A stretch of 43,669 nt of DNA from positions 1 to 43,669 of IMG/VR virus record IMGVR_UViG_3300020810_000912. One strand, given 5' to 3'. The notes under the pieces are model-generated. The model was not told the origin of the DNA, searched no databases, and saw only the letters and a program-made list of their open reading frames with translations. Each line of letters starts with the position of its first letter. Positions within the stretch are counted from its first letter, which is position 1. This DNA comes from a virus. A program made the translations under genes and the position numbers. This document shows positions 1 through 43,669 of the stretch, in pieces.

Positions 1-154
1 CTTCTGCTACTTTATCCATGTACTCTTCAGCTTTTTTCTCAGCTTCTTTATTGTTACCATCTTTGGTATCAATATCTTCTACATGATTTACTTTCTTATG
101 TCTTACTTGACCTAAGCCTTCATTTACAAAATCTTTAAATGATTTTATTAACAT
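1..154 (-). CDS. Partial protein with capsid-targeting-like N-terminus
   Basis: The first 51 codons of a gene that runs off the left edge; the start ATG is at 154. Residues 4-13 read KSFKDFVNEG and align position by position with the capsid-targeting sequence of T4 internal protein I (KTYQEFIAEA), which gp21 cleaves after the Glu. The rest is highly charged (many K, E and D). A GAATATATAAA late-promoter-like motif lies 17 bases upstream. I infer a packaged internal head protein or a scaffold component; the function of the missing part cannot be seen. Confidence 0.6.
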   Translation of the reverse strand, partial: MLIKSFKDFVNEGLGQVRHKKVNHVEDIDTKDGNNKEAEKKAEEYMDKVAE

Positions 155-170
155 GGATAAACTTATTTTT

Positions 171-181
171 TTTATATATTC
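171..181 (-). promoter_or_regulatory. Late-type promoter motif GAATATATAAA
   Basis: Minus-strand GAATATATAAA just upstream of the gene starting at 154. It resembles the T4 late box TATAAATA and recurs before many virion genes in this window. It overlaps the last codons of the nuclease gene that ends at 172. Confidence 0.5.
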
Positions 182-921
182 TCAGGTAATGGATGCTTTT
201 CATGAAACGCTTTTACCATTTCTAAAAACTTCTTTCCATAAAAAGTAATGTCTTCAAAGGACATTTCAAATATTTGTGGAAACCCATCGGCTTCATTACT
301 TATCCAAATTTCTCCACCCTGTGGTTTTACACCGTTCATTTCCCAGTATGCTAAAGAGTATGCAGCAATTTGTAATTTGTAGTTTTCAATCCACTCTTCT
401 TTCTTAGGTTTCTTAGATGATTTAAAATCTAAGACGATTAAATGAGCTTTATTATTCTCATAAATAATATCTACTCTACCTGCGTACCCTCCCATTACAG
501 GTGAGTATAGAGTGTCTTCAATAGATACTACTTTAGATATCCTGTTAAAGCAATCATTGTTATAGAAATTAAAGAAAAGCTTTCGCCCTATATTTACTTC
601 TTCTTCAGTAAAGCCGTTTTCTTCGGCAAAAGGAATGATAAGTTTTTGTGCGTCGAGTAATCTTTCACGAGTACTCTCTTTTTCAGATCCTAAAAAGTAT
701 TCATTAAGTTGATGCATAACCGTACCTCGGTTTGCAGAGAATTTTGAAATTCTATCAGCTTCTTCATCTCCTACTCTTTTTCTCCACTTATCTAAACCAG
801 ACTTATCAGTCATGGCTCCTAAGATTGTTGTAACTGATGGGTATTTTTTACCTTCACCTACATTGTAGTATCTTTTACCGTTTATTGTTTCAGTTGTTGC
901 TAATGATTCAGCTGTTGCCAT
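172..921 (-). CDS. PD-(D/E)XK nuclease (Cas4/RecB-like exonuclease)
   Basis: A 249-residue protein with the core of the PD-(D/E)XK phosphodiesterase fold. RGTxMH around residues 65-70 fits the upstream helix. GRVDIIYE supplies Asp151, LIVLDFKSS gives D165-x-K167, and YKLQIAAYSLAY gives the Gln184/Tyr188 helix typical of Cas4/RecB-type nucleases. Such enzymes degrade or process DNA ends in phage recombination and host DNA breakdown. It is the last full gene of the operon that begins with the phosphoesterase at 2764, and its start overlaps the preceding gene by 14 bases. The exact role (exonuclease or recombination nuclease) is inferred. Confidence 0.85.
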   Translation of the reverse strand: MATAESLATTETINGKRYYNVGEGKKYPSVTTILGAMTDKSGLDKWRKRVGDEEADRISKFSANRGTVMHQLNEYFLGSEKESTRERLLDAQKLIIPFAEENGFTEEEVNIGRKLFFNFYNNDCFNRISKVVSIEDTLYSPVMGGYAGRVDIIYENNKAHLIVLDFKSSKKPKKEEWIENYKLQIAAYSLAYWEMNGVKPQGGEIWISNEADGFPQIFEMSFEDITFYGKKFLEMVKAFHEKHPLPENI

Positions 922-1159
922 TTTCTTTTGTATTGCCTAAGAATTTATCTTGCTCTTCTTTTGAAGGATATCCTAGTTCCCTTCTACAAGTGGAGCAGTA
1001 TTTTTTCATAGAATTAGTTTCATCAAATGCTACATAAGTTTCTCCCTTATGTTTACACTCAGTTTGTATTGCCTCTTTTTCTTTTTCAAGGACTTTAACT
1101 TCTTTTTCAATTTTGTCAATTTGACTTCTTAAAATATCAGATTCGTCAGTTTGTTCCAT
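908..1159 (-). CDS. Small coiled-coil protein with possible zinc site
   Basis: An 83-residue protein that I do not recognise. Residues 8-33 form a strongly charged heptad-like helix (IDKIEKEVKVLEKEKEAI). Cys35-x-His37 together with Cys55-x-x-Cys58 could form a small zinc knuckle. The gene overlaps its upstream neighbour by 31 bases and its downstream nuclease by 14, so the genes are translationally packed. It may be an adaptor for the nuclease, but nothing in the sequence proves that. Confidence 0.6.
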   Translation of the reverse strand: MEQTDESDILRSQIDKIEKEVKVLEKEKEAIQTECKHKGETYVAFDETNSMKKYCSTCRRELGYPSKEEQDKFLGNTKENGNS

Positions 1160-1581
1160 ACCTCAGCAATTTTTTCCTGGTTATTAGAAATTACAACATA
1201 AAGTAATCTTAGACCTAAAAGAATAAGAGATGTCCTAAATACAGATTTTGTAAAAGGCCATAACCTAAGTTGATCTCTATCTGGTGACAAGACTAGTAAA
1301 AAGGAGTCGGTACCTTCAATTCTATTAAATTCTGGTGATACATAATCTGCAATACCCAGTTGCAATAAGAATTGATCATGCTCTCTTAGTTTCATTAAAA
1401 CATATCCTTCTTGTGAAATTGGTGCAGTTACAACTTCTTCAGGTAGATTAATGACTGTGTAAATTCTACCAACCCAGTCAACCCTAAATCCTTTTTTATT
1501 TAGTTCTTCTTCTTTTTCTTTGGCAATGTTTCTTATTTTTCGCCAAATGTTAATTTCTCTTAATAGCTTTTTTGCGTACAT
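1129..1581 (-). CDS. Hypothetical protein with C-terminal hydrophobic segment
   Basis: A 150-residue protein of unrecognised family. The first 30 residues are basic and helical, and the middle is mixed alpha/beta. Residues about 117-132 (TSLILLGLRLLYVVIS) are hydrophobic enough to be one membrane-spanning or buried helix. It lies between the ECF-like sigma gene and the small coiled-coil gene in the same operon. I can assign no function. Confidence 0.6.
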   Translation of the reverse strand: MYAKKLLREINIWRKIRNIAKEKEEELNKKGFRVDWVGRIYTVINLPEEVVTAPISQEGYVLMKLREHDQFLLQLGIADYVSPEFNRIEGTDSFLLVLSPDRDQLRLWPFTKSVFRTSLILLGLRLLYVVISNNQEKIAEVWNKLTNLIF

Positions 1582-1602
1582 AGTTATCTGTTTATTATGT
1601 AT

Positions 1603-2235
1603 TTAGGCTTCAGAAAAAAGTTTCATCCCTTCGAGCTGTTTTTTAACTATTTTCCTTCCTCTAAATATGCGGTTCTTAACTGTTTGTAAATTTATTCCTT
1701 TTTCAGACTCTTTCATAATATCTAAGATATCCGAATATGATTTATGATTAAGGAACCTTTCTACCATGTATCTTTTATACATAGGAGGTAATGCATTTAT
1801 TGCTTCATGCGTTAGTCTAACCTGTTCATCTAATGTAGATTCTTCTTCTTCCCAGTCACTATCAGTCTTAGGTAAAAACCCATCGGTTGTGGTAAAAGAA
1901 TCATTCATAGGAGGTTCAACGCCAGCATCAGTAAATACATTCATACTTACTTTCTTGTTTCTAAATCTAATCCAACCTATACATTCATTATAAGCAATAC
2001 GATATGCCCATGTTGTAATTTGATAGTCTTCATTATACTGATCTATTTTTAGATAGACCGTTGTTAATGTCGTAGAAACAATGTCATCGGCAATAGTAGG
2101 ATCCTTTACAATATTATTAACATAAGACCAGAGCCCCGGGCGCATCTTATGATAAAGTTCATTGTAAGTTTTTTCAGATCTTGTCTTTTTAAATTCTAAT
2201 GCCAGTTCTTTGTAAGTCTTTTTAGTTTTTGTCAT
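1603..2235 (-). CDS. ECF-like RNA polymerase sigma factor
   Basis: A 210-residue sigma-70 family protein of the two-domain (ECF-like) type. Region 2 spans about residues 27-92: PTIADDIVSTTL matches the AEDLVQETF-type helix, and ITTWAYRIAYNECIGWIR matches the -10-binding helix. An acidic linker (about 102-140) leads to region 4 (about 143-200), with ALPPMYKRYMVERFL and the helix-turn-helix ending TVKNRIFRGRK. I chose the ATG at 2235, which overlaps the upstream gene by 14 bases; a longer reading would start at 2304 inside the phosphoesterase gene. It would redirect host RNA polymerase to phage promoters. T4 itself has no ECF factor, and a separate gp55-like protein is encoded at 42472-42840. 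Confidence 0.85.
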   Translation of the reverse strand: MTKTKKTYKELALEFKKTRSEKTYNELYHKMRPGLWSYVNNIVKDPTIADDIVSTTLTTVYLKIDQYNEDYQITTWAYRIAYNECIGWIRFRNKKVSMNVFTDAGVEPPMNDSFTTTDGFLPKTDSDWEEEESTLDEQVRLTHEAINALPPMYKRYMVERFLNHKSYSDILDIMKESEKGINLQTVKNRIFRGRKIVKKQLEGMKLFSEA

Positions 2236-2764
2236 TTGTAAAATCTTTAATCGTTGAATACTTAATAGGTGAATAATTCCAAAAATCCGTACATACATTA
2301 ACACGGTTCATTTTGGATAAATCTGTCTTATGAGAAAATACCGTATGACCATGAAAGTGGATTGTACCTGAATCTTTACCATTCCATACCTCTAACGGAT
2401 AGTGACAAATAACAGAATCGTATTGTGGAAATTCTGCGATTTGATCCTCTATAATATTTACATTGCTAAATTCATCGGCCACATCTAATAATGCCTGGTC
2501 AGTATTACCTCGTAAAAAGTAAATCTCGCCCTTTAGCTTTTTAAGGACCTGCCTTGCAGTTTGAGGATCCCATGCGAAATTACCTAGATGGAATACGATG
2601 TCAGTTTTCTTTACTACCTTATTCCAGTTTTTAATTAACTGGTTATTCATATCATCTATGTCTTTAAATGATATGCGATTTGCTATTTGCAAAATCTGTG
2701 GCCTACCGAACCATGTATCAGACGTTATGAAAAAGTCTGATGGAAATTCTGTTGTTTTGTGCAT
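2222..2764 (-). CDS. Calcineurin-like metallophosphoesterase, altered active site
   Basis: A 180-residue single-domain protein of the phage metallophosphoesterase type. The order of motifs is intact: SDTWFGR (15-21), HLGNFAW (59-65), RGNTD (85-89), CHYPLEVW (120-127) and HGH (138-140). Several metal ligands differ from the usual SDTHFGH, LGDF and GNHD: Trp18 replaces His, Asn62 replaces Asp, and Thr88 replaces His. The fold is clear but catalysis may be lost or changed. It is the first gene of the operon that continues into the sigma factor, and a Bacteroidetes-like box and an inverted repeat lie upstream. Confidence 0.85.
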   Translation of the reverse strand: MHKTTEFPSDFFITSDTWFGRPQILQIANRISFKDIDDMNNQLIKNWNKVVKKTDIVFHLGNFAWDPQTARQVLKKLKGEIYFLRGNTDQALLDVADEFSNVNIIEDQIAEFPQYDSVICHYPLEVWNGKDSGTIHFHGHTVFSHKTDLSKMNRVNVCTDFWNYSPIKYSTIKDFTNDKN

Positions 2765-2776
2765 ATTCTATTCTTT

Positions 2777-2790
2777 ACAGTTTGTACTGT
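2777..2790. repeat. Short inverted repeat ACAGT-TTGT-ACTGT
   Basis: A perfect 5-base inverted repeat with a 4-base spacer in the 5' leader of the phosphoesterase gene. It lies between the candidate promoter box at 2798-2805 and the ATG at 2764. It could be an operator or a small leader hairpin, but at this length chance is possible. Confidence 0.3.
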
Positions 2791-2797
2791 TATACTA

Positions 2798-2805
2798 CAA
2801 ATATA
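2798..2805 (-). promoter_or_regulatory. Candidate early promoter -7 box (TATATTTG)
   Basis: Minus-strand TATATTTG matches the Bacteroidetes primary-sigma -7 consensus TAnnTTTG, 34 bases upstream of the phosphoesterase ATG. No clear TTG -33 box sits at the expected spacing. It would drive the operon phosphoesterase - sigma - unknowns - nuclease. Confidence 0.35.
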
Positions 2806-2847
2806 ATACAAAAAGTTGGGAATTGAAAATTATTGATGAAATTTTTT

Positions 2848-3786
2848 CTATTTAATTGAAAATCTTTTGCCTCCGCCTTTCTTAAGAGTTTTTTCAACCA
2901 TAGTTTTTGCATATTCATCTAATTTAGTTAAACTATCTTTATCTAAAGGTTTACCGTAAAAATCCTCATAGATCTTTTTATAAGCCTCAACCGTAGAATC
3001 AAAAGGTACACCTGGTTGTGCATTTGATTCAATTACATAAACCTTACCATCTTTTGATTTCATCATATCAAAACACATATAGGGAAGGTCTTCATATATC
3101 TTACAAAACTTTTCCAAAACTTTTTTATAGTCTTTTGGAATGTCTTTTACATTTCTCTTAGCATATCCAAACTCCATTTCTTCTTTAGCGTCGCCCTTAC
3201 CACTTTTAGCCTTTTCATTAAGTGGTGTTCTTTCCATCCAAAAAATAGGTTCACCTTTAAAATTAATAAATCTATGCTCTTCGGCTTTATCAACATATTC
3301 AGAAAAAGTATCAAAAATCTTTTCATCTACATCTTCCATTAAATCCGGTTTATCAATAATCTGAATACCTATTCCGCTGTGTCCCTTAGAGGGTTTTGCA
3401 ATAATTGGGAAATTGAGTTTTTCTAATGCATCGTTTTTAGAATATACTGTCTTAGGAATGTTTTCGTCTTCTCCTACAAGTTTATGAAATTCTTCTTTAG
3501 ATCCAGATTTTGAAATATGTTTAGATTGATTATAAACATTTTCTTCTTTGATTCTCTTTTCCTTTAAAAGCTGATCTATGATAGAACTATGATAATTAAG
3601 AATAGGATAGTCAGGATTTATATCAATCTTATCGATGTTATTTTCAGTAACTTGAATGAAAAAGTTATCACCAGCAAATCCTTTATAAGACCACCATCTT
3701 TGACCGCTATCTCTACGAGTAGCAAGATAAACTTTCTTTAACGCAGAGTCATTAGAAAATTCTTCAAATAACTTTAGATATTTCAT
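2848..3786 (-). CDS. ATP-grasp family ligase with capsid-targeting-like N-terminus
   Basis: An ATP-grasp carboxylate-amine ligase. Numbering from an ATG at 3792 (314 residues), FPIIAKPSKGHSGIGIQ (128-144) carries the ATP-binding Lys133 and the glycine-rich loop. YMCFDMM (Asp242) and VYVIESNAQPG (Glu255, Asn257) supply the Mg-ATP ligands. I prefer the second ATG at 3786 (312 residues), because it leaves a leader after the promoter motif and begins MKYLKLFEEFSND, which resembles the T4 capsid-targeting peptide MKTYQEFIAEA. The substrate is unknown; RimK-like peptide or amino-acid ligation is possible. It sits directly downstream of the thymidylate-synthase-like gene. Confidence 0.8.
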   Translation of the reverse strand: MKYLKLFEEFSNDSALKKVYLATRRDSGQRWWSYKGFAGDNFFIQVTENNIDKIDINPDYPILNYHSSIIDQLLKEKRIKEENVYNQSKHISKSGSKEEFHKLVGEDENIPKTVYSKNDALEKLNFPIIAKPSKGHSGIGIQIIDKPDLMEDVDEKIFDTFSEYVDKAEEHRFINFKGEPIFWMERTPLNEKAKSGKGDAKEEMEFGYAKRNVKDIPKDYKKVLEKFCKIYEDLPYMCFDMMKSKDGKVYVIESNAQPGVPFDSTVEAYKKIYEDFYGKPLDKDSLTKLDEYAKTMVEKTLKKGGGKRFSIK

Positions 3787-3802
3787 GAACATTGGATATT
3801 TG

Positions 3803-3813
3803 TTTATATATCC
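3803..3813 (-). promoter_or_regulatory. Late-type promoter motif GGATATATAAA
   Basis: Minus-strand GGATATATAAA overlaps the stop codon of the thymidylate-synthase-like gene (TAA at 3806-3804) and precedes the ATP-grasp gene. It would separate late expression of the ligase from the earlier nucleotide genes. Confidence 0.5.
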
Positions 3814-4706
3814 AGGAAAATTGCATCACTTATCCATTGGTGTAAAAGATCATCTTTAGGGGTAGGAGTAAACTCACTTGTATTAATTACATCGTTACAT
3901 TGAATCATTTCATCTTCTATTTCTTTAATTCCTGATAATGCTTGGCCTTGTGGATCAATTAGGAATTCTCTCATTTCTGGAAATGATGTTGGATTAAATG
4001 ATTTCATTAACATTTCACTTACAAGATCAAAGTGCCTTTCATATAAATGAAGTGAATGGGCAATATGAGTATATGTACCTAACTCTAATTCAGGATAATA
4101 CTTTCTTAAATGTTCTAACATTTGCGTTTGGAGCAAACAGAAGAATGCTACATCAGTAGGAGTACCTAAGATAAGATCATTAGACCTCATATCAATAGTA
4201 AAGTTAAGTTTATTATCTCTTATTTGAAATATTCCATTAAGAGTACAAACAAAATCTTTATTACCATTCCATTGATGCGAAGGTTTATTAAAATGTAAAA
4301 TTGCCTGGCGACTATCTTTATCTTTAATAAGAGACTCTAATGCCCATTGATATTGATTATAGTAATGTTCATTACTTTCAGAAAAGATAAGATTACCATA
4401 AGCAGAGTTAACCGAGCCATCTTTGTTTGCTATTTGATTCCAAAACTTAGCATAAGGAGTAATAAAGTTAGCATCCTTGCGACCTGTAAAATACCAAACC
4501 AACTCAGCTGCAATATATTTAAATTGACTACTCCTACGGTCATTCTCGTATAGACAAAATGTAGGATCCTCGATAACCAATGCAGCATCGGTAACTTCAA
4601 AAATTTTCATACCTCTTGGTGATGAGGTATATTCTGGGTTATGAATAACACTATTTAATGCCAATTCATATGCCTCAGCAAACGTTTCACCTTTGTATAT
4701 TCTCAT
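3804..4706 (-). CDS. Thymidylate synthase/pyrimidine hydroxymethylase-like enzyme
   Basis: A 300-residue ThyA-superfamily enzyme. Visible landmarks are AAELVWYFTG (66-75), the nucleophile Cys154 in DFVCTLNGIFQ, RSND (174-177), LGTPTDVAFF (180-189) and AHSLHLYERH (216-225). The position equal to E. coli Asn177, which recognises the uracil ring, is Asp185. An Asp there is the hallmark of dCMP hydroxymethylase and of engineered synthases that prefer dCMP, so dUMP cannot be assumed as the substrate. The usual PPCH is VCT. It makes a pyrimidine 5-modified nucleotide (dTMP or a hydroxymethyl or methyl dCMP/dUMP) and sits next to two nucleotide kinases. The start overlaps the upstream small gene. 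Confidence 0.8.
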   Translation of the reverse strand: MRIYKGETFAEAYELALNSVIHNPEYTSSPRGMKIFEVTDAALVIEDPTFCLYENDRRSSQFKYIAAELVWYFTGRKDANFITPYAKFWNQIANKDGSVNSAYGNLIFSESNEHYYNQYQWALESLIKDKDSRQAILHFNKPSHQWNGNKDFVCTLNGIFQIRDNKLNFTIDMRSNDLILGTPTDVAFFCLLQTQMLEHLRKYYPELELGTYTHIAHSLHLYERHFDLVSEMLMKSFNPTSFPEMREFLIDPQGQALSGIKEIEDEMIQCNDVINTSEFTPTPKDDLLHQWISDAIFLDI

Positions 4707-4881
4707 GTTTCTTTATAGCTTTTTCATAACATTTTTCCATACGAGTAAAAAACTCGGATCTTGGATACTTTGTATTAGATTTTTTTATCTCCTTTTCGTA
4801 TATAGCTTTAAGTTCTGGATCATTATTAAGGTGACCCATTACTTCATACATACGGTCTTCTCTCCACTTAGACATTTTCAA
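4687..4881 (-). CDS. Small charged protein in the nucleotide operon
   Basis: A 64-residue, Lys/Glu-rich helical protein (MKMSKWREDRMYEVM at the start) with no recognisable domain. It overlaps the end of the kinase gene by 14 bases and the start of the thymidylate-synthase-like gene by 20 bases, which supports genuine coupled translation. Confidence 0.55.
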   Translation of the reverse strand: MKMSKWREDRMYEVMGHLNNDPELKAIYEKEIKKSNTKYPRSEFFTRMEKCYEKAIKKHENIQR

Positions 4882-5467
4882 ACAGTTCTAATTGGCGTGG
4901 ATCGCCAGTGATAGTATTTTCATGACTAAGAAAATCAATAATAATTTTTGATACATCCTCAGCACTCATGGTGCCAATGTTTATTAATAACTTATTCTTA
5001 ATCTTGCTTAGGCGGTGGGCTCTATTAAATCCATCAACCTCGGCTTTAACCTCTTCTTCATTACCATAAAATGATTTACCGTCATCTCTACTCATAATGA
5101 TTTGAGGATCATTAGTAAGTGTAATAAGATAAAGATTTTCTCTTAACTTATTTACATATTCTTTTTCAATATCAAATACATAATCTCCAGAGTAACCTCG
5201 GTAAAGTGGAGAGTAAACAGATTCACCTAAATGAGAACGATTAAAGATAATGTTAATATCCTTATCTTTACATTCATTCATCATTCTAAACATATCAGTG
5301 TACATCTGTTTTGAATATGATGTATGTTTATCTACGTCATTTTTAAATGGAAGAGATGAATAATGAACCTTATGAAAGATTAAATTGTTTAGTTTTTCTA
5401 TAATAAGATTCTGTTGTGTATCTTTACCTGTGTTATCGGTACCTTCTATGATGATGAATTTACTCAT
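4868..5467 (-). CDS. Deoxynucleoside monophosphate kinase (thymidylate-kinase-like)
   Basis: A 199-residue P-loop kinase. The N-terminus FIIIEGTDNTGKDTQQ (4-19) is the thymidylate-kinase Walker A. FNRSHLGESVYSPLYRGYSG carries the DR(S/Y)-type nucleotide-binding motif, as NRS here. LITLTNDPQIIMSRDDGKSFY resembles the kinase lid. It phosphorylates a dNMP, probably the product of the neighbouring ThyA-like enzyme. The P-loop Asp (GKDT) is seen in several phage dNMP kinases. Its leader contains the CATATAAAAATAAA motif directly before the ATG. Confidence 0.8.
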   Translation of the reverse strand: MSKFIIIEGTDNTGKDTQQNLIIEKLNNLIFHKVHYSSLPFKNDVDKHTSYSKQMYTDMFRMMNECKDKDINIIFNRSHLGESVYSPLYRGYSGDYVFDIEKEYVNKLRENLYLITLTNDPQIIMSRDDGKSFYGNEEEVKAEVDGFNRAHRLSKIKNKLLINIGTMSAEDVSKIIIDFLSHENTITGDPRQLELFENV

Positions 5468-5481
5468 TTTATTTTTATATG
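5468..5481 (-). promoter_or_regulatory. CATATAAAAATAAA motif (class 2)
   Basis: Minus-strand CATATAAAAATAAA ends at the start codon of the dNMP kinase gene. The same motif precedes gp44, gp62-like, the topoisomerase operon and the KTSC operon. It may be a promoter box, or an A-rich translation leader of Bacteroidetes type. Confidence 0.4.
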
Positions 5482-5961
5482 TTAAAAGTTATCATTGTTT
5501 ATTTCAATATCAAAATCCGTAAAATCAGCAAAGTCTAATTCATCAGCTTCCATTCTACGTTCAATTGAATCTCCTGGCATATTCCTTTCCTCCAATCGCT
5601 TTCTTCGAACTTCTTGAGGAATGTTAAGATATATGATAGTACATTCTTTACGGTCCACTGGATCAATATGACTTATACCTTTAGGTGTCATTATGAATAG
5701 GTTACATGAATGTGTAAACTGTCTATGACTTGTACCATAATACCAACCGTTGAATTCTATCCATTCGTACCAATACTCTTCCTTAATCTTTTTCTTAAAT
5801 TCACCTTCGCTAAGAAAGAAGTAATCTTTGCCATCAAATTCGCCTTCTCTAGGAGGTCTTGTTGTATAAGATATACCATACTCAAAACCACGACCACATA
5901 AAATCTTTCTCATATGATCTTTACCTGCGGCTGCCTTGCCAACTAAAATTACTTTATTCAT
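5482..5961 (-). CDS. Guanylate kinase
   Basis: A 159-residue guanylate-kinase family protein, shorter than the roughly 200 residues of bacterial Gmk. It shows the P-loop VGKAAAGKD (7-15), the GMP-binding SYTTRPPREGEFDGKDYFFL (31-50), a second GMP site WYEWIEFNGWYYGTS, and RRKRLEERN near the lid. It supplies GDP/dGDP for DNA synthesis. It is first in a run with the dNMP kinase and ThyA-like genes, so the three form a nucleotide module. The lid and C-terminus are compact, as in other phage versions. Confidence 0.85.
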   Translation of the reverse strand: MNKVILVGKAAAGKDHMRKILCGRGFEYGISYTTRPPREGEFDGKDYFFLSEGEFKKKIKEEYWYEWIEFNGWYYGTSHRQFTHSCNLFIMTPKGISHIDPVDRKECTIIYLNIPQEVRRKRLEERNMPGDSIERRMEADELDFADFTDFDIEINNDNF

Positions 5962-6005
5962 TCTCTATGTAAATGTAATTAATGATTAAATCGTCTGACC
6001 AACTA

Positions 6006-6248
6006 TTACTCTGCGTCCACATTGCCATTTTCTCCTTTCACTTCAAAAGTTTTTGCAAGAATTTCTAGACAGCCTTCGGCATCTGCAATGTTTCTAGTTA
6101 ATTTCTCCATCTCATCAATGATTTGTGGATGTTCCCCAATTCCAACTGGGCTAGAAAGATATACAGTTAAGGTTGCGATTGCTTTTTGTTTCTGTGCCTC
6201 AAATTGAGCTTTGAGTGCATCATAGATTACGTTTGCTGTTGTTGCCAT
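6006..6248 (-). CDS. Small helical protein, unknown
   Basis: An 80-residue protein, mostly helical (AQFEAQKQKAIATLTVYL, then a second helix around IDEMEKLTRNIADAEGCLEI), likely forming a helical hairpin. It lies 4 bases downstream of the KTSC gene. No family recognised. Confidence 0.6.
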   Translation of the reverse strand: MATTANVIYDALKAQFEAQKQKAIATLTVYLSSPVGIGEHPQIIDEMEKLTRNIADAEGCLEILAKTFEVKGENGNVDAE

Positions 6249-6252
6249 AAAT

Positions 6253-6480
6253 TTAGTTAATTAAGAGTTGTGTATGTTCGTAGTTATGTTTAATTTGCTC
6301 GTTAAAGAATTTTCCTTGAGACTCTGCTTTACAGAGTTGATCATATACATCAGGTTCTACATTATTATATTCATATAGAGCACCTGAATTAAACTCAATC
6401 TTAAGAGTCTTATTAGGAAAATTGTAAATGACTCTATTAATCATTGAAGAGTCAACTGAGGATGTTTGTTCAATCATCAT
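6253..6480 (-). CDS. KTSC-domain protein
   Basis: A 75-residue protein that is almost entirely a KTSC domain: VIYNFPNKTLKIEFNSG (18-34), then YEYNNVEPDVYDQLCKAES (36-54), GKFFNEQIKHNY. The conserved F..G..Y.Y..V pattern, the A-S-x-G turn and the final helix are all present. KTSC domains occur alone in many phages, or fused to other enzymes, and may bind RNA or protein; their function is unknown. It overlaps its upstream neighbour by 11 bases. Confidence 0.85.
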   Translation of the reverse strand: MMIEQTSSVDSSMINRVIYNFPNKTLKIEFNSGALYEYNNVEPDVYDQLCKAESQGKFFNEQIKHNYEHTQLLIN

Positions 6481-6631
6481 TATTTATTTTTTTTATGTTA
6501 TACAATTCTTTTACTTGATCTAAAGTAAGCTGTTTAGTTTTCGCTATCCACTCCCATGCATTTTCTATAGACTCAGAAATACATGTGGTTAACTTTACTC
6601 CCATCTTTGTTTCAAAACTAAATTTAGGCAT
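6470..6631 (-). CDS. Unannotated 53-residue gene before the KTSC gene
   Basis: An ATG at 6631 opens 53 codons beginning MPKFSFETKMGVKL and ending in a TGA that overlaps the KTSC start by 11 bases. It has its own CATATAAAAATAAA-type motif just upstream and includes WEWIAKTK and a Leu-rich C-terminal helix. The overlap and motif support a real small gene at the head of the KTSC operon. Function unknown. Confidence 0.65.
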   Translation of the reverse strand: MPKFSFETKMGVKLTTCISESIENAWEWIAKTKQLTLDQVKELYNIKKINNDD

Positions 6632-6638
6632 GATAGTA

Positions 6639-6652
6639 TTTATTTTTATATT
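6639..6652 (-). promoter_or_regulatory. AATATAAAAATAAA motif (class 2)
   Basis: Minus-strand AATATAAAAATAAA, 8 bases upstream of the ATG at 6631. The longer string GCAATATAAAAATAAA is identical to the one before the topoisomerase large-subunit gene. Confidence 0.4.
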
Positions 6653-6669
6653 GCTTTTTATTAAAAGGT

Positions 6670-8013
6670 TTACTTAATTGCTTTCTTTAATGCTTCTAAA
6701 TCAGAGAGATACATATCTTTAGGATCGATACCTTCAATAACTTTCTTTTCCTTTTTCTTATCTGCTTCTTGATTTAACAATTCATTAAACCTTTCTTTGG
6801 TTAATGAATAGATAGGCATATTTAAAAGATAATTATATGAACCATCCACCTCATCGTAATTAGCAGTTTCTAAATAAAGGATAATATCCTTTTTTGGTAC
6901 ATTATTTACTTTAAGTTTACCATCAATAATATCTTTAATGAATCTTGCCTTATTGGAAATGATAAGTAATTCTCTTTCTAATTTTGCAATTAAATAAGCC
7001 TTTCTTTTATCATACCATGCTAACCTTACTTCTACAAAATGTTTAACAATTTCTTCTACCTTATTAAAGATTTTTAATTTACCGGTTTCATCTATAGTGG
7101 TAAGGTTTTCAGTTTCTTGAGTATTGAGTTTTAGTAAACCCTCAAGTTTATCTTTAGTTATGTATTCCTTAAGGATTGCTCTTTGGAATTTAATTACATA
7201 TTCTACTTTACCTGAAGAATTATCATCATAGCTTGTAATGATTCTTTTTTCAATTAGACTATTTAAATGTTCTTCATACCTTTCATAAGTAAATCCTGGG
7301 GGTATTTCAGATACCTTAACCGTTGTAGAGTTTAGCACCTCATGTACACCACTTATTTTCCATGTTTTAGGATTAATCGTATCTCTAGTAAAAGTGCCTG
7401 AGAACTCCTTTAACCAAGGTGGAAGTCCAGGTAGTCTTTTGCCTTTTAGTACAGCGATGCATGCATCAGTAACATCCTTAGGATTTCGGTTTAATATATT
7501 AGTTGCAAACCCTACAGCAATTCCAGAAGAACCGTTTAAGATAACTGTAGGTATGATAGGTAGGAAATACTCAGGTTCAATTTTCTCACCTTCTTCAATC
7601 TTGTTTTCTAATAATTCAAAATCCTTATAGAGAAGTCTAAAGTTAGGATGAAGTTTACCACTGATATATCGTGGTGCACCAGCAGAAGGAGATCTTAAAG
7701 ATCCAAATTGACCAATACCTTCCAATAAAGGTAAAGAATTTTTAAACTCTTGTGCCATACCAACCATCGCAGATTCTAATGAAGTATTACCGTGATGATA
7801 ATATGCTTCAGCTGCTACTCTACCAGCAAGTTGGAAAAGCTTCATTGGTTTTTCATTTCCACTTTTCCATATTTTATTTGCAATGTGGACAACCTTTCTT
7901 TGCGTAGGTTTTAACCCATCAATGCAACTTGGAATTGCCCGGTTTTCTACAACATACTTAGCATATTCTAGATACTCTTTATCAAAAAAATCTGTTACTG
8001 TTCTTCTATTCAT
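6670..8013 (-). CDS. 52: DNA topoisomerase II medium subunit (gp52, GyrA/ParC-like)
   Basis: A 447-residue protein from the ATG at 8013; a longer frame to 8049 overlaps the preceding gene. GLKPTQRKVVH fits the GyrA N-terminal domain, and SAGAPRYISGKL contains the catalytic tyrosine (residue 128 counted from 8049, residue 116 from 8013) that forms the covalent DNA link. NGSSGIAVGFATNI follows, as in GyrA, and a coiled-coil arm completes the breakage-reunion domain. The GyrA beta-propeller C-terminal domain is absent, as in T4 gp52. The start lies 2 bases after the stop of gp39, so the subunits are co-expressed. Confidence 0.92.
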   Translation of the reverse strand: MNRRTVTDFFDKEYLEYAKYVVENRAIPSCIDGLKPTQRKVVHIANKIWKSGNEKPMKLFQLAGRVAAEAYYHHGNTSLESAMVGMAQEFKNSLPLLEGIGQFGSLRSPSAGAPRYISGKLHPNFRLLYKDFELLENKIEEGEKIEPEYFLPIIPTVILNGSSGIAVGFATNILNRNPKDVTDACIAVLKGKRLPGLPPWLKEFSGTFTRDTINPKTWKISGVHEVLNSTTVKVSEIPPGFTYERYEEHLNSLIEKRIITSYDDNSSGKVEYVIKFQRAILKEYITKDKLEGLLKLNTQETENLTTIDETGKLKIFNKVEEIVKHFVEVRLAWYDKRKAYLIAKLERELLIISNKARFIKDIIDGKLKVNNVPKKDIILYLETANYDEVDGSYNYLLNMPIYSLTKERFNELLNQEADKKKEKKVIEGIDPKDMYLSDLEALKKAIK

Positions 8014-8014
8014 A

Positions 8015-9892
8015 TTAAAACAATGATTTACCTTTTGGTTTGACTTCAAGTTCTTCTCCTAAGATCTTTTTCTTTCTTGGTTCAGAATCTTTTGAAAACC
8101 AAACATTCAAGGTATGTTCAAAATTATTATCTTTAGTTAACGTAAAGGTTTTAGGATTACTTATTATTTCCTGATACTCTTCATTTTCCAATGCAGCAAG
8201 ACCTTTCTTATATTCAATATTCCATGAAGATAGCGACCTTTGTTTTGATTCCCATTGCTTATACTCTTCATCAGAATAAAAGCTTAAGGTTTGGTTACCT
8301 TTCTTGGCAACCATAAGAGGTGTCTCTACTTTAAGTACTCTACCTTGTTCAAATAGTTCAGGCCAATACTTACCTAAGAAGTTTATTAACAAAGCAGAAA
8401 TTGAATTACCATCAACATCAGCATCGGTATACAATAAGATCTTACCGTATCTTAAATCTTCTGGTTCATGCCCTATCTTTAAACCTAAGGCTGCCATCAG
8501 AGATTGTACTTCTTTATTTTGTACAACCTTTGAAGCTGTAGATTCTCTTACATTAACAAACTTACCTCTAAGTGGAAATGCGCCTTGCATAGTAGGGTTA
8601 CGATATTGCCTAAAAGCAGAAGATGCAGAATCACCCTCAAATATTGCCAAAGTACAATTACTACGATCCCCGCTTTTCTTAGCATCAATAAGTTTTACGA
8701 CCTTCTTTTTATCTAATCCTTTATTTAGTTTTCTAAGTTTGGCTCTTTCCTCAGCGGCTTTCTTTCTTTCAATCCAATCCAAAACGGATTGAATTATTTC
8801 GGAGTTAAGAACTTGCCTTAGAGTCCTTTCTGAAAGTTCATGTATAGATCCAAAATCTTTAGGTTCAGTAATTAACTTTTCTTTAGTCTGCGACGAGAAT
8901 GCTGGATTAATTACAGTACAATTGATAAAAAGATATAAGTGATTTTTAAGTTCTGATGGTTTAACATCAACCCGGTATTTTCTCTTAATCTTTTCCCTAA
9001 GATACTGGGTGATTTGCCAAACTATGTTATTTACGTGTGTACCACCATCTTTAGTTTCAACTGAGTTAACAAAGGAAACTGCCTTAAACCCAGATTCACT
9101 ATGTCCTATACCTATTTGCCAATTTTCTGATTGTTCATAAAAAACTGGAGTAGTGTAAAGTTCAGAATATTCTTTAAATGACTTAAAGGAAATAACCTCA
9201 TCATTTAACCATATCTTTAGCTTAGGATTACATGCAGCAATATCATATAACCTTTTTTCAATCATTTGGAGAGAAGGTTTATCAATCTTTTTCATACCAA
9301 ACCTTTCAAAGTCTGCTACATAAGATATTTCAGTAAAGCCCTTTCTTTGTGATTTAACATCAGGTTTAGTTTTCTTTGCCATGTTATCTGAAAAGACTTG
9401 AATAAATCTTTTCTTACCATCACAAGTATCAATTTTAAACTCTTTACTAAAAATGTTAGTAAGAGTACTACCTACACCATTTGTACCTACGACTGTTCTC
9501 TGTTCGGTATCATCAAAATTACTTCCAGTCTTAAGGTTACTAAAAATCATTTCAGGTACCCATTCATTATACTCTTTATGAATTTCTACAGGTATACCTC
9601 CATTATCCCAAATGGATATGCGATTAGAATCTAAATCTACCGTTACCTTTATCTGATTAAGATTAGGATTTCTTTTATGTTCATCAACAGAGTTTGATAC
9701 AATTTCATCAAACAGTTTTAAGAAACCTGGATTATAAGTAATTTCTTTTGGTGTAAGTTTCCAACTCTTGCGGTCCAAAAGATATACTTCCTCGGTATGT
9801 GGTTTGACTGAACCTATATACATACCAGGCCTAAGGAGTACGTGTTCCGTATCCGTAAGTTTCTGATATCTCTTTTCTATACTCACTCCCAT
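8015..9892 (-). CDS. 39: DNA topoisomerase II large subunit (gp39+gp60, GyrB-like)
   Basis: A 625-residue ATPase/TOPRIM subunit. The GHKL ATPase shows Glu63 (LFDEIVSNSVDE), DNGG (96-99) and the GTNGVG lid (136-141). The TOPRIM domain shows EGDSA (419-423) and DADVDG (490-495), which bind the metal for DNA cleavage. In T4 this polypeptide is split between genes 39 and 60; here it is one chain. With gp52 it makes the phage type II topoisomerase used in replication initiation and supercoil relief. A class 2 motif precedes the gene. Confidence 0.94.
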   Translation of the reverse strand: MGVSIEKRYQKLTDTEHVLLRPGMYIGSVKPHTEEVYLLDRKSWKLTPKEITYNPGFLKLFDEIVSNSVDEHKRNPNLNQIKVTVDLDSNRISIWDNGGIPVEIHKEYNEWVPEMIFSNLKTGSNFDDTEQRTVVGTNGVGSTLTNIFSKEFKIDTCDGKKRFIQVFSDNMAKKTKPDVKSQRKGFTEISYVADFERFGMKKIDKPSLQMIEKRLYDIAACNPKLKIWLNDEVISFKSFKEYSELYTTPVFYEQSENWQIGIGHSESGFKAVSFVNSVETKDGGTHVNNIVWQITQYLREKIKRKYRVDVKPSELKNHLYLFINCTVINPAFSSQTKEKLITEPKDFGSIHELSERTLRQVLNSEIIQSVLDWIERKKAAEERAKLRKLNKGLDKKKVVKLIDAKKSGDRSNCTLAIFEGDSASSAFRQYRNPTMQGAFPLRGKFVNVRESTASKVVQNKEVQSLMAALGLKIGHEPEDLRYGKILLYTDADVDGNSISALLINFLGKYWPELFEQGRVLKVETPLMVAKKGNQTLSFYSDEEYKQWESKQRSLSSWNIEYKKGLAALENEEYQEIISNPKTFTLTKDNNFEHTLNVWFSKDSEPRKKKILGEELEVKPKGKSLF

Positions 9893-9894
9893 AT

Positions 9895-9909
9895 TTTTAT
9901 TTTTATATT
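9895..9909 (-). promoter_or_regulatory. AATATAAAAATAAAA motif (class 2)
   Basis: Minus-strand AATATAAAAATAAAA directly upstream of the topoisomerase large-subunit ATG at 9892, matching the motif before other replication and nucleotide genes. Confidence 0.4.
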
Positions 9910-9926
9910 GCTAAATCCTTAAAGGT

Positions 9927-10145
9927 TTATTCTTCATAGAATTCAAACCTAAGTTTTAGATGAAGATAATTTACATATGACCAATACAAATCCGGATGTT
10001 CTTTTTTAATATGAGACCATTTTTTACTAAATAGAATGGTTAATCTTTTTAGAGATTTATAGTGGACTGTTTTGTTTGCTGGGTTAGAAATTATTTTTCT
10101 AAGCCATTCAAAATCTTTTTTCATTTTAGGTATCATTACTATCAT
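9927..10145 (-). CDS. Small basic hypothetical protein
   Basis: A 72-residue, Lys- and aromatic-rich protein (ends HLKLRFEFYEE) of unknown family. It is the last gene of the accessory run, and its ATG falls one base after the stop codon of the upstream gene. Confidence 0.55.
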   Translation of the reverse strand: MIVMIPKMKKDFEWLRKIISNPANKTVHYKSLKRLTILFSKKWSHIKKEHPDLYWSYVNYLHLKLRFEFYEE

Positions 10146-10146
10146 A

Positions 10147-10629
10147 TTAATCCCACCAATTGCGGATGTTATGTTGTATGTATGCCCAGAGAATTCTCTC
10201 TGCTTTCTTTTGTTTTTCTCGTGAAGCTTTTATCAATTCAGATTTCTTGGCTTCTACTTCTTCGGCATTATCCCACTTCTCATATACATATCTTAAGTAA
10301 GATGAACCATCACCTCTTCCTATATCTTCAAACCACCAATCTAAAACACTAGGACCGTATACCTCCTTGAGTTGATCCATCCATTCCATGTCATACTCAT
10401 CTTCATACACCCTTTTCATAAGATCAATAGCGGTCCTAATTTTTCTAGCATGCATATCCGCATTGACGGTGTAAGACTTATCGGACTCAAGATGATCGGC
10501 TGTTCTGGTTAACTGATATGAAAATAGGTCAATTGCATAGCGATAGTCAAAATCGTACCCTCGCCAAACATGAGGAATAAACTGAATCAGTCTTTTAAGT
10601 CTACGAAAGAATTGGCGAATAGTTCTCAT
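10147..10629 (-). CDS. Hypothetical phage protein with Trp-rich C-terminus
   Basis: A 160-residue protein. HVWRGYDFDYRYAIDLFSYQL near the N-terminus and the ending ILWAYIQHNIRNWWD resemble, from memory, a widespread phage family of unknown function that keeps a W-R/K-D-x-D-x-D-Y start and a WWD tail. The N-terminal 15 residues are strongly basic. It lies one base from the CAP lipoprotein gene, so the two are probably co-translated. Confidence 0.6.
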   Translation of the reverse strand: MRTIRQFFRRLKRLIQFIPHVWRGYDFDYRYAIDLFSYQLTRTADHLESDKSYTVNADMHARKIRTAIDLMKRVYEDEYDMEWMDQLKEVYGPSVLDWWFEDIGRGDGSSYLRYVYEKWDNAEEVEAKKSELIKASREKQKKAERILWAYIQHNIRNWWD

Positions 10630-10630
10630 A

Positions 10631-11194
10631 TTATCTAAATAGTATTAAGGTTATGTAATTTGTTCCAAGGTCATCTTCTCTGATACCAACTGCAGCCGAG
10701 TCATAATTACCCTCTAGAGAATCTAAGTGCATTGGACTTTCTATCCAAGCATCAACTACTTCTTCGGGATTATCGTATCCAAATGCAACGTTGCATGCCA
10801 CTGCTTCTGCTCCCCACTGTGCCATTATCTCTGCTCGCTCTCGAAAGCCATCATGTGAAATTATGCCAGTTAAAATCATCTCATTGCAGTGTTGCGTTGC
10901 AAGATTTTGAGGTAAGCCAGTGTATTGTGTAAGTGTATCTAAATTTATTGACCTGCGATACTCGTTAATTTCAATAACCACTTCATTAGTGAATACTACC
11001 TGCTCTTGCGTTAGTTCGATAGGCATTACCTCCCACGATTCTATTGGATCTCTATCTACAGCCTCACAAGATAGGAGCATTAATAAACCTAAAACAAAGG
11101 CAAGGCCACCTAAAATTCTAACCATAATTGCAGCTACATCTCGGTCCTCTTCTGATCTGTGTGGACTATCCCACCATTTACCTGTATATTTCAT
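10631..11194 (-). CDS. CAP/SCP-PR1-domain lipoprotein
   Basis: A 187-residue protein. Residues 24-43 form a signal peptide (MVRILGGLAF, then VLGLLML) ending in the lipobox LLSC, with Cys43 as the lipidation site. The following 140 residues resemble a CAP (YkwD/PR-1) domain: NEYRRSINL, NLATQHCNEM, ISHDGFRER, and DAWIESPMHLDSL. The usual Glu of GENI is replaced (ACNVA). The ATG at 11194 directly abuts the upstream stop; an internal ATG at 11125 would give a classic lipoprotein signal peptide. It probably sits in the host periplasm or outer membrane during infection. Superinfection exclusion or envelope modification is an inference. Confidence 0.75.
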   Translation of the reverse strand: MKYTGKWWDSPHRSEEDRDVAAIMVRILGGLAFVLGLLMLLSCEAVDRDPIESWEVMPIELTQEQVVFTNEVVIEINEYRRSINLDTLTQYTGLPQNLATQHCNEMILTGIISHDGFRERAEIMAQWGAEAVACNVAFGYDNPEEVVDAWIESPMHLDSLEGNYDSAAVGIREDDLGTNYITLILFR

Positions 11195-11422
11195 CTAGTC
11201 TAAGTTTATACCGTTATCAAACATTATCTCTCTAAGCCGTTCTCGACACTTCTCATAAGTCTCATACTTGTCCTTACTATATTCTTCATCGGACATATAC
11301 TTATACTGTGATCGTAACCATTGATCCATTTCCCAAAGGACTGAATACATATTTGAACCTTGTGTTGCAAATTGAAATTCAGTATGATCTTCTGGTAAGT
11401 TAAACTTTAAGATAGCTTCCAT
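11195..11422 (-). CDS. Small conserved hypothetical phage protein
   Basis: A 75-residue acidic protein (MEAILKFNLPED, then SVLWEMDQWLRSQYKY). From memory, the N-terminal I-L-x-F-N-L-P-E followed by a VLWE-DQWLR helix is seen in many unrelated phages. Function unknown. It overlaps its upstream neighbour by 16 bases. Confidence 0.6.
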   Translation of the reverse strand: MEAILKFNLPEDHTEFQFATQGSNMYSVLWEMDQWLRSQYKYMSDEEYSKDKYETYEKCRERLREIMFDNGINLD

Positions 11423-11766
11423 AATTCGTATGTTGAGTTTTCGGTATGAAATTTTACGTAGTCTTCTCTTTCCTCTACGATCTCAGTAATGTCTGTTGTT
11501 TGCCAAGTAAAGAACTGGTTAAAGGGAGACATAATAAGGGAACGTCCAATTGCAGGTTTATCATGTTTGGCTTTAAACTTTCCTTCTTCATTCCATTCAA
11601 GCCACATTACTTCGGCTGATTGATTAGTTAGACCATCTCGTTCACGAACTAGTTTCCAATTCTTTTTAGGATCTCCAAATAAGAGTTTACCCATTTCGTC
11701 ATCCATCTTAAGATTACCGTTCTCGTCTTGAGTAAGTAAAACTTTTGGTTGCTCTCCAGTTATCAT
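11407..11766 (-). CDS. Hypothetical protein
   Basis: A 119-residue protein, beta-rich in its C-terminal half (SLIMSPFNQFFTWQTTDI, then VKFHTENSTYELWKLS). No recognisable motif. Overlaps the preceding gene by 4 bases (ATGA type) and the next by 16. Confidence 0.6.
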   Translation of the reverse strand: MITGEQPKVLLTQDENGNLKMDDEMGKLLFGDPKKNWKLVRERDGLTNQSAEVMWLEWNEEGKFKAKHDKPAIGRSLIMSPFNQFFTWQTTDITEIVEEREDYVKFHTENSTYELWKLS

Positions 11767-12350
11767 AAGTATTTCTCCTTTAATATTTTATTGTAATAAT
11801 TGACCTTTGTTTCCGTTCCACCATCAGATACGATATAGTCGAGAGGAAAGCCTTCTTTACATTGCTCTATGCGTTCCTTTGGAGTTCCCTCCGTGTCACG
11901 TTGATAATACAACCATGCTTCCCAATAGTGATATTGTTCTGGTGCTATTATCATCACAGCAATTTGCCATTTAAAAAATACGAATGAGATAAGAGGAGCC
12001 CACTCAAACCTATAGTCAGTATCAGTCCATTTGGTTTTCCATCCTAATCCAACAAAATCAAAACCTATCTTTTTAGGAACCGGAAATTTATAATTCTTTT
12101 TCTCTTCACATAGTTCCTCGATTGATGGAATTGTTTTAGGAGTGTTACCGTACTTTTCGTTGGCTTCATTCCATCTTTTTCTTTCCTCTATTTCTTTTTT
12201 AGCATTATCAATTAACATTTGCTGAGTTGGTTTTACCCAACGACGAGGATAGAAGTAAGGTGTACCAATTGCAATCTTACCAAAGTACCACTTTAGTTTC
12301 GGCCGCTTAAATGGCGAGTTAAATGCTTTTATGTATTCAAAGTTTTTCAT
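11763..12350 (-). CDS. Hypothetical phage protein, aromatic-rich
   Basis: A 195-residue protein with many Trp/Tyr/Phe residues and several PxFYPRRW- and GLGWKTKW-type turns; residues 118-137 (APLISFVFFKWQIAVMIIAP) include one hydrophobic stretch. It is similar in style to hypothetical proteins of many T4-like accessory regions, but I cannot name a family. Overlaps both neighbours by 4 bases. Confidence 0.6.
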   Translation of the reverse strand: MKNFEYIKAFNSPFKRPKLKWYFGKIAIGTPYFYPRRWVKPTQQMLIDNAKKEIEERKRWNEANEKYGNTPKTIPSIEELCEEKKNYKFPVPKKIGFDFVGLGWKTKWTDTDYRFEWAPLISFVFFKWQIAVMIIAPEQYHYWEAWLYYQRDTEGTPKERIEQCKEGFPLDYIVSDGGTETKVNYYNKILKEKYL

Positions 12351-12835
12351 TCTGATGTATTAATGATTCCACCTATAATCTTAGTATCTGCAAGGTGATC
12401 ATATTTGCCATAGGTCCCAATCCTAAAACCAGTATCTATAGGTACAAGACTACCTACACAAAGACCTTTAAACTCTTCGCTTAACCAGGAAAGATCTTGG
12501 TGGAGAGTAATGTAAGGACCGCCGCTAGGATCTACCATATCAATATTATCTTTATCGGAATATACTAATGATCCGTATTTTTTTGCGATAGGACCCCAAC
12601 CTACATAGCTATCATTTTCATCGTACACCGATTCATGAACAGCTTCTTTAAATGAATCTATGTGCATAGGGCGTTCACCTTTAGATCCTACATCTTTACA
12701 GTATGCTTGGTAGGCTTCTTTATAAACATTAGGCCATCCTGTGCGGTAGTATTTAAAATCACCTTCCCATAAGATACTGCCGTCTTCTTGAAGGGTAAAG
12801 GTATAAATGTCGTTGTATCTATTCTTGTATTCCAT
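12347..12835 (-). CDS. Hypothetical protein
   Basis: A 162-residue acidic protein. The N-terminus (FTLQEDGSILWEGDFKYYRTG) looks like a short beta-meander, and the C-terminus is rich in Gly and Asp. No catalytic motif is recognised. Overlaps the upstream small gene by 17 bases and the downstream gene by 4. Confidence 0.6.
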   Translation of the reverse strand: MEYKNRYNDIYTFTLQEDGSILWEGDFKYYRTGWPNVYKEAYQAYCKDVGSKGERPMHIDSFKEAVHESVYDENDSYVGWGPIAKKYGSLVYSDKDNIDMVDPSGGPYITLHQDLSWLSEEFKGLCVGSLVPIDTGFRIGTYGKYDHLADTKIIGGIINTSE

Positions 12836-12968
12836 ACGCTATTTCTATTCCCCATTTCCACCACCAAAGTTCAATGTTCATATACCCATATAAGTATTTA
12901 TCATATGTCCACTTAATAGTAGGCAAAACATAAACCTGTGCGCAAACGGAGGTTAAACTAATCTTCAT
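12819..12968 (-). CDS. Unannotated 49-residue Trp-rich gene
   Basis: An ATG at 12968 opens 49 codons (MKISLTSVCAQVYVLPTIKW to a Trp-cluster ELWWWKWGIEIAYGIQE). The start overlaps the upstream gene by 11 bases and the stop lies 17 bases inside the downstream gene. The VLPT-aromatic-TYDK / WWWKWG layout resembles small T4-like hypothetical proteins. It fills what otherwise looks like a gap. Confidence 0.65.
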   Translation of the reverse strand: MKISLTSVCAQVYVLPTIKWTYDKYLYGYMNIELWWWKWGIEIAYGIQE

Positions 12969-13122
12969 CTTTTTTCTTATGTTTTTTCTTACGGTTATAT
13001 TTCCTTTTGTCAGGAATAGTTTGTTGTGTCATCTTCTTACCAACATGATGAGCAGCTTCTCCCATGGACCATCCACCGTTGAAGTCTAATTCATCTTTTG
13101 TATTTTTTTCTTCTGATGACAT
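12958..13122 (-). CDS. Unannotated 54-residue basic-tailed gene
   Basis: An ATG at 13122 opens 54 codons. The first half includes DELDFNGGWSMGEAAHHVG, and the end is a Lys/Arg run (RKYNRKKKHKKKDED). The stop overlaps the next start by 11 bases. The basic tail suggests nucleic-acid binding, but nothing else supports that. Confidence 0.65.
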   Translation of the reverse strand: MSSEEKNTKDELDFNGGWSMGEAAHHVGKKMTQQTIPDKRKYNRKKKHKKKDED

Positions 13123-13128
13123 TACAAT

Positions 13129-13302
13129 TTATTTAATCCATTCTTGATATGCTAAAGTGTACGCATCCAAGATGTTCATTTTCGAGGATTCTTCCATTAA
13201 CTTATCAGCCCATTCACATACTTCATGCCGGAGGCCGTATGCTTTAGCTTCTTCAAGTATTTCTTGAATTTGAATCTGTTCATCTAATGTTGGTACGGCC
13301 AT
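13129..13302 (-). CDS. Unannotated 57-residue helical gene
   Basis: An ATG at 13302 opens 57 codons (MAVPTLDEQIQIQEILEEAK), followed by GLRHEVCEWADKLMEES and a stop 7 bases before the next gene. Two or three helices are likely. The start lies 4 bases after the stop of the upstream gene. Function unknown. Confidence 0.65.
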   Translation of the reverse strand: MAVPTLDEQIQIQEILEEAKAYGLRHEVCEWADKLMEESSKMNILDAYTLAYQEWIK

Positions 13303-13305
13303 GTC

Positions 13306-13539
13306 TTATTTATGTAAGGTTACAAATTCTCCGAAGTGCTTATCAAAGACTTCCAATAAATTATCATAATCACCACCCATCATTTCGGTTGTAAGTTCGC
13401 CTCGCTCATCTGGTTGGTAATGTAATTGCTTAGCCAATTTCTGAGCCAAGCCAATTAATGCAAATGCATTTCCATCAGGTCCTTTTAAGTCAATGTGAAT
13501 TTTTTCGGAGCCTGGCATAGGTTGTGTCGTTATAGCCAT
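13306..13539 (-). CDS. Small conserved hypothetical phage protein
   Basis: A 77-residue protein. The core IHIDLKGPDGNAFALIGLAQ followed by a helix and EMMGGDYDNLLEVFDKHFG matches, from memory, a small family found in many T4-like phages. No biochemical role is known to me. Start and stop touch the neighbours within 1-3 bases. Confidence 0.65.
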   Translation of the reverse strand: MAITTQPMPGSEKIHIDLKGPDGNAFALIGLAQKLAKQLHYQPDERGELTTEMMGGDYDNLLEVFDKHFGEFVTLHK

Positions 13540-13835
13540 TATCTACTTTTTACAGATTCAATTTTTGATGTACCGGTGTTGATCATCCTTACAACCTGTT
13601 TCCACATACCTTCATCAGCAGTCCATTCAATGTCATGTGGTGGATGATTCATTTGCCAATTAGAAAGAGAAAATCCACCACCGGACATTTTAAAGTCGCC
13701 TTCAGTGTTTTTCTTAAATTTAATGTAATGTACGTTATCACACATACAGCTTACCGTTTTAAAAATTACCTCTCGTGGATTTTTCTTTACCTTGATCTCT
13801 GGAGGATTTTGGATTAGTTGTTGATATACACTCAT
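13539..13835 (-). CDS. Hypothetical protein
   Basis: A 98-residue basic protein containing CMCDNVHYIKFKK and a Gly-rich turn (KMSGGGFSLSNW). No family recognised. Its stop codon overlaps the ATG of the following gene by one base. Confidence 0.55.
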   Translation of the reverse strand: MSVYQQLIQNPPEIKVKKNPREVIFKTVSCMCDNVHYIKFKKNTEGDFKMSGGGFSLSNWQMNHPPHDIEWTADEGMWKQVVRMINTGTSKIESVKSR

Positions 13836-13885
13836 CAGTTCTTTATTTAAATTAATTATAAAACATAAAAAGAAAATCTGAAAGA

Positions 13886-14179
13886 TTACTTTTCAGATTT
13901 CCACTTTTCCATTTGTTCTTTTCGTCTTTCTTGAATCTGGTCCCACTCCCATTTTTCATAAAGTGTATAAGAGTATTTCCATCCACAGTCGTCATCATAG
14001 ATATCATCCTCGACAACCACAATTGACGGTGCCATAATTGCCTGGAGTACTCCAAGGTCTACTGGTCTCCAGTAACCGAAGCGGAAGTAGTTATGATTAC
14101 CATTTCCCATGATACGGCCAACTTCAAATTGACCAAATGCTTTTTCAACTTCTTTAAGTTTTGAGATATCTATTTTCAT
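13886..14179 (-). CDS. Hypothetical protein
   Basis: A 97-residue protein from the ATG at 14179, which overlaps the upstream TAA by one base (TAATG); this is preferred over an ATG at 14224 inside the neighbour. It contains FRFGYWRPVDLG, an acidic stretch (VVEDDIYDDDCG) and a charged C-terminal helix. Unknown function. Confidence 0.6.
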   Translation of the reverse strand: MKIDISKLKEVEKAFGQFEVGRIMGNGNHNYFRFGYWRPVDLGVLQAIMAPSIVVVEDDIYDDDCGWKYSYTLYEKWEWDQIQERRKEQMEKWKSEK

Positions 14180-14373
14180 TACATTGACATATAAGTTTCT
14201 GACTGAGTCCATCCTTGGTACCACTCATTGTGAGCTTCGGTAACCTCGGACTTTTGAATTCCTTTGTGATAAACATGAGTACCGAAGATGGCCCCTAGAT
14301 TGACCGTGTTTTTAGTTTCACGGGTGATACGGTAGAATCCGCCATCATACTTTACGATAGTTCCTTTTTCCAT
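14179..14373 (-). CDS. Small SH3/KOW-like hypothetical protein
   Basis: A 64-residue protein; MEKGTIVKYDGGFYRITRET looks like the first strands of an SH3- or KOW-type barrel, and the C-terminus is Trp-rich. No further assignment is possible. Confidence 0.55.
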   Translation of the reverse strand: MEKGTIVKYDGGFYRITRETKNTVNLGAIFGTHVYHKGIQKSEVTEAHNEWYQGWTQSETYMSM

Positions 14374-14375
14374 GA

Positions 14376-14588
14376 TTAGATGTAGTTAAGGTGAGAGTTA
14401 AATTCCTTTTCTTCTTGTGCCCATTGGTGAAGGATAGAGTTAACTTGAGTTGAGATCCATCCCATATCCCATGGAGTAAGTTCACCGTAGCGAGCGATTT
14501 GACGATGAGTAAAGTATTCCACGCGGTCAGTGTTACCTTGTGCCATGTGGTAGGCGATTTTTGGAAGGTATCCGTTTTGGTATTTCAT
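14376..14588 (-). CDS. Small hypothetical protein heading the accessory operon
   Basis: A 70-residue protein from the ATG at 14588 (MKYQNGYLPKIAYHMAQGNT). A further in-frame ATG at 14624 would add 12 hydrophobic residues, but it falls inside an AT-rich promoter-like stretch. It contains THRQIARYGELTPWDMGWIS. Function unknown. Confidence 0.6.
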   Translation of the reverse strand: MKYQNGYLPKIAYHMAQGNTDRVEYFTHRQIARYGELTPWDMGWISTQVNSILHQWAQEEKEFNSHLNYI

Positions 14589-14611
14589 ATTCCGTTTAAT
14601 TTTGTATATTA

Positions 14612-14619
14612 TAAATATA
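14612..14619 (-). promoter_or_regulatory. Weak TAnnTTTG-like box (TATATTTA)
   Basis: Minus-strand TATATTTA, 24 bases upstream of the ATG at 14588, is one mismatch from the Bacteroidetes -7 box. A TTG lies somewhat too far upstream (22-base gap). Candidate early promoter for the accessory operon. Confidence 0.25.
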
Positions 14620-14660
14620 ATCAAAATTGTTAGACTTTTTTCAAAAAGTTATTAACAATT

Positions 14661-15455
14661 TTAGAATGGCATTTCAGGCTCAGCTTTCATCTTTTCCATA
14701 AGCTTACGGGCAATGATTTTGGTTTCCTTTGAGAACTCCCCTTTATCAATCATCCATTCAATGTAACGAGAATCGGCTTCATATACTTCACGGAAAGGTT
14801 TTCCACTCCACTTACCAAAGTTAAATACGATTTCTTTCTTTCCATTGATTTCAGCAAACTTAAACTTACCACTTAGGTCAACTTGAGTTTGGCGAGATTC
14901 ATTAACTACTTTATCAATTTCTTCAACTGTTTGTGGCATATCATAGAGTTCACGTTGAGCTTGGAAGATTTCCATTGTTGCACGAATATCATTCTCTGCG
15001 CGGTGTGCGCCTTCTAAAGTCTTACCTGTGTATTTCGTATATGCCGTGCTTAAGTCTCTTCTTTCATATTTTGAGTATATAAGGAAAGGATCAATAACAG
15101 CTCGGTTACGATGATTAAAAACAATACCAGCTCTCATAAGTTCTTCGGTAAGCATTGGGATATCAAAGTAAAGTGCATTATAACCACCAAGATCAGAATC
15201 TCCAATAAAGTCTACAACATCCTTTGCCATAGCCTCAAACCTATCTTGGTCTTCTAATAGATCTGGTGTAATTCCGTGTTTATCAATTGCTTCTTGTCTC
15301 CATTCAACATTAGTGCCGGGATTTACAAGTGAATAAAAACTATTAATTTCATTTCCATCAAGATCGGTCTTTATCATACAAATCTCAATAATACGATCTG
15401 TTGCTGTGTTTACTCCAGTGGTTTCCAGATCAAACCATACAATACTCTTAGCCAT
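14661..15455 (-). CDS. DEDDh 3'-5' exonuclease (DnaQ/ExoX-like) with C-terminal domain
   Basis: A 264-residue exonuclease. The DEDDh residues are Asp9/Glu11 (WFDLETTG), Asp98 (GGYNALYFDIPML) and His151/Asp156 (AHRAENDIRAT). The C-terminal third, VFNFGKWSGKPFREV followed by YIEWMIDKGEF, fits the small ExoX-like C-terminal domain. It removes nucleotides from 3' ends, much as T4 DexA does for host DNA breakdown or recombination. It is separated from the tape-measure gene by a short AT-rich region and probably begins the accessory transcription unit. Whether RNA or DNA is the main substrate is open. Confidence 0.88.
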   Translation of the reverse strand: MAKSIVWFDLETTGVNTATDRIIEICMIKTDLDGNEINSFYSLVNPGTNVEWRQEAIDKHGITPDLLEDQDRFEAMAKDVVDFIGDSDLGGYNALYFDIPMLTEELMRAGIVFNHRNRAVIDPFLIYSKYERRDLSTAYTKYTGKTLEGAHRAENDIRATMEIFQAQRELYDMPQTVEEIDKVVNESRQTQVDLSGKFKFAEINGKKEIVFNFGKWSGKPFREVYEADSRYIEWMIDKGEFSKETKIIARKLMEKMKAEPEMPF

Positions 15456-15470
15456 AATATACTATTTTCG

Positions 15471-15485
15471 TTAACTCTCTGTTAA
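15471..15485. repeat. Inverted repeat TTAAC-TCTCT-GTTAA in exonuclease leader
   Basis: A perfect 5-base inverted repeat with a 5-base spacer, 16 bases upstream of the exonuclease ATG. A TATATAAAATTA stretch lies just beyond it. It may be a repressor site; at this length chance is possible. Confidence 0.25.
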
Positions 15486-15520
15486 TTTTATATAGTAGAG
15501 TATTGACTTAGTTTTAAGAT

Positions 15521-18500
15521 TTAATCAGGAATTTCTATCTTAATAGATTGAATAGCTGCAGGTAGAGAACTCATTGTAGAATTAAGTCTGCTAAGTGTGC
15601 TATTAAGTTTTGAGAATGCAGCAGAATTTCCAGAATCTTTTGGAGGAGTTCCTTCGCCACCACCGCCAGGTACACCTTCGCCGCCACCGCCAGATTCTGC
15701 CAAGAGATCTCGTATGTCTTCAACCGCTCTATATAAATCGTTGTATGCACGACGATTTCTACTTAGTTCACCTGCACCCTTAAATAAGTTTCCTAAAGCT
15801 TCAGCTTTGTAAATATCTGTAGAATTAATAGCATTTACAAGTTCTTGCATATCATCAGCAGCCTTTGCCAATGAATTGTCTTTGGCTGCATCAGTCAAAT
15901 TAGTTATCCAAACTCTAAAATGACTCATTCTTGATCTTGTGTCTTCAGGGTTATAAAGATTTTGGAATGTATCTGCAATATTATTAAATATTGAAGATAT
16001 ACTTTTTGCAACTTTAGCTGGATTCTTTATACCTGCAAAAGCCTCAATACCTTTTGCAATGTTTATTAATTCTTCCCCAGCACCCTTAACGGCATCTATC
16101 CCTTCCGCTACTAAATTCTCATCCCATGTTATTAAACCAAAGAAACTACTATCAGTTTCTTTCATTCCACCAACAGCAGAAAATGCATCTCCTACAAAGG
16201 TTACTGAATTTACAATTGATGTTTTTAACTTATCCCAATCTACCTTTTGATCTATTAGTTTTTGGAATGTCTCTAATCCTGTTGCAATGTTCATAAGTTC
16301 TTCTCCTGCACCCTGAACTGCATCAACACCTTTTTCAACAAGGTTTTCATCCCAACTAAATATAAACCATCCGTCTTCTTCTTCCTTACCACCAATTACG
16401 GCAAAGGCATCACCAACAAAAGTTAATGAATTTGTAACGGCTTGTTCTAATGCGCCACCTTTACTAAAATCAACTTTTGCTTTAACTAATTCCTGGAACT
16501 TAGAAAGACCTTCTGCAATATTAGTTAATTCTTTACCTGCACCGCTTACTGCGTCAATACCTTTTTCTACCTTATTCTCATCCCATCTAAATGGACCCCA
16601 TGAATCTTCAGTTTCTTCTCCACCTATAGTAGCAAAAGCCTTACTAATAAAACCTAATGAATCTGTAACGGCTGTGTATAAGAACCCACCTTCCATGAAT
16701 GATTCAGAAGTTAGCCCGTAATTGTTCTTAAGATCTAAAAATCCTTTAAGACCTTCTGTTATGTCTTTTAGTGCTTTACCTGATCCTTTAACTGCATCAA
16801 TACCTTTTTCAACACTGTTCTCGTCCCAGCTAAATATTCCCCAAGAATCTGACGTTTCATTAGTACCGATTGCGGCAAAAGCAGAGTTTAGGAAACCTAG
16901 AGTTTCAGTTATAGCAGTGTTAAGATAACCGCCTTCTTTAAATGCATCACCGTCTAATTTGTATTTCTTTTTAAGATCTAAGAATGAAGCAAGCCCTTTT
17001 GTTATTTCCATTAGAGCCTTACCTGAATCCATTACTGAATCAATACCACGTTCAGTAGCATTAGGACTAAATGTATTTCCAAATACTGCACCAAACAATC
17101 CACCTGGGCTAGCAGGTTCTCCGCCAGCTTGGGCAAATGCTCCACTAACAGATCCTAATGCTATTGCTAATTCTTTTGAATCATCTTCTGTAAAACCGAC
17201 TGCTTTAAAATCAGTTAAGCCTTTTGATAATTCTTGTAATGCGGAACCAGCAGCAGCATACATTTTAGCTGCAGCTAATCCACCGCCACTCTGTACTACC
17301 CTAGTAAATAAACCTTTTAACATTCCAAAAGCCCCAGCTTCAGGATCAACACCAGAGAATGCCATTGCAACGGCACCTAATGTAGTAGCGAGATCTTTAG
17401 AGTCTTGTTCAGAATATTCTAAATCCTTCATTGCCTCAAGTCCTGGTGCTAATAATGTTAATGACCATCCAGCAGCAGCATAAAGAGCAGGTCCTAATAA
17501 TATAGCACCAGCGGATGCCGTAACAGCAAGACCTGCTAATGCCATTATACCACCTACCGCTAATAGGACACCACTTTGTATTCCAACATCTGCTAATGAC
17601 ATTCCTTTAGTTGCATCGGCAAAAGGAACATAACCCATGTTAAATACAAGCAATCCTAATCCGTTAAGAGCTAATGATAATGCACCTAATGCAATATTAG
17701 TTAATCCAAATTTTCCTACTATTGCAGTAGCAATTCCTATACCTGCTATAGCAGCAGCTTGTATTAAAACATCTTTAAAACCTACATTCTTAGGAAATGC
17801 GGCAGCAAAAATTCCATACCCTATACCAAAGACACCTACGGCTGCCCCCATAATAAGTAAGTTAAGAGAGCCTCTTCTTACCTTTTTACTCATTACTTTG
17901 GTACCTAGTAAAGCAACAGCCCCACCTATAAGTACTAATGATAAAACCATTCCTAGCAAAATTGCAGGCTGTTTAAGGATAAAGTATGTAGTAAGAGCAA
18001 ATGCAGCCATTCCAATACCAAAGGAAAGAATAGCATCACCCATTCTATCAACAGATCTAGCACCCTTTCTAATGTTCTGTGAAAACTTTTTATTACCAAG
18101 AAGAGAAAAGACACCGCCCATAATAAACAGAGTAGGTATAAGAATAGGTAAGCCTACAAGACCTATTAAGATAAGAGGTGTTGCTAAAGCCAAACCTCCA
18201 GCAAACTTTATAATAGCATCTCCCATAGAATCCAATGCATCAATCCCTTTCTGTACTTTCTTTGTATTGAAGGATTCAAATCTTTCAAATGAGTTAACTA
18301 CAAAATCCAGGAATTTATTAACAGCTCTTTTAGGAACAATACTCCACACTAACATCGCCTTACCTGTAAGTAAAGCGCCGTATCCTAAATCCTTTAATGC
18401 TGAAGCGGCTTTGCCATCAATCTTTCCACTACTCTTCTTATTAGTAGTCTTATCGCTACCTGTGCTTTTATTATTAGCGTTTTTTGCAAGTATTTCTAAG

Positions 18501-18820
18501 TTTTTAGAATCTCTATTACCTAAAATTCTATCTCTTATTGCTTGTCTTATACTATCACCTGCAAATGATCTAGCACCTTCTTCATGCATTATTGCCACAC
18601 CAAGATGTTGGCCTATTAGTGATCTAATATTTTGTAATACTGATAACTGTTGTTGTGAGACCGAAAGTATAGCAGCAGATGTGGCATCAGCACTACCCGT
18701 TGAACCCATACCCTTAACGATAAAATCTTCAATTCTTTTAACGCTTTCGCTGGTTTCTTTTGAATAAGCCTCTATCTTAGATAGAGGGCTCATCAAGTCT
18801 TTTAAGGTTACTGCTGCCAT
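15521..18820 (-). CDS. Tail tape measure protein (probable)
   Basis: A 1099-residue protein, the longest in the window. The N-terminal 130 residues are helical and polar. Residues about 200-480 hold many Gly/Ala-rich hydrophobic segments, as in tape measures. Residues about 587-927 are four to five degenerate repeats of 75-80 residues, each with a GKxLxxIxxGL-type helix and a W-DEN-VEKGI-type turn. The C-terminus has a Gly/Pro-rich linker. Its place directly after a chaperone-like pair and the tail tube fits a tape measure that sets tail length. It is larger than T4 gp29 (about 590 residues), so a longer tail is possible. A membrane-protein alternative is less likely in this context. Confidence 0.7.
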   Translation of the reverse strand: MAAVTLKDLMSPLSKIEAYSKETSESVKRIEDFIVKGMGSTGSADATSAAILSVSQQQLSVLQNIRSLIGQHLGVAIMHEEGARSFAGDSIRQAIRDRILGNRDSKNLEILAKNANNKSTGSDKTTNKKSSGKIDGKAASALKDLGYGALLTGKAMLVWSIVPKRAVNKFLDFVVNSFERFESFNTKKVQKGIDALDSMGDAIIKFAGGLALATPLILIGLVGLPILIPTLFIMGGVFSLLGNKKFSQNIRKGARSVDRMGDAILSFGIGMAAFALTTYFILKQPAILLGMVLSLVLIGGAVALLGTKVMSKKVRRGSLNLLIMGAAVGVFGIGYGIFAAAFPKNVGFKDVLIQAAAIAGIGIATAIVGKFGLTNIALGALSLALNGLGLLVFNMGYVPFADATKGMSLADVGIQSGVLLAVGGIMALAGLAVTASAGAILLGPALYAAAGWSLTLLAPGLEAMKDLEYSEQDSKDLATTLGAVAMAFSGVDPEAGAFGMLKGLFTRVVQSGGGLAAAKMYAAAGSALQELSKGLTDFKAVGFTEDDSKELAIALGSVSGAFAQAGGEPASPGGLFGAVFGNTFSPNATERGIDSVMDSGKALMEITKGLASFLDLKKKYKLDGDAFKEGGYLNTAITETLGFLNSAFAAIGTNETSDSWGIFSWDENSVEKGIDAVKGSGKALKDITEGLKGFLDLKNNYGLTSESFMEGGFLYTAVTDSLGFISKAFATIGGEETEDSWGPFRWDENKVEKGIDAVSGAGKELTNIAEGLSKFQELVKAKVDFSKGGALEQAVTNSLTFVGDAFAVIGGKEEEDGWFIFSWDENLVEKGVDAVQGAGEELMNIATGLETFQKLIDQKVDWDKLKTSIVNSVTFVGDAFSAVGGMKETDSSFFGLITWDENLVAEGIDAVKGAGEELINIAKGIEAFAGIKNPAKVAKSISSIFNNIADTFQNLYNPEDTRSRMSHFRVWITNLTDAAKDNSLAKAADDMQELVNAINSTDIYKAEALGNLFKGAGELSRNRRAYNDLYRAVEDIRDLLAESGGGGEGVPGGGGEGTPPKDSGNSAAFSKLNSTLSRLNSTMSSLPAAIQSIKIEIPD
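16040..17060 (-). repeat. Four to five degenerate 75-80-residue coding repeats
   Basis: Inside the tape-measure gene, each unit carries an opening helix (DAVKGSGKALKDITEGL and variants), a hydrophobic helix (SLGFISKAFATIGG and variants), then SW-x-DENxVEKGI. Boundaries are approximate; the copies are clearly diverged at DNA level. Confidence 0.65.
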
Positions 18821-18830
18821 ACTATATTTA

Positions 18831-19079
18831 TTAGAACTTAGGCATGCTTATTTTCGGCATTGATGGAGTTTTATATGATGACATATTTTTCATCTGTTTT
18901 TTCATACCTCCCATATCATATTTATCCCCATACGACGTCTGTTGCTTGCGCTCATCATCGTTACGCTCTTTCATTATGTCATTAAACATTTCAAGAGTGT
19001 ACTCATATTCATAGAAAGGAAGCAAATCCAGCTCAGATGGCTGGAGATGCAACTTTTCCAATAATAAGACTCTAACCTT
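18831..19079 (-). CDS. Tail assembly chaperone C-terminal extension (frameshifted ORF)
   Basis: 82 codons in the +1 frame relative to the upstream gp26-like gene, starting at AAG 19079-19077 and ending just before the tape measure. The peptide begins KVRVLLLEKLHLQPSELDLL and continues PFYEYEYTLEMF, then a Lys/Met-rich tail. It has no ATG until the Met of TLEMF, so the conserved-looking part must be read by a +1 slip at CTT TAA G, or from the TTG at 19061. Short frameshifted chaperones directly before the tape measure are common in long-tailed phages. An ATG at 19253 in this frame exists, but the peptide before 19080 looks non-coding. Confidence 0.6.
   Translation of the reverse strand, partial: KVRVLLLEKLHLQPSELDLLPFYEYEYTLEMFNDIMKERNDDERKQQTSYGDKYDMGGMKKQMKNMSSYKTPSMPKISMPKF
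19027..19045 (-). other. Small stem-loop 3' of the candidate frameshift site
   Basis: TCCAGC / GCTGGA, a 6-base-pair stem with a 7-base loop, about 32 bases downstream of the CTT TAA G site. It could be a stimulatory element or simply chance; the spacing is longer than usual for a frameshift stimulator. Confidence 0.25.
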
Positions 19080-19083
19080 AAAG
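19077..19083 (-). other. Candidate programmed +1 frameshift site CTTTAAG
   Basis: The gp26-like gene ends GAA CTT CTT TAA G. Slippage of tRNA-Leu from CTT to TTT at the stop codon gives AAG next, entering the chaperone-like frame. This is the same geometry as the bacterial prfB (RF2) site CTT TGA C, with TAA as the slow stop. No strong upstream Shine-Dalgarno stimulator is visible. Confidence 0.5.
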
Positions 19084-20082
19084 AAGTTCAGAAGTGATAT
19101 CTTGAATAATAAAGAGAGCCTTGACACCGCCGGGAAAGGAAAGCGGAACTGTGACCTCCGCACCACAAGATTCACATGGATAGATAAACTCAGGTTTAAC
19201 TCCAATTTTCGCTTTTTCCACAAGTCTGTAAATGATTGAAAATTTATTAGCATCCCAGCCTTGGAAATTTGTTATTGCAGAAAAGATTTCTTTATCATTG
19301 AAACCTCTCCACTCTCTTTGTATATAAGGTAGTATGGTAAGTGATGACCTATCCCAAGATTTACCTTCTTCTTCACGTTTTCTAATCCATGTTGTAATTG
19401 CTCGCATAACACCAATTGTAGGCGGTGCTAATGTAAGCTCTCCATGTTTTTTTGTTGGAATAGTAAAACACTTATTCTGATAATCGTAATACTTTTCTAG
19501 TAACTCGTCCCCTTCTTGGAATTGAAGATTAGTAGTTTTAAGCTCTACGGAATCCTGAGATTTACATGCTCCAGTTGGGCATGCCTTTTTACCTACTGGC
19601 ATCATAAGTTTATTTTCACCGCTCTTAAATGTTAATTCGCGGATTGCCAAAATTAAAAAGATTCTATCTTCTTCTAAAACATCTCTATATGAACCTCTTT
19701 GTGTACCATACATTATCTTAGTACAGTTAACAAGAATAGAATTTAACTTTTCATCTACATCTAAAATGTTATCTTCATCCAATGTAGAAAATTCTCTAAT
19801 TTCACCAACTCTTGCGGCTCTAATATGAATTTCAAAATCTTCTCTATAGAATTTACCTTTTGATGGGAAGTTACCTAAATCTAATTTTACATAACCTGCT
19901 AAAGCTTGAATTCTCTGTATTTCAGGATCGTCTGGTGATGTAATTCCACTACCCCTGGTGGTATCAACCTTACCCAGTTCAGTAATTACACCATCCTCAT
20001 TAGTCTTAACAGTGGCTTCAGTATCTTGTATACCTTCAGCTGCTTCAAACTCTTTTTTAATGTTGTCTTCGTGACTACTCAT
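19078..20082 (-). CDS. 26: gp26-family baseplate hub/tail assembly protein
   Basis: A 334-residue protein of the T4 gp26-like family. DLGNFPSKGKFYREDFEIHI (68-87) is the typical LPSKG-x-Y start of that family, followed by an acidic helical region. Two cysteine pairs (C168/C173, and C303-x-x-C306 in YPCESCGAEV) suggest zinc binding. The C-terminus FPGGVKALFIIQDITSELL runs into the CTT TAA frameshift candidate. It probably acts in tail or baseplate assembly with the overlapping chaperone-like frame and the tape measure next to it. The N-terminal 60 residues are acidic and likely disordered. Confidence 0.75.
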   Translation of the reverse strand: MSSHEDNIKKEFEAAEGIQDTEATVKTNEDGVITELGKVDTTRGSGITSPDDPEIQRIQALAGYVKLDLGNFPSKGKFYREDFEIHIRAARVGEIREFSTLDEDNILDVDEKLNSILVNCTKIMYGTQRGSYRDVLEEDRIFLILAIRELTFKSGENKLMMPVGKKACPTGACKSQDSVELKTTNLQFQEGDELLEKYYDYQNKCFTIPTKKHGELTLAPPTIGVMRAITTWIRKREEEGKSWDRSSLTILPYIQREWRGFNDKEIFSAITNFQGWDANKFSIIYRLVEKAKIGVKPEFIYPCESCGAEVTVPLSFPGGVKALFIIQDITSELL

Positions 20083-20089
20083 AATTTAT

Positions 20090-20557
20090 TTAATTTTTTG
20101 TTAATTGTTTTTCTGGTGATGTCTCCTCTACTATATGCTCAACAATAAGTTGTCTAACATACCTAGAAACTGGCATCGGTTTTGTTTTTGTTTCCATTGA
20201 TTTTTGAATGATGATAGTATTAAGGTTATCTTCATCTTCAGGAGTTAAAAGAACTTGTAATTTTTTTGTAAGTCTTTTCTTTTGTGGAATCATTTCCTGT
20301 ACGCTTTCGTTGTAACCATATTTAGGATTGTCAGCTTTGTATTTTTTAATCCAAAACTCTACCCTATCCATAATATGACCTAATGACTCGTCTGTTTCAA
20401 ATTCTTCAAGAATGGTTTTAGTAAAAGACTTTGTACCAAAATCCTTCACCGCCCTCTTAATGTATTTTCCAGACCCTAAGTTATTAGGATTGTCATTAAC
20501 TGAATAACCTACATAAACTTTCCCATCTGTTTGATTTTTTACTTTAAATATCTTCAT
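20090..20557 (-). CDS. GIY-YIG endonuclease with ribbon-helix-helix-like C-terminus
   Basis: A 155-residue protein. The N-terminus IFKVKNQTDGKVYVGYS is a GIY-YIG start, followed by LGSGKYIKRAVKDFGTKSF as in phage Seg-type homing enzymes, and RVEFWIKKY with the likely catalytic Glu67. Residues about 100-142 (LQVLLTPEDEDNLN, then MPVSRYVRQLIVEHI) look like a ribbon-helix-helix DNA-binding unit. It is probably a free-standing homing endonuclease lodged between the tail tube and gp26-like genes. It has its own AT-rich upstream motif. Cleavage site and activity are not visible from sequence. Confidence 0.75.
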   Translation of the reverse strand: MKIFKVKNQTDGKVYVGYSVNDNPNNLGSGKYIKRAVKDFGTKSFTKTILEEFETDESLGHIMDRVEFWIKKYKADNPKYGYNESVQEMIPQKKRLTKKLQVLLTPEDEDNLNTIIIQKSMETKTKPMPVSRYVRQLIVEHIVEETSPEKQLTKN

Positions 20558-20579
20558 GATTTTAGATTATGTATTCTAT

Positions 20580-20590
20580 ATTATATATTA
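20580..20590 (-). promoter_or_regulatory. Late-type motif variant TAATATATAAT
   Basis: Minus-strand TAATATATAAT, 23 bases upstream of the GIY-YIG start and just after the tail-tube terminator. A variant of the late motif family. Confidence 0.4.
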
Positions 20591-20603
20591 GAGTAATGAC
20601 AAA

Positions 20604-20627
20604 AAAACTGGCCCTAAGGCCAGTTTT
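20604..20627 (-). terminator. Intrinsic terminator after tail tube gene
   Basis: A perfect 10-base-pair stem AAAACTGGCC/GGCCAGTTTT with a 4-base loop. On the minus strand it runs into seven T residues. It ends transcription of gp19 and isolates the endonuclease gene. Confidence 0.85.
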
Positions 20628-20645
20628 ATATAAGTTTAATTTGAA

Positions 20646-21206
20646 TTAGGTTCCAGCACCAACGTTCTCCTCAACCCAATGATCACAACGATAAGTCATT
20701 GTTAAATCAACAGCATCTGGAGTTTCATAACTCAATTCATCTACAAAATCAGGTTGTCCTGTTGGGAATACATCTTTACAAGTAATCTTTCTAAAAATAT
20801 CACCTGCTCTGTTGTACTGTACAATAATCATACTTCCAACATAGTCCTTCTTCAATCCCATTTCGCCAGTCAATGGATCGTAAACTAATTTATACCAGTT
20901 ACGGAAGGTATTGTAAATGTAGTTTTCGTTTGCTTCGTTTAAGTTCAAACTGAAGTTAACAGTGAGATCCATGAATGTCTGTCCTGGCATACTTGCAAAC
21001 GAACGATCAGCAAATTTATATTTCTGACCTATTGCATCTACAGAAGGGTTAAGGTTATTTAATCCTCCGATTGTTTTAACCTGTTCCAAGATTAATCCAG
21101 TATCATCACCTAGTGGCGTAAACACAGTCACCTCAAATAAATTAGGTTGGATAGGTTCATATCTCTGACTGCTAGCCCTTGATTGTGTATAATGTGGTAA
21201 TGGCAT
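20646..21206 (-). CDS. 19: Tail tube protein gp19
   Basis: A 186-residue protein, close to the length of T4 gp19 (163). LFEVTVFTPLGD (23-34), the SFASMPGQTFMDLTVNFSLN strands and the C-terminal LSYETPDAVDLTMTYRCDHW follow the gp19 tube fold and its inner beta-barrel. It polymerises inside the sheath to form the DNA channel. It is flanked by its own GAATATATAAA promoter motif and a strong terminator, so it is likely highly expressed late. Confidence 0.9.
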   Translation of the reverse strand: MPLPHYTQSRASSQRYEPIQPNLFEVTVFTPLGDDTGLILEQVKTIGGLNNLNPSVDAIGQKYKFADRSFASMPGQTFMDLTVNFSLNLNEANENYIYNTFRNWYKLVYDPLTGEMGLKKDYVGSMIIVQYNRAGDIFRKITCKDVFPTGQPDFVDELSYETPDAVDLTMTYRCDHWVEENVGAGT

Positions 21207-21221
21207 AACTTATCTTATTTT

Positions 21222-21232
21222 TTTATATATTC
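21222..21232 (-). promoter_or_regulatory. Late-type promoter motif GAATATATAAA
   Basis: Minus-strand GAATATATAAA upstream of the tail-tube gene, followed by an A-rich leader without a Shine-Dalgarno sequence. Confidence 0.55.
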
Positions 21233-21244
21233 ATCTTTCTTTTC

Positions 21245-24200
21245 TTATTGGAAGTTACCTGAGCTTATTGCACCTGTCTTAAGAATTGTAGTTCTTTGGA
21301 CGAGTATTTCCATTCCTCTTACCGGCTCAATATAAGTATCTAAGATACCAACATTTTGATCAATAACTTCTGGTGTATTATTGGTTTCATCCATAATATT
21401 TCTGAAGTCATAAACACCGTCATCATTCTGAACAGTTGATAAGAAGTTATCAGCAAGTGTTTTAATTTCCAATCTTGTTTGAGCTGTATTAAATTCAAAC
21501 AAGTAGTTTTTAAGAATTGCATCAATACCATCTTGGATGTAAATTACAACCTCTCTAACGTTAATTGAACTTAATGCAGATTTTGTAGTCTGCTGTGCAG
21601 TTTTGTTAGCAAAGATTGTTGGACCAGTTCCACTTTGGAATACAATCGGATTCAATCCAAATGGCTCCAAGTATTCTCTGTCCTCTTTTCCAAGATTTAA
21701 TTCTAAGCCGACAACACCAGTTCCACCAACAACACCTCTACGAACACCTGCAACTAATGACCATGGTAAAGCATTTTCATATTTTGCAATAAAGTTATTA
21801 GAAATATATGCAGCGGGTGGTACATTGATATTCTTCCCAAGATCTCTTACGGTAATGTAAGGATAATAGAATGCTCCCCAACTCGCACCTTGTGTTTGAG
21901 ATGGTAATGAATATCTTACAGTTGGATTTTTACTAAGATCTCCACCAGTAGAAATAAATCTAGATGAAAGAGTTCCAGTAGCATCCAAGAATGTAGGATC
22001 AGTATTAGCCTTAAAGTCCTTAGCAGAAGGTGCATTCAGAATAGCAAATGCATTCTTTCTAGTAGAACAGAGGTTTGTATAGATTGCTTTAGATCCACTT
22101 TCAATACCGTTTCCAAAAGTATCAACGACATAACGGAAGTTAATAACATCTCTATCAGTTAATGCTTTAAATAGATTAGTTCCGTTAAGAGTACCATTTA
22201 ATATAGCATTTTGTCTTTGGTTTGATCCATCAGGAACATGTTTAGTGTTATCTAATTTAAATCCATCTAAAGTGAATACATTTAAGTAATCAACCCATGC
22301 ATCAATTGGATAGTACAATTCTACCTTTTTAACTCCACCTGCAGTAGAAGTTGAAATTTCACTTTGGCAAGTTACTAATAATGCAGTTTTTCCTGCAGGA
22401 ATTGTGCTGTATTCAGAATTAGTTAATCCTCCTTGTACAACATTAATTCTTGTTAACCTTGAGTGAGGAACATTAACAGAACCTTCAAAGTGTACTAAGT
22501 AATTTCCTACAACTACATCAGCAGCATCAGGATTAGCAGCATCAATTAATATTTGATTAGGTCTAAGAGCAGTTTCGGTTAACGAATCAGCCAAGATATC
22601 AATTGAAAGGTTATTTGCACCTTTCAGCGTTTGAATTCCAAAAACATTTGCACCGTATGCAACAGCATCAGAATTTAAGAAAACACCTGCACCATCTAAA
22701 GTAAATTCAGCATGAGGCGTTAAGTTATTAAATGCATCTTCCTGGTAAGCAAGAACCTGAACAGAAGGTAAGCTATATGCCGGGTCAGATATTGCAACAG
22801 TATCAACAGCAGTTGTTGGAGTTCCTACGTGAATAAACCCATAATCAATAGCATTAAATACTAAGTATGAAGTATATTGAGTTCCACCATCTAAGTATAC
22901 TGCTTCATCACCATCAGTAAGTGTACCGTTAGCAAATTGGCTATATAACATAGATCCATAAGAACCGATGATACCTGCAGTTGGATTAGCTAGTGGAAGT
23001 TCATCAGCAACGAATCCAAAGTCACTTTCATTAATATAGGTATATGTTGCACCAGAAGTAGGGAAGTCAGTATCAGTAACTCCACCAACAGATGATAACA
23101 ATAATGTAACTGTATTTCCAACAACTTGGTGAGATATAACAGGAACATATTTTGAAATAACAGAATCAAAGATATAGGTACCTACAACAGTTGAGCTGTT
23201 TGCAGTCATATTAGCAAATGAATCAAAAAATGAATCACCTGCAGTTCCTTGTACTTGGATTTGAATATCTCCACTAGTAACAGTTGTTGCAGAAATTAGA
23301 GTCCCAGTAGATTGTGTAATAACATTAGGTACAGTTGCAGCCCTGTTATAACTTAAATCAGAAACAATAGCTCCACTGTATGATAAGAAATTAACATCAT
23401 CCTGGATTGAAGTAGCTTGAGTATATTCAAGGTTATGTCCAATCAGATCAATACCACCAGCAACACCGTCAATTAAAAAGTCTCCACTAAAGAGGTCCTC
23501 ATTAACAGTTATAAATAATCCGGTAGATGCAGTGTTTGCATTAACAACTTTTTCTACGAAAAGGTTATTTCCAAGTAAATCCACAAAATCAGGAATTAAT
23601 GATGCAGTATAGGTTGCAATAACATTAACTTCACTTTCATTAAAGAATTCAGCAATCTTAGTATCAGTTGCATCAGAATCAAATAATCTTCTTTTCAATC
23701 CTTGTGTTTTATCAAAGTAAGTTTGGAAGATTGGATCAGAATCAAATCTTTCATAAGGTGTTGCAGAACTAAAGTCTCCACCGAAGTTTCCTGCAATTAC
23801 AAAGATATCAACTAAGAAGTCTGATACCAAACTATCTTTATCTAAGAATCCTGGAACATTTGCAGCTCCGTACCATTCTTCAACAGTTACATTAAAACCT
23901 GCAGAGTTTGCAGCAGATGCTTTTCTTACAATAACAGAAATTGGATTCTGTCCTAAGTTTACCATATCTAAAAGATCATTGGTAGTAGTAGAACTTAATA
24001 CCTGTCTGTTTGCTCCAACGTTATCTAGGAATGCGTCAGAATCTGGATAGAAGAATTTATCTCTGTTATAGAATTTTTGATATTCTCCCATTGCACCTGA
24101 ATTGTTTTGTACTTCCGGTGTAGATGAAGTACCAAACTTAATGTACTCAACTTTATCGTTTGAGTCTAAATTAAGAAGATTAAGAGCCAAGATAGGTCCT

Positions 24201-24454
24201 CTTTCCAATGCTGCTAAACAGCTTCTGTGGAAATAAGAATCTTTTCTCTCTAAGTTTCTATCAATGTCGCCGTATACTTGCTTAAAGAACGCAGTATCTG
24301 GTACAAAAACTGGGGTGTTAAACGGTCCAGTTTTAGAGAAACCGACAATTAACCTTGTCTGATTAGCAGGAATACTAACAACTTGAGACTTATCAAACTC
24401 AAATCTGTAAGTACCTGCAGCTTTAATCGAAGCGATTTTCGGATCTAGTGCCAT
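21245..24454 (-). CDS. 18: Tail sheath protein gp18, enlarged
   Basis: A 1069-residue sheath protein; T4 gp18 has 659 residues. The N-terminus (RLIVGFSKTGPFNTPVFV, then KQVYGDIDRNLERKDSYFHR) and C-terminus (QTRLEIKTLADNFLSTVQND to YIEPVRGMEILVQRT) match sheath proteins. The middle, about residues 330-620, is Ser/Thr/Ala/Val-rich and beta-like, and probably forms extra surface domains. It contracts during injection. A late-type motif lies upstream. The inserted part has no counterpart that I recognise and could be a receptor or decoration domain. Confidence 0.9.
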   Translation of the reverse strand: MALDPKIASIKAAGTYRFEFDKSQVVSIPANQTRLIVGFSKTGPFNTPVFVPDTAFFKQVYGDIDRNLERKDSYFHRSCLAALERGPILALNLLNLDSNDKVEYIKFGTSSTPEVQNNSGAMGEYQKFYNRDKFFYPDSDAFLDNVGANRQVLSSTTTNDLLDMVNLGQNPISVIVRKASAANSAGFNVTVEEWYGAANVPGFLDKDSLVSDFLVDIFVIAGNFGGDFSSATPYERFDSDPIFQTYFDKTQGLKRRLFDSDATDTKIAEFFNESEVNVIATYTASLIPDFVDLLGNNLFVEKVVNANTASTGLFITVNEDLFSGDFLIDGVAGGIDLIGHNLEYTQATSIQDDVNFLSYSGAIVSDLSYNRAATVPNVITQSTGTLISATTVTSGDIQIQVQGTAGDSFFDSFANMTANSSTVVGTYIFDSVISKYVPVISHQVVGNTVTLLLSSVGGVTDTDFPTSGATYTYINESDFGFVADELPLANPTAGIIGSYGSMLYSQFANGTLTDGDEAVYLDGGTQYTSYLVFNAIDYGFIHVGTPTTAVDTVAISDPAYSLPSVQVLAYQEDAFNNLTPHAEFTLDGAGVFLNSDAVAYGANVFGIQTLKGANNLSIDILADSLTETALRPNQILIDAANPDAADVVVGNYLVHFEGSVNVPHSRLTRINVVQGGLTNSEYSTIPAGKTALLVTCQSEISTSTAGGVKKVELYYPIDAWVDYLNVFTLDGFKLDNTKHVPDGSNQRQNAILNGTLNGTNLFKALTDRDVINFRYVVDTFGNGIESGSKAIYTNLCSTRKNAFAILNAPSAKDFKANTDPTFLDATGTLSSRFISTGGDLSKNPTVRYSLPSQTQGASWGAFYYPYITVRDLGKNINVPPAAYISNNFIAKYENALPWSLVAGVRRGVVGGTGVVGLELNLGKEDREYLEPFGLNPIVFQSGTGPTIFANKTAQQTTKSALSSINVREVVIYIQDGIDAILKNYLFEFNTAQTRLEIKTLADNFLSTVQNDDGVYDFRNIMDETNNTPEVIDQNVGILDTYIEPVRGMEILVQRTTILKTGAISSGNFQ

Positions 24455-24481
24455 CTTATATTATTTTTTTTATTTGCTTTT

Positions 24482-24492
24482 TTTATATATCC
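24482..24492 (-). promoter_or_regulatory. Late-type promoter motif GGATATATAAA
   Basis: Minus-strand GGATATATAAA, 27 bases upstream of the tail sheath ATG, in a long T-rich (plus-strand) stretch. Confidence 0.55.
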
Positions 24493-24508
24493 ACTAACAC
24501 ATAACTTT

Positions 24509-26326
24509 TTATACCAGGTCGTAGATATCATAGTTAAGATTTCCACCCTTCGCATCTTGTTCAAGTATAGCATCAATTTTATCTTGAACTGACTGCTCTA
24601 TTACATCATGGATCTCTTCTGCAAAATCTGAAAAGTCTAATGTAAAGAAGAATTCAGAACTATTTATACATGTCATAATAAGATCATCGTGACCTAATTG
24701 ACCGGCATAAGAACCGTTAGGCATCTTACCAAAAGTAGATGCTTCATAGACCGTTTGTTTATCTTTTATGATTATTTTATTTTGTGTTATGTATTTTTTA
24801 AAGTTTTGACAAAAGATAGGCTTGTTATCTTTTTTAACCTTTAGACCGAATTGCTTAGTACGAGCATCTATTCTATGTTTAAATTTAACTACAGCTTCTT
24901 CATCAAAATCATTTCTTTGAGGGAAAACCGTTTCTAACCTTTTTATTAGTTCTCCACCAAACATATTCCATTCAATAATCATTTTTACATTTTCTGAATA
25001 AAAGACATCATAAGCTAAGAGGTAAACAGATTTTGCAAATTCTTCAATAGTATGTTCGTTACTTCTGAATCTACCTACTTGTCTTATGCGATAGAAGTCA
25101 ACAAAGCTACCAGGCGATGCAACCTTTTTCCAATCCTTCTCGTCCATTATTTCAATTTTGAAAATATTAACAATAGAATAATCTCCACCTGTACCCTCTG
25201 CAATATCAACTGAAAATACCCAGTAATTTGAATCTTCTTGGCATTCTTCTAAATCAAAAGAAGGATCCCAAACTAATCCATCATACTTTACGGACTCTTC
25301 ATCAAATTCAGGCATTTCTCTATGTACAAACTCTACTTGGTTTGTTGTTAGTTTCTTAAGACTATCTGCTCCTAATAAAAGAGACGAGCTTGCAATAAAC
25401 TGATTACCATATTGTCTATTAAATGCTTCTTCACTTCCTAAGTTTGCAACCTCTTGGCGCATCCACTTTTCATCTCTACCTGGCACATCCCACCAATCTA
25501 CTCGAAATGGAGTATATTCACTTAACCCAGATTCAGCGGCGGAGTAAATATCATAAAACTTATTAAACCCATTAGGTGTACTTGTAATAATAACCTTTGA
25601 GTTTGAAGAAGCGGATACCGTTGGATACACGTTTTCATAAAATGTTTCTACAAAGTTTTGGGGAATGTGAGCAAACTCATCCATGAATAGTAAATGAATG
25701 GTAAAACCAATCGCAGCCTTTTTAGTTGTAGTTTGACCAATGATACGGCAACCATTATCAAACTTAGAATTAAATACATCCCATTTTAAAACACCTGGCT
25801 TCAAAAAGAAAGGTAAATGTTCAAGGATAGTTTTACCCTTATCAATAATCTCTCTGGTAGTTGCACCCTTATTTGAAAGTACTAATGAATTTTTATCAAA
25901 GTTAAATAATGAATACCATGCAATAAAAATTGAAGAGCATATTGTTTTTCCAACCTGTCTACTTGCTAAACATACATTAAATCTCTCTGCCTGAAACTGT
26001 CTTAGCATGTCTTCTTGATATGCTCTAAGCTCAATAGTCTGTAGACCATGATCTGTCATAACAGTACAGTATGTATTTGCAAAATATACAATGTCAGTTG
26101 CACACTTCTTAATCTCCTTTAATTCATGAGGAGTATAATTAAATACAATGTTTCCTTTTCTTAGGTTAGGATTACCTTCGTAGAATGGTGTTGATGCAGG
26201 TTTATACCCTTCTTCAATAGCAAGCATTAATTGCTCTACTGCTTCACTAGTCCATGAAAAGGCTTGTTGAGCTTTACTTATATTAAAGTCAAATCCTGCA
26301 CTAGGTGCTTGTGGTCTCTGTGCCAT
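24509..26326 (-). CDS. 17: Terminase large subunit gp17
   Basis: A 605-residue packaging motor, the length of T4 gp17 (610). The ATPase shows the Walker A ASRQVGKT (121-128) and Walker B LLFMDE (212-217) with the catalytic Glu217. VIITSTPNGFNKFY is the coupling motif. The nuclease domain begins with FSVDIAEGTGGDYS, where the Asp starts the RNase H-like active site, and ends with GHDDLIMTCINSSEF. It cuts concatemeric DNA and drives it into the prohead. Its start overlaps the co-chaperonin gene by 26 bases, so the two are coupled. Confidence 0.95.
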   Translation of the reverse strand: MAQRPQAPSAGFDFNISKAQQAFSWTSEAVEQLMLAIEEGYKPASTPFYEGNPNLRKGNIVFNYTPHELKEIKKCATDIVYFANTYCTVMTDHGLQTIELRAYQEDMLRQFQAERFNVCLASRQVGKTICSSIFIAWYSLFNFDKNSLVLSNKGATTREIIDKGKTILEHLPFFLKPGVLKWDVFNSKFDNGCRIIGQTTTKKAAIGFTIHLLFMDEFAHIPQNFVETFYENVYPTVSASSNSKVIITSTPNGFNKFYDIYSAAESGLSEYTPFRVDWWDVPGRDEKWMRQEVANLGSEEAFNRQYGNQFIASSSLLLGADSLKKLTTNQVEFVHREMPEFDEESVKYDGLVWDPSFDLEECQEDSNYWVFSVDIAEGTGGDYSIVNIFKIEIMDEKDWKKVASPGSFVDFYRIRQVGRFRSNEHTIEEFAKSVYLLAYDVFYSENVKMIIEWNMFGGELIKRLETVFPQRNDFDEEAVVKFKHRIDARTKQFGLKVKKDNKPIFCQNFKKYITQNKIIIKDKQTVYEASTFGKMPNGSYAGQLGHDDLIMTCINSSEFFFTLDFSDFAEEIHDVIEQSVQDKIDAILEQDAKGGNLNYDIYDLV

Positions 26327-26570
26327 TTTCTTCTATAACGGCAAGGATATGATTTAAGTGTAAGATTTCTACTTTCTTACCATTTAATGTATATTCAGTA
26401 CCTTTGCCTATTGTTTTTATTACCGTATCACCTTCTTTGACCTGATCATTATCTGAACATAGTACCTTTGCTTTACGGTTATATTTTTCCTCAGGGATAA
26501 TAATACCACCTGATGTTACAGCTTCTTGTGGAATTTCTTCTACAAGAATATAATTATTCTTCATCTTCAT
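26301..26570 (-). CDS. GroES-like co-chaperonin (gp31 analogue)
   Basis: A protein of 89 residues from the ATG at 26570; an ATG at 26582 adds four residues. It follows the Cpn10 pattern: NNYILVEEIPQE, the mobile-loop-like TSGGIIIPE, AKVLCSDNDQVKEGDTVI, TLNGKKVEILHLNHILAVIE. T4 uses gp31 as a substitute GroES to fold gp23, and a viral co-chaperonin here would do the same with host GroEL. It sits between the terminase genes, overlapping both, and is smaller than gp31 (111). Confidence 0.85.
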   Translation of the reverse strand: MKMKNNYILVEEIPQEAVTSGGIIIPEEKYNRKAKVLCSDNDQVKEGDTVIKTIGKGTEYTLNGKKVEILHLNHILAVIEENGTETTST

Positions 26571-27162
26571 CGCTATCGACATCTTGTATATCTTCTTCGT
26601 TAATAGTTTCTTGTAAAGCTCTCATTAAATCTTTTGTACCTCTTGACTTAAGCCCTTGTGATTTTTGTCTACTATCTCCTTCAGGGCTTCCGTGATAAAC
26701 ATCAATATCACGTGATGTCTTTTTGGCATTTTCTTCTATAGCTACCATGTACATTGTCTGTGATTTAATTATATCTAGGAGAGTTCTCTGTAAGTCACTA
26801 AGTACTTCAAACATTCTAGGGGATACATCGCCTTCATTAATAGTATCCATAAGAGTAGAAATAGCAATTTCACTATTCTCCATCTGTCTTATTAACATTC
26901 CTAATGCATATTCATCAAGCTGAGCTTTAGCTTGAATGTATTCATGCTCTGCTATGATCTCTTCACTTAAATAAAACTTAAGTAAACTACTCATTACCTT
27001 TTTAGCCTTTCCTTTGGCTTTAGTCATCGCAACGGCTTGTGTACCTTCTGCTCTAACCTTAGGTAATTCTGGTGTTTCACTTAGTCCAGGTACTTCATCT
27101 GGTAAATCGCTAAGTAAATCACCCAAACTATCTCTAAACTTATCTTTTGAGTTATCTTCCAT
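26554..27162 (-). CDS. 16: Terminase small subunit gp16 (probable)
   Basis: A 202-residue, mostly helical protein. An acidic N-terminus leads to a basic stretch (TKAKGKAKKVMSSLLKFYLS, 47-66) and a long helical core (HEYIQAKAQLDEYALGMLIR to LQRTLLDIIKSQTMY), the kind that forms gp16 rings. The C-terminus is very acidic (EEDIQDVDSDEDEE). The assignment rests on position upstream of gp17, length (T4 gp16 has 164) and overall pattern. It would recognise concatemeric DNA and regulate gp17. A late-type motif precedes it. Confidence 0.7.
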   Translation of the reverse strand: MEDNSKDKFRDSLGDLLSDLPDEVPGLSETPELPKVRAEGTQAVAMTKAKGKAKKVMSSLLKFYLSEEIIAEHEYIQAKAQLDEYALGMLIRQMENSEIAISTLMDTINEGDVSPRMFEVLSDLQRTLLDIIKSQTMYMVAIEENAKKTSRDIDVYHGSPEGDSRQKSQGLKSRGTKDLMRALQETINEEDIQDVDSDEDEE

Positions 27163-27178
27163 TAATACTAAATTTGTA

Positions 27179-27189
27179 TTATATATTCC
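27179..27189 (-). promoter_or_regulatory. Late-type promoter motif GGAATATATAA
   Basis: Minus-strand GGAATATATAA, 16 bases upstream of the terminase small-subunit ATG. A variant of the late motif. Confidence 0.5.
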
Positions 27190-27192
27190 GAG

Positions 27193-29148
27193 TTATCGGG
27201 CATCAGAAACTGTTGGTAGTAACAGTTCAGGAGAAGCATTGTCTAAAAGGAGAGTTAAATGTGTATCCTTAACAACATATTGACTTAAGATTAAGCTATG
27301 CAGCTCTTCTTCTATTGGCTTTTTCCAAATTCTAATATTTGTTAAATCTGTTTGGCAACCCAATAGTTTCCAAGATTGATCATTAGGAACATTAACCAAG
27401 TCATATACTTTAGTCTCATTAAATATCTTAGTTAATGTTGCAGTAAACTCTGGATTAATCGCGCCGGTTTGAGCTGGTGTATTATAGACAAATAGACTTA
27501 GCTGTCTTGCAGTTGCATTTAAGTTTATAACTAATGCATACCATTCATCTTTAAGAAGAGGTTGAGATAGCTTCCACTTATAATAAGTTTCATTAATTTT
27601 CATAATGAACCAATTACTAGTATAAGTCATAGAAACAAAATTAGTAGGAGGTAATAATTCATTTTCATATACCATGAAATTATTACTAGCTTCTTTATTA
27701 AATTTAGGGGTCCCTGAAGTAGCATCATCTATAAAGGATTCATCTAGTACAATAGAATCACCGTTGATTTCAATTATTTTATGAATGCCATTATATGAAT
27801 TAGTACCACTCACAGATACCCAGTCTCCAATATTTAAAGCCTGACCAAATGTAGGTAACCCGCCTGTATTAAACTGTACTTTACCACCTTTATCTACAAT
27901 TGATAAGATAAGTATATTTTTTCCAACAGGTGTTGTGTATTGTGGATTTAACCAAAATGTAAATGCCCTATCATCAGTTTGAGCCCACCCTTGATTATAT
28001 CTATATTCTATGGCTTCAGTTCCTCTTGCCATAGAACCTAACTTATAATGATACTTTGAAATGATAGTCCATTCATTATAAACATTTTCTTCTTTAATAA
28101 TAAGCTTCTTATCTAAGATTCTTCTAACATAATCATTTGCTAATGTACCTATAGTATTATACTGATTAGGTTTTCTTACATCTGCAAATTCATCTTCTCT
28201 TTCTTGTTTAAATTTATTAAGATCAGATACAAGAGCCTTAGTATCAATTTCTGCATTTTTACCTTCTAGGGTATTATCAAACCCAACTGCAGTTCTTTGT
28301 TGGTACGGAACAAGACTTACTCTCCAATAAGATCCTGAGTAAAGAAAATCATCTGCTTCCGCAACAGCATCAATTTCGTACATTCTATTCATATACTGTT
28401 TAAAGTATAGATAGTCTCTCATTTCTGGTTTTGCACCAACACCGAACACTTGTTCAAATGCAGACTTAACAATATGAACTTCAAACTGCACAGGAAAATC
28501 CATCATCATTGGATTAAACTGGATTTCTCTTGTAGGTAATTCGTTATCAGGAATAAGTATTTTTACTTCGGCTTCTGATATAACATCAAATAAAGAATAT
28601 TCTTTAAGTATAACATCTCGACTTCTTTGGTCAGCTTTTGTCTTAAAATAGTCAACACAGAACCCAAATAAGTTAGATGCTACTGCTGATAGTTGATTAT
28701 ACATCGACGAAGCTCTACTTAAATCATAAGGATTCCAAGATCCTCCACAGCAATCTACTACTAGGTTAGGAACGCCAACACAGCCTTCAGCTCCACACTG
28801 AACTTGCGGAACTTTACAGATAATTCCACCATCTGTTACTAATTCTAGAGCAATAGATTCAAATTCCAATGTGCCATCGCCCACCTGTTCATACCTATAC
28901 TGAATCCAAAATGGTTTATTTGGATCTAATAGTAAGGCCTCTAGATTCGCATTTGTAAGTGCCACGTAATCAGAATAAGTGACACCATCGGTTCCCCACC
29001 TAAACTGTTTATTAAAATAAACTCCAGTGTTTTCCCCTTTAGTAACATCAGAGTATCCTACAACCTCAACAACATTTTTATAGGGTTCTTGTAGGCTTAT
29101 AAGTATAGCATCACCGTTTGCGTCTGTGGTTGTTCCGTTAACTGCCAT
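27193..29148 (-). CDS. Large virion structural protein with LamG-like C-terminus
   Basis: A 651-residue protein. The N-terminal 140 residues are beta-rich, and a cysteine cluster (Cys111, 118, 123, 133, 134) is unusual for a virion protein. The middle is mixed, with FNPMMMDFPVQFEVHIV and FGVGAKPEMRDYLYF. The C-terminal 230 residues (FTFWLNPQY, WFIMKINETYYKWKLSQPL, LTNIRIWKKPIEEE, LTLLLDNAS) fit a concanavalin/LamG-like domain used for glycan or protein binding. Its place between the holin-like protein and terminase suggests a neck, head-tail joining or fibre component. I cannot match it to a named T4 gene. Confidence 0.55.
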   Translation of the reverse strand: MAVNGTTTDANGDAILISLQEPYKNVVEVVGYSDVTKGENTGVYFNKQFRWGTDGVTYSDYVALTNANLEALLLDPNKPFWIQYRYEQVGDGTLEFESIALELVTDGGIICKVPQVQCGAEGCVGVPNLVVDCCGGSWNPYDLSRASSMYNQLSAVASNLFGFCVDYFKTKADQRSRDVILKEYSLFDVISEAEVKILIPDNELPTREIQFNPMMMDFPVQFEVHIVKSAFEQVFGVGAKPEMRDYLYFKQYMNRMYEIDAVAEADDFLYSGSYWRVSLVPYQQRTAVGFDNTLEGKNAEIDTKALVSDLNKFKQEREDEFADVRKPNQYNTIGTLANDYVRRILDKKLIIKEENVYNEWTIISKYHYKLGSMARGTEAIEYRYNQGWAQTDDRAFTFWLNPQYTTPVGKNILILSIVDKGGKVQFNTGGLPTFGQALNIGDWVSVSGTNSYNGIHKIIEINGDSIVLDESFIDDATSGTPKFNKEASNNFMVYENELLPPTNFVSMTYTSNWFIMKINETYYKWKLSQPLLKDEWYALVINLNATARQLSLFVYNTPAQTGAINPEFTATLTKIFNETKVYDLVNVPNDQSWKLLGCQTDLTNIRIWKKPIEEELHSLILSQYVVKDTHLTLLLDNASPELLLPTVSDAR

Positions 29149-29550
29149 TTAAGAATTTTCTTTTTTAAATGTTTCTCCAATAATGTAAGATCCTACGAAT
29201 GGTGTTAGTGCAGCAAAGTAAGCGCTGGCTCCTATTAAATCCGCGTTCTTTACAATGACCCATATACCTACGATTGCCCATAAAGCAATTGTTATATACA
29301 TTAAGACTTCTCTTTTACTATTTTTTCCTTTTAGAAAAATTGAAGTATCTTCGCTAGGTCTCATACTTTCACCAAAGATATAAGAAGCAACGAATCCAGT
29401 AAGAGAAATAAAGTATCCGGCTAATTGAGTAAAATCGGTGTCAAAATAAGTAGCTAATACACCTACTGATACCCATAGAAAAACAACAAGGTAAGTAACA
29501 CATTCTCGCTTTGAATCACAACATCTTCTAAGAAATGATTTCATATACAA
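29149..29550 (-). CDS. Holin-like membrane protein with internal duplication
   Basis: A 133-residue protein with four hydrophobic segments in two homologous halves. Half one runs SKRECVTYLVVFLWVSVGV to GFVASYIFGES; half two runs SKREVLMYITIALWAIVGI to PFVGSYIIGETF. The tandem layout, short loops and charged ends suggest a small membrane-pore protein. A holin for lysis is plausible but not proven; no endolysin is adjacent. A late-type motif lies upstream. The second ATG (29544) could be the real start. Confidence 0.55.
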   Translation of the reverse strand: MYMKSFLRRCCDSKRECVTYLVVFLWVSVGVLATYFDTDFTQLAGYFISLTGFVASYIFGESMRPSEDTSIFLKGKNSKREVLMYITIALWAIVGIWVIVKNADLIGASAYFAALTPFVGSYIIGETFKKENS

Positions 29551-29560
29551 ACATTATTTG

Positions 29561-29571
29561 TTTATATATTC
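29561..29571 (-). promoter_or_regulatory. Late-type promoter motif GAATATATAAA
   Basis: Minus-strand GAATATATAAA upstream of the holin-like gene. The 16-base string AAGAATATATAAACAA is identical to the one before the portal gene. Confidence 0.55.
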
Positions 29572-29586
29572 TTAGAAATTAACAGG

Positions 29587-30111
29587 TTAAATTAAGTGAC
29601 ATCCTGCATGGCTCCATCTCATCATTATACCGTCAGGTGTTAAGATTTCGTTTAGAGGGTTTCTTGGAAAGTTTTTATTAGGATTATCATACCCTGATGG
29701 GTCAAATAAGATAATGTCAAATTTTTCAGTTGGAAATAGTTTTTGATAATCACAGTTATATGCATCTGCATATATCATTGTAATATTTTCAATATTTCTA
29801 GTTTCCAATGCAACAACTTCTGGATGAAGTTCTATGACAGTCATAGTAGCTTTATTTCTTGTAATTTCATCATTAATAAAACCTATACCATAACCTATAG
29901 ATAAAACATTAGCTCCATTAAATAATTCATTAAAGAAAGGCTGATATGTTGAAAACTCATATTCAGTATTGGACATCATTAATTCATCATCAGTATCATT
30001 CCATAAAATTGTATATGAATTACCAACAGTGGATTGCGAAAAATACGGAATCCAAGATTCAGATGGTAAATTTTCATTTCCTGTAAATGTGTATGAATCC
30101 CTTCTTATCAT
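29587..30111 (-). CDS. Small SAM-dependent methyltransferase-like protein
   Basis: A 174-residue Rossmann-fold protein. NVLSIGYGIGFINDEI (68-83) is motif I with a Tyr in the Gly-rich loop, VIELHPEVV (91-99) holds the acidic residue that binds the SAM ribose, and KFDIILFDPSG is motif IV. The layout is nearest to spermidine-synthase-like and small class I methyltransferases. No target-recognition domain is present, so the substrate (nucleic acid, protein or small molecule) is open. The late motif ends 2 bases before its ATG. Confidence 0.75.
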   Translation of the reverse strand: MIRRDSYTFTGNENLPSESWIPYFSQSTVGNSYTILWNDTDDELMMSNTEYEFSTYQPFFNELFNGANVLSIGYGIGFINDEITRNKATMTVIELHPEVVALETRNIENITMIYADAYNCDYQKLFPTEKFDIILFDPSGYDNPNKNFPRNPLNEILTPDGIMMRWSHAGCHLI

Positions 30112-30113
30112 GA

Positions 30114-30124
30114 TTTATATATTC
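30114..30124 (-). promoter_or_regulatory. Late-type motif GAATATATAAA abutting a start codon
   Basis: Minus-strand GAATATATAAA followed by TC and the methyltransferase ATG. If it is a -10 box, transcription would start inside the coding sequence, so it would serve downstream genes. Confidence 0.4.
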
Positions 30125-30127
30125 TAC

Positions 30128-30799
30128 TTAATATGGGGTGTAATCTGTTTTGACAACTAAGATAGGATCGTCTTCCTCTAATTTAGGATCTATTTGATCA
30201 ATAATCCCATATGCATCTAGTTTGCCATCAATTTCCATTGAAGTTAAGATATCTAATAAAGCACTAGCTTTCATATAGAAATAAGGCTTTCTATCAAGAT
30301 ACTTGTTATCCATGATCCTATATTCAATAAGTGTCTTATTAAAAATATCTAATTCTTTTCTATCCAAGAGCTGTGTTAAATCAAAAATGCCTTCAAGAAT
30401 ACTGAAATAAAAACTTAAGACATGCCCAGATTCGCCTTTAACTAATCTTGTGTATTTTTTATCATCATTTACACTAAAAGTTAGAAATTCTAAATTTTCT
30501 AATCTACTTAAAATAGAAACAATAAAGTAAACAGAATTAGGCTTAAGTGCAGGATTAGGTAAAAAACCAGAATTTTCAGCTTTTTCTATTTCGGTACGTA
30601 AACGCTTACTTGTTTTTATAGCATTAAGAAAAGAAGATACTTTAACAGTATATTCATTACCATCTTTTGATAAGTTTAAATTCTTACACTCTTTTTTTAC
30701 TCTACTAATAATTATACTATCAAAGTAATCATACTTAAAAAGAGTAAATTTTATATGTGTTGGAATTCCTAGTTCAAAGGTGTTATCAATTAGCATCAT
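30128..30799 (-). CDS. Hypothetical protein in the replication cluster
   Basis: A 223-residue protein, Lys/Asp/Leu-rich, mixed helix and strand, with no catalytic motif that I recognise. It overlaps the gp62-like gene by 14 bases, so it is translated with the clamp-loader subunit and may serve the replisome. That is only inferred from position. Confidence 0.6.
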   Translation of the reverse strand: MMLIDNTFELGIPTHIKFTLFKYDYFDSIIISRVKKECKNLNLSKDGNEYTVKVSSFLNAIKTSKRLRTEIEKAENSGFLPNPALKPNSVYFIVSILSRLENLEFLTFSVNDDKKYTRLVKGESGHVLSFYFSILEGIFDLTQLLDRKELDIFNKTLIEYRIMDNKYLDRKPYFYMKASALLDILTSMEIDGKLDAYGIIDQIDPKLEEDDPILVVKTDYTPY

Positions 30800-31202
30800 T
30801 ACCCATCTGTTTTTCTAATATATCTATCGCAGAACGAACTTGTAATGGGTCATATTTTAGTGCTTCTTTATATTCACGTTCACCAATTTCATTGAACTTC
30901 ATATATTGTTCTAAAGCTTTAGGATTAGGTGACCATTCCTTTGCTTTTTCTTTTGGTGACTTTTTTACCTTTGTGTAAATAAATCCAGGAACCCTATTAA
31001 ACTTTGATGCGACCAATCTCCATGCCTCGGCTTGACCGGCCGGATCTGTTTTAAGAGAATTAAATAAGTTTGCTTGAATAGGAAACTTAATACTCATAAA
31101 CCGATTAGTCATAAAAGAGTTTTTAGACTTATCATAGTTTGTTACTTTATCCCACTGTTCATCCTTTCCGAAAAGAACTTTTATATAGTCAAATAATTTC
31201 AT
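30786..31202 (-). CDS. 62: Clamp-loader small subunit (gp62-like)
   Basis: A 138-residue protein. NSFMTNRFMSIKFPIQANLF (28-47) followed by NRVPGFIYTKVKK matches, from memory, the phage clamp-loader A family that replaces T4 gp62. It would join gp44 to load the sliding clamp gp45 in the phage replisome. It is separated from gp44 by the RNase H gene. Its leader contains CATATAAATATAAA, which includes the exact T4 late box TATAAATA, and AGGAG just before the ATG. Confidence 0.65.
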   Translation of the reverse strand: MKLFDYIKVLFGKDEQWDKVTNYDKSKNSFMTNRFMSIKFPIQANLFNSLKTDPAGQAEAWRLVASKFNRVPGFIYTKVKKSPKEKAKEWSPNPKALEQYMKFNEIGEREYKEALKYDPLQVRSAIDILEKQMGNDAN

Positions 31203-31209
31203 CTCCTAT

Positions 31210-31223
31210 TTTATATTTATATG
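31210..31223 (-). promoter_or_regulatory. CATATAAATATAAA motif (class 2, contains TATAAATA)
   Basis: Minus-strand CATATAAATATAAA before the gp62-like gene, holding an exact match to the T4 late promoter core. Confidence 0.45.
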
Positions 31224-31240
31224 AAGTAATTGCAATATGT

Positions 31241-32464
31241 TTAAAAAATCTTATCTTGTTTTTTAGTGTCCTTAATAAAAGAAAGATCACCCTCATCATC
31301 ATCGTCATCTTTAAAGAACGATGCCTTAAAGGAACTGTCAACTTCTTTTGCATATTCAGTTCCTTCCAATAAGGATTTCATAGTAGAGATAGTCTTTAAT
31401 TGTAGTCCTTTCTGATTCATTTTAGATTCAACATATTTAAACATTTCATCCAAAATACCTTCTGGGATTGATTCAGCAGCAAGAACCATAAGATTAACAT
31501 TAGATTTAATATTTGCAATAATTTGCTCTCGGCTCATATGTTTTGCATTCATAACCCGAATAACCATATTGGCTAAATCAGTTACATACTCTTCATTATA
31601 AAGATACATATGAGAAAGATGGCCATGTTTTTCTTTAAACTCTGCAATGATAGCAGTTGCCTTTTTCTCACTGATACCGTATCTACGATTTTTTGAAGTA
31701 TAGTAATATGCAGGAGGAACATTATCGCCAGCATCACCAGTAAGAACTTTACGGAAACGGAAGTCTTCTGGGTCTATTTCAATAATAGATGCCTTTTTCT
31801 TTTTAACCAAGTCTTTAAGTAATTTCTTGGCTTGGTTTTCTGGAGAAACAGAAACCTTAAGAACATCAAATACATCATCAGAAGTTTCTGAAACATCCTC
31901 AGTATCTAACCATTCAGAAAATCCTTGGTAAGTGTACAGCTTCTTATGTGCTGGTGAAAATAGAATAGTATGGGTATTATTGTTTTTACTCTTATCTACT
32001 AATTGAACAAGATCCCTATCACCAGTAAACATGATTACTGATTTGTCATTTGCGAGTGATTCTGTATTCCACGCATACATAAGATCATCACCTTCAGCAC
32101 CATCAATTTTAGAAATGATAACACCTTGCTTAGATAGAATGGAAATAAAATCAGATGTAGCTTTAGAGAAATTATCCCAGTTAATATTACTGTCCTGCTT
32201 ACGGTTACCCTTATAATCAGCTTCTGGGTAAAAGTCTTTACGCCATGACCTAGAATCTACTGTCCAAACAACACGATCTATAAGTCCTTCAAATAATCGG
32301 ATCTGATAAGCAAAATCGGTTGCCAATTTTTTGACAAATGATTGGACCTCTTCATCAGTACCTAATAAACCTTTCTTTTTTGAACGGCTAGGTATAACAT
32401 ATAGAGTCCTAAACAAAAAGTAGTTTCCGTCGATGACAAATGTATGTCTGCCGGTTTTCTTCAT
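31241..32464 (-). CDS. rnh: RNase H / FEN-1-like 5' nuclease
   Basis: A 407-residue 5'-nuclease of the T4 RNase H family (T4: 305). Metal ligands are visible: Asp12 (VIDGNYFLFR), Asp70 (WTVDSR), Glu124/Asp126/Asp127 (GAEGDDLMYAW), Asp149/Asp151 (TGDRDLVQLV) and Asp244/Asp247 (LTGDAGDNVPPAY), then a helix-hairpin-helix (RYGISEKKATAII). It removes RNA primers from Okazaki fragments. The C-terminal 30 residues end in an acidic run and a QDKIF tail, which could bind gp32 or the clamp. The protein is longer than T4's, with an acidic loop around 186-200. Confidence 0.9.
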   Translation of the reverse strand: MKKTGRHTFVIDGNYFLFRTLYVIPSRSKKKGLLGTDEEVQSFVKKLATDFAYQIRLFEGLIDRVVWTVDSRSWRKDFYPEADYKGNRKQDSNINWDNFSKATSDFISILSKQGVIISKIDGAEGDDLMYAWNTESLANDKSVIMFTGDRDLVQLVDKSKNNNTHTILFSPAHKKLYTYQGFSEWLDTEDVSETSDDVFDVLKVSVSPENQAKKLLKDLVKKKKASIIEIDPEDFRFRKVLTGDAGDNVPPAYYYTSKNRRYGISEKKATAIIAEFKEKHGHLSHMYLYNEEYVTDLANMVIRVMNAKHMSREQIIANIKSNVNLMVLAAESIPEGILDEMFKYVESKMNQKGLQLKTISTMKSLLEGTEYAKEVDSSFKASFFKDDDDDEGDLSFIKDTKKQDKIF

Positions 32465-32494
32465 ATTATTAGTATTTAATTTAATTATAACAAG

Positions 32495-32656
32495 TTAGAT
32501 GCCATTCTGAAAGTTACGGAGAAATTCATTTTCTAACTCAACAAGGCTTAAATTAGGCTTGTCTCTTTTCATATGCCAAAATGCTCTAACTGCATTTCCT
32601 AATTCATAATTATTAGGATAGAGTTTGATTAGTTGATCTAAAAATTCTGGTGTCAT
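32495..32656 (-). CDS. Unannotated 53-residue gene coupled to gp44
   Basis: The ATG at 32656 overlaps the gp44 TGA (ATGA), and the frame runs 53 codons (MTPEFLDQLIKLYPNNYELG to FLRNFQNGI). Helical. In T4 the gene coupled to 44 in this way is 62, but this peptide is far too short and does not resemble it. Its role is unknown; the coupling supports real translation. Confidence 0.65.
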   Translation of the reverse strand: MTPEFLDQLIKLYPNNYELGNAVRAFWHMKRDKPNLSLVELENEFLRNFQNGI

Positions 32657-33615
32657 GCTTCATTTACTATTGATTGCAGTTCATAGATACAAGCAAGCAT
32701 TGATACTGCAGGATCAATTACCTGTTGCCTTTGTGATTGATATTTTGCAACCGTTACAATTATCTGTGGTATGAATTGAGTATATGATTGCCTATCCTGT
32801 TTTATAAAATCTATAAATTCTGCACCTAGAGAAGAAAGTACATCATCAGTTCTATTTGCATAATTTGATAACATATATTGATAATTTTTTACAGGATCAG
32901 TTCCATCAATAACAAGGTCATAGATATCTTTATAGACTGAACTAAACTTCTTAATATCTTCTACATTAACAGTTTCCAATCCTTGAGATTTAAATCCTTG
33001 GATTGTATTAAGCATATTACGAAGATCTGGAAATTTTCTTTTTACTAATTCAACCGCAGCATGTTTATCAATTCCTAACCCCTCTTCTTTGCAGATTTGT
33101 AAAACTCTCATTATGTAACCTTTCATAATTTCAGTCTCTTCTTCTTTTGAAAAATCAAAATCAATCATTTCAAATCTGGACTGAATTGGGTCCGGTACTT
33201 TATTAATGTAATTACATGTTGCAATAAATCTTGCATTAACATTAAATTGATCCATCGTAGCGCGAAGAGCTTTAAAGAATTGATCAGATACACCATCAAT
33301 CTCATCAAGAATAATAACCTTCAGTTTACCAGGTTCATCCATGATAGAACGATTTGCACAAAAATCAGTAATGCGATTTCTTACAATATCTACTGATGTG
33401 TCGGTTGATGCATTAATGTAAAGATAAGGATGTTTAAAATGTTTAACCATTGCCTTTGCAGCAGATGTCTTACCAGTACCAGGGCTACCGTGTAAAAGTA
33501 AATGCTGATAAACTCCCTTTGCCAATTTATCACCAACTCGTTTAGGGGTAATAAGATCATCTAAAGATTGAGGCCGATACTTTTCTGTTAAGAGTATGTT
33601 TTGTACATTCTTCAT
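32653..33615 (-). CDS. 44: Clamp loader ATPase large subunit gp44
   Basis: A 320-residue AAA+ protein matching T4 gp44 (319). Walker A GSPGTGKT (43-50), Walker B LDEID (103-107), the sensor-1 Asn135 (ATCNYIN) and the arginine finger in QSRF (Arg147) are visible, followed by the helical collar domain. It opens the sliding clamp at primer ends in the phage replisome. A class 2 motif is upstream, and a 53-residue ORF is coupled at its stop. Confidence 0.94.
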   Translation of the reverse strand: MKNVQNILLTEKYRPQSLDDLITPKRVGDKLAKGVYQHLLLHGSPGTGKTSAAKAMVKHFKHPYLYINASTDTSVDIVRNRITDFCANRSIMDEPGKLKVIILDEIDGVSDQFFKALRATMDQFNVNARFIATCNYINKVPDPIQSRFEMIDFDFSKEEETEIMKGYIMRVLQICKEEGLGIDKHAAVELVKRKFPDLRNMLNTIQGFKSQGLETVNVEDIKKFSSVYKDIYDLVIDGTDPVKNYQYMLSNYANRTDDVLSSLGAEFIDFIKQDRQSYTQFIPQIIVTVAKYQSQRQQVIDPAVSMLACIYELQSIVNEA

Positions 33616-33623
33616 AAAATAGA

Positions 33624-33637
33624 TTTATTTTTATATG
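33624..33637 (-). promoter_or_regulatory. CATATAAAAATAAA motif (class 2)
   Basis: Minus-strand CATATAAAAATAAA in the 69-base divergent region between gp44 and the plus-strand gene. Confidence 0.45.
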
Positions 33638-33684
33638 TAAAAATTGGATATGGTTTCAAAAGGAATAAATAAAAAAACTGACCT

Positions 33685-34479
33685 ATGCGCCGCATAAGAA
33701 AACTTAGAAAGAGGGTTGATATACTTTTACCTAAAGACGATTCTGCAAATAATCCTAGCAGAATAGTTAAAGGTGTTCAAAGAAATAAAGTAGTTAAAAA
33801 AGTTACGGTATCAACACAAGTGGCAAAAGCAGAGATAAAAAGAAAGGAACCTTATATTACCCCAAAGACATTTAAGCCAATTGAGCCTATTTGGCAAGGT
33901 GAAACGGTTTACTTAATAGGTGGAGGGCCATCATTAAAAGGATTTGAGTGGAATAGATTAAAAGGTAAAAAGACTATTGCAATAAATAAAGCTATAGAGT
34001 TTTGGCCGCATGCTAATGCTATGTATTGGACAGATGGTAGAATATATGCATGGCTTAAAGAAAAGATTCATAATTTTAAAGGCTTAAAATTTACCGTTAG
34101 AGCAATGCCTTATGAAGATAAGACAATTCATATTCTTAGAAAGGGTCAAAAATTTGGTTTAGAAACTGCGAGAGATACTTTAGCACATGGTAATAATAGC
34201 GGCTATGCAGCAATTAATTTAGCAATCCATTTAGGTGCAAAAAGAATTGTTCTTTTAGGATATGATATGGGTAATAATGGAAAAAATAGCCACTTCCATG
34301 ATGGGTACCCAGTAAATGCAACTGGTGAGAATATTTATAAAGATCAATTCTTACCAGGATTTAATGTTATTAAAGAGTTACTAAAAGGTAAAGATATCCA
34401 AATATTTAATGCATGCCCTACGAGCAAACTTAACGCATTTAAAAAGATAACTATAGACGAGGCATTAGCCCTTAGATGA
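33685..34479 (+). CDS. DUF115/MptE-like Rossmann-fold protein (possible transferase)
   Basis: The only plus-strand gene: 264 residues. After a basic N-terminal tail (1-60), VYLIGGGPSLKGFEWNRL (75-92) is the Gly-rich nucleotide-binding loop of the DUF115/MptE-like and sialyltransferase-like group. TIAINKAIEFWPHANAMYWTD and NSGYAAINLAIHLGAKRIVL are further Rossmann strands, and SHFHDGYP lies near the expected active site. Phage members are poorly known; a sugar or pterin transferase role is an inference. It ends 15 bases inside the convergent zinc-ribbon gene. Its orientation suggests acquisition as a separate cassette. Confidence 0.65.
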   Translation: MRRIRKLRKRVDILLPKDDSANNPSRIVKGVQRNKVVKKVTVSTQVAKAEIKRKEPYITPKTFKPIEPIWQGETVYLIGGGPSLKGFEWNRLKGKKTIAINKAIEFWPHANAMYWTDGRIYAWLKEKIHNFKGLKFTVRAMPYEDKTIHILRKGQKFGLETARDTLAHGNNSGYAAINLAIHLGAKRIVLLGYDMGNNGKNSHFHDGYPVNATGENIYKDQFLPGFNVIKELLKGKDIQIFNACPTSKLNAFKKITIDEALALR

Positions 34480-34956
34480 TCTGCGTACATAGGTGAGGAA
34501 CTCCCTCTGTTCACCTTTTAGAAGAGATTTACAGTGTTTAGTAAATTTAATGGACGAATCTATTATCCTTTGATCAACCCTTTTATTCCGTGAGTTATGA
34601 GCCTCTGAGCATTTCTTACAAACAAAGTTTTCTACTTTCTTAGAATCCATTCTTGATTTAATATCAGCTTTACAGATTCCACAATTCCAATCTACTAAAT
34701 CGGAATCTTTTTCTAATTCTTTTATGCTAGTAAACGTTTCTCTAAAAGGATTCCAAAGAATGCGGTTAGGATTCTTTTCATGGTCATTCATATCCTCCAC
34801 TTTAAATATGATTTCATATACCTGTGGATCTGGTTCTAACCATTTCAGATAATCATTCTCTACCATGAATCGTTGCTTTGAAGGCGGCAGATTCTCCAAA
34901 AGAATACCATGCCGCCTTCTATACCATCCAAAGTTTATTTTACGAACTTTGTACAT
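34465..34956 (-). CDS. Zinc-ribbon hypothetical protein
   Basis: A 163-residue basic protein. Cys92-x-x-Cys95 (NCGICKADI) and Cys113-x-x-Cys116 (FVCKKCSEAH) form a zinc ribbon with a 17-residue loop. An N-terminal basic stretch (WYRRRHG) and a Lys/Arg-rich C-terminus suggest nucleic-acid binding. The stop codon overlaps the end of the plus-strand gene, and the start shares a base with the stop of the Lys/Pro-rich protein. No family recognised. Confidence 0.65.
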   Translation of the reverse strand: MYKVRKINFGWYRRRHGILLENLPPSKQRFMVENDYLKWLEPDPQVYEIIFKVEDMNDHEKNPNRILWNPFRETFTSIKELEKDSDLVDWNCGICKADIKSRMDSKKVENFVCKKCSEAHNSRNKRVDQRIIDSSIKFTKHCKSLLKGEQREFLTYVRRSSKG

Positions 34957-36074
34957 TAAGATTTATTTTCCATCAGTCTTCTGAACTTAGCAGAAACTGA
35001 TTCGTTTACATAAGATTCGTTACCGGCTTTCTTTTTCTTAGGTTTGCCTTCTTCCTCATCTTCTTTCTTTTTACCAGGAGGTGGGGGTGGAGGTGGAGGT
35101 GTTCCACCGGGTTTCTTTTTACCAGGAGTTGGGGGTGGAGGTGGAGGTGTTCCACCGGGTTTCTTTTTACCAGGGGTTGGGGGTGGAGGTGGAGGTGTTC
35201 CACCGGGTTTCTTTCCTCCTTCAGGTTGACCGTCACCGCCCTTTCCTTTTGCAGCTAATTCTTGTTTCCTTTGCATCAAGTCACCTATTGCCTTGGAGTC
35301 TTTTGTAGTATCCTTACCTTCAAGTTTATTTCTTTTCATCACTGCTTTGGCCCATGCGATTTGAAAATCAATTTTATCTTCTTCCTTCGCATTATCATTA
35401 CCGATTATAATATCCAATTCAGCCTTAGCTTGATCTACTTCTTTTTGAGCAGCATCTATTTTAGCCTGATCAACTTCTTCTTTACCACCTTTTTCTTTAC
35501 CACCGTCAGTAGTATTTACATTATCAAGGTTTTGATTATCTGTTCCTTCTGGTCCTTCTTTCTTATCATCAGCCTTTTCATAATCTTTAAGTTCTTGTTG
35601 ATCGGCAGCAACCTTTTGGTTAAGACCTTTAATCTTTAACTTAAGTGCCTTTGCTTCTTCACCATCAGCAGTCTTAAGTGCAGTTTCGGCAGCAGCCATT
35701 TTTGATTTATTCTTAGCAATAGAGGCAACTTTTTTAAGACCGGCCGTTGTGGCTAATTGATCCATTCTATCAGATATAGCAGAAGCCTGATCTTTTAATG
35801 CCTGATTCTTTTGAGCATTCGCAGCTTTAAGAACATCAGCTTTAGTTTTATCTACATTACCAGCAGCCTTTTTCTTTTCATAGTCAAGATTATTAATTGC
35901 AACCTGTACTAAAGCTTGTTGGTACTTCTTAGCATTATTTTTAATCTTGGTAAATTTAACAGGGCTACCTAACGCAGCTCCAATATTTTCGTTTAGTGTT
36001 TTATCCAAATCAGCCTCAAATGCTTTAGATGATTCGTTTAACATTTTGTATCCTTCAAAAGATAATAATTTCAT
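34956..36074 (-). CDS. Lys/Pro-rich candidate internal head protein
   Basis: A 372-residue, very Lys/Ala/Glu-rich protein. The N-terminus MKLLSFEGYKMLNES resembles a capsid-targeting sequence with a cleavage site LNE|S (12-15). Long coiled coils follow, then three copies of a GGTPPPPPP(T)PGKKKP-type unit (about residues 289-336), and a C-terminal YVNESVSAKFRRL with a second VNE|S site. It lies directly after the capsid gene and its terminator, with its own late motif. The basic, flexible chain would suit a DNA-condensing internal protein; a decoration protein or scaffold accessory is also possible. Confidence 0.6.
   Translation of the reverse strand: MKLLSFEGYKMLNESSKAFEADLDKTLNENIGAALGSPVKFTKIKNNAKKYQQALVQVAINNLDYEKKKAAGNVDKTKADVLKAANAQKNQALKDQASAISDRMDQLATTAGLKKVASIAKNKSKMAAAETALKTADGEEAKALKLKIKGLNQKVAADQQELKDYEKADDKKEGPEGTDNQNLDNVNTTDGGKEKGGKEEVDQAKIDAAQKEVDQAKAELDIIIGNDNAKEEDKIDFQIAWAKAVMKRNKLEGKDTTKDSKAIGDLMQRKQELAAKGKGGDGQPEGGKKPGGTPPPPPPTPGKKKPGGTPPPPPPTPGKKKPGGTPPPPPPPPGKKKEDEEEGKPKKKKAGNESYVNESVSAKFRRLMENKS
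35065..35208. repeat. Three 48-bp tandem repeats encoding poly-proline
   Basis: Three near-identical 48-bp units starting at 35065, 35113 and 35161, each coding 16 residues (GKKKPGGT plus a run of prolines). Copy number may vary between relatives. Confidence 0.9.
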
Positions 36075-36097
36075 GATCTATATTATTTTTCTATTGT

Positions 36098-36108
36098 TTT
36101 ATATATTT
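36098..36108 (-). promoter_or_regulatory. Late-type motif AAATATATAAA
   Basis: Minus-strand AAATATATAAA between the capsid terminator and the Lys/Pro-rich gene, 24 bases upstream of its ATG. Confidence 0.5.
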
Positions 36109-36121
36109 GAGACTATTAAAC

Positions 36122-36152
36122 AAAAAAGGTCCGCCTTTCGGCGAACCTTTCT
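36122..36152 (-). terminator. Intrinsic terminator after the major capsid gene
   Basis: On the minus strand AAAGGTTCGCC-GAAA-GGCGGACCTTT (one G-T pair) followed by further T residues. The GAAA tetraloop makes it stable. It lies about 30 bases after the gp23 stop. Confidence 0.85.
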
Positions 36153-36178
36153 TAAAGTATTTATTACTTTACATTCTA

Positions 36179-37894
36179 TTAGATAAAGCTTACGCCATCG
36201 AATGTTTTGAATGCAACAGTGTAATACATTGTTTCTGGGTGGAATCCAGCATCTACTAAAGCGAAACGTGATTTAACCGCGATTTTAGGAGCCATAGTTC
36301 CTTCAGCGATTGTTTCAACAGATTCAGCCATTAAGTAAGGCATGAATACCAAACCTGGAGAGTTTCCGTCACCTTTACGTCCAACTGCAACTCTGTAGTC
36401 ATTCCAAGCCATGTTAGGATCAACATAAATAGTTACACCAGCAAGAGCACCAATTGGGAAAAGAGATCCACCTGCTTGGTTGATTGTGTTAGACAATGGG
36501 TAAGGAACGAATCCTGCGATATCCTGGAATGCAGTAGCAAGTTCACCAGAACATACTGCGAAAGTAGCAGGACCTCTACGACCTCTTGTTGCGATCAAGT
36601 TAGATGCAGCAAGAATCTTAGTGTACATTCTTCTTTGGATTGTACCTTGAGTTTCACCTCCACCAGTTACGTTGGTTACAGCAGAACCTGCACCTAAAGT
36701 AACATTAGCACCAGTGTTATCAAATCCTAAGTTGAATCCAGCAGCATTGGTAGTAGTTGTACCGTCACCGAAAGCAGCAGATAACAATAATCCTTCAACA
36801 GTGCTTACATTCTTAGAGTTAGTAGCACCGTTACGGAAGATACGATCCAAGATGTATTTGTTGATAGACTGAGTCAATTCGTTAACCAATACAGCTTCTA
36901 CTTGAGCAACTGCGTCGATTCCAAATTGCTTAAGGTCTTGAACTTGCTCACGAGTAACAGCAGCAGCAACTTGGAAAGTCTTAGCAGCAACTGACTTGTT
37001 AAATAAGCTCAATCCCATGATGTTATCAGGAGTAGCTTCACCTGCACCTCTTTCGTAAGGATTAACACCATCGATGTTAGTAAATGGAGCAGAAACGTTA
37101 TTTTTTTCAAAAGCGTTACCAGAGAATCCAGTAATGTGATCTTCTAAAGCTTTAACGTATTCAGCGTTTCCATCCCAAGTACCAGCAACAGTAGTAGTTG
37201 CAGCGTCAGAATAGAAAGCAACACCATTTGCTACAGCAGCATAAATTGGCTCGTATCCTTCTTCACCTTGACGGAAAGTAAGATCAGTAGCAGTGTTATT
37301 ACCTCTTACACGGAAGATTTGGTATCCGTCAATTCTAGATTTACCTACGTAAGTTAATTCGTAAGCAGCATTGTTGGTAGCAGTAGAAGCAGCGTAAACT
37401 ACTTGATCAACTGTCCAAGATGCACCAGTACCGACATCAGCCTTTACTTTGATTAATAAAGGAGCACTGTCAGTAGCGATTCCGCCAGCGTCAGTAACTC
37501 TACCTCCACCGTATACAAAGTCTAAGTAAGTAAGAACTCCCATAGGACCTTGCATTGGTACAACAGGTACTAAGTCTAAACCTACAGTCTGAGCAGCAAC
37601 TTGCATAGCAAGTGGCAACAAAGAAAATGGTCTATCACCTGAACCAGTAGTTTGTCCAGAGAATGCATCCATACTTCCAGGGTTTCCTGGTAAAGTAACA
37701 GCATTCATACCCTGAACATTCATGTTAGGATTTAAGTGTACAGTATTATATACACTTTCATTAAGGTTATGGTAGTGGCAGTACTTAGACATCCAAGATA
37801 ACTTAGACTTTTCAGTGATACCGGTAGCCTCCTCAATGATAGGGCCCCAAGTCTTTTGAACTTCGGCCTCGTTGATTAATTGATTTGCGTACAT
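36179..37894 (-). CDS. 23: Major capsid protein gp23
   Basis: A 571-residue capsid protein (T4 gp23: 521). MYANQLINEAEVQKTWGP is a typical gp23 start, and the N-terminal region up to about residue 47 looks like the delta peptide removed at maturation, with a likely cut at LNE|S (44-47). The body carries NPGSMDAFSGQTTGSGDRPF, NKSVAAKTFQVAAAVTREQV and QDIAGFVPYPL as in gp23-type HK97 folds. It is bounded by an A-rich leader with no Shine-Dalgarno and by a strong terminator, consistent with very high late expression. Confidence 0.94.
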   Translation of the reverse strand: MYANQLINEAEVQKTWGPIIEEATGITEKSKLSWMSKYCHYHNLNESVYNTVHLNPNMNVQGMNAVTLPGNPGSMDAFSGQTTGSGDRPFSLLPLAMQVAAQTVGLDLVPVVPMQGPMGVLTYLDFVYGGGRVTDAGGIATDSAPLLIKVKADVGTGASWTVDQVVYAASTATNNAAYELTYVGKSRIDGYQIFRVRGNNTATDLTFRQGEEGYEPIYAAVANGVAFYSDAATTTVAGTWDGNAEYVKALEDHITGFSGNAFEKNNVSAPFTNIDGVNPYERGAGEATPDNIMGLSLFNKSVAAKTFQVAAAVTREQVQDLKQFGIDAVAQVEAVLVNELTQSINKYILDRIFRNGATNSKNVSTVEGLLLSAAFGDGTTTTNAAGFNLGFDNTGANVTLGAGSAVTNVTGGGETQGTIQRRMYTKILAASNLIATRGRRGPATFAVCSGELATAFQDIAGFVPYPLSNTINQAGGSLFPIGALAGVTIYVDPNMAWNDYRVAVGRKGDGNSPGLVFMPYLMAESVETIAEGTMAPKIAVKSRFALVDAGFHPETMYYTVAFKTFDGVSFI

Positions 37895-37976
37895 TTTAGT
37901 ATTTTTATTTTTTGCACTTTTTGTATAATCTATCTACAGTTCTTTGCTTCTTAACTATTAGATTGAATTTTTTTAT

Positions 37977-39698
37977 TTATTTGCCTAGATTAAACTTAAC
38001 TTTACTGATAAGGTTAGCAGCAAAAGATTCATTTACCAAAGGTTCTGATTTCTTTGCAGCCTCAGCAGCAGTTTTACTTTCATTAATAGCTTCTGTTGAC
38101 ATTTGAGTATCTCTCATATCTCTTGTTGCCCAGAAATTATTAATTCCGTATTGGTTACCTAGTTGATGGAATTTAGATTCCGCAATGATCTGTGCCTGGC
38201 GAGCCTCAGAAAGGTTATCCCATTTTGCTCTGAACTTTTCAGGCATATCATCAATTATATTTAATTCTCTTCTCTTTTCAATAAAGGCAGATTCCCAAAC
38301 GTTTTCTGCTTGCACAGTAGACATAATTGGTTGAGCATTCATTGATTCAACAATCATTGCTTGTTTCTCAGCAGGAAGAGTATTGAATTGATTCTTTTTA
38401 GACTCTCCTAAGAAGTTCATAAAATGCATTTCAGAAACATTCTTAGTTTCAGCTTTAGCAATCAGTCTTTCCAATTTTTCTTCGATTGATTCTTTGTAGT
38501 CTTTTTCTTCTTCATAAGATTCACAGGCTCCTTCATGTACCTTTCCACATGATTCGCATACTGCATCCTTGCCTTCTTTAACATCGGCAGACTCATTAAG
38601 AGTTTCGCCTTCTACAGAATTTACATTTTCTGCAATGTATTCGGAATACTTGATACTCTTCTCTAATCCTTCACCGAGGTATTCAGAATAAGCAATATTT
38701 TGATCAACCTTTTCGGCTACATATTCAGAATATTCAATTCCTTTTTCAAGGTTTTCAGCTACATAGTTAGAATATTGAATTCCTTTATCAGCCATCTCCG
38801 CTACATGCTCGGCGTATTGAATACTTCCATCAAGTTCTTCAGCCAAGTAAGAAGCATAGTCCTTAATTGAATTTACATTTTCAGCGAGATAGTCAGAATA
38901 AGAAATGCTCTTATCTAGATTTTCAGATAAGTATTCAGCATAATCAGAAACCTGATTTACCTTTTCTGCAATATGCTCAGAATACTTAATAAGCTTTTCA
39001 ATCACCTCATCATTATTAGAGTTAGCAGATTCCTTAACGTTATTTAGAACTCCGGATACATATTCAGTATACTTTTGAAAATCTTCAACAGTTACAAAAT
39101 TGTTATTTTCCATTGTTAAATCTTTTTTATTATCTGTGTTGTTTTCAGTTTCTTCCATTTCATAGATTATTAAAGTACCATCATCTTCAAAACCAAAAGA
39201 TTCATTTACTCTTGATAACTCGGCATTCTCAAAGCCAGGATCTGCAACCAAGTCATAAGTAAAGAATTTTTTAATTTTAACCTTTCCATTTTCATCTACC
39301 GTACCGGCAGCTCTACTTGAAATATGTAAAGGGATACCATCCTTGATAAGAGCTTGTGCTTCTTTACCTTTAGATGTATTTAATAGTCTAATTTTTCCAA
39401 TAACTTGCTTTTTTGCTGGATCATAGTTTAATGATTCAACAACATGAGAAACATTAGCCAAACTAACATCAAAATCCTTAGGATGATCTAATTCACCTAA
39501 AAGCTTATTGGTTTTAACCTTTTCTTGTAATTCATTGATATGAGGCATTACTTCTTTTTCCTCATATATCCTGTTATTCTTGTTACGAACACCAAACTCG
39601 GTAAAGACACCTTCTAATACAACCGAACCGTCTTCGCCGGTAGTTATATCTAGGTTTGATTTAGCTCTTTCAAGAATCAATAATTTCTTTCCTGACAT
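37977..39698 (-). CDS. 21: Prohead protease gp21 fused to scaffold-like domain
   Basis: A 573-residue fusion. Residues 1-165 are the gp21-type serine protease: GVFTEFGVRNKNNRIY, LGELDHP with His72, and LHISSRAAG with Ser127 or Ser128, then FFTYDLVADPGFENAEL. After a likely self-cleavage site VNE|S (164-167), residues 196-573 are scaffold-like: nine perfect-length 14-residue repeats (239-364), a possible zinc knuckle (C381, C384, H388, C392), a helical region ending SEPLVNESFAANLISKVKF. T4 has separate 21 and 22. An internal ATG at 39113 could express the scaffold alone. Confidence 0.85.
   Translation of the reverse strand: MSGKKLLILERAKSNLDITTGEDGSVVLEGVFTEFGVRNKNNRIYEEKEVMPHINELQEKVKTNKLLGELDHPKDFDVSLANVSHVVESLNYDPAKKQVIGKIRLLNTSKGKEAQALIKDGIPLHISSRAAGTVDENGKVKIKKFFTYDLVADPGFENAELSRVNESFGFEDDGTLIIYEMEETENNTDNKKDLTMENNNFVTVEDFQKYTEYVSGVLNNVKESANSNNDEVIEKLIKYSEHIAEKVNQVSDYAEYLSENLDKSISYSDYLAENVNSIKDYASYLAEELDGSIQYAEHVAEMADKGIQYSNYVAENLEKGIEYSEYVAEKVDQNIAYSEYLGEGLEKSIKYSEYIAENVNSVEGETLNESADVKEGKDAVCESCGKVHEGACESYEEEKDYKESIEEKLERLIAKAETKNVSEMHFMNFLGESKKNQFNTLPAEKQAMIVESMNAQPIMSTVQAENVWESAFIEKRRELNIIDDMPEKFRAKWDNLSEARQAQIIAESKFHQLGNQYGINNFWATRDMRDTQMSTEAINESKTAAEAAKKSEPLVNESFAANLISKVKFNLGK
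38607..38984 (-). repeat. Nine 42-bp tandem repeats (14-residue units)
   Basis: Nine consecutive units of exactly 42 bp encode Y-(S/A)-x-(Y/H)-(L/I/V)-(A/S/G)-E-x-x-x-x-x-(I/V)-x, from YSEHIAEKVNQVSD to YSEYIAENVNSVEG. A related unit (YTEYVSGVLNNVKE) lies 29 residues earlier. The 14-residue period is two heptads. Confidence 0.92.
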
Positions 39699-39716
39699 TT
39701 TCTACTAGTTATTTGA

Positions 39717-39727
39717 TTTATATATTA
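39717..39727 (-). promoter_or_regulatory. Late-type motif TAATATATAAA
   Basis: Minus-strand TAATATATAAA, 18 bases upstream of the protease-scaffold ATG. Confidence 0.5.
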
Positions 39728-39744
39728 CAATCTTTGTAAACTTT

Positions 39745-41394
39745 TTATCCAAGACCAGCCAATGGATCTTCATCTGGTGCACCATCTTTCTTCTCTGGTT
39801 CAAAATCGGCCTTATCGGCTCCTAAAAGGATTTTTTCTATATCCTCTTCTTTATATCCAGCGTCTTCTAATTCTGTCCTTTCTTTGGCCCTCTGGTTAGC
39901 TTTTAGATCCTCTCGAGTAAATCCACCGTATCTCTTAACAAGGAATCCTAAATCAAAGTATGGAATTTCTGTCATTTCAGCATCCATTGTACTTAACTGT
40001 GTTTTAAGATTACCAATAAAATCAACTCGTTTTGTTTGTAATTCCATTTCTTTCATTTCCTCAAACACATTATCTTTAACAAATTTAAGTCCTAAACCAG
40101 CCTTAAAAGAAACATCATTTTTTAATTCTGGATGATTAAGACACATTTGAAGATATACTGGCTTAATTAAAATTTCCTGGAATAGTGATCTTAAACGAGC
40201 TACAAATTTTCCAAATTTTATTTCGTCTCTTAGCATACCACTAGCATCCATATCATATGTATTACCACCTTCTTTATCAAATCGTGAGAAAGGTATCTTG
40301 GATGCCATTTTTAATCGGTCGGCAAAATATTTTAAAGATTCTGTATCTCCTAAATCTGGACCATCACCACCAACGGTACTGATTTCTGGAGATTCTCCAT
40401 CTTTAGATGGTAACCAATATTCTTTATTGAATGGCATCATTGGTTTACCGTTAGTTTGAATTTCACCACTTTCATAGTTAAAGTCTACTACTTCACGATA
40501 AGAATTCATTAACTGAGCCAACGATTGTTTTGCCCTAGTTTTAGATTTACCACCAACAGGGATAATAAACTGAGTTTTAAATGAAGCATTGGAAACAGCC
40601 CAGATGATTCTGGTAGTCTCCATAATTCTTAAAAGGTTAAAAGATCGGATAAGTCTCTCAACATATGATATTCTCATTGGTGAATTTACCTGTGAATAAG
40701 ATATGTAAATAATTTGAGAATCCCAAAGTTTTCTTTCTTTGGCACCTTGACCTTTGTATTGAACCCATTGCTTTTTTCCAGTATCAGTATCAATACCTGG
40801 CATTAGCGAAATTGGATCTAATTCTTTAAATCCTATTATTTCTGTTTGCTTATCATTATAAACTATTTCAAACGCAAGGTATCCATCAACCAACCATTTC
40901 CTAAAATAATTCCAAGGTTGGATAGAATCGTTAAATCCAAAATAGTTATAGATGTTATTGTAAACATCACCGATTTCATCCTCTATTGAATTTGCAATAT
41001 GGCCATTAAAATGAGCATATGCCATAAAGTTAGATTCATCAAATACAATAGCCTCATCTGTAATTACATCAAGGATATCTTCAATTTCATCTTGTACTGC
41101 ATATGTTCTTAGTTCATCTCTCTTTCTTTCATAATCACTATCAAAGATAGAAATATTTTTCTTAAGAGATGTATCAGTTAATGAAAGGGCAGCAAAAGCA
41201 CCATAGATGTCATCAGAATCAGATCCCATTGGATTAAATGTATAACCCATCTGATTTTCAGTAAAACCTACTGCACGGGAATTGCGGATGATCATATCAT
41301 CATAGGCCATTCCTAAGTTAGAAAGATCTTTTAATATTTTTCTTACTGGATTACCTGTACTTAATGGTCCTCTCCTATCAGTAAATCCTGCCAT
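39745..41394 (-). CDS. 20: Portal protein gp20
   Basis: A 549-residue portal (T4 gp20: 524). Diagnostic stretches are EDILDVITDEAIVFDE, LIRSFNLLRIMETTRIIWAV, YREVVDFNYESGEIQ, FNKEYWLP followed by EISTVGGDGPDLGD, and KIPFSRFDKEGGNTYDMDAS. Twelve copies form the DNA entry ring bound by the terminase. The acidic C-terminus (GADKADFEPEKKDGAPDED) may be trimmed or interact with assembly factors. A late motif sits 19 bases upstream. Confidence 0.95.
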   Translation of the reverse strand: MAGFTDRRGPLSTGNPVRKILKDLSNLGMAYDDMIIRNSRAVGFTENQMGYTFNPMGSDSDDIYGAFAALSLTDTSLKKNISIFDSDYERKRDELRTYAVQDEIEDILDVITDEAIVFDESNFMAYAHFNGHIANSIEDEIGDVYNNIYNYFGFNDSIQPWNYFRKWLVDGYLAFEIVYNDKQTEIIGFKELDPISLMPGIDTDTGKKQWVQYKGQGAKERKLWDSQIIYISYSQVNSPMRISYVERLIRSFNLLRIMETTRIIWAVSNASFKTQFIIPVGGKSKTRAKQSLAQLMNSYREVVDFNYESGEIQTNGKPMMPFNKEYWLPSKDGESPEISTVGGDGPDLGDTESLKYFADRLKMASKIPFSRFDKEGGNTYDMDASGMLRDEIKFGKFVARLRSLFQEILIKPVYLQMCLNHPELKNDVSFKAGLGLKFVKDNVFEEMKEMELQTKRVDFIGNLKTQLSTMDAEMTEIPYFDLGFLVKRYGGFTREDLKANQRAKERTELEDAGYKEEDIEKILLGADKADFEPEKKDGAPDEDPLAGLG

Positions 41395-41413
41395 ATTGTT
41401 TTATCTTTTATTG

Positions 41414-41424
41414 TTTATATATTC
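41414..41424 (-). promoter_or_regulatory. Late-type promoter motif GAATATATAAA
   Basis: Minus-strand GAATATATAAA upstream of the portal gene, sharing the string AAGAATATATAAACAA with the holin-like gene. It overlaps the last codons of the upstream gene. Confidence 0.55.
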
Positions 41425-41990
41425 TTGTAATATAATGCTTGTGCCTCGTTAATGTTTCCTCCAAAAAATTTGTTTTGGTTATTAACAGCACCAATGTACC
41501 AATCTTCATAACCTAATACTTTAGGTTTTCTAATTCTATCTAATCTGTATTGTCTTATTGCATACTTAAGATTGTATTTTCTTGCCAACGAAGACTTTAA
41601 ATTATCATAAGTAAATTCTTTAAGACTACCTTGCGATTTAGGATTTCCAGTTGCACCTTTTAGCTGTTGGGCTATAACACTCTGAAATGATCTAACTACA
41701 TCAGTAAGAAATGGTATTCTTGCTTCATAAGGAATGTAATGTAAATTTATTCCAAGCTGATGATTATCTATACTTTTACCTAGTCCCAAAACGATTGGGT
41801 TAGTATCATAAAAGGTTTCGTCAGGTGTAAAATATTCAAAGCAATACATTTTTCCATTTTCTAAAACGCCAGTATCTTTTACACCTACTTTATATAAATC
41901 GTTTGCAGATGCTTTAGATGCTCCAGTACGACCTCTATTTTCTGTAAGGTAAATATCCAAATCTTCAGTAAATGATCCTATTATTGCCAT
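41415..41990 (-). CDS. Structural protein, tentatively DNA-end-protector (gp2)-like
   Basis: A 191-residue protein. DETFYDTNPIVLGLG (57-71), GINLHYIPYEARIPFLTDVV and the basic KYAIRQYRLDRIRKPK resemble, from memory, a T4-like protein with a YYD-x-x-P and G-x-N-L-H-Y core that has been labelled DNA end protector in some phages. T4 keeps gene 2 near gene 4, and here gp4 is directly upstream (shared base at the junction). The specific T4 name is uncertain; a head-completion role is likely from position. Confidence 0.45.
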   Translation of the reverse strand: MAIIGSFTEDLDIYLTENRGRTGASKASANDLYKVGVKDTGVLENGKMYCFEYFTPDETFYDTNPIVLGLGKSIDNHQLGINLHYIPYEARIPFLTDVVRSFQSVIAQQLKGATGNPKSQGSLKEFTYDNLKSSLARKYNLKYAIRQYRLDRIRKPKVLGYEDWYIGAVNNQNKFFGGNINEAQALYYKNI

Positions 41991-42466
41991 TAGAATAATT
42001 TTGAGTCTTCAGTTAAAAGCATTACTTTAAAGTTTCTTAATTCGGCTGCTTTATTTAATGCTTCGGTTTTACAAAGGTTTCTAACATAAGTTTCATATCC
42101 ATACTGAAAATTTTTCATAGCCTTTGCAGTCTTTCTTTTAGGTGGTTTAGGTTTTTGTAATTGAGCTTTTGGTTTTATTTCAACAACATATTCTTCAATT
42201 ATACCACCTTTATCCATCTTAACATAAAAATCTGGATAGTAATTATGAAATTTTTTATCTAAGATATTAAAATACTTTATAGAAAAAGGTTCCGAGATCC
42301 AATGTATAACATCTTCATTATGATCACACCAATGGCAAAACTTTCTTTCCCAGCTACTACGGTATATTATAGGACCAGGTCCCATATACTTTTTAGGATT
42401 ATGAGGTTTATAATATCCTTGTTTAAATCCTGATTTTGCTGTTGGTTTTACCTTCTTTATACTCAT
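41990..42466 (-). CDS. 4: Head completion nuclease-like protein gp4
   Basis: A 158-residue protein (T4 gp4: 150). YRSSWERKFCHWCDHN (35-50) and WISEPFSIKYFN, then YYPDFYVKMDKG (Asp79) and YVVEIKPKAQL (Glu96-x-Lys98), form the PD-(D/E)XK-like core of the gp4/TnsA group. In T4, gp4 acts late in head completion so that tails can join. The Lys/Pro-rich segment 102-116 is basic and may bind DNA. It lies between the gp55-like gene and the tentative gp2-like gene. Confidence 0.85.
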   Translation of the reverse strand: MSIKKVKPTAKSGFKQGYYKPHNPKKYMGPGPIIYRSSWERKFCHWCDHNEDVIHWISEPFSIKYFNILDKKFHNYYPDFYVKMDKGGIIEEYVVEIKPKAQLQKPKPPKRKTAKAMKNFQYGYETYVRNLCKTEALNKAAELRNFKVMLLTEDSKLF

Positions 42467-42471
42467 GTATC

Positions 42472-42840
42472 TTAGATAGTGTAAATGCCATCACTGTCCG
42501 CACTTCCATTAATTGATACAGTTCCTGCATATTTCTTTGGATGTAATTTATTCCACCCTTTAGCAAAGCCTCTTTTTGCAATTTCAGTAAAATAAGCAAA
42601 TGCATTTGTACTTTTTTCTGGATTAAAGTTTCTCCAATAACGATAAAGATCCATATAAGCATAAGCTATACAATCGTTTCTGTCATCTGGGTTTGCATAT
42701 GATAATTTTCTTGAACATTTATCTGCTAATAGCATTAAGAATTCTAATGCCTTTGGTGTTAATTCATCTTGCTCTTTGGATAGTCTAATCTCCTCCAGCA
42801 AATCTCTATTATTTAAGTAGTTTCTCTTTCTAGCCATCAC
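42472..42840 (-). CDS. 55: Late transcription sigma factor, gp55-like
   Basis: A 122-residue protein. YLNNRDLLEEIRLSK at the N-terminus and DRNDCIAYAYMDLYRYWRNF, then NPEKSTNAFAYFTEIAKRGF, follow the region-2-like core of T4-type gp55 late sigma factors (T4: 185 residues). It would recognise the late -10 box with RNA polymerase and the sliding clamp. The C-terminal clamp-binding tail of T4 gp55 is not obvious, and the protein is shorter. A second, ECF-like sigma factor is encoded at 1603-2235. Either of the two adjacent ATGs could be the start. Confidence 0.75.
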   Translation of the reverse strand: MMARKRNYLNNRDLLEEIRLSKEQDELTPKALEFLMLLADKCSRKLSYANPDDRNDCIAYAYMDLYRYWRNFNPEKSTNAFAYFTEIAKRGFAKGWNKLHPKKYAGTVSINGSADSDGIYTI

Positions 42841-42871
42841 TTAGGTTTATTTTATTATTATATACAAAAAA

Positions 42872-42899
42872 AGCCGATAGTTTATTATCACTATCGGCT
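42872..42899 (-). terminator. Intrinsic terminator before the gp55-like gene
   Basis: A 10-base-pair stem AGCCGATAGT/ACTATCGGCT with an 8-base loop, followed on the minus strand by seven T residues. It ends the upstream coiled-coil gene. Confidence 0.85.
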
Positions 42900-42916
42900 C
42901 TTTAATATGTGGATGG

Positions 42917-43669
42917 TTAGATCTTTACGTTAAGTTGTCCCTTTGGGCAGATTGTAGATTTACTGGTTTTGAAGTCAATACATTCTAATTGATCGTTATC
43001 ACCTAGAGAAGTATAGTCTTCGGCATTTACATAAACTTCTTGACCTTTTCTAAGACCATTTCCGTTTTTATTAACTTCAGCTTCAACAAAACCGTCGTCT
43101 AGTAACTCGTTACGACTTTTTTTTTCAACTACATAACTTTCCTGGAGCTCCTTTTCAAACTTAGAGATTTCTTCATCTAAAAGATTCATAGCTTCAGTAA
43201 GTTCTTCAGTTTCTCCAAGTTTATTAATAGCGTCCTTTACCTTAGACTTCTTTTCTTCTAAGAAAGAAATTCGGTCAGAAATAGTAGCTCTTACCTTTTC
43301 AGCTTTAGCAGCTTCATTGTTTTCAGCAATTAATCTTTCAGAAAGAATTGGAGAAGCGTCATAGTTAATGAATTCTTTAACCAATTTAACCGTTTCGGTT
43401 GCAGAAGAAATGAGTTTCATTTCGTTTAAGTGCATTGCAGAATTTACGGTGTTAACATAAATTCCTTCTTCAACAGCGATCATGGTTAAGAATAAGTTAG
43501 TAAACTCATTTGAAGTAATTGTAGTGAAATTATCCATTTCAGCAAGAAGATCAATTGATTCAAAGAATTTACATACATTATCAATCTTCCATTGGTTTCT
43601 GTAACCAAAGAAGTTGTTTGCCAGGAGAGCTTCTTTTAATTCAATAATACTTGAATTTGATAAATCAAC
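42917..43669 (-). CDS. Partial coiled-coil protein with SH3-like end (5' cut by window)
   Basis: The frame is open from the right edge (first codons read VDLSNSSIIELKEALLANNF), so the gene begins outside the window; the internal ATG at 43537 is not its start. At least 250 residues: a helical N-terminal part, a charged coiled coil (about residues 120-190, SFLEEKKSKVKDAINKL), and a C-terminal beta-rich domain (GLRKGQEVYVNAEDYTSLGD) like a KOW/SH3 fold. It ends at a strong terminator. The role is unknown; a structural or assembly protein is likely from position. Confidence 0.7.
   Translation of the reverse strand, partial: VDLSNSSIIELKEALLANNFFGYRNQWKIDNVCKFFESIDLLAEMDNFTTITSNEFTNLFLTMIAVEEGIYVNTVNSAMHLNEMKLISSATETVKLVKEFINYDASPILSERLIAENNEAAKAEKVRATISDRISFLEEKKSKVKDAINKLGETEELTEAMNLLDEEISKFEKELQESYVVEKKSRNELLDDGFVEAEVNKNGNGLRKGQEVYVNAEDYTSLGDNDQLECIDFKTSKSTICPKGQLNVKI

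Follow-up and report, generated by a model that had tools for sequence, protein, structure and literature searches.

A phage ATP-grasp protein with a capsid-targeting-like N-terminus that may be packaged in the virion

A 43.7-kb virus record, analysed at its full length and called the window here, encodes an ATP-grasp amide-ligase-like protein of 312 residues (2848..3786, minus strand; complete ORF) which starts with a peptide resembling the capsid-targeting sequence (CTS) of phage T4. On balance we consider it probable that this protein is an amide ligase that is packaged in the head, co-injected and active at an early stage, with a host or a defence factor as its target. The parts of this reading differ in strength. 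Packaging in the head is very likely from the sequence, ejection into the host is likely by analogy, and an early anti-defence or hijacking function is slightly favoured. Packaging, as suggested by the original prediction, is strongly supported because the tag is conserved and also present on unrelated genes, because the T4 control retrieves ipII and ipIII, and because a late-type box and a cognate protease are found. That the protein is co-injected and then modifies a peptide or protein of the host is plausible, given the analogy with the T4 internal proteins (IPs) and the fact that some relatives have the gene in one operon with a tagged homologue of Acb1.

The window carries T4-type head and replication genes and is probably a genome fragment. 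Since the nearest named major capsid proteins (MCPs) are those of the huge phage LR756500 (59% identity), the Prevotella Lak phages and the Tenacibaculum phages, the host of this uncultured T4-like phage is likely to belong to the Bacteroidota. The MCP of the T4 Gp23 family is encoded at 36179..37894 (minus; PF07068, E 6.3e-31). The gp21-type prohead protease and scaffold that accompany T4-type CTS-bearing head proteins are present as a fusion (Peptidase_S77; 37977..39698, minus; PF03420, E 1.5e-14), and homologues of this protease-scaffold occur in the relatives. A probable head core protein with the tag-like N-terminus MKLLSFEGYKMLNES adjoins the MCP (34956..36074, minus); it contains repeated proline-rich GGTPPPPPPTPGKKKP stretches and several LNE/VNE-S sites.

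From the ATG at 3786 the ATP-grasp protein begins MKYLKLFEEFSNDS, and an alternative ATG at 3792 adds MF only. In the close relatives L003 and L004 the position equivalent to 3792 holds no start codon, which identifies 3786 as the conserved start, as had been predicted. Thymidylate synthase (thyA; 3804..4706, minus; PHROG 160, E 1.5e-42) is encoded immediately upstream, and other nucleotide-metabolism genes are also neighbours. The late-type motif that had been noticed over the upstream stop codon is indeed there: a TATATAA late-promoter-like box at 3804..3810 (minus) overlaps the thyA TAA. Across the window the box stands in front of 13 genes in the sense orientation and of none in antisense. 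The genes behind it are mostly head and tail genes and include those for the portal, protease/scaffold, sheath, tube and core protein. An equivalent or similar box was found 5' of the ATP-grasp gene in most relatives. In this group of phages TATATAA probably serves as a late promoter, and the ATP-grasp gene would be transcribed late, together with the head and tail genes. When all genomes were taken together, a late-type box lay within 50 nt of 23 of the 70 tagged genes compared to 191 of 1150 others (Fisher p 0.0017); only these 23 have the box so close, though many tagged genes are arranged in tight clusters. Near the ATP-grasp gene, a sigma-factor-like protein is encoded at 1603-2241 (minus; PHROG 1740, E 1.2e-16), which could be a late sigma factor reading the TATATAA boxes.

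The enzyme part was examined for the hallmarks of amide-forming ATP-grasps, which are a linker Lys, a strand Lys, ExR, Asp, ExN and a GxG loop (PMC4431377). The window protein has all the features of this amide/peptide-ligase assemblage. The linker K97, K131, the ExR motif (E170, R172), D240 and the ExN motif (E253, N255) are invariant in 39 of 39 homologues, and the GxG loop (G138/G140; SGIGI) is invariant in the ATP-grasp homologues. An intact active site had been proposed with K133, D242, E255 and N257; the residues themselves were found, whereas this numbering counts from the ATG at 3792 and becomes K131, D240, E253 and N255 from 3786. The ligase is probably active, as judged from the sequence, because all hallmarks of amide ligases are present and invariant throughout the homologues.

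An AlphaFold2 (AF2) model of the protein, for which the alignment comprised the window sequence and homologues from the collected loci, had a mean pLDDT of 87 and a pTM of 0.86. The comparison with RimK and peptide ligases that had been suggested as a check returned ArgX, LysX and RimK as the best folds (Z 17-18), followed by glutathione synthetase, PsnB, D-Ala ligase (Ddl, about 14) and others (Z 14-15). No curated ATP-grasp family was matched above its own cut-off; the RimK family alpha-L-glutamate ligase TIGR00768 reached 19.2 against a cut-off of 143.4 bits and the D-alanine--D-alanine ligase TIGR01205 reached 23.2 against 245.65 bits. The modelled resemblance to RimK would be one of fold only, with the same catalytic residues, and the window protein further differs from RimK in carrying the tag. 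Sub-threshold R2K_3 matches occurred in 18 of the 39 homologues. The R2K-clade ATP-grasps of jumbo phages are likewise phage enzymes predicted to modify host proteins (PMC7824862, PMC4431377), but their clade is defined by having lost both the linker Lys and the ssxGbGl loop and by a second Lys/Arg in the loop (PMC4431377). Membership of this clade was rejected, as the window protein retains the K97 linker Lys and the SGIGI loop. Among bacterial genome contigs only four weak partial matches were obtained (26-34% over 71-124 residues), and the two of these that were inspected, L182 and L184, were of no help as a guide to the substrate.

Inside the host, the ligase would use host ATP to couple an amino acid or a peptide to a carboxylate of a host target. 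The most likely purpose would be to blunt a defence that acts early, or to redirect the host. An injected ligase might instead make a small molecule, such as a dipeptide, a modified amino acid or a peptidoglycan-like product. D-Ala-D-Ala ligase profiles are indeed among the best sub-threshold matches, but the fold ranking favours the protein- or carrier-directed ArgX, LysX and RimK over Ddl, with the caveat that a common fold does not settle the substrate. We regard such a small-molecule product as unlikely, and modification of a host peptide or protein is the reading followed here.

The first 13 residues, MKYLKLFEEFSND (3748..3786, minus), scored 30.8 bits with the tag matrix described below. 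Relatives were collected first as 40 viral contigs and then as 80 loci by profile, giving 80+ viral relatives. Their ATP-grasp proteins start with MKxIKLFEQF[IL][AN]E[KAS] and variants, and the homologue in LR756500, with 33% identity, begins MKFIKPYEEFKIND. Homologues without the peptide would have spoken against packaging; the tag is kept in every ATP-grasp homologue examined. It is also kept where a domain of 90 residues (KPKGAPEWHDSDAPDAEGRFKDLS) is inserted between tag and enzyme, as in L105-L109, L113, L114, L120, L124 and L013. Since the same domain stands alone behind the tag in G004 and G006, a shuffling of cargo domains behind the tag is suggested. The inserted domain is also listed for L014-L015 (range L013-L015). 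In the predicted structure, tag residues 1-12 have a pLDDT under 50 and are detached, and the structural matches start near residue 17, which fits a detachable tail.

Only N-terminal sequences of the ATP-grasp family were used to train the scoring matrix, and gene starts were scanned with a threshold of at least 10 bits in the window and five relatives. In this set (window, G001, G004, G005, G006 and G012) the tag was found at the start of 41 of 920 genes, six of which are the ATP-grasp gene itself, and at 2 of 5257 internal start-like codons. In the relative G019 (236 kb) it was on 28 of 324 genes and none of 1586 internal starts. In the 462-kb huge phage LR756500, whose own ATP-grasp homologue was excluded from the training, it was on 21 of 687 genes and none of 2169 internal starts. 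These scan counts are partly dependent, several of the genomes being closely related, and the gene calls are mechanical. T4, which was not in the training, gave ipIII and ipII as the top two of 273 genes, followed by gp61.1 and one likely false match. Taken together, the counts in these three scans and the T4 control ruled out a chance resemblance to the T4 peptide, so that the likeness noticed originally goes beyond chance. For comparison, the cultured Tenacibaculum phages PTm1 and pT24 had none of 318 and one of 303 genes tagged. The MCP, sheath and portal were not among the matches in the window and its five relatives.

The window contains a second tagged ORF, MLIKSFKDFVNEGLG, which runs off its end (1..154, minus; 12.7 bits) and has a TATATAA box upstream; its homologue in G012 (62428-62715) begins MPIKSFKDFVSEGL. 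A short N-terminal CTS-matching peptide is common to other cargo, most of which is of no known family. The 28 tagged genes of G019 (L197-L208) lie in clusters at about 24-47, 122-123, 147-151 and 205-206 kb, and most belong to no known family. Several of the 21 in LR756500 (L242-L265) have leucine-rich-repeat-like text behind the tag.

The T4 capsid-targeting sequence was experimentally proven in ipII and ipIII (Mullaney and Black 1996, as cited in PMC9958956, PMC3012670 and PMC12373910), the two proteins with the conserved T4 CTS (PMC9958956), and T4-type proteases cut after Glu (PMC5694885). At the cut position (P1) the 70 tagged genes have Glu in 60 cases and Asp in 2. The window protein and L003/L004 (SND-S) have Asp, and most homologues have Glu. 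That the cleavage residue is Asp rather than Glu had been seen correctly, and the Glu before the protease cut is missing in the window protein. Position 11 of its tag is Ser and not Ile/Leu. Because of these two residues the tag may escape removal in the window phage.

By the proposed mechanism, the 13 residues would serve as the capsid-targeting signal through which the protein is docked into the scaffold core of the prohead. The ATP-grasp protein would then be enclosed in the head, probably alongside other proteins with the same tag. In most relatives the gp21-type protease would cut after the Glu of the tag, and with the Asp of the window protein the tag may remain. The folded ATP-grasp domain would finally be ejected with the DNA.

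A hint to the function came from the neighbouring genes. G016 and G019 (as well as G017 and G018, which are nearly identical to G019) have an operon of three genes that are all tagged: the ATP-grasp gene comes first, an ORF second and an Acb1 homologue third. The Acb1-like proteins, MKRIKLFEEFLNEK in G019 (204974-205516, minus; L207:4974-5516) and MKKIKLFEEFMNEA in G016 (near 3858-4139; L239), match PF23474 above its cut-off and have both HxT motifs. They are predicted to be virion-packaged anti-CBASS enzymes. In most relatives searched Acb1 was not found, and the idea that every relative has a partner of the Acb1 or Tpt1/ART-like kind was rejected, with Acb1 present in some only. An ART-like guess for G005 104466-104864 was below the cut-off and had too few relatives for modelling. 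An anti-defence role of the ATP-grasp protein would follow from the association with Acb1 only. As a whole, the tagged set looks like an injected kit for counter-defence and take-over, by analogy with T4.

The tag and protease evidence would apply equally if the protein, packaged via its tag, did its work within the head during assembly or were a passive internal protein, for instance by modifying head or core proteins or by helping to condense DNA, and were no effector in the new cell. The tag-like core protein at 34956-36074, beside the MCP, points in the same direction; its G012 homologue has the tag MRKVKSYDEFVNEN with 20.8 bits. However, the catalytic site, invariant in 39 of 39 homologues, suggests enzymatic work, little ATP would be expected inside a packed head, and the operon includes a tagged Acb1 homologue, whose known activity makes sense in the host cell only. 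A role confined to the head is thus rather improbable. Still less probable is an unpackaged late metabolic enzyme whose N-terminus has another meaning, such as a late-gene leader or a membrane or assembly contact: the position beside thyA and nucleotide-metabolism genes and the altered cleavage residue are in its favour, but the tag is limited to a subset of genes that does not include the MCP, sheath and portal, and the ATP-grasp matrix retrieves T4 ipII and ipIII blind.

The scaffold region of the window (38628..38984, minus) has nine YxxYVAE-type (YxxY[VIL]AE) repeats of about 14 residues with the core pattern of the tag, and a 42-nt tandem repeat at 38680-38806. Each of six scaffolds has the pattern [FY]xx[FY][LIVM]xE 6-8 times, compared to 42 occurrences in the remaining 221,339 residues; the likeness of tag and scaffold lies in this looser pattern only. 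The strict tag matrix gave no score on the scaffold repeats, and a matrix made from the repeats was weakly enriched at N-termini. In LR756500, which has tagged genes, degenerate copies of the repeat can be made out by eye; PTm1, which has no tags, has a scaffold with a different repeat, and T4 gp22 has no copy of the pattern. The tag may dock in the manner of an additional scaffold repeat, with which it would have the protease site in common; this mimicry is put forward as a hypothesis, since the stricter matrices failed to join tag and repeats. How capsid-targeting sequences work was called 'mysterious' in a recent review of the T4 head (PMC9958956), and scaffold repeats with the tag core offer a testable idea. 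A more far-reaching proposal, which we make tentatively, is a modular injected arsenal of about 10-28 tagged proteins, in which the tag copies the core of the 14-residue scaffold repeat and the packaged ligase, within minutes after infection, attaches amino acids or a peptide to an immediate host defence, e.g. to a component of CBASS or restriction, and so disables it.

Among the closest known systems are the T4 internal proteins, which enter the host by injection and act as inhibitors of restriction enzymes (PMC12373910, PMC9391042). Ip1-3 have only the leader in common and differ in the GmrSD enzyme that they block (PMC12373910). With IPII and IPIII the tagged proteins share a short N-terminal [FY]xx[FY][LIV]xE peptide on otherwise unrelated proteins and a gp21-type protease. 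The differences are that the window cargo is an ATP-grasp ligase with Asp at P1, that a genome has up to 28 tagged genes compared to IPI-III and a few others in T4, and that the tag consensus is extended by three residues on its N-terminal side. Injection and the countering of host defence are established for the T4 proteins, whereas the system described here is known from sequence alone. The ATP-grasp protein may work like a T4 internal protein, but it was not filed as a proven member because the P1 Glu is absent in the window and its presence in the virion is predicted. T4 Acb1 is an anti-CBASS nuclease whose gene adjoins ipI (PMC9117128). Its homologue lies two genes downstream of the ATP-grasp gene in two lineages and bears the capsid tag, in contrast to T4 Acb1 (57B), which was not among the T4 tag matches. 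P1 DarB and the head propeptides of SPN3US and phiKZ are further cases in which a signal at the N-terminus directs ejected proteins to the head, but the P1 Dar proteins have no common consensus and the SPN3US propeptides are mostly >100 residues long (PMC9024508, PMC5694885). Our literature search found no tagged ATP-grasp protein, and to this extent the proposal of a new kind of phage effector fits; tagged, injected counter-defence proteins as such are known from the T4 IPs. If the reading is true, an amide ligase and an Acb1 carried in the virion would act ahead of any phage gene expression, and a 13-residue tag would reveal, from the genome text, the set of proteins that uncultured large phages bring into their hosts.

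Two further tagged genes were noted in the scans. In G001, an ATP-dependent DNA ligase (174421-175713; L075:14421-15713) has a tag-like N-terminus of 14.3 bits and is possibly packaged. In T4, gene 61.1 (NC_000866 18966-19130), annotated as hypothetical, starts with MKTFKEFIKED and scores like ipII and ipIII, which makes gp61.1 a candidate for a further packaged T4 protein.

Follow-up and report, generated by a model that had tools for sequence, protein, structure and literature searches.

How could ribosomes enter a coding frame that overlaps the end of a phage tail gene and continues past its stop codon? The question is raised by a locus in the window, by which we mean the whole 43,669-nt stretch of viral DNA analysed here. 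A 334-aa gp26-like open reading frame (ORF) on the minus strand ends ...TCT GAA CTT CTT TAA GGT (stop codon at 19080-19078), and the +1 frame past this stop reads KVRVLLLEKLHLQPSELDLLPFYEYEYTLEMF... for 82 codons to 18834, with its own stop at 18833-18831. The initial annotation had drawn attention to this overlap, which is real, and had stated that the extension has no ATG before a Met-Phe at residue 31. That is correct downstream of the gp26-like stop, where a TTG is found at 19061, but not upstream of it, where the +1 frame is open too and has an ATG at 19253. On the comparisons described below, we put at roughly 85% the probability that a programmed +1 frameshift makes a T4-type tail assembly chaperone pair from this one gene.

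Gene neighborhood of the overlapping frames

The features discussed here are, from upstream to downstream on the minus strand:

21245-24454, minus strand: tail sheath protein (PF17482, E = 2.3e-10)
20646-21206, minus strand: tail tube protein (phrog_45, 2.7e-7; phrog_3629, 1.2e-6)
20090-20557: gene for a GIY-YIG homing endonuclease, flanked by the tube and chaperone genes
19078-20082, minus strand: frame-0 gene, 334 aa, gp26-like (TAC-N or 'G' product; phrog_36717, 4.9e-25; phrog_150, baseplate hub, 7.3e-4)
19149-19168, minus strand: possible hairpin that ends 5' of the slip site and has a loop containing GGAG; weak in the window's own sequence (pair counts in favor, energies mixed)
19155-19159, minus strand: GGAGG, Shine-Dalgarno (SD)-like, 17 nt 5' of UUU
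19132-19137, minus strand: UUU_CCC, where the +1 slip is proposed (F316, from UUU to UUC; the codon that follows is CCC in frame 0 and CCG in +1)
18831-19133, minus strand: predicted extension in the +1 frame ('T' domain; resembling the gp51 C-terminus), with 100 codons past the slip and a stop
15521-18820, minus strand: 1099-aa protein, the likely tape measure (by position and length only), encoded immediately after the chaperone gene

The gene order is thus sheath, tube, homing endonuclease, gp26-like gene and 1099-aa ORF, with the gp26-like gene sitting between tube and tape-measure-like genes, the place of a tail chaperone gene. The overlapping frames had been described as lying directly before the tape measure. 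The 1099-aa ORF does come next, and position and length are what give it its name; it matched no tape-measure profile in Pfam or PHROG. Directly past it, at 14661-15455, lies a gene resembling a DNA polymerase exonuclease subunit (phrog_192, 1.3e-46). No tRNA gene was found in the window.

The +1 extension is conserved among relatives

We scanned IMG/VR with the 334-aa protein and analysed the best 80 of 135 confirmed loci. All 80 of these best loci carry a +1 extension of 82-86 residues after the gp26-like ORF, and in all of them the ORF closes with ...SELL-stop and is followed in the +1 frame by K[VI]RVL..LHxQP[ST]ELD. A search of named-phage proteins matched 31 records, of which 13 were fetched, the remainder being mostly more Lak genomes and repeat records. 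The fetched set comprises Chryseobacterium phages MA9V-1/2, phage PAU, Tenacibaculum phages pT24 and PTm1, Flavobacterium phage MaF61, two Lak phages and five uncultured-phage records. The continuing frame is +1 in 13/13 of these distant records; in one of the two Lak phages it is open throughout only with TAG read as Gln. In the deposited MA9V-1/2, PAU and PTm1 genomes (L083, L084, L085, L088), the extension is present as short hypothetical ORFs with internal starts, and its conserved N-terminal part is missing.

All scans together gave 280 loci for consideration (two of the further scans contributing their best 80 each). Three were removed, one for being too short and two because the locus held no stop, and the remaining loci gave 127 distinct regions, which fall into 14 clusters at 60% identity, hereafter lineages. 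The two clades used throughout are the window clade (W) and a huge-phage clade (K). Three viral scans came back either empty or with just the phage of the query, and the sole locus from a scan of genome contigs (L282) was set aside, its translation being unlike a relative. The window phage had been taken for a T4-like phage. Its named relatives are instead large phages of Chryseobacterium, Tenacibaculum, Flavobacterium and Prevotella, together with PAU, whose recorded host is Sphingomonas, and the window phage is not close to T4. We take the hosts of these named relatives to be mostly Bacteroidota.

By synonymous chance, an open +1 frame through the overlap has a probability of 0.28 in the window and of 0.03-0.91 over 17 sequences. 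Because openness by chance is not improbable, an open frame is by itself weak evidence. Beyond chance are the same-frame extension in all 80 close loci (best 80 of 135), purifying selection on the +1 frame after the stop and fewer synonymous changes before it. Over the first 12 post-stop codons, pN/pS in the +1 frame is 0.09 in W and 0.07 in K, and in the six codons right after the stop pS is 0.43 and pN 0.04 in W (0.54 and 0.04 in K). Comparison of the relatives thus portrays the +1 frame as a conserved coding frame with no start codon common to the clades, which is the kind of other-frame extension expected of a tail chaperone gene. That a +1 shift would join the gp26-like protein to a tail-chaperone-like frame, as the initial annotation proposed, agrees with the same two frames recurring in 80/80 loci (best 80 of 135).

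Entry to the +1 frame maps to or beside UUU_C in most lineages

We counted synonymous change in frame 0 over independent pairs (22 pairs from 45 sequences in W; 28 pairs from 56 sequences in K). From the UUU codon to the stop there are 23 synonymous changes in W versus 96.2 expected (24%; z -9.2) and 9 in K versus 158.6 expected (6%; z -14.7). The upstream part of the gene is not depleted, with 1087 versus 980 expected in W and 1542 versus 1381 in K. Codons from the GGAGG block to UUU are likewise not depleted in K (24 versus 15.0 expected) and partly depleted in W (13 versus 32.2 expected), the latter being something that a slip alone fails to explain. Several relatives, unlike the window, have a +1 frame that is closed just 5' of the slip site. 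The +1 stops lie at most one codon 5' of UUU_C in L082, L113, L091 and L202-L207, and the shift in these sequences must therefore occur at or past UUU_C.

UUU_C is present in 13/14 lineages (clusters at <60% identity), L094 being the one without it, and in the Chryseobacterium phages MA9V (L083, L084) it is displaced downstream by about 8 codons. UUU is mostly followed by CCC, and in some relatives by CCT (CCU), CCA, CAA, CGA or CTC; since varied codons follow it, the element in common is UUU and not CCC. tRNA-Phe(GAA) decodes both UUU and UUC, and a P-site tRNA on UUU_C can accordingly re-pair in +1 in these 13 lineages, as programmed +1 frameshifting calls for. CCC occupies the site in 44/47 W and 56/56 K sequences, compared with 5/530 and 8/452 among the other Pro codons of W and K. 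The context is uncommon in the window as well: C follows 2/118 TTT versus 20/50 TTC codons in six minus-strand genes, and 33/454 TTT versus 39/137 TTC codons in 35 mechanically chosen ORFs (Fisher 8e-10), among which in-frame TTTCCC occurs once, at the proposed slip site. In-frame TTTC is less rare in relatives, where only 11 distinct loci pass a single-TTTC filter. Taken together, these comparisons place entry to the +1 frame at or beside UUU_C in most lineages, and the best reading is that the window's slip site is UUU_C at 19137-19134, not CTT-TAA.

Alternative routes into the +1 frame

The initial annotation set the shift at the stop codon, with peptidyl-Leu-tRNA slipping from CTT to TTT at TAA in the manner of RF2. 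CUU_U is a known RF2 shift site (PMC5009743), and CTT TAA closes the gene in the window and in 16/34 distinct W sequences; the remaining W sequences end in TTA (16) or CTA (2), the other large clade has GAA in 53/54, and TTA, CTA, GAA, ATT, GAG, AAG, TTT or AAA precede the stop in other relatives. Because this codon varies, CTT-TAA is not the shared feature. The pre-stop codons are also synonymously constrained, with depletion reaching 19-21 codons 5' of the stop, and a slip at the stop would leave those codons free. Neither mark of an RF2-type site was found, that is, a conserved CUU-stop or an SD-like sequence directly beside the shift codon: the slip codon UUU lies inside the gene and the SD-like motif 17 nt away from it. 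The alignment of homologues that had been recommended as a check therefore upheld the +1 extension and not the CTT-stop, and a slip at the stop codon now seems very improbable. About equally improbable is a -2 shift of the kind used by phage Mu, which leads into the same frame as +1 (PMC5009743). Re-pairing at -2 is permitted by ATT TTC in K but not by CTC TTT, CTG TTT or TTA TTC in W, and in the overlap, viewed by eye rather than by systematic scan, no codon seemed capable of -2 re-pairing in every lineage. An indel or assembly error, also raised at the outset, has a negligible probability given identical frames in 80/80 loci kept (best 80 of 135).

A less remote rival is a separate overlapping gene with an internal start, perhaps reached by coupled re-initiation, at TTG 19061 or 19052 in W and at an ATG at +1 codons -10/-9 in K. 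Depositors of related genomes annotated separate small ORFs, +1 codon +9 is TTG in 34/38 W sequences and ATG in 2/38, and in most K sequences the +1 frame offers an ATG at codon -10, codon -9 or both. Yet no ATG/GTG/TTG position is common to both clades, and L091-L093 lack all three codons between codon -22 and post-stop codon 12, where their +1 frame is open. The depositors' starts are scattered over +1 codons 19 (MA9V), 27 (PAU), 31 (PTm1), -2 (MaF61) and -8 (pT24), and those of MA9V, PAU and PTm1 remove the conserved QPSE-type motif. The TTG at 19061, which had been named as a competing start, fares no better, as selection in the +1 frame is already purifying at W codons 0-5, which precede both TTGs (pS 0.43, pN 0.04). 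In K, synonymous loss begins at codon -21, eleven codons ahead of the first ATG, with column -17 still varying. We regard a separate gene as distinctly unlikely. Only slightly easier to entertain, and still unlikely, is the same +1 shift with the tRNA slipping on CCC (CCC to CCN) instead of UUU, which would give an identical protein. CCC is near-constant at the site while rare elsewhere and can re-pair in +1, but lineages with CAA, CGA, CTC, CCT or CCA after UUU still have UUU_C and the extension. A +1 slip of tRNA-Phe on UUU_C is thus the reading that we carry forward.

A GGAGG element and a possible hairpin lie upstream of the slip site

GGAGG is found exactly 17 nt 5' of UUU in 112/127 distinct regions (12 are without it and 3 have another spacing; L094 was entered in this tally with an assumed slip site). 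The block shows 0 synonymous changes versus 14.5 expected in W and 4 versus 24.1 expected in K. A possible hairpin with GGAG(G) in its loop ends 10-11 nt before UUU. In K (57 distinct sequences), 332/342 cells are paired versus 225 expected from codon usage; 0/200 resamples reach 332, and 0/500 within-column shuffles reach the observed value (mean 322). In W (21 distinct sequences), the count is 135/147 versus 110 expected, reached by 0/200 resamples and 1/500 shuffles (mean 132). Compensating changes (TA/CG and GC/CG) are seen in K. Hairpin energies compared with synonymous resampling are mixed, with z from -5.3 to +0.9 over 20 sequences and +0.5 in the window, and a competing hairpin in W uses CCG at 19146-19144. 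Because of these mixed energies and the competing hairpin, and because the sequences are related, we treat the upstream hairpin as possible only.

No strong consensus RNA structure was found 3' of the slip in W or K. At 19044-19061, W +1 codons 6-11 have a pS of 0.15 versus 0.43 for codons 0-5, which could reflect a hairpin or a second start. In the MA9V phages (L083, L084), the GGAGGTC element reads GCGAGACA. Bacteroidota ribosomes are described as mostly disregarding SD sequences, and those of Weeksellaceae as having an altered anti-SD, UCUCA (PMC8710568). The GAGA of the MA9V element might match the altered anti-SD of Chryseobacterium relatives, an observation on two phages with the same element.

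Relatives link both parts of the proposed fusion to T4 baseplate hub assembly families

We next consider the proteins that the two frames encode. Apart from the PHROG matches listed above, of which that to phrog_150 is weak, the window's frame-0 protein has no Pfam match. Its relatives L082 (8.3e-7) and L090 (1.2e-5) match PF12322 (T4_baseplate) above its cut-off, and 5/14 members of A1 match phrog_150, so that the frame-0 protein falls in PF12322/phrog_150 like a T4-type chaperone. The extension matches phrog_634, the family of T4 gp51 (baseplate hub assembly catalyst), in 7/20 members, with a best value of 4.5e-6, others of 8e-4 or weaker where shown, and coverage of about profile positions 56-119 of 121. 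It is through these relatives that the C-terminal domain of the long form falls in the gp51 family. The other matches among the 20 members are to phrog_8286 (unknown; 10/20) and phrog_9001 (tail assembly chaperone, 0.0015; 1/20). As the window protein lacks a Pfam match and its own extension matches phrog_8286 only (0.0036), homology to gp26/gp51 rests on the relatives. When profiles were compared directly with the T4 proteins, the alignments were weak or misplaced (hhalign probability 8%, 45% and 0.5%), and the gp26/gp51 link therefore rests on family models.

The predicted structure of the fusion (mean pLDDT 76.7) consists of a domain folded up to residue 313, a low-confidence stretch at 317-320 and four helices beyond it, an arrangement that would set the slip (F316) at a domain border. 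A fold search of the PDB gave 0/64 matches at E <= 0.001. Among BFVD predicted viral structures, 41/166 matches reached E <= 0.001, including T4-like baseplate hub assembly proteins (e.g. 3.3e-7).

Proposed mechanism

In the model that we favor, most ribosomes would translate 334 codons and stop, giving TAC-N (gp26-like). With peptidyl-tRNA-Phe on UUU (19137-19135) and rare CCC waiting in the A site, some ribosomes would slip one base forward, the tRNA re-pairing with UUC. These ribosomes would then read 100 +1-frame codons to give a TAC-NC with a helical gp51-like C-terminal domain; the 416-residue length given for such a fusion in the initial annotation agrees with the length computed for the +1 product. 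By analogy with lambda gpG/gpGT, the two products would bring tube subunits to the tape measure. Ribosomal slippage as the mechanism, its efficiency and any help from GGAGG or a 5' hairpin are what we infer from these patterns.

A fuller version of the model is tentative, and we lean somewhat against it as a whole. The signal could consist of a UUU_C slip and a rare A-site codon, driven by a GGAG(G)-displaying hairpin near the mRNA exit of the ribosome that either pushes the ribosome forward or captures the anti-SD, and the two products of the gp26/gp51 chaperone would thus be made by three routes, namely a -1 shift, a +1 shift and gene duplication, the +1 route belonging to phages of Bacteroidota. 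Titles and abstract openings, in a literature search outside most subscription journals, yielded no description of a UUU_C +1 site.

If the frameshift is real, one conserved chaperone pair would be produced through opposite frameshifts in different phage groups and from two genes in T4, and having both a short and a long form would be selected for, whatever the mechanism. Gene calls in named relatives would need correcting, as the extension has been split off and, in MA9V, PAU and PTm1, truncated. It would also mean that phages of a phylum where the translational role of mRNA-rRNA pairing is debated carry a natural +1 site that is widely conserved.

Comparison with known systems

Lambda G/GT and P2 E/E+E', as in our model, have a frameshift close to the end of the gene that precedes the tape measure, so that a short product and an extended one are made (PMC5009743; P2 record). 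The shift in both is -1, unlike the +1 shift proposed here, and a -1 slippery heptamer of the lambda or T4-like type does not fit this locus, as the frame is +1 in the relatives examined. The resemblance between the P2 E' tail and the extension came down to a short motif (hhalign probability 4%) and was rejected. The tail chaperone of HSTV-2, an archaeal myovirus, is reported to use very likely a +1 shift, as proposed here (PMC5009743, PMC8211752). The RF2 gene prfB, including that of Flavobacterium johnsoniae, is an instance of +1 slippage accompanied by an AGGAGGU element in a host from the Bacteroidota, and Bacteroidia are reported to carry the prfB site despite an occluded anti-SD (PMC8710568). 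The prfB site is CUU_UGA, at a stop codon and with the SD next to the P codon, whereas here the site is UUU_C, the A-site codon is a sense codon and GGAGG is 17 nt away.

In T4, gp26 and gp51 are described in a review as hub assembly chaperones, gp51 being essential and of unknown function (PMC3004832). Both T4 proteins match PF12322 (8.8e-64 and 3.9e-52) and are similar to each other (BLASTP 2e-6), and gp51 has an extra C-terminal part (147-246) that matches phrog_634, like the fusions of the window's relatives. For these reasons we equate gp26 with the short and gp51 with the long product. In T4 the two forms are two divergently oriented genes, without a frameshift. Vladimirov, Gautam and Davidson reportedly identified the TAC genes of T4-like phages in 2022. 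According to a 2025 paper that cites Vladimirov et al. 2022, TAC-N genes of T4-like phages are known to contain poly-T signals (PMC12846349), and on that statement the -1 case and the T4-like chaperone genes were already known.

Our own T4-like comparison covered six records. In four of the six (S-PM2, HTVC008M, phiM12 and PhiW-14), a single PF12322 ORF precedes a phrog_634 domain encoded in an overlapping frame, as here, and in HTVC008M and phiM12 the tube gene lies upstream and a tape-measure-like gene downstream, as here. The second frame in these four is -1, with a U_UUU_UUC/U heptamer, unlike the +1 frame of the window. Their gp51-like part (L295 in S-PM2, L303 in HTVC008M, L298 in phiM12, L299 in PhiW-14) resembles a -1 frameshift fusion at the end of the gp26 ORF, and it is annotated as a separate gene in S-PM2, HTVC008M and phiM12. 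The other two records are T4, with its two genes, and Rhodothermus phage RM378 (L300/L305), whose PF12322 ORF ends past CC UUU UUU UGG and is continued in the +1 frame. RM378 may be another +1 case, an uncertain one because the continuation has no phrog_634 match. Judged by these sequence comparisons, the locus presents itself as a +1 variant of the known T4-type tail chaperone system, with a conserved site of its own.
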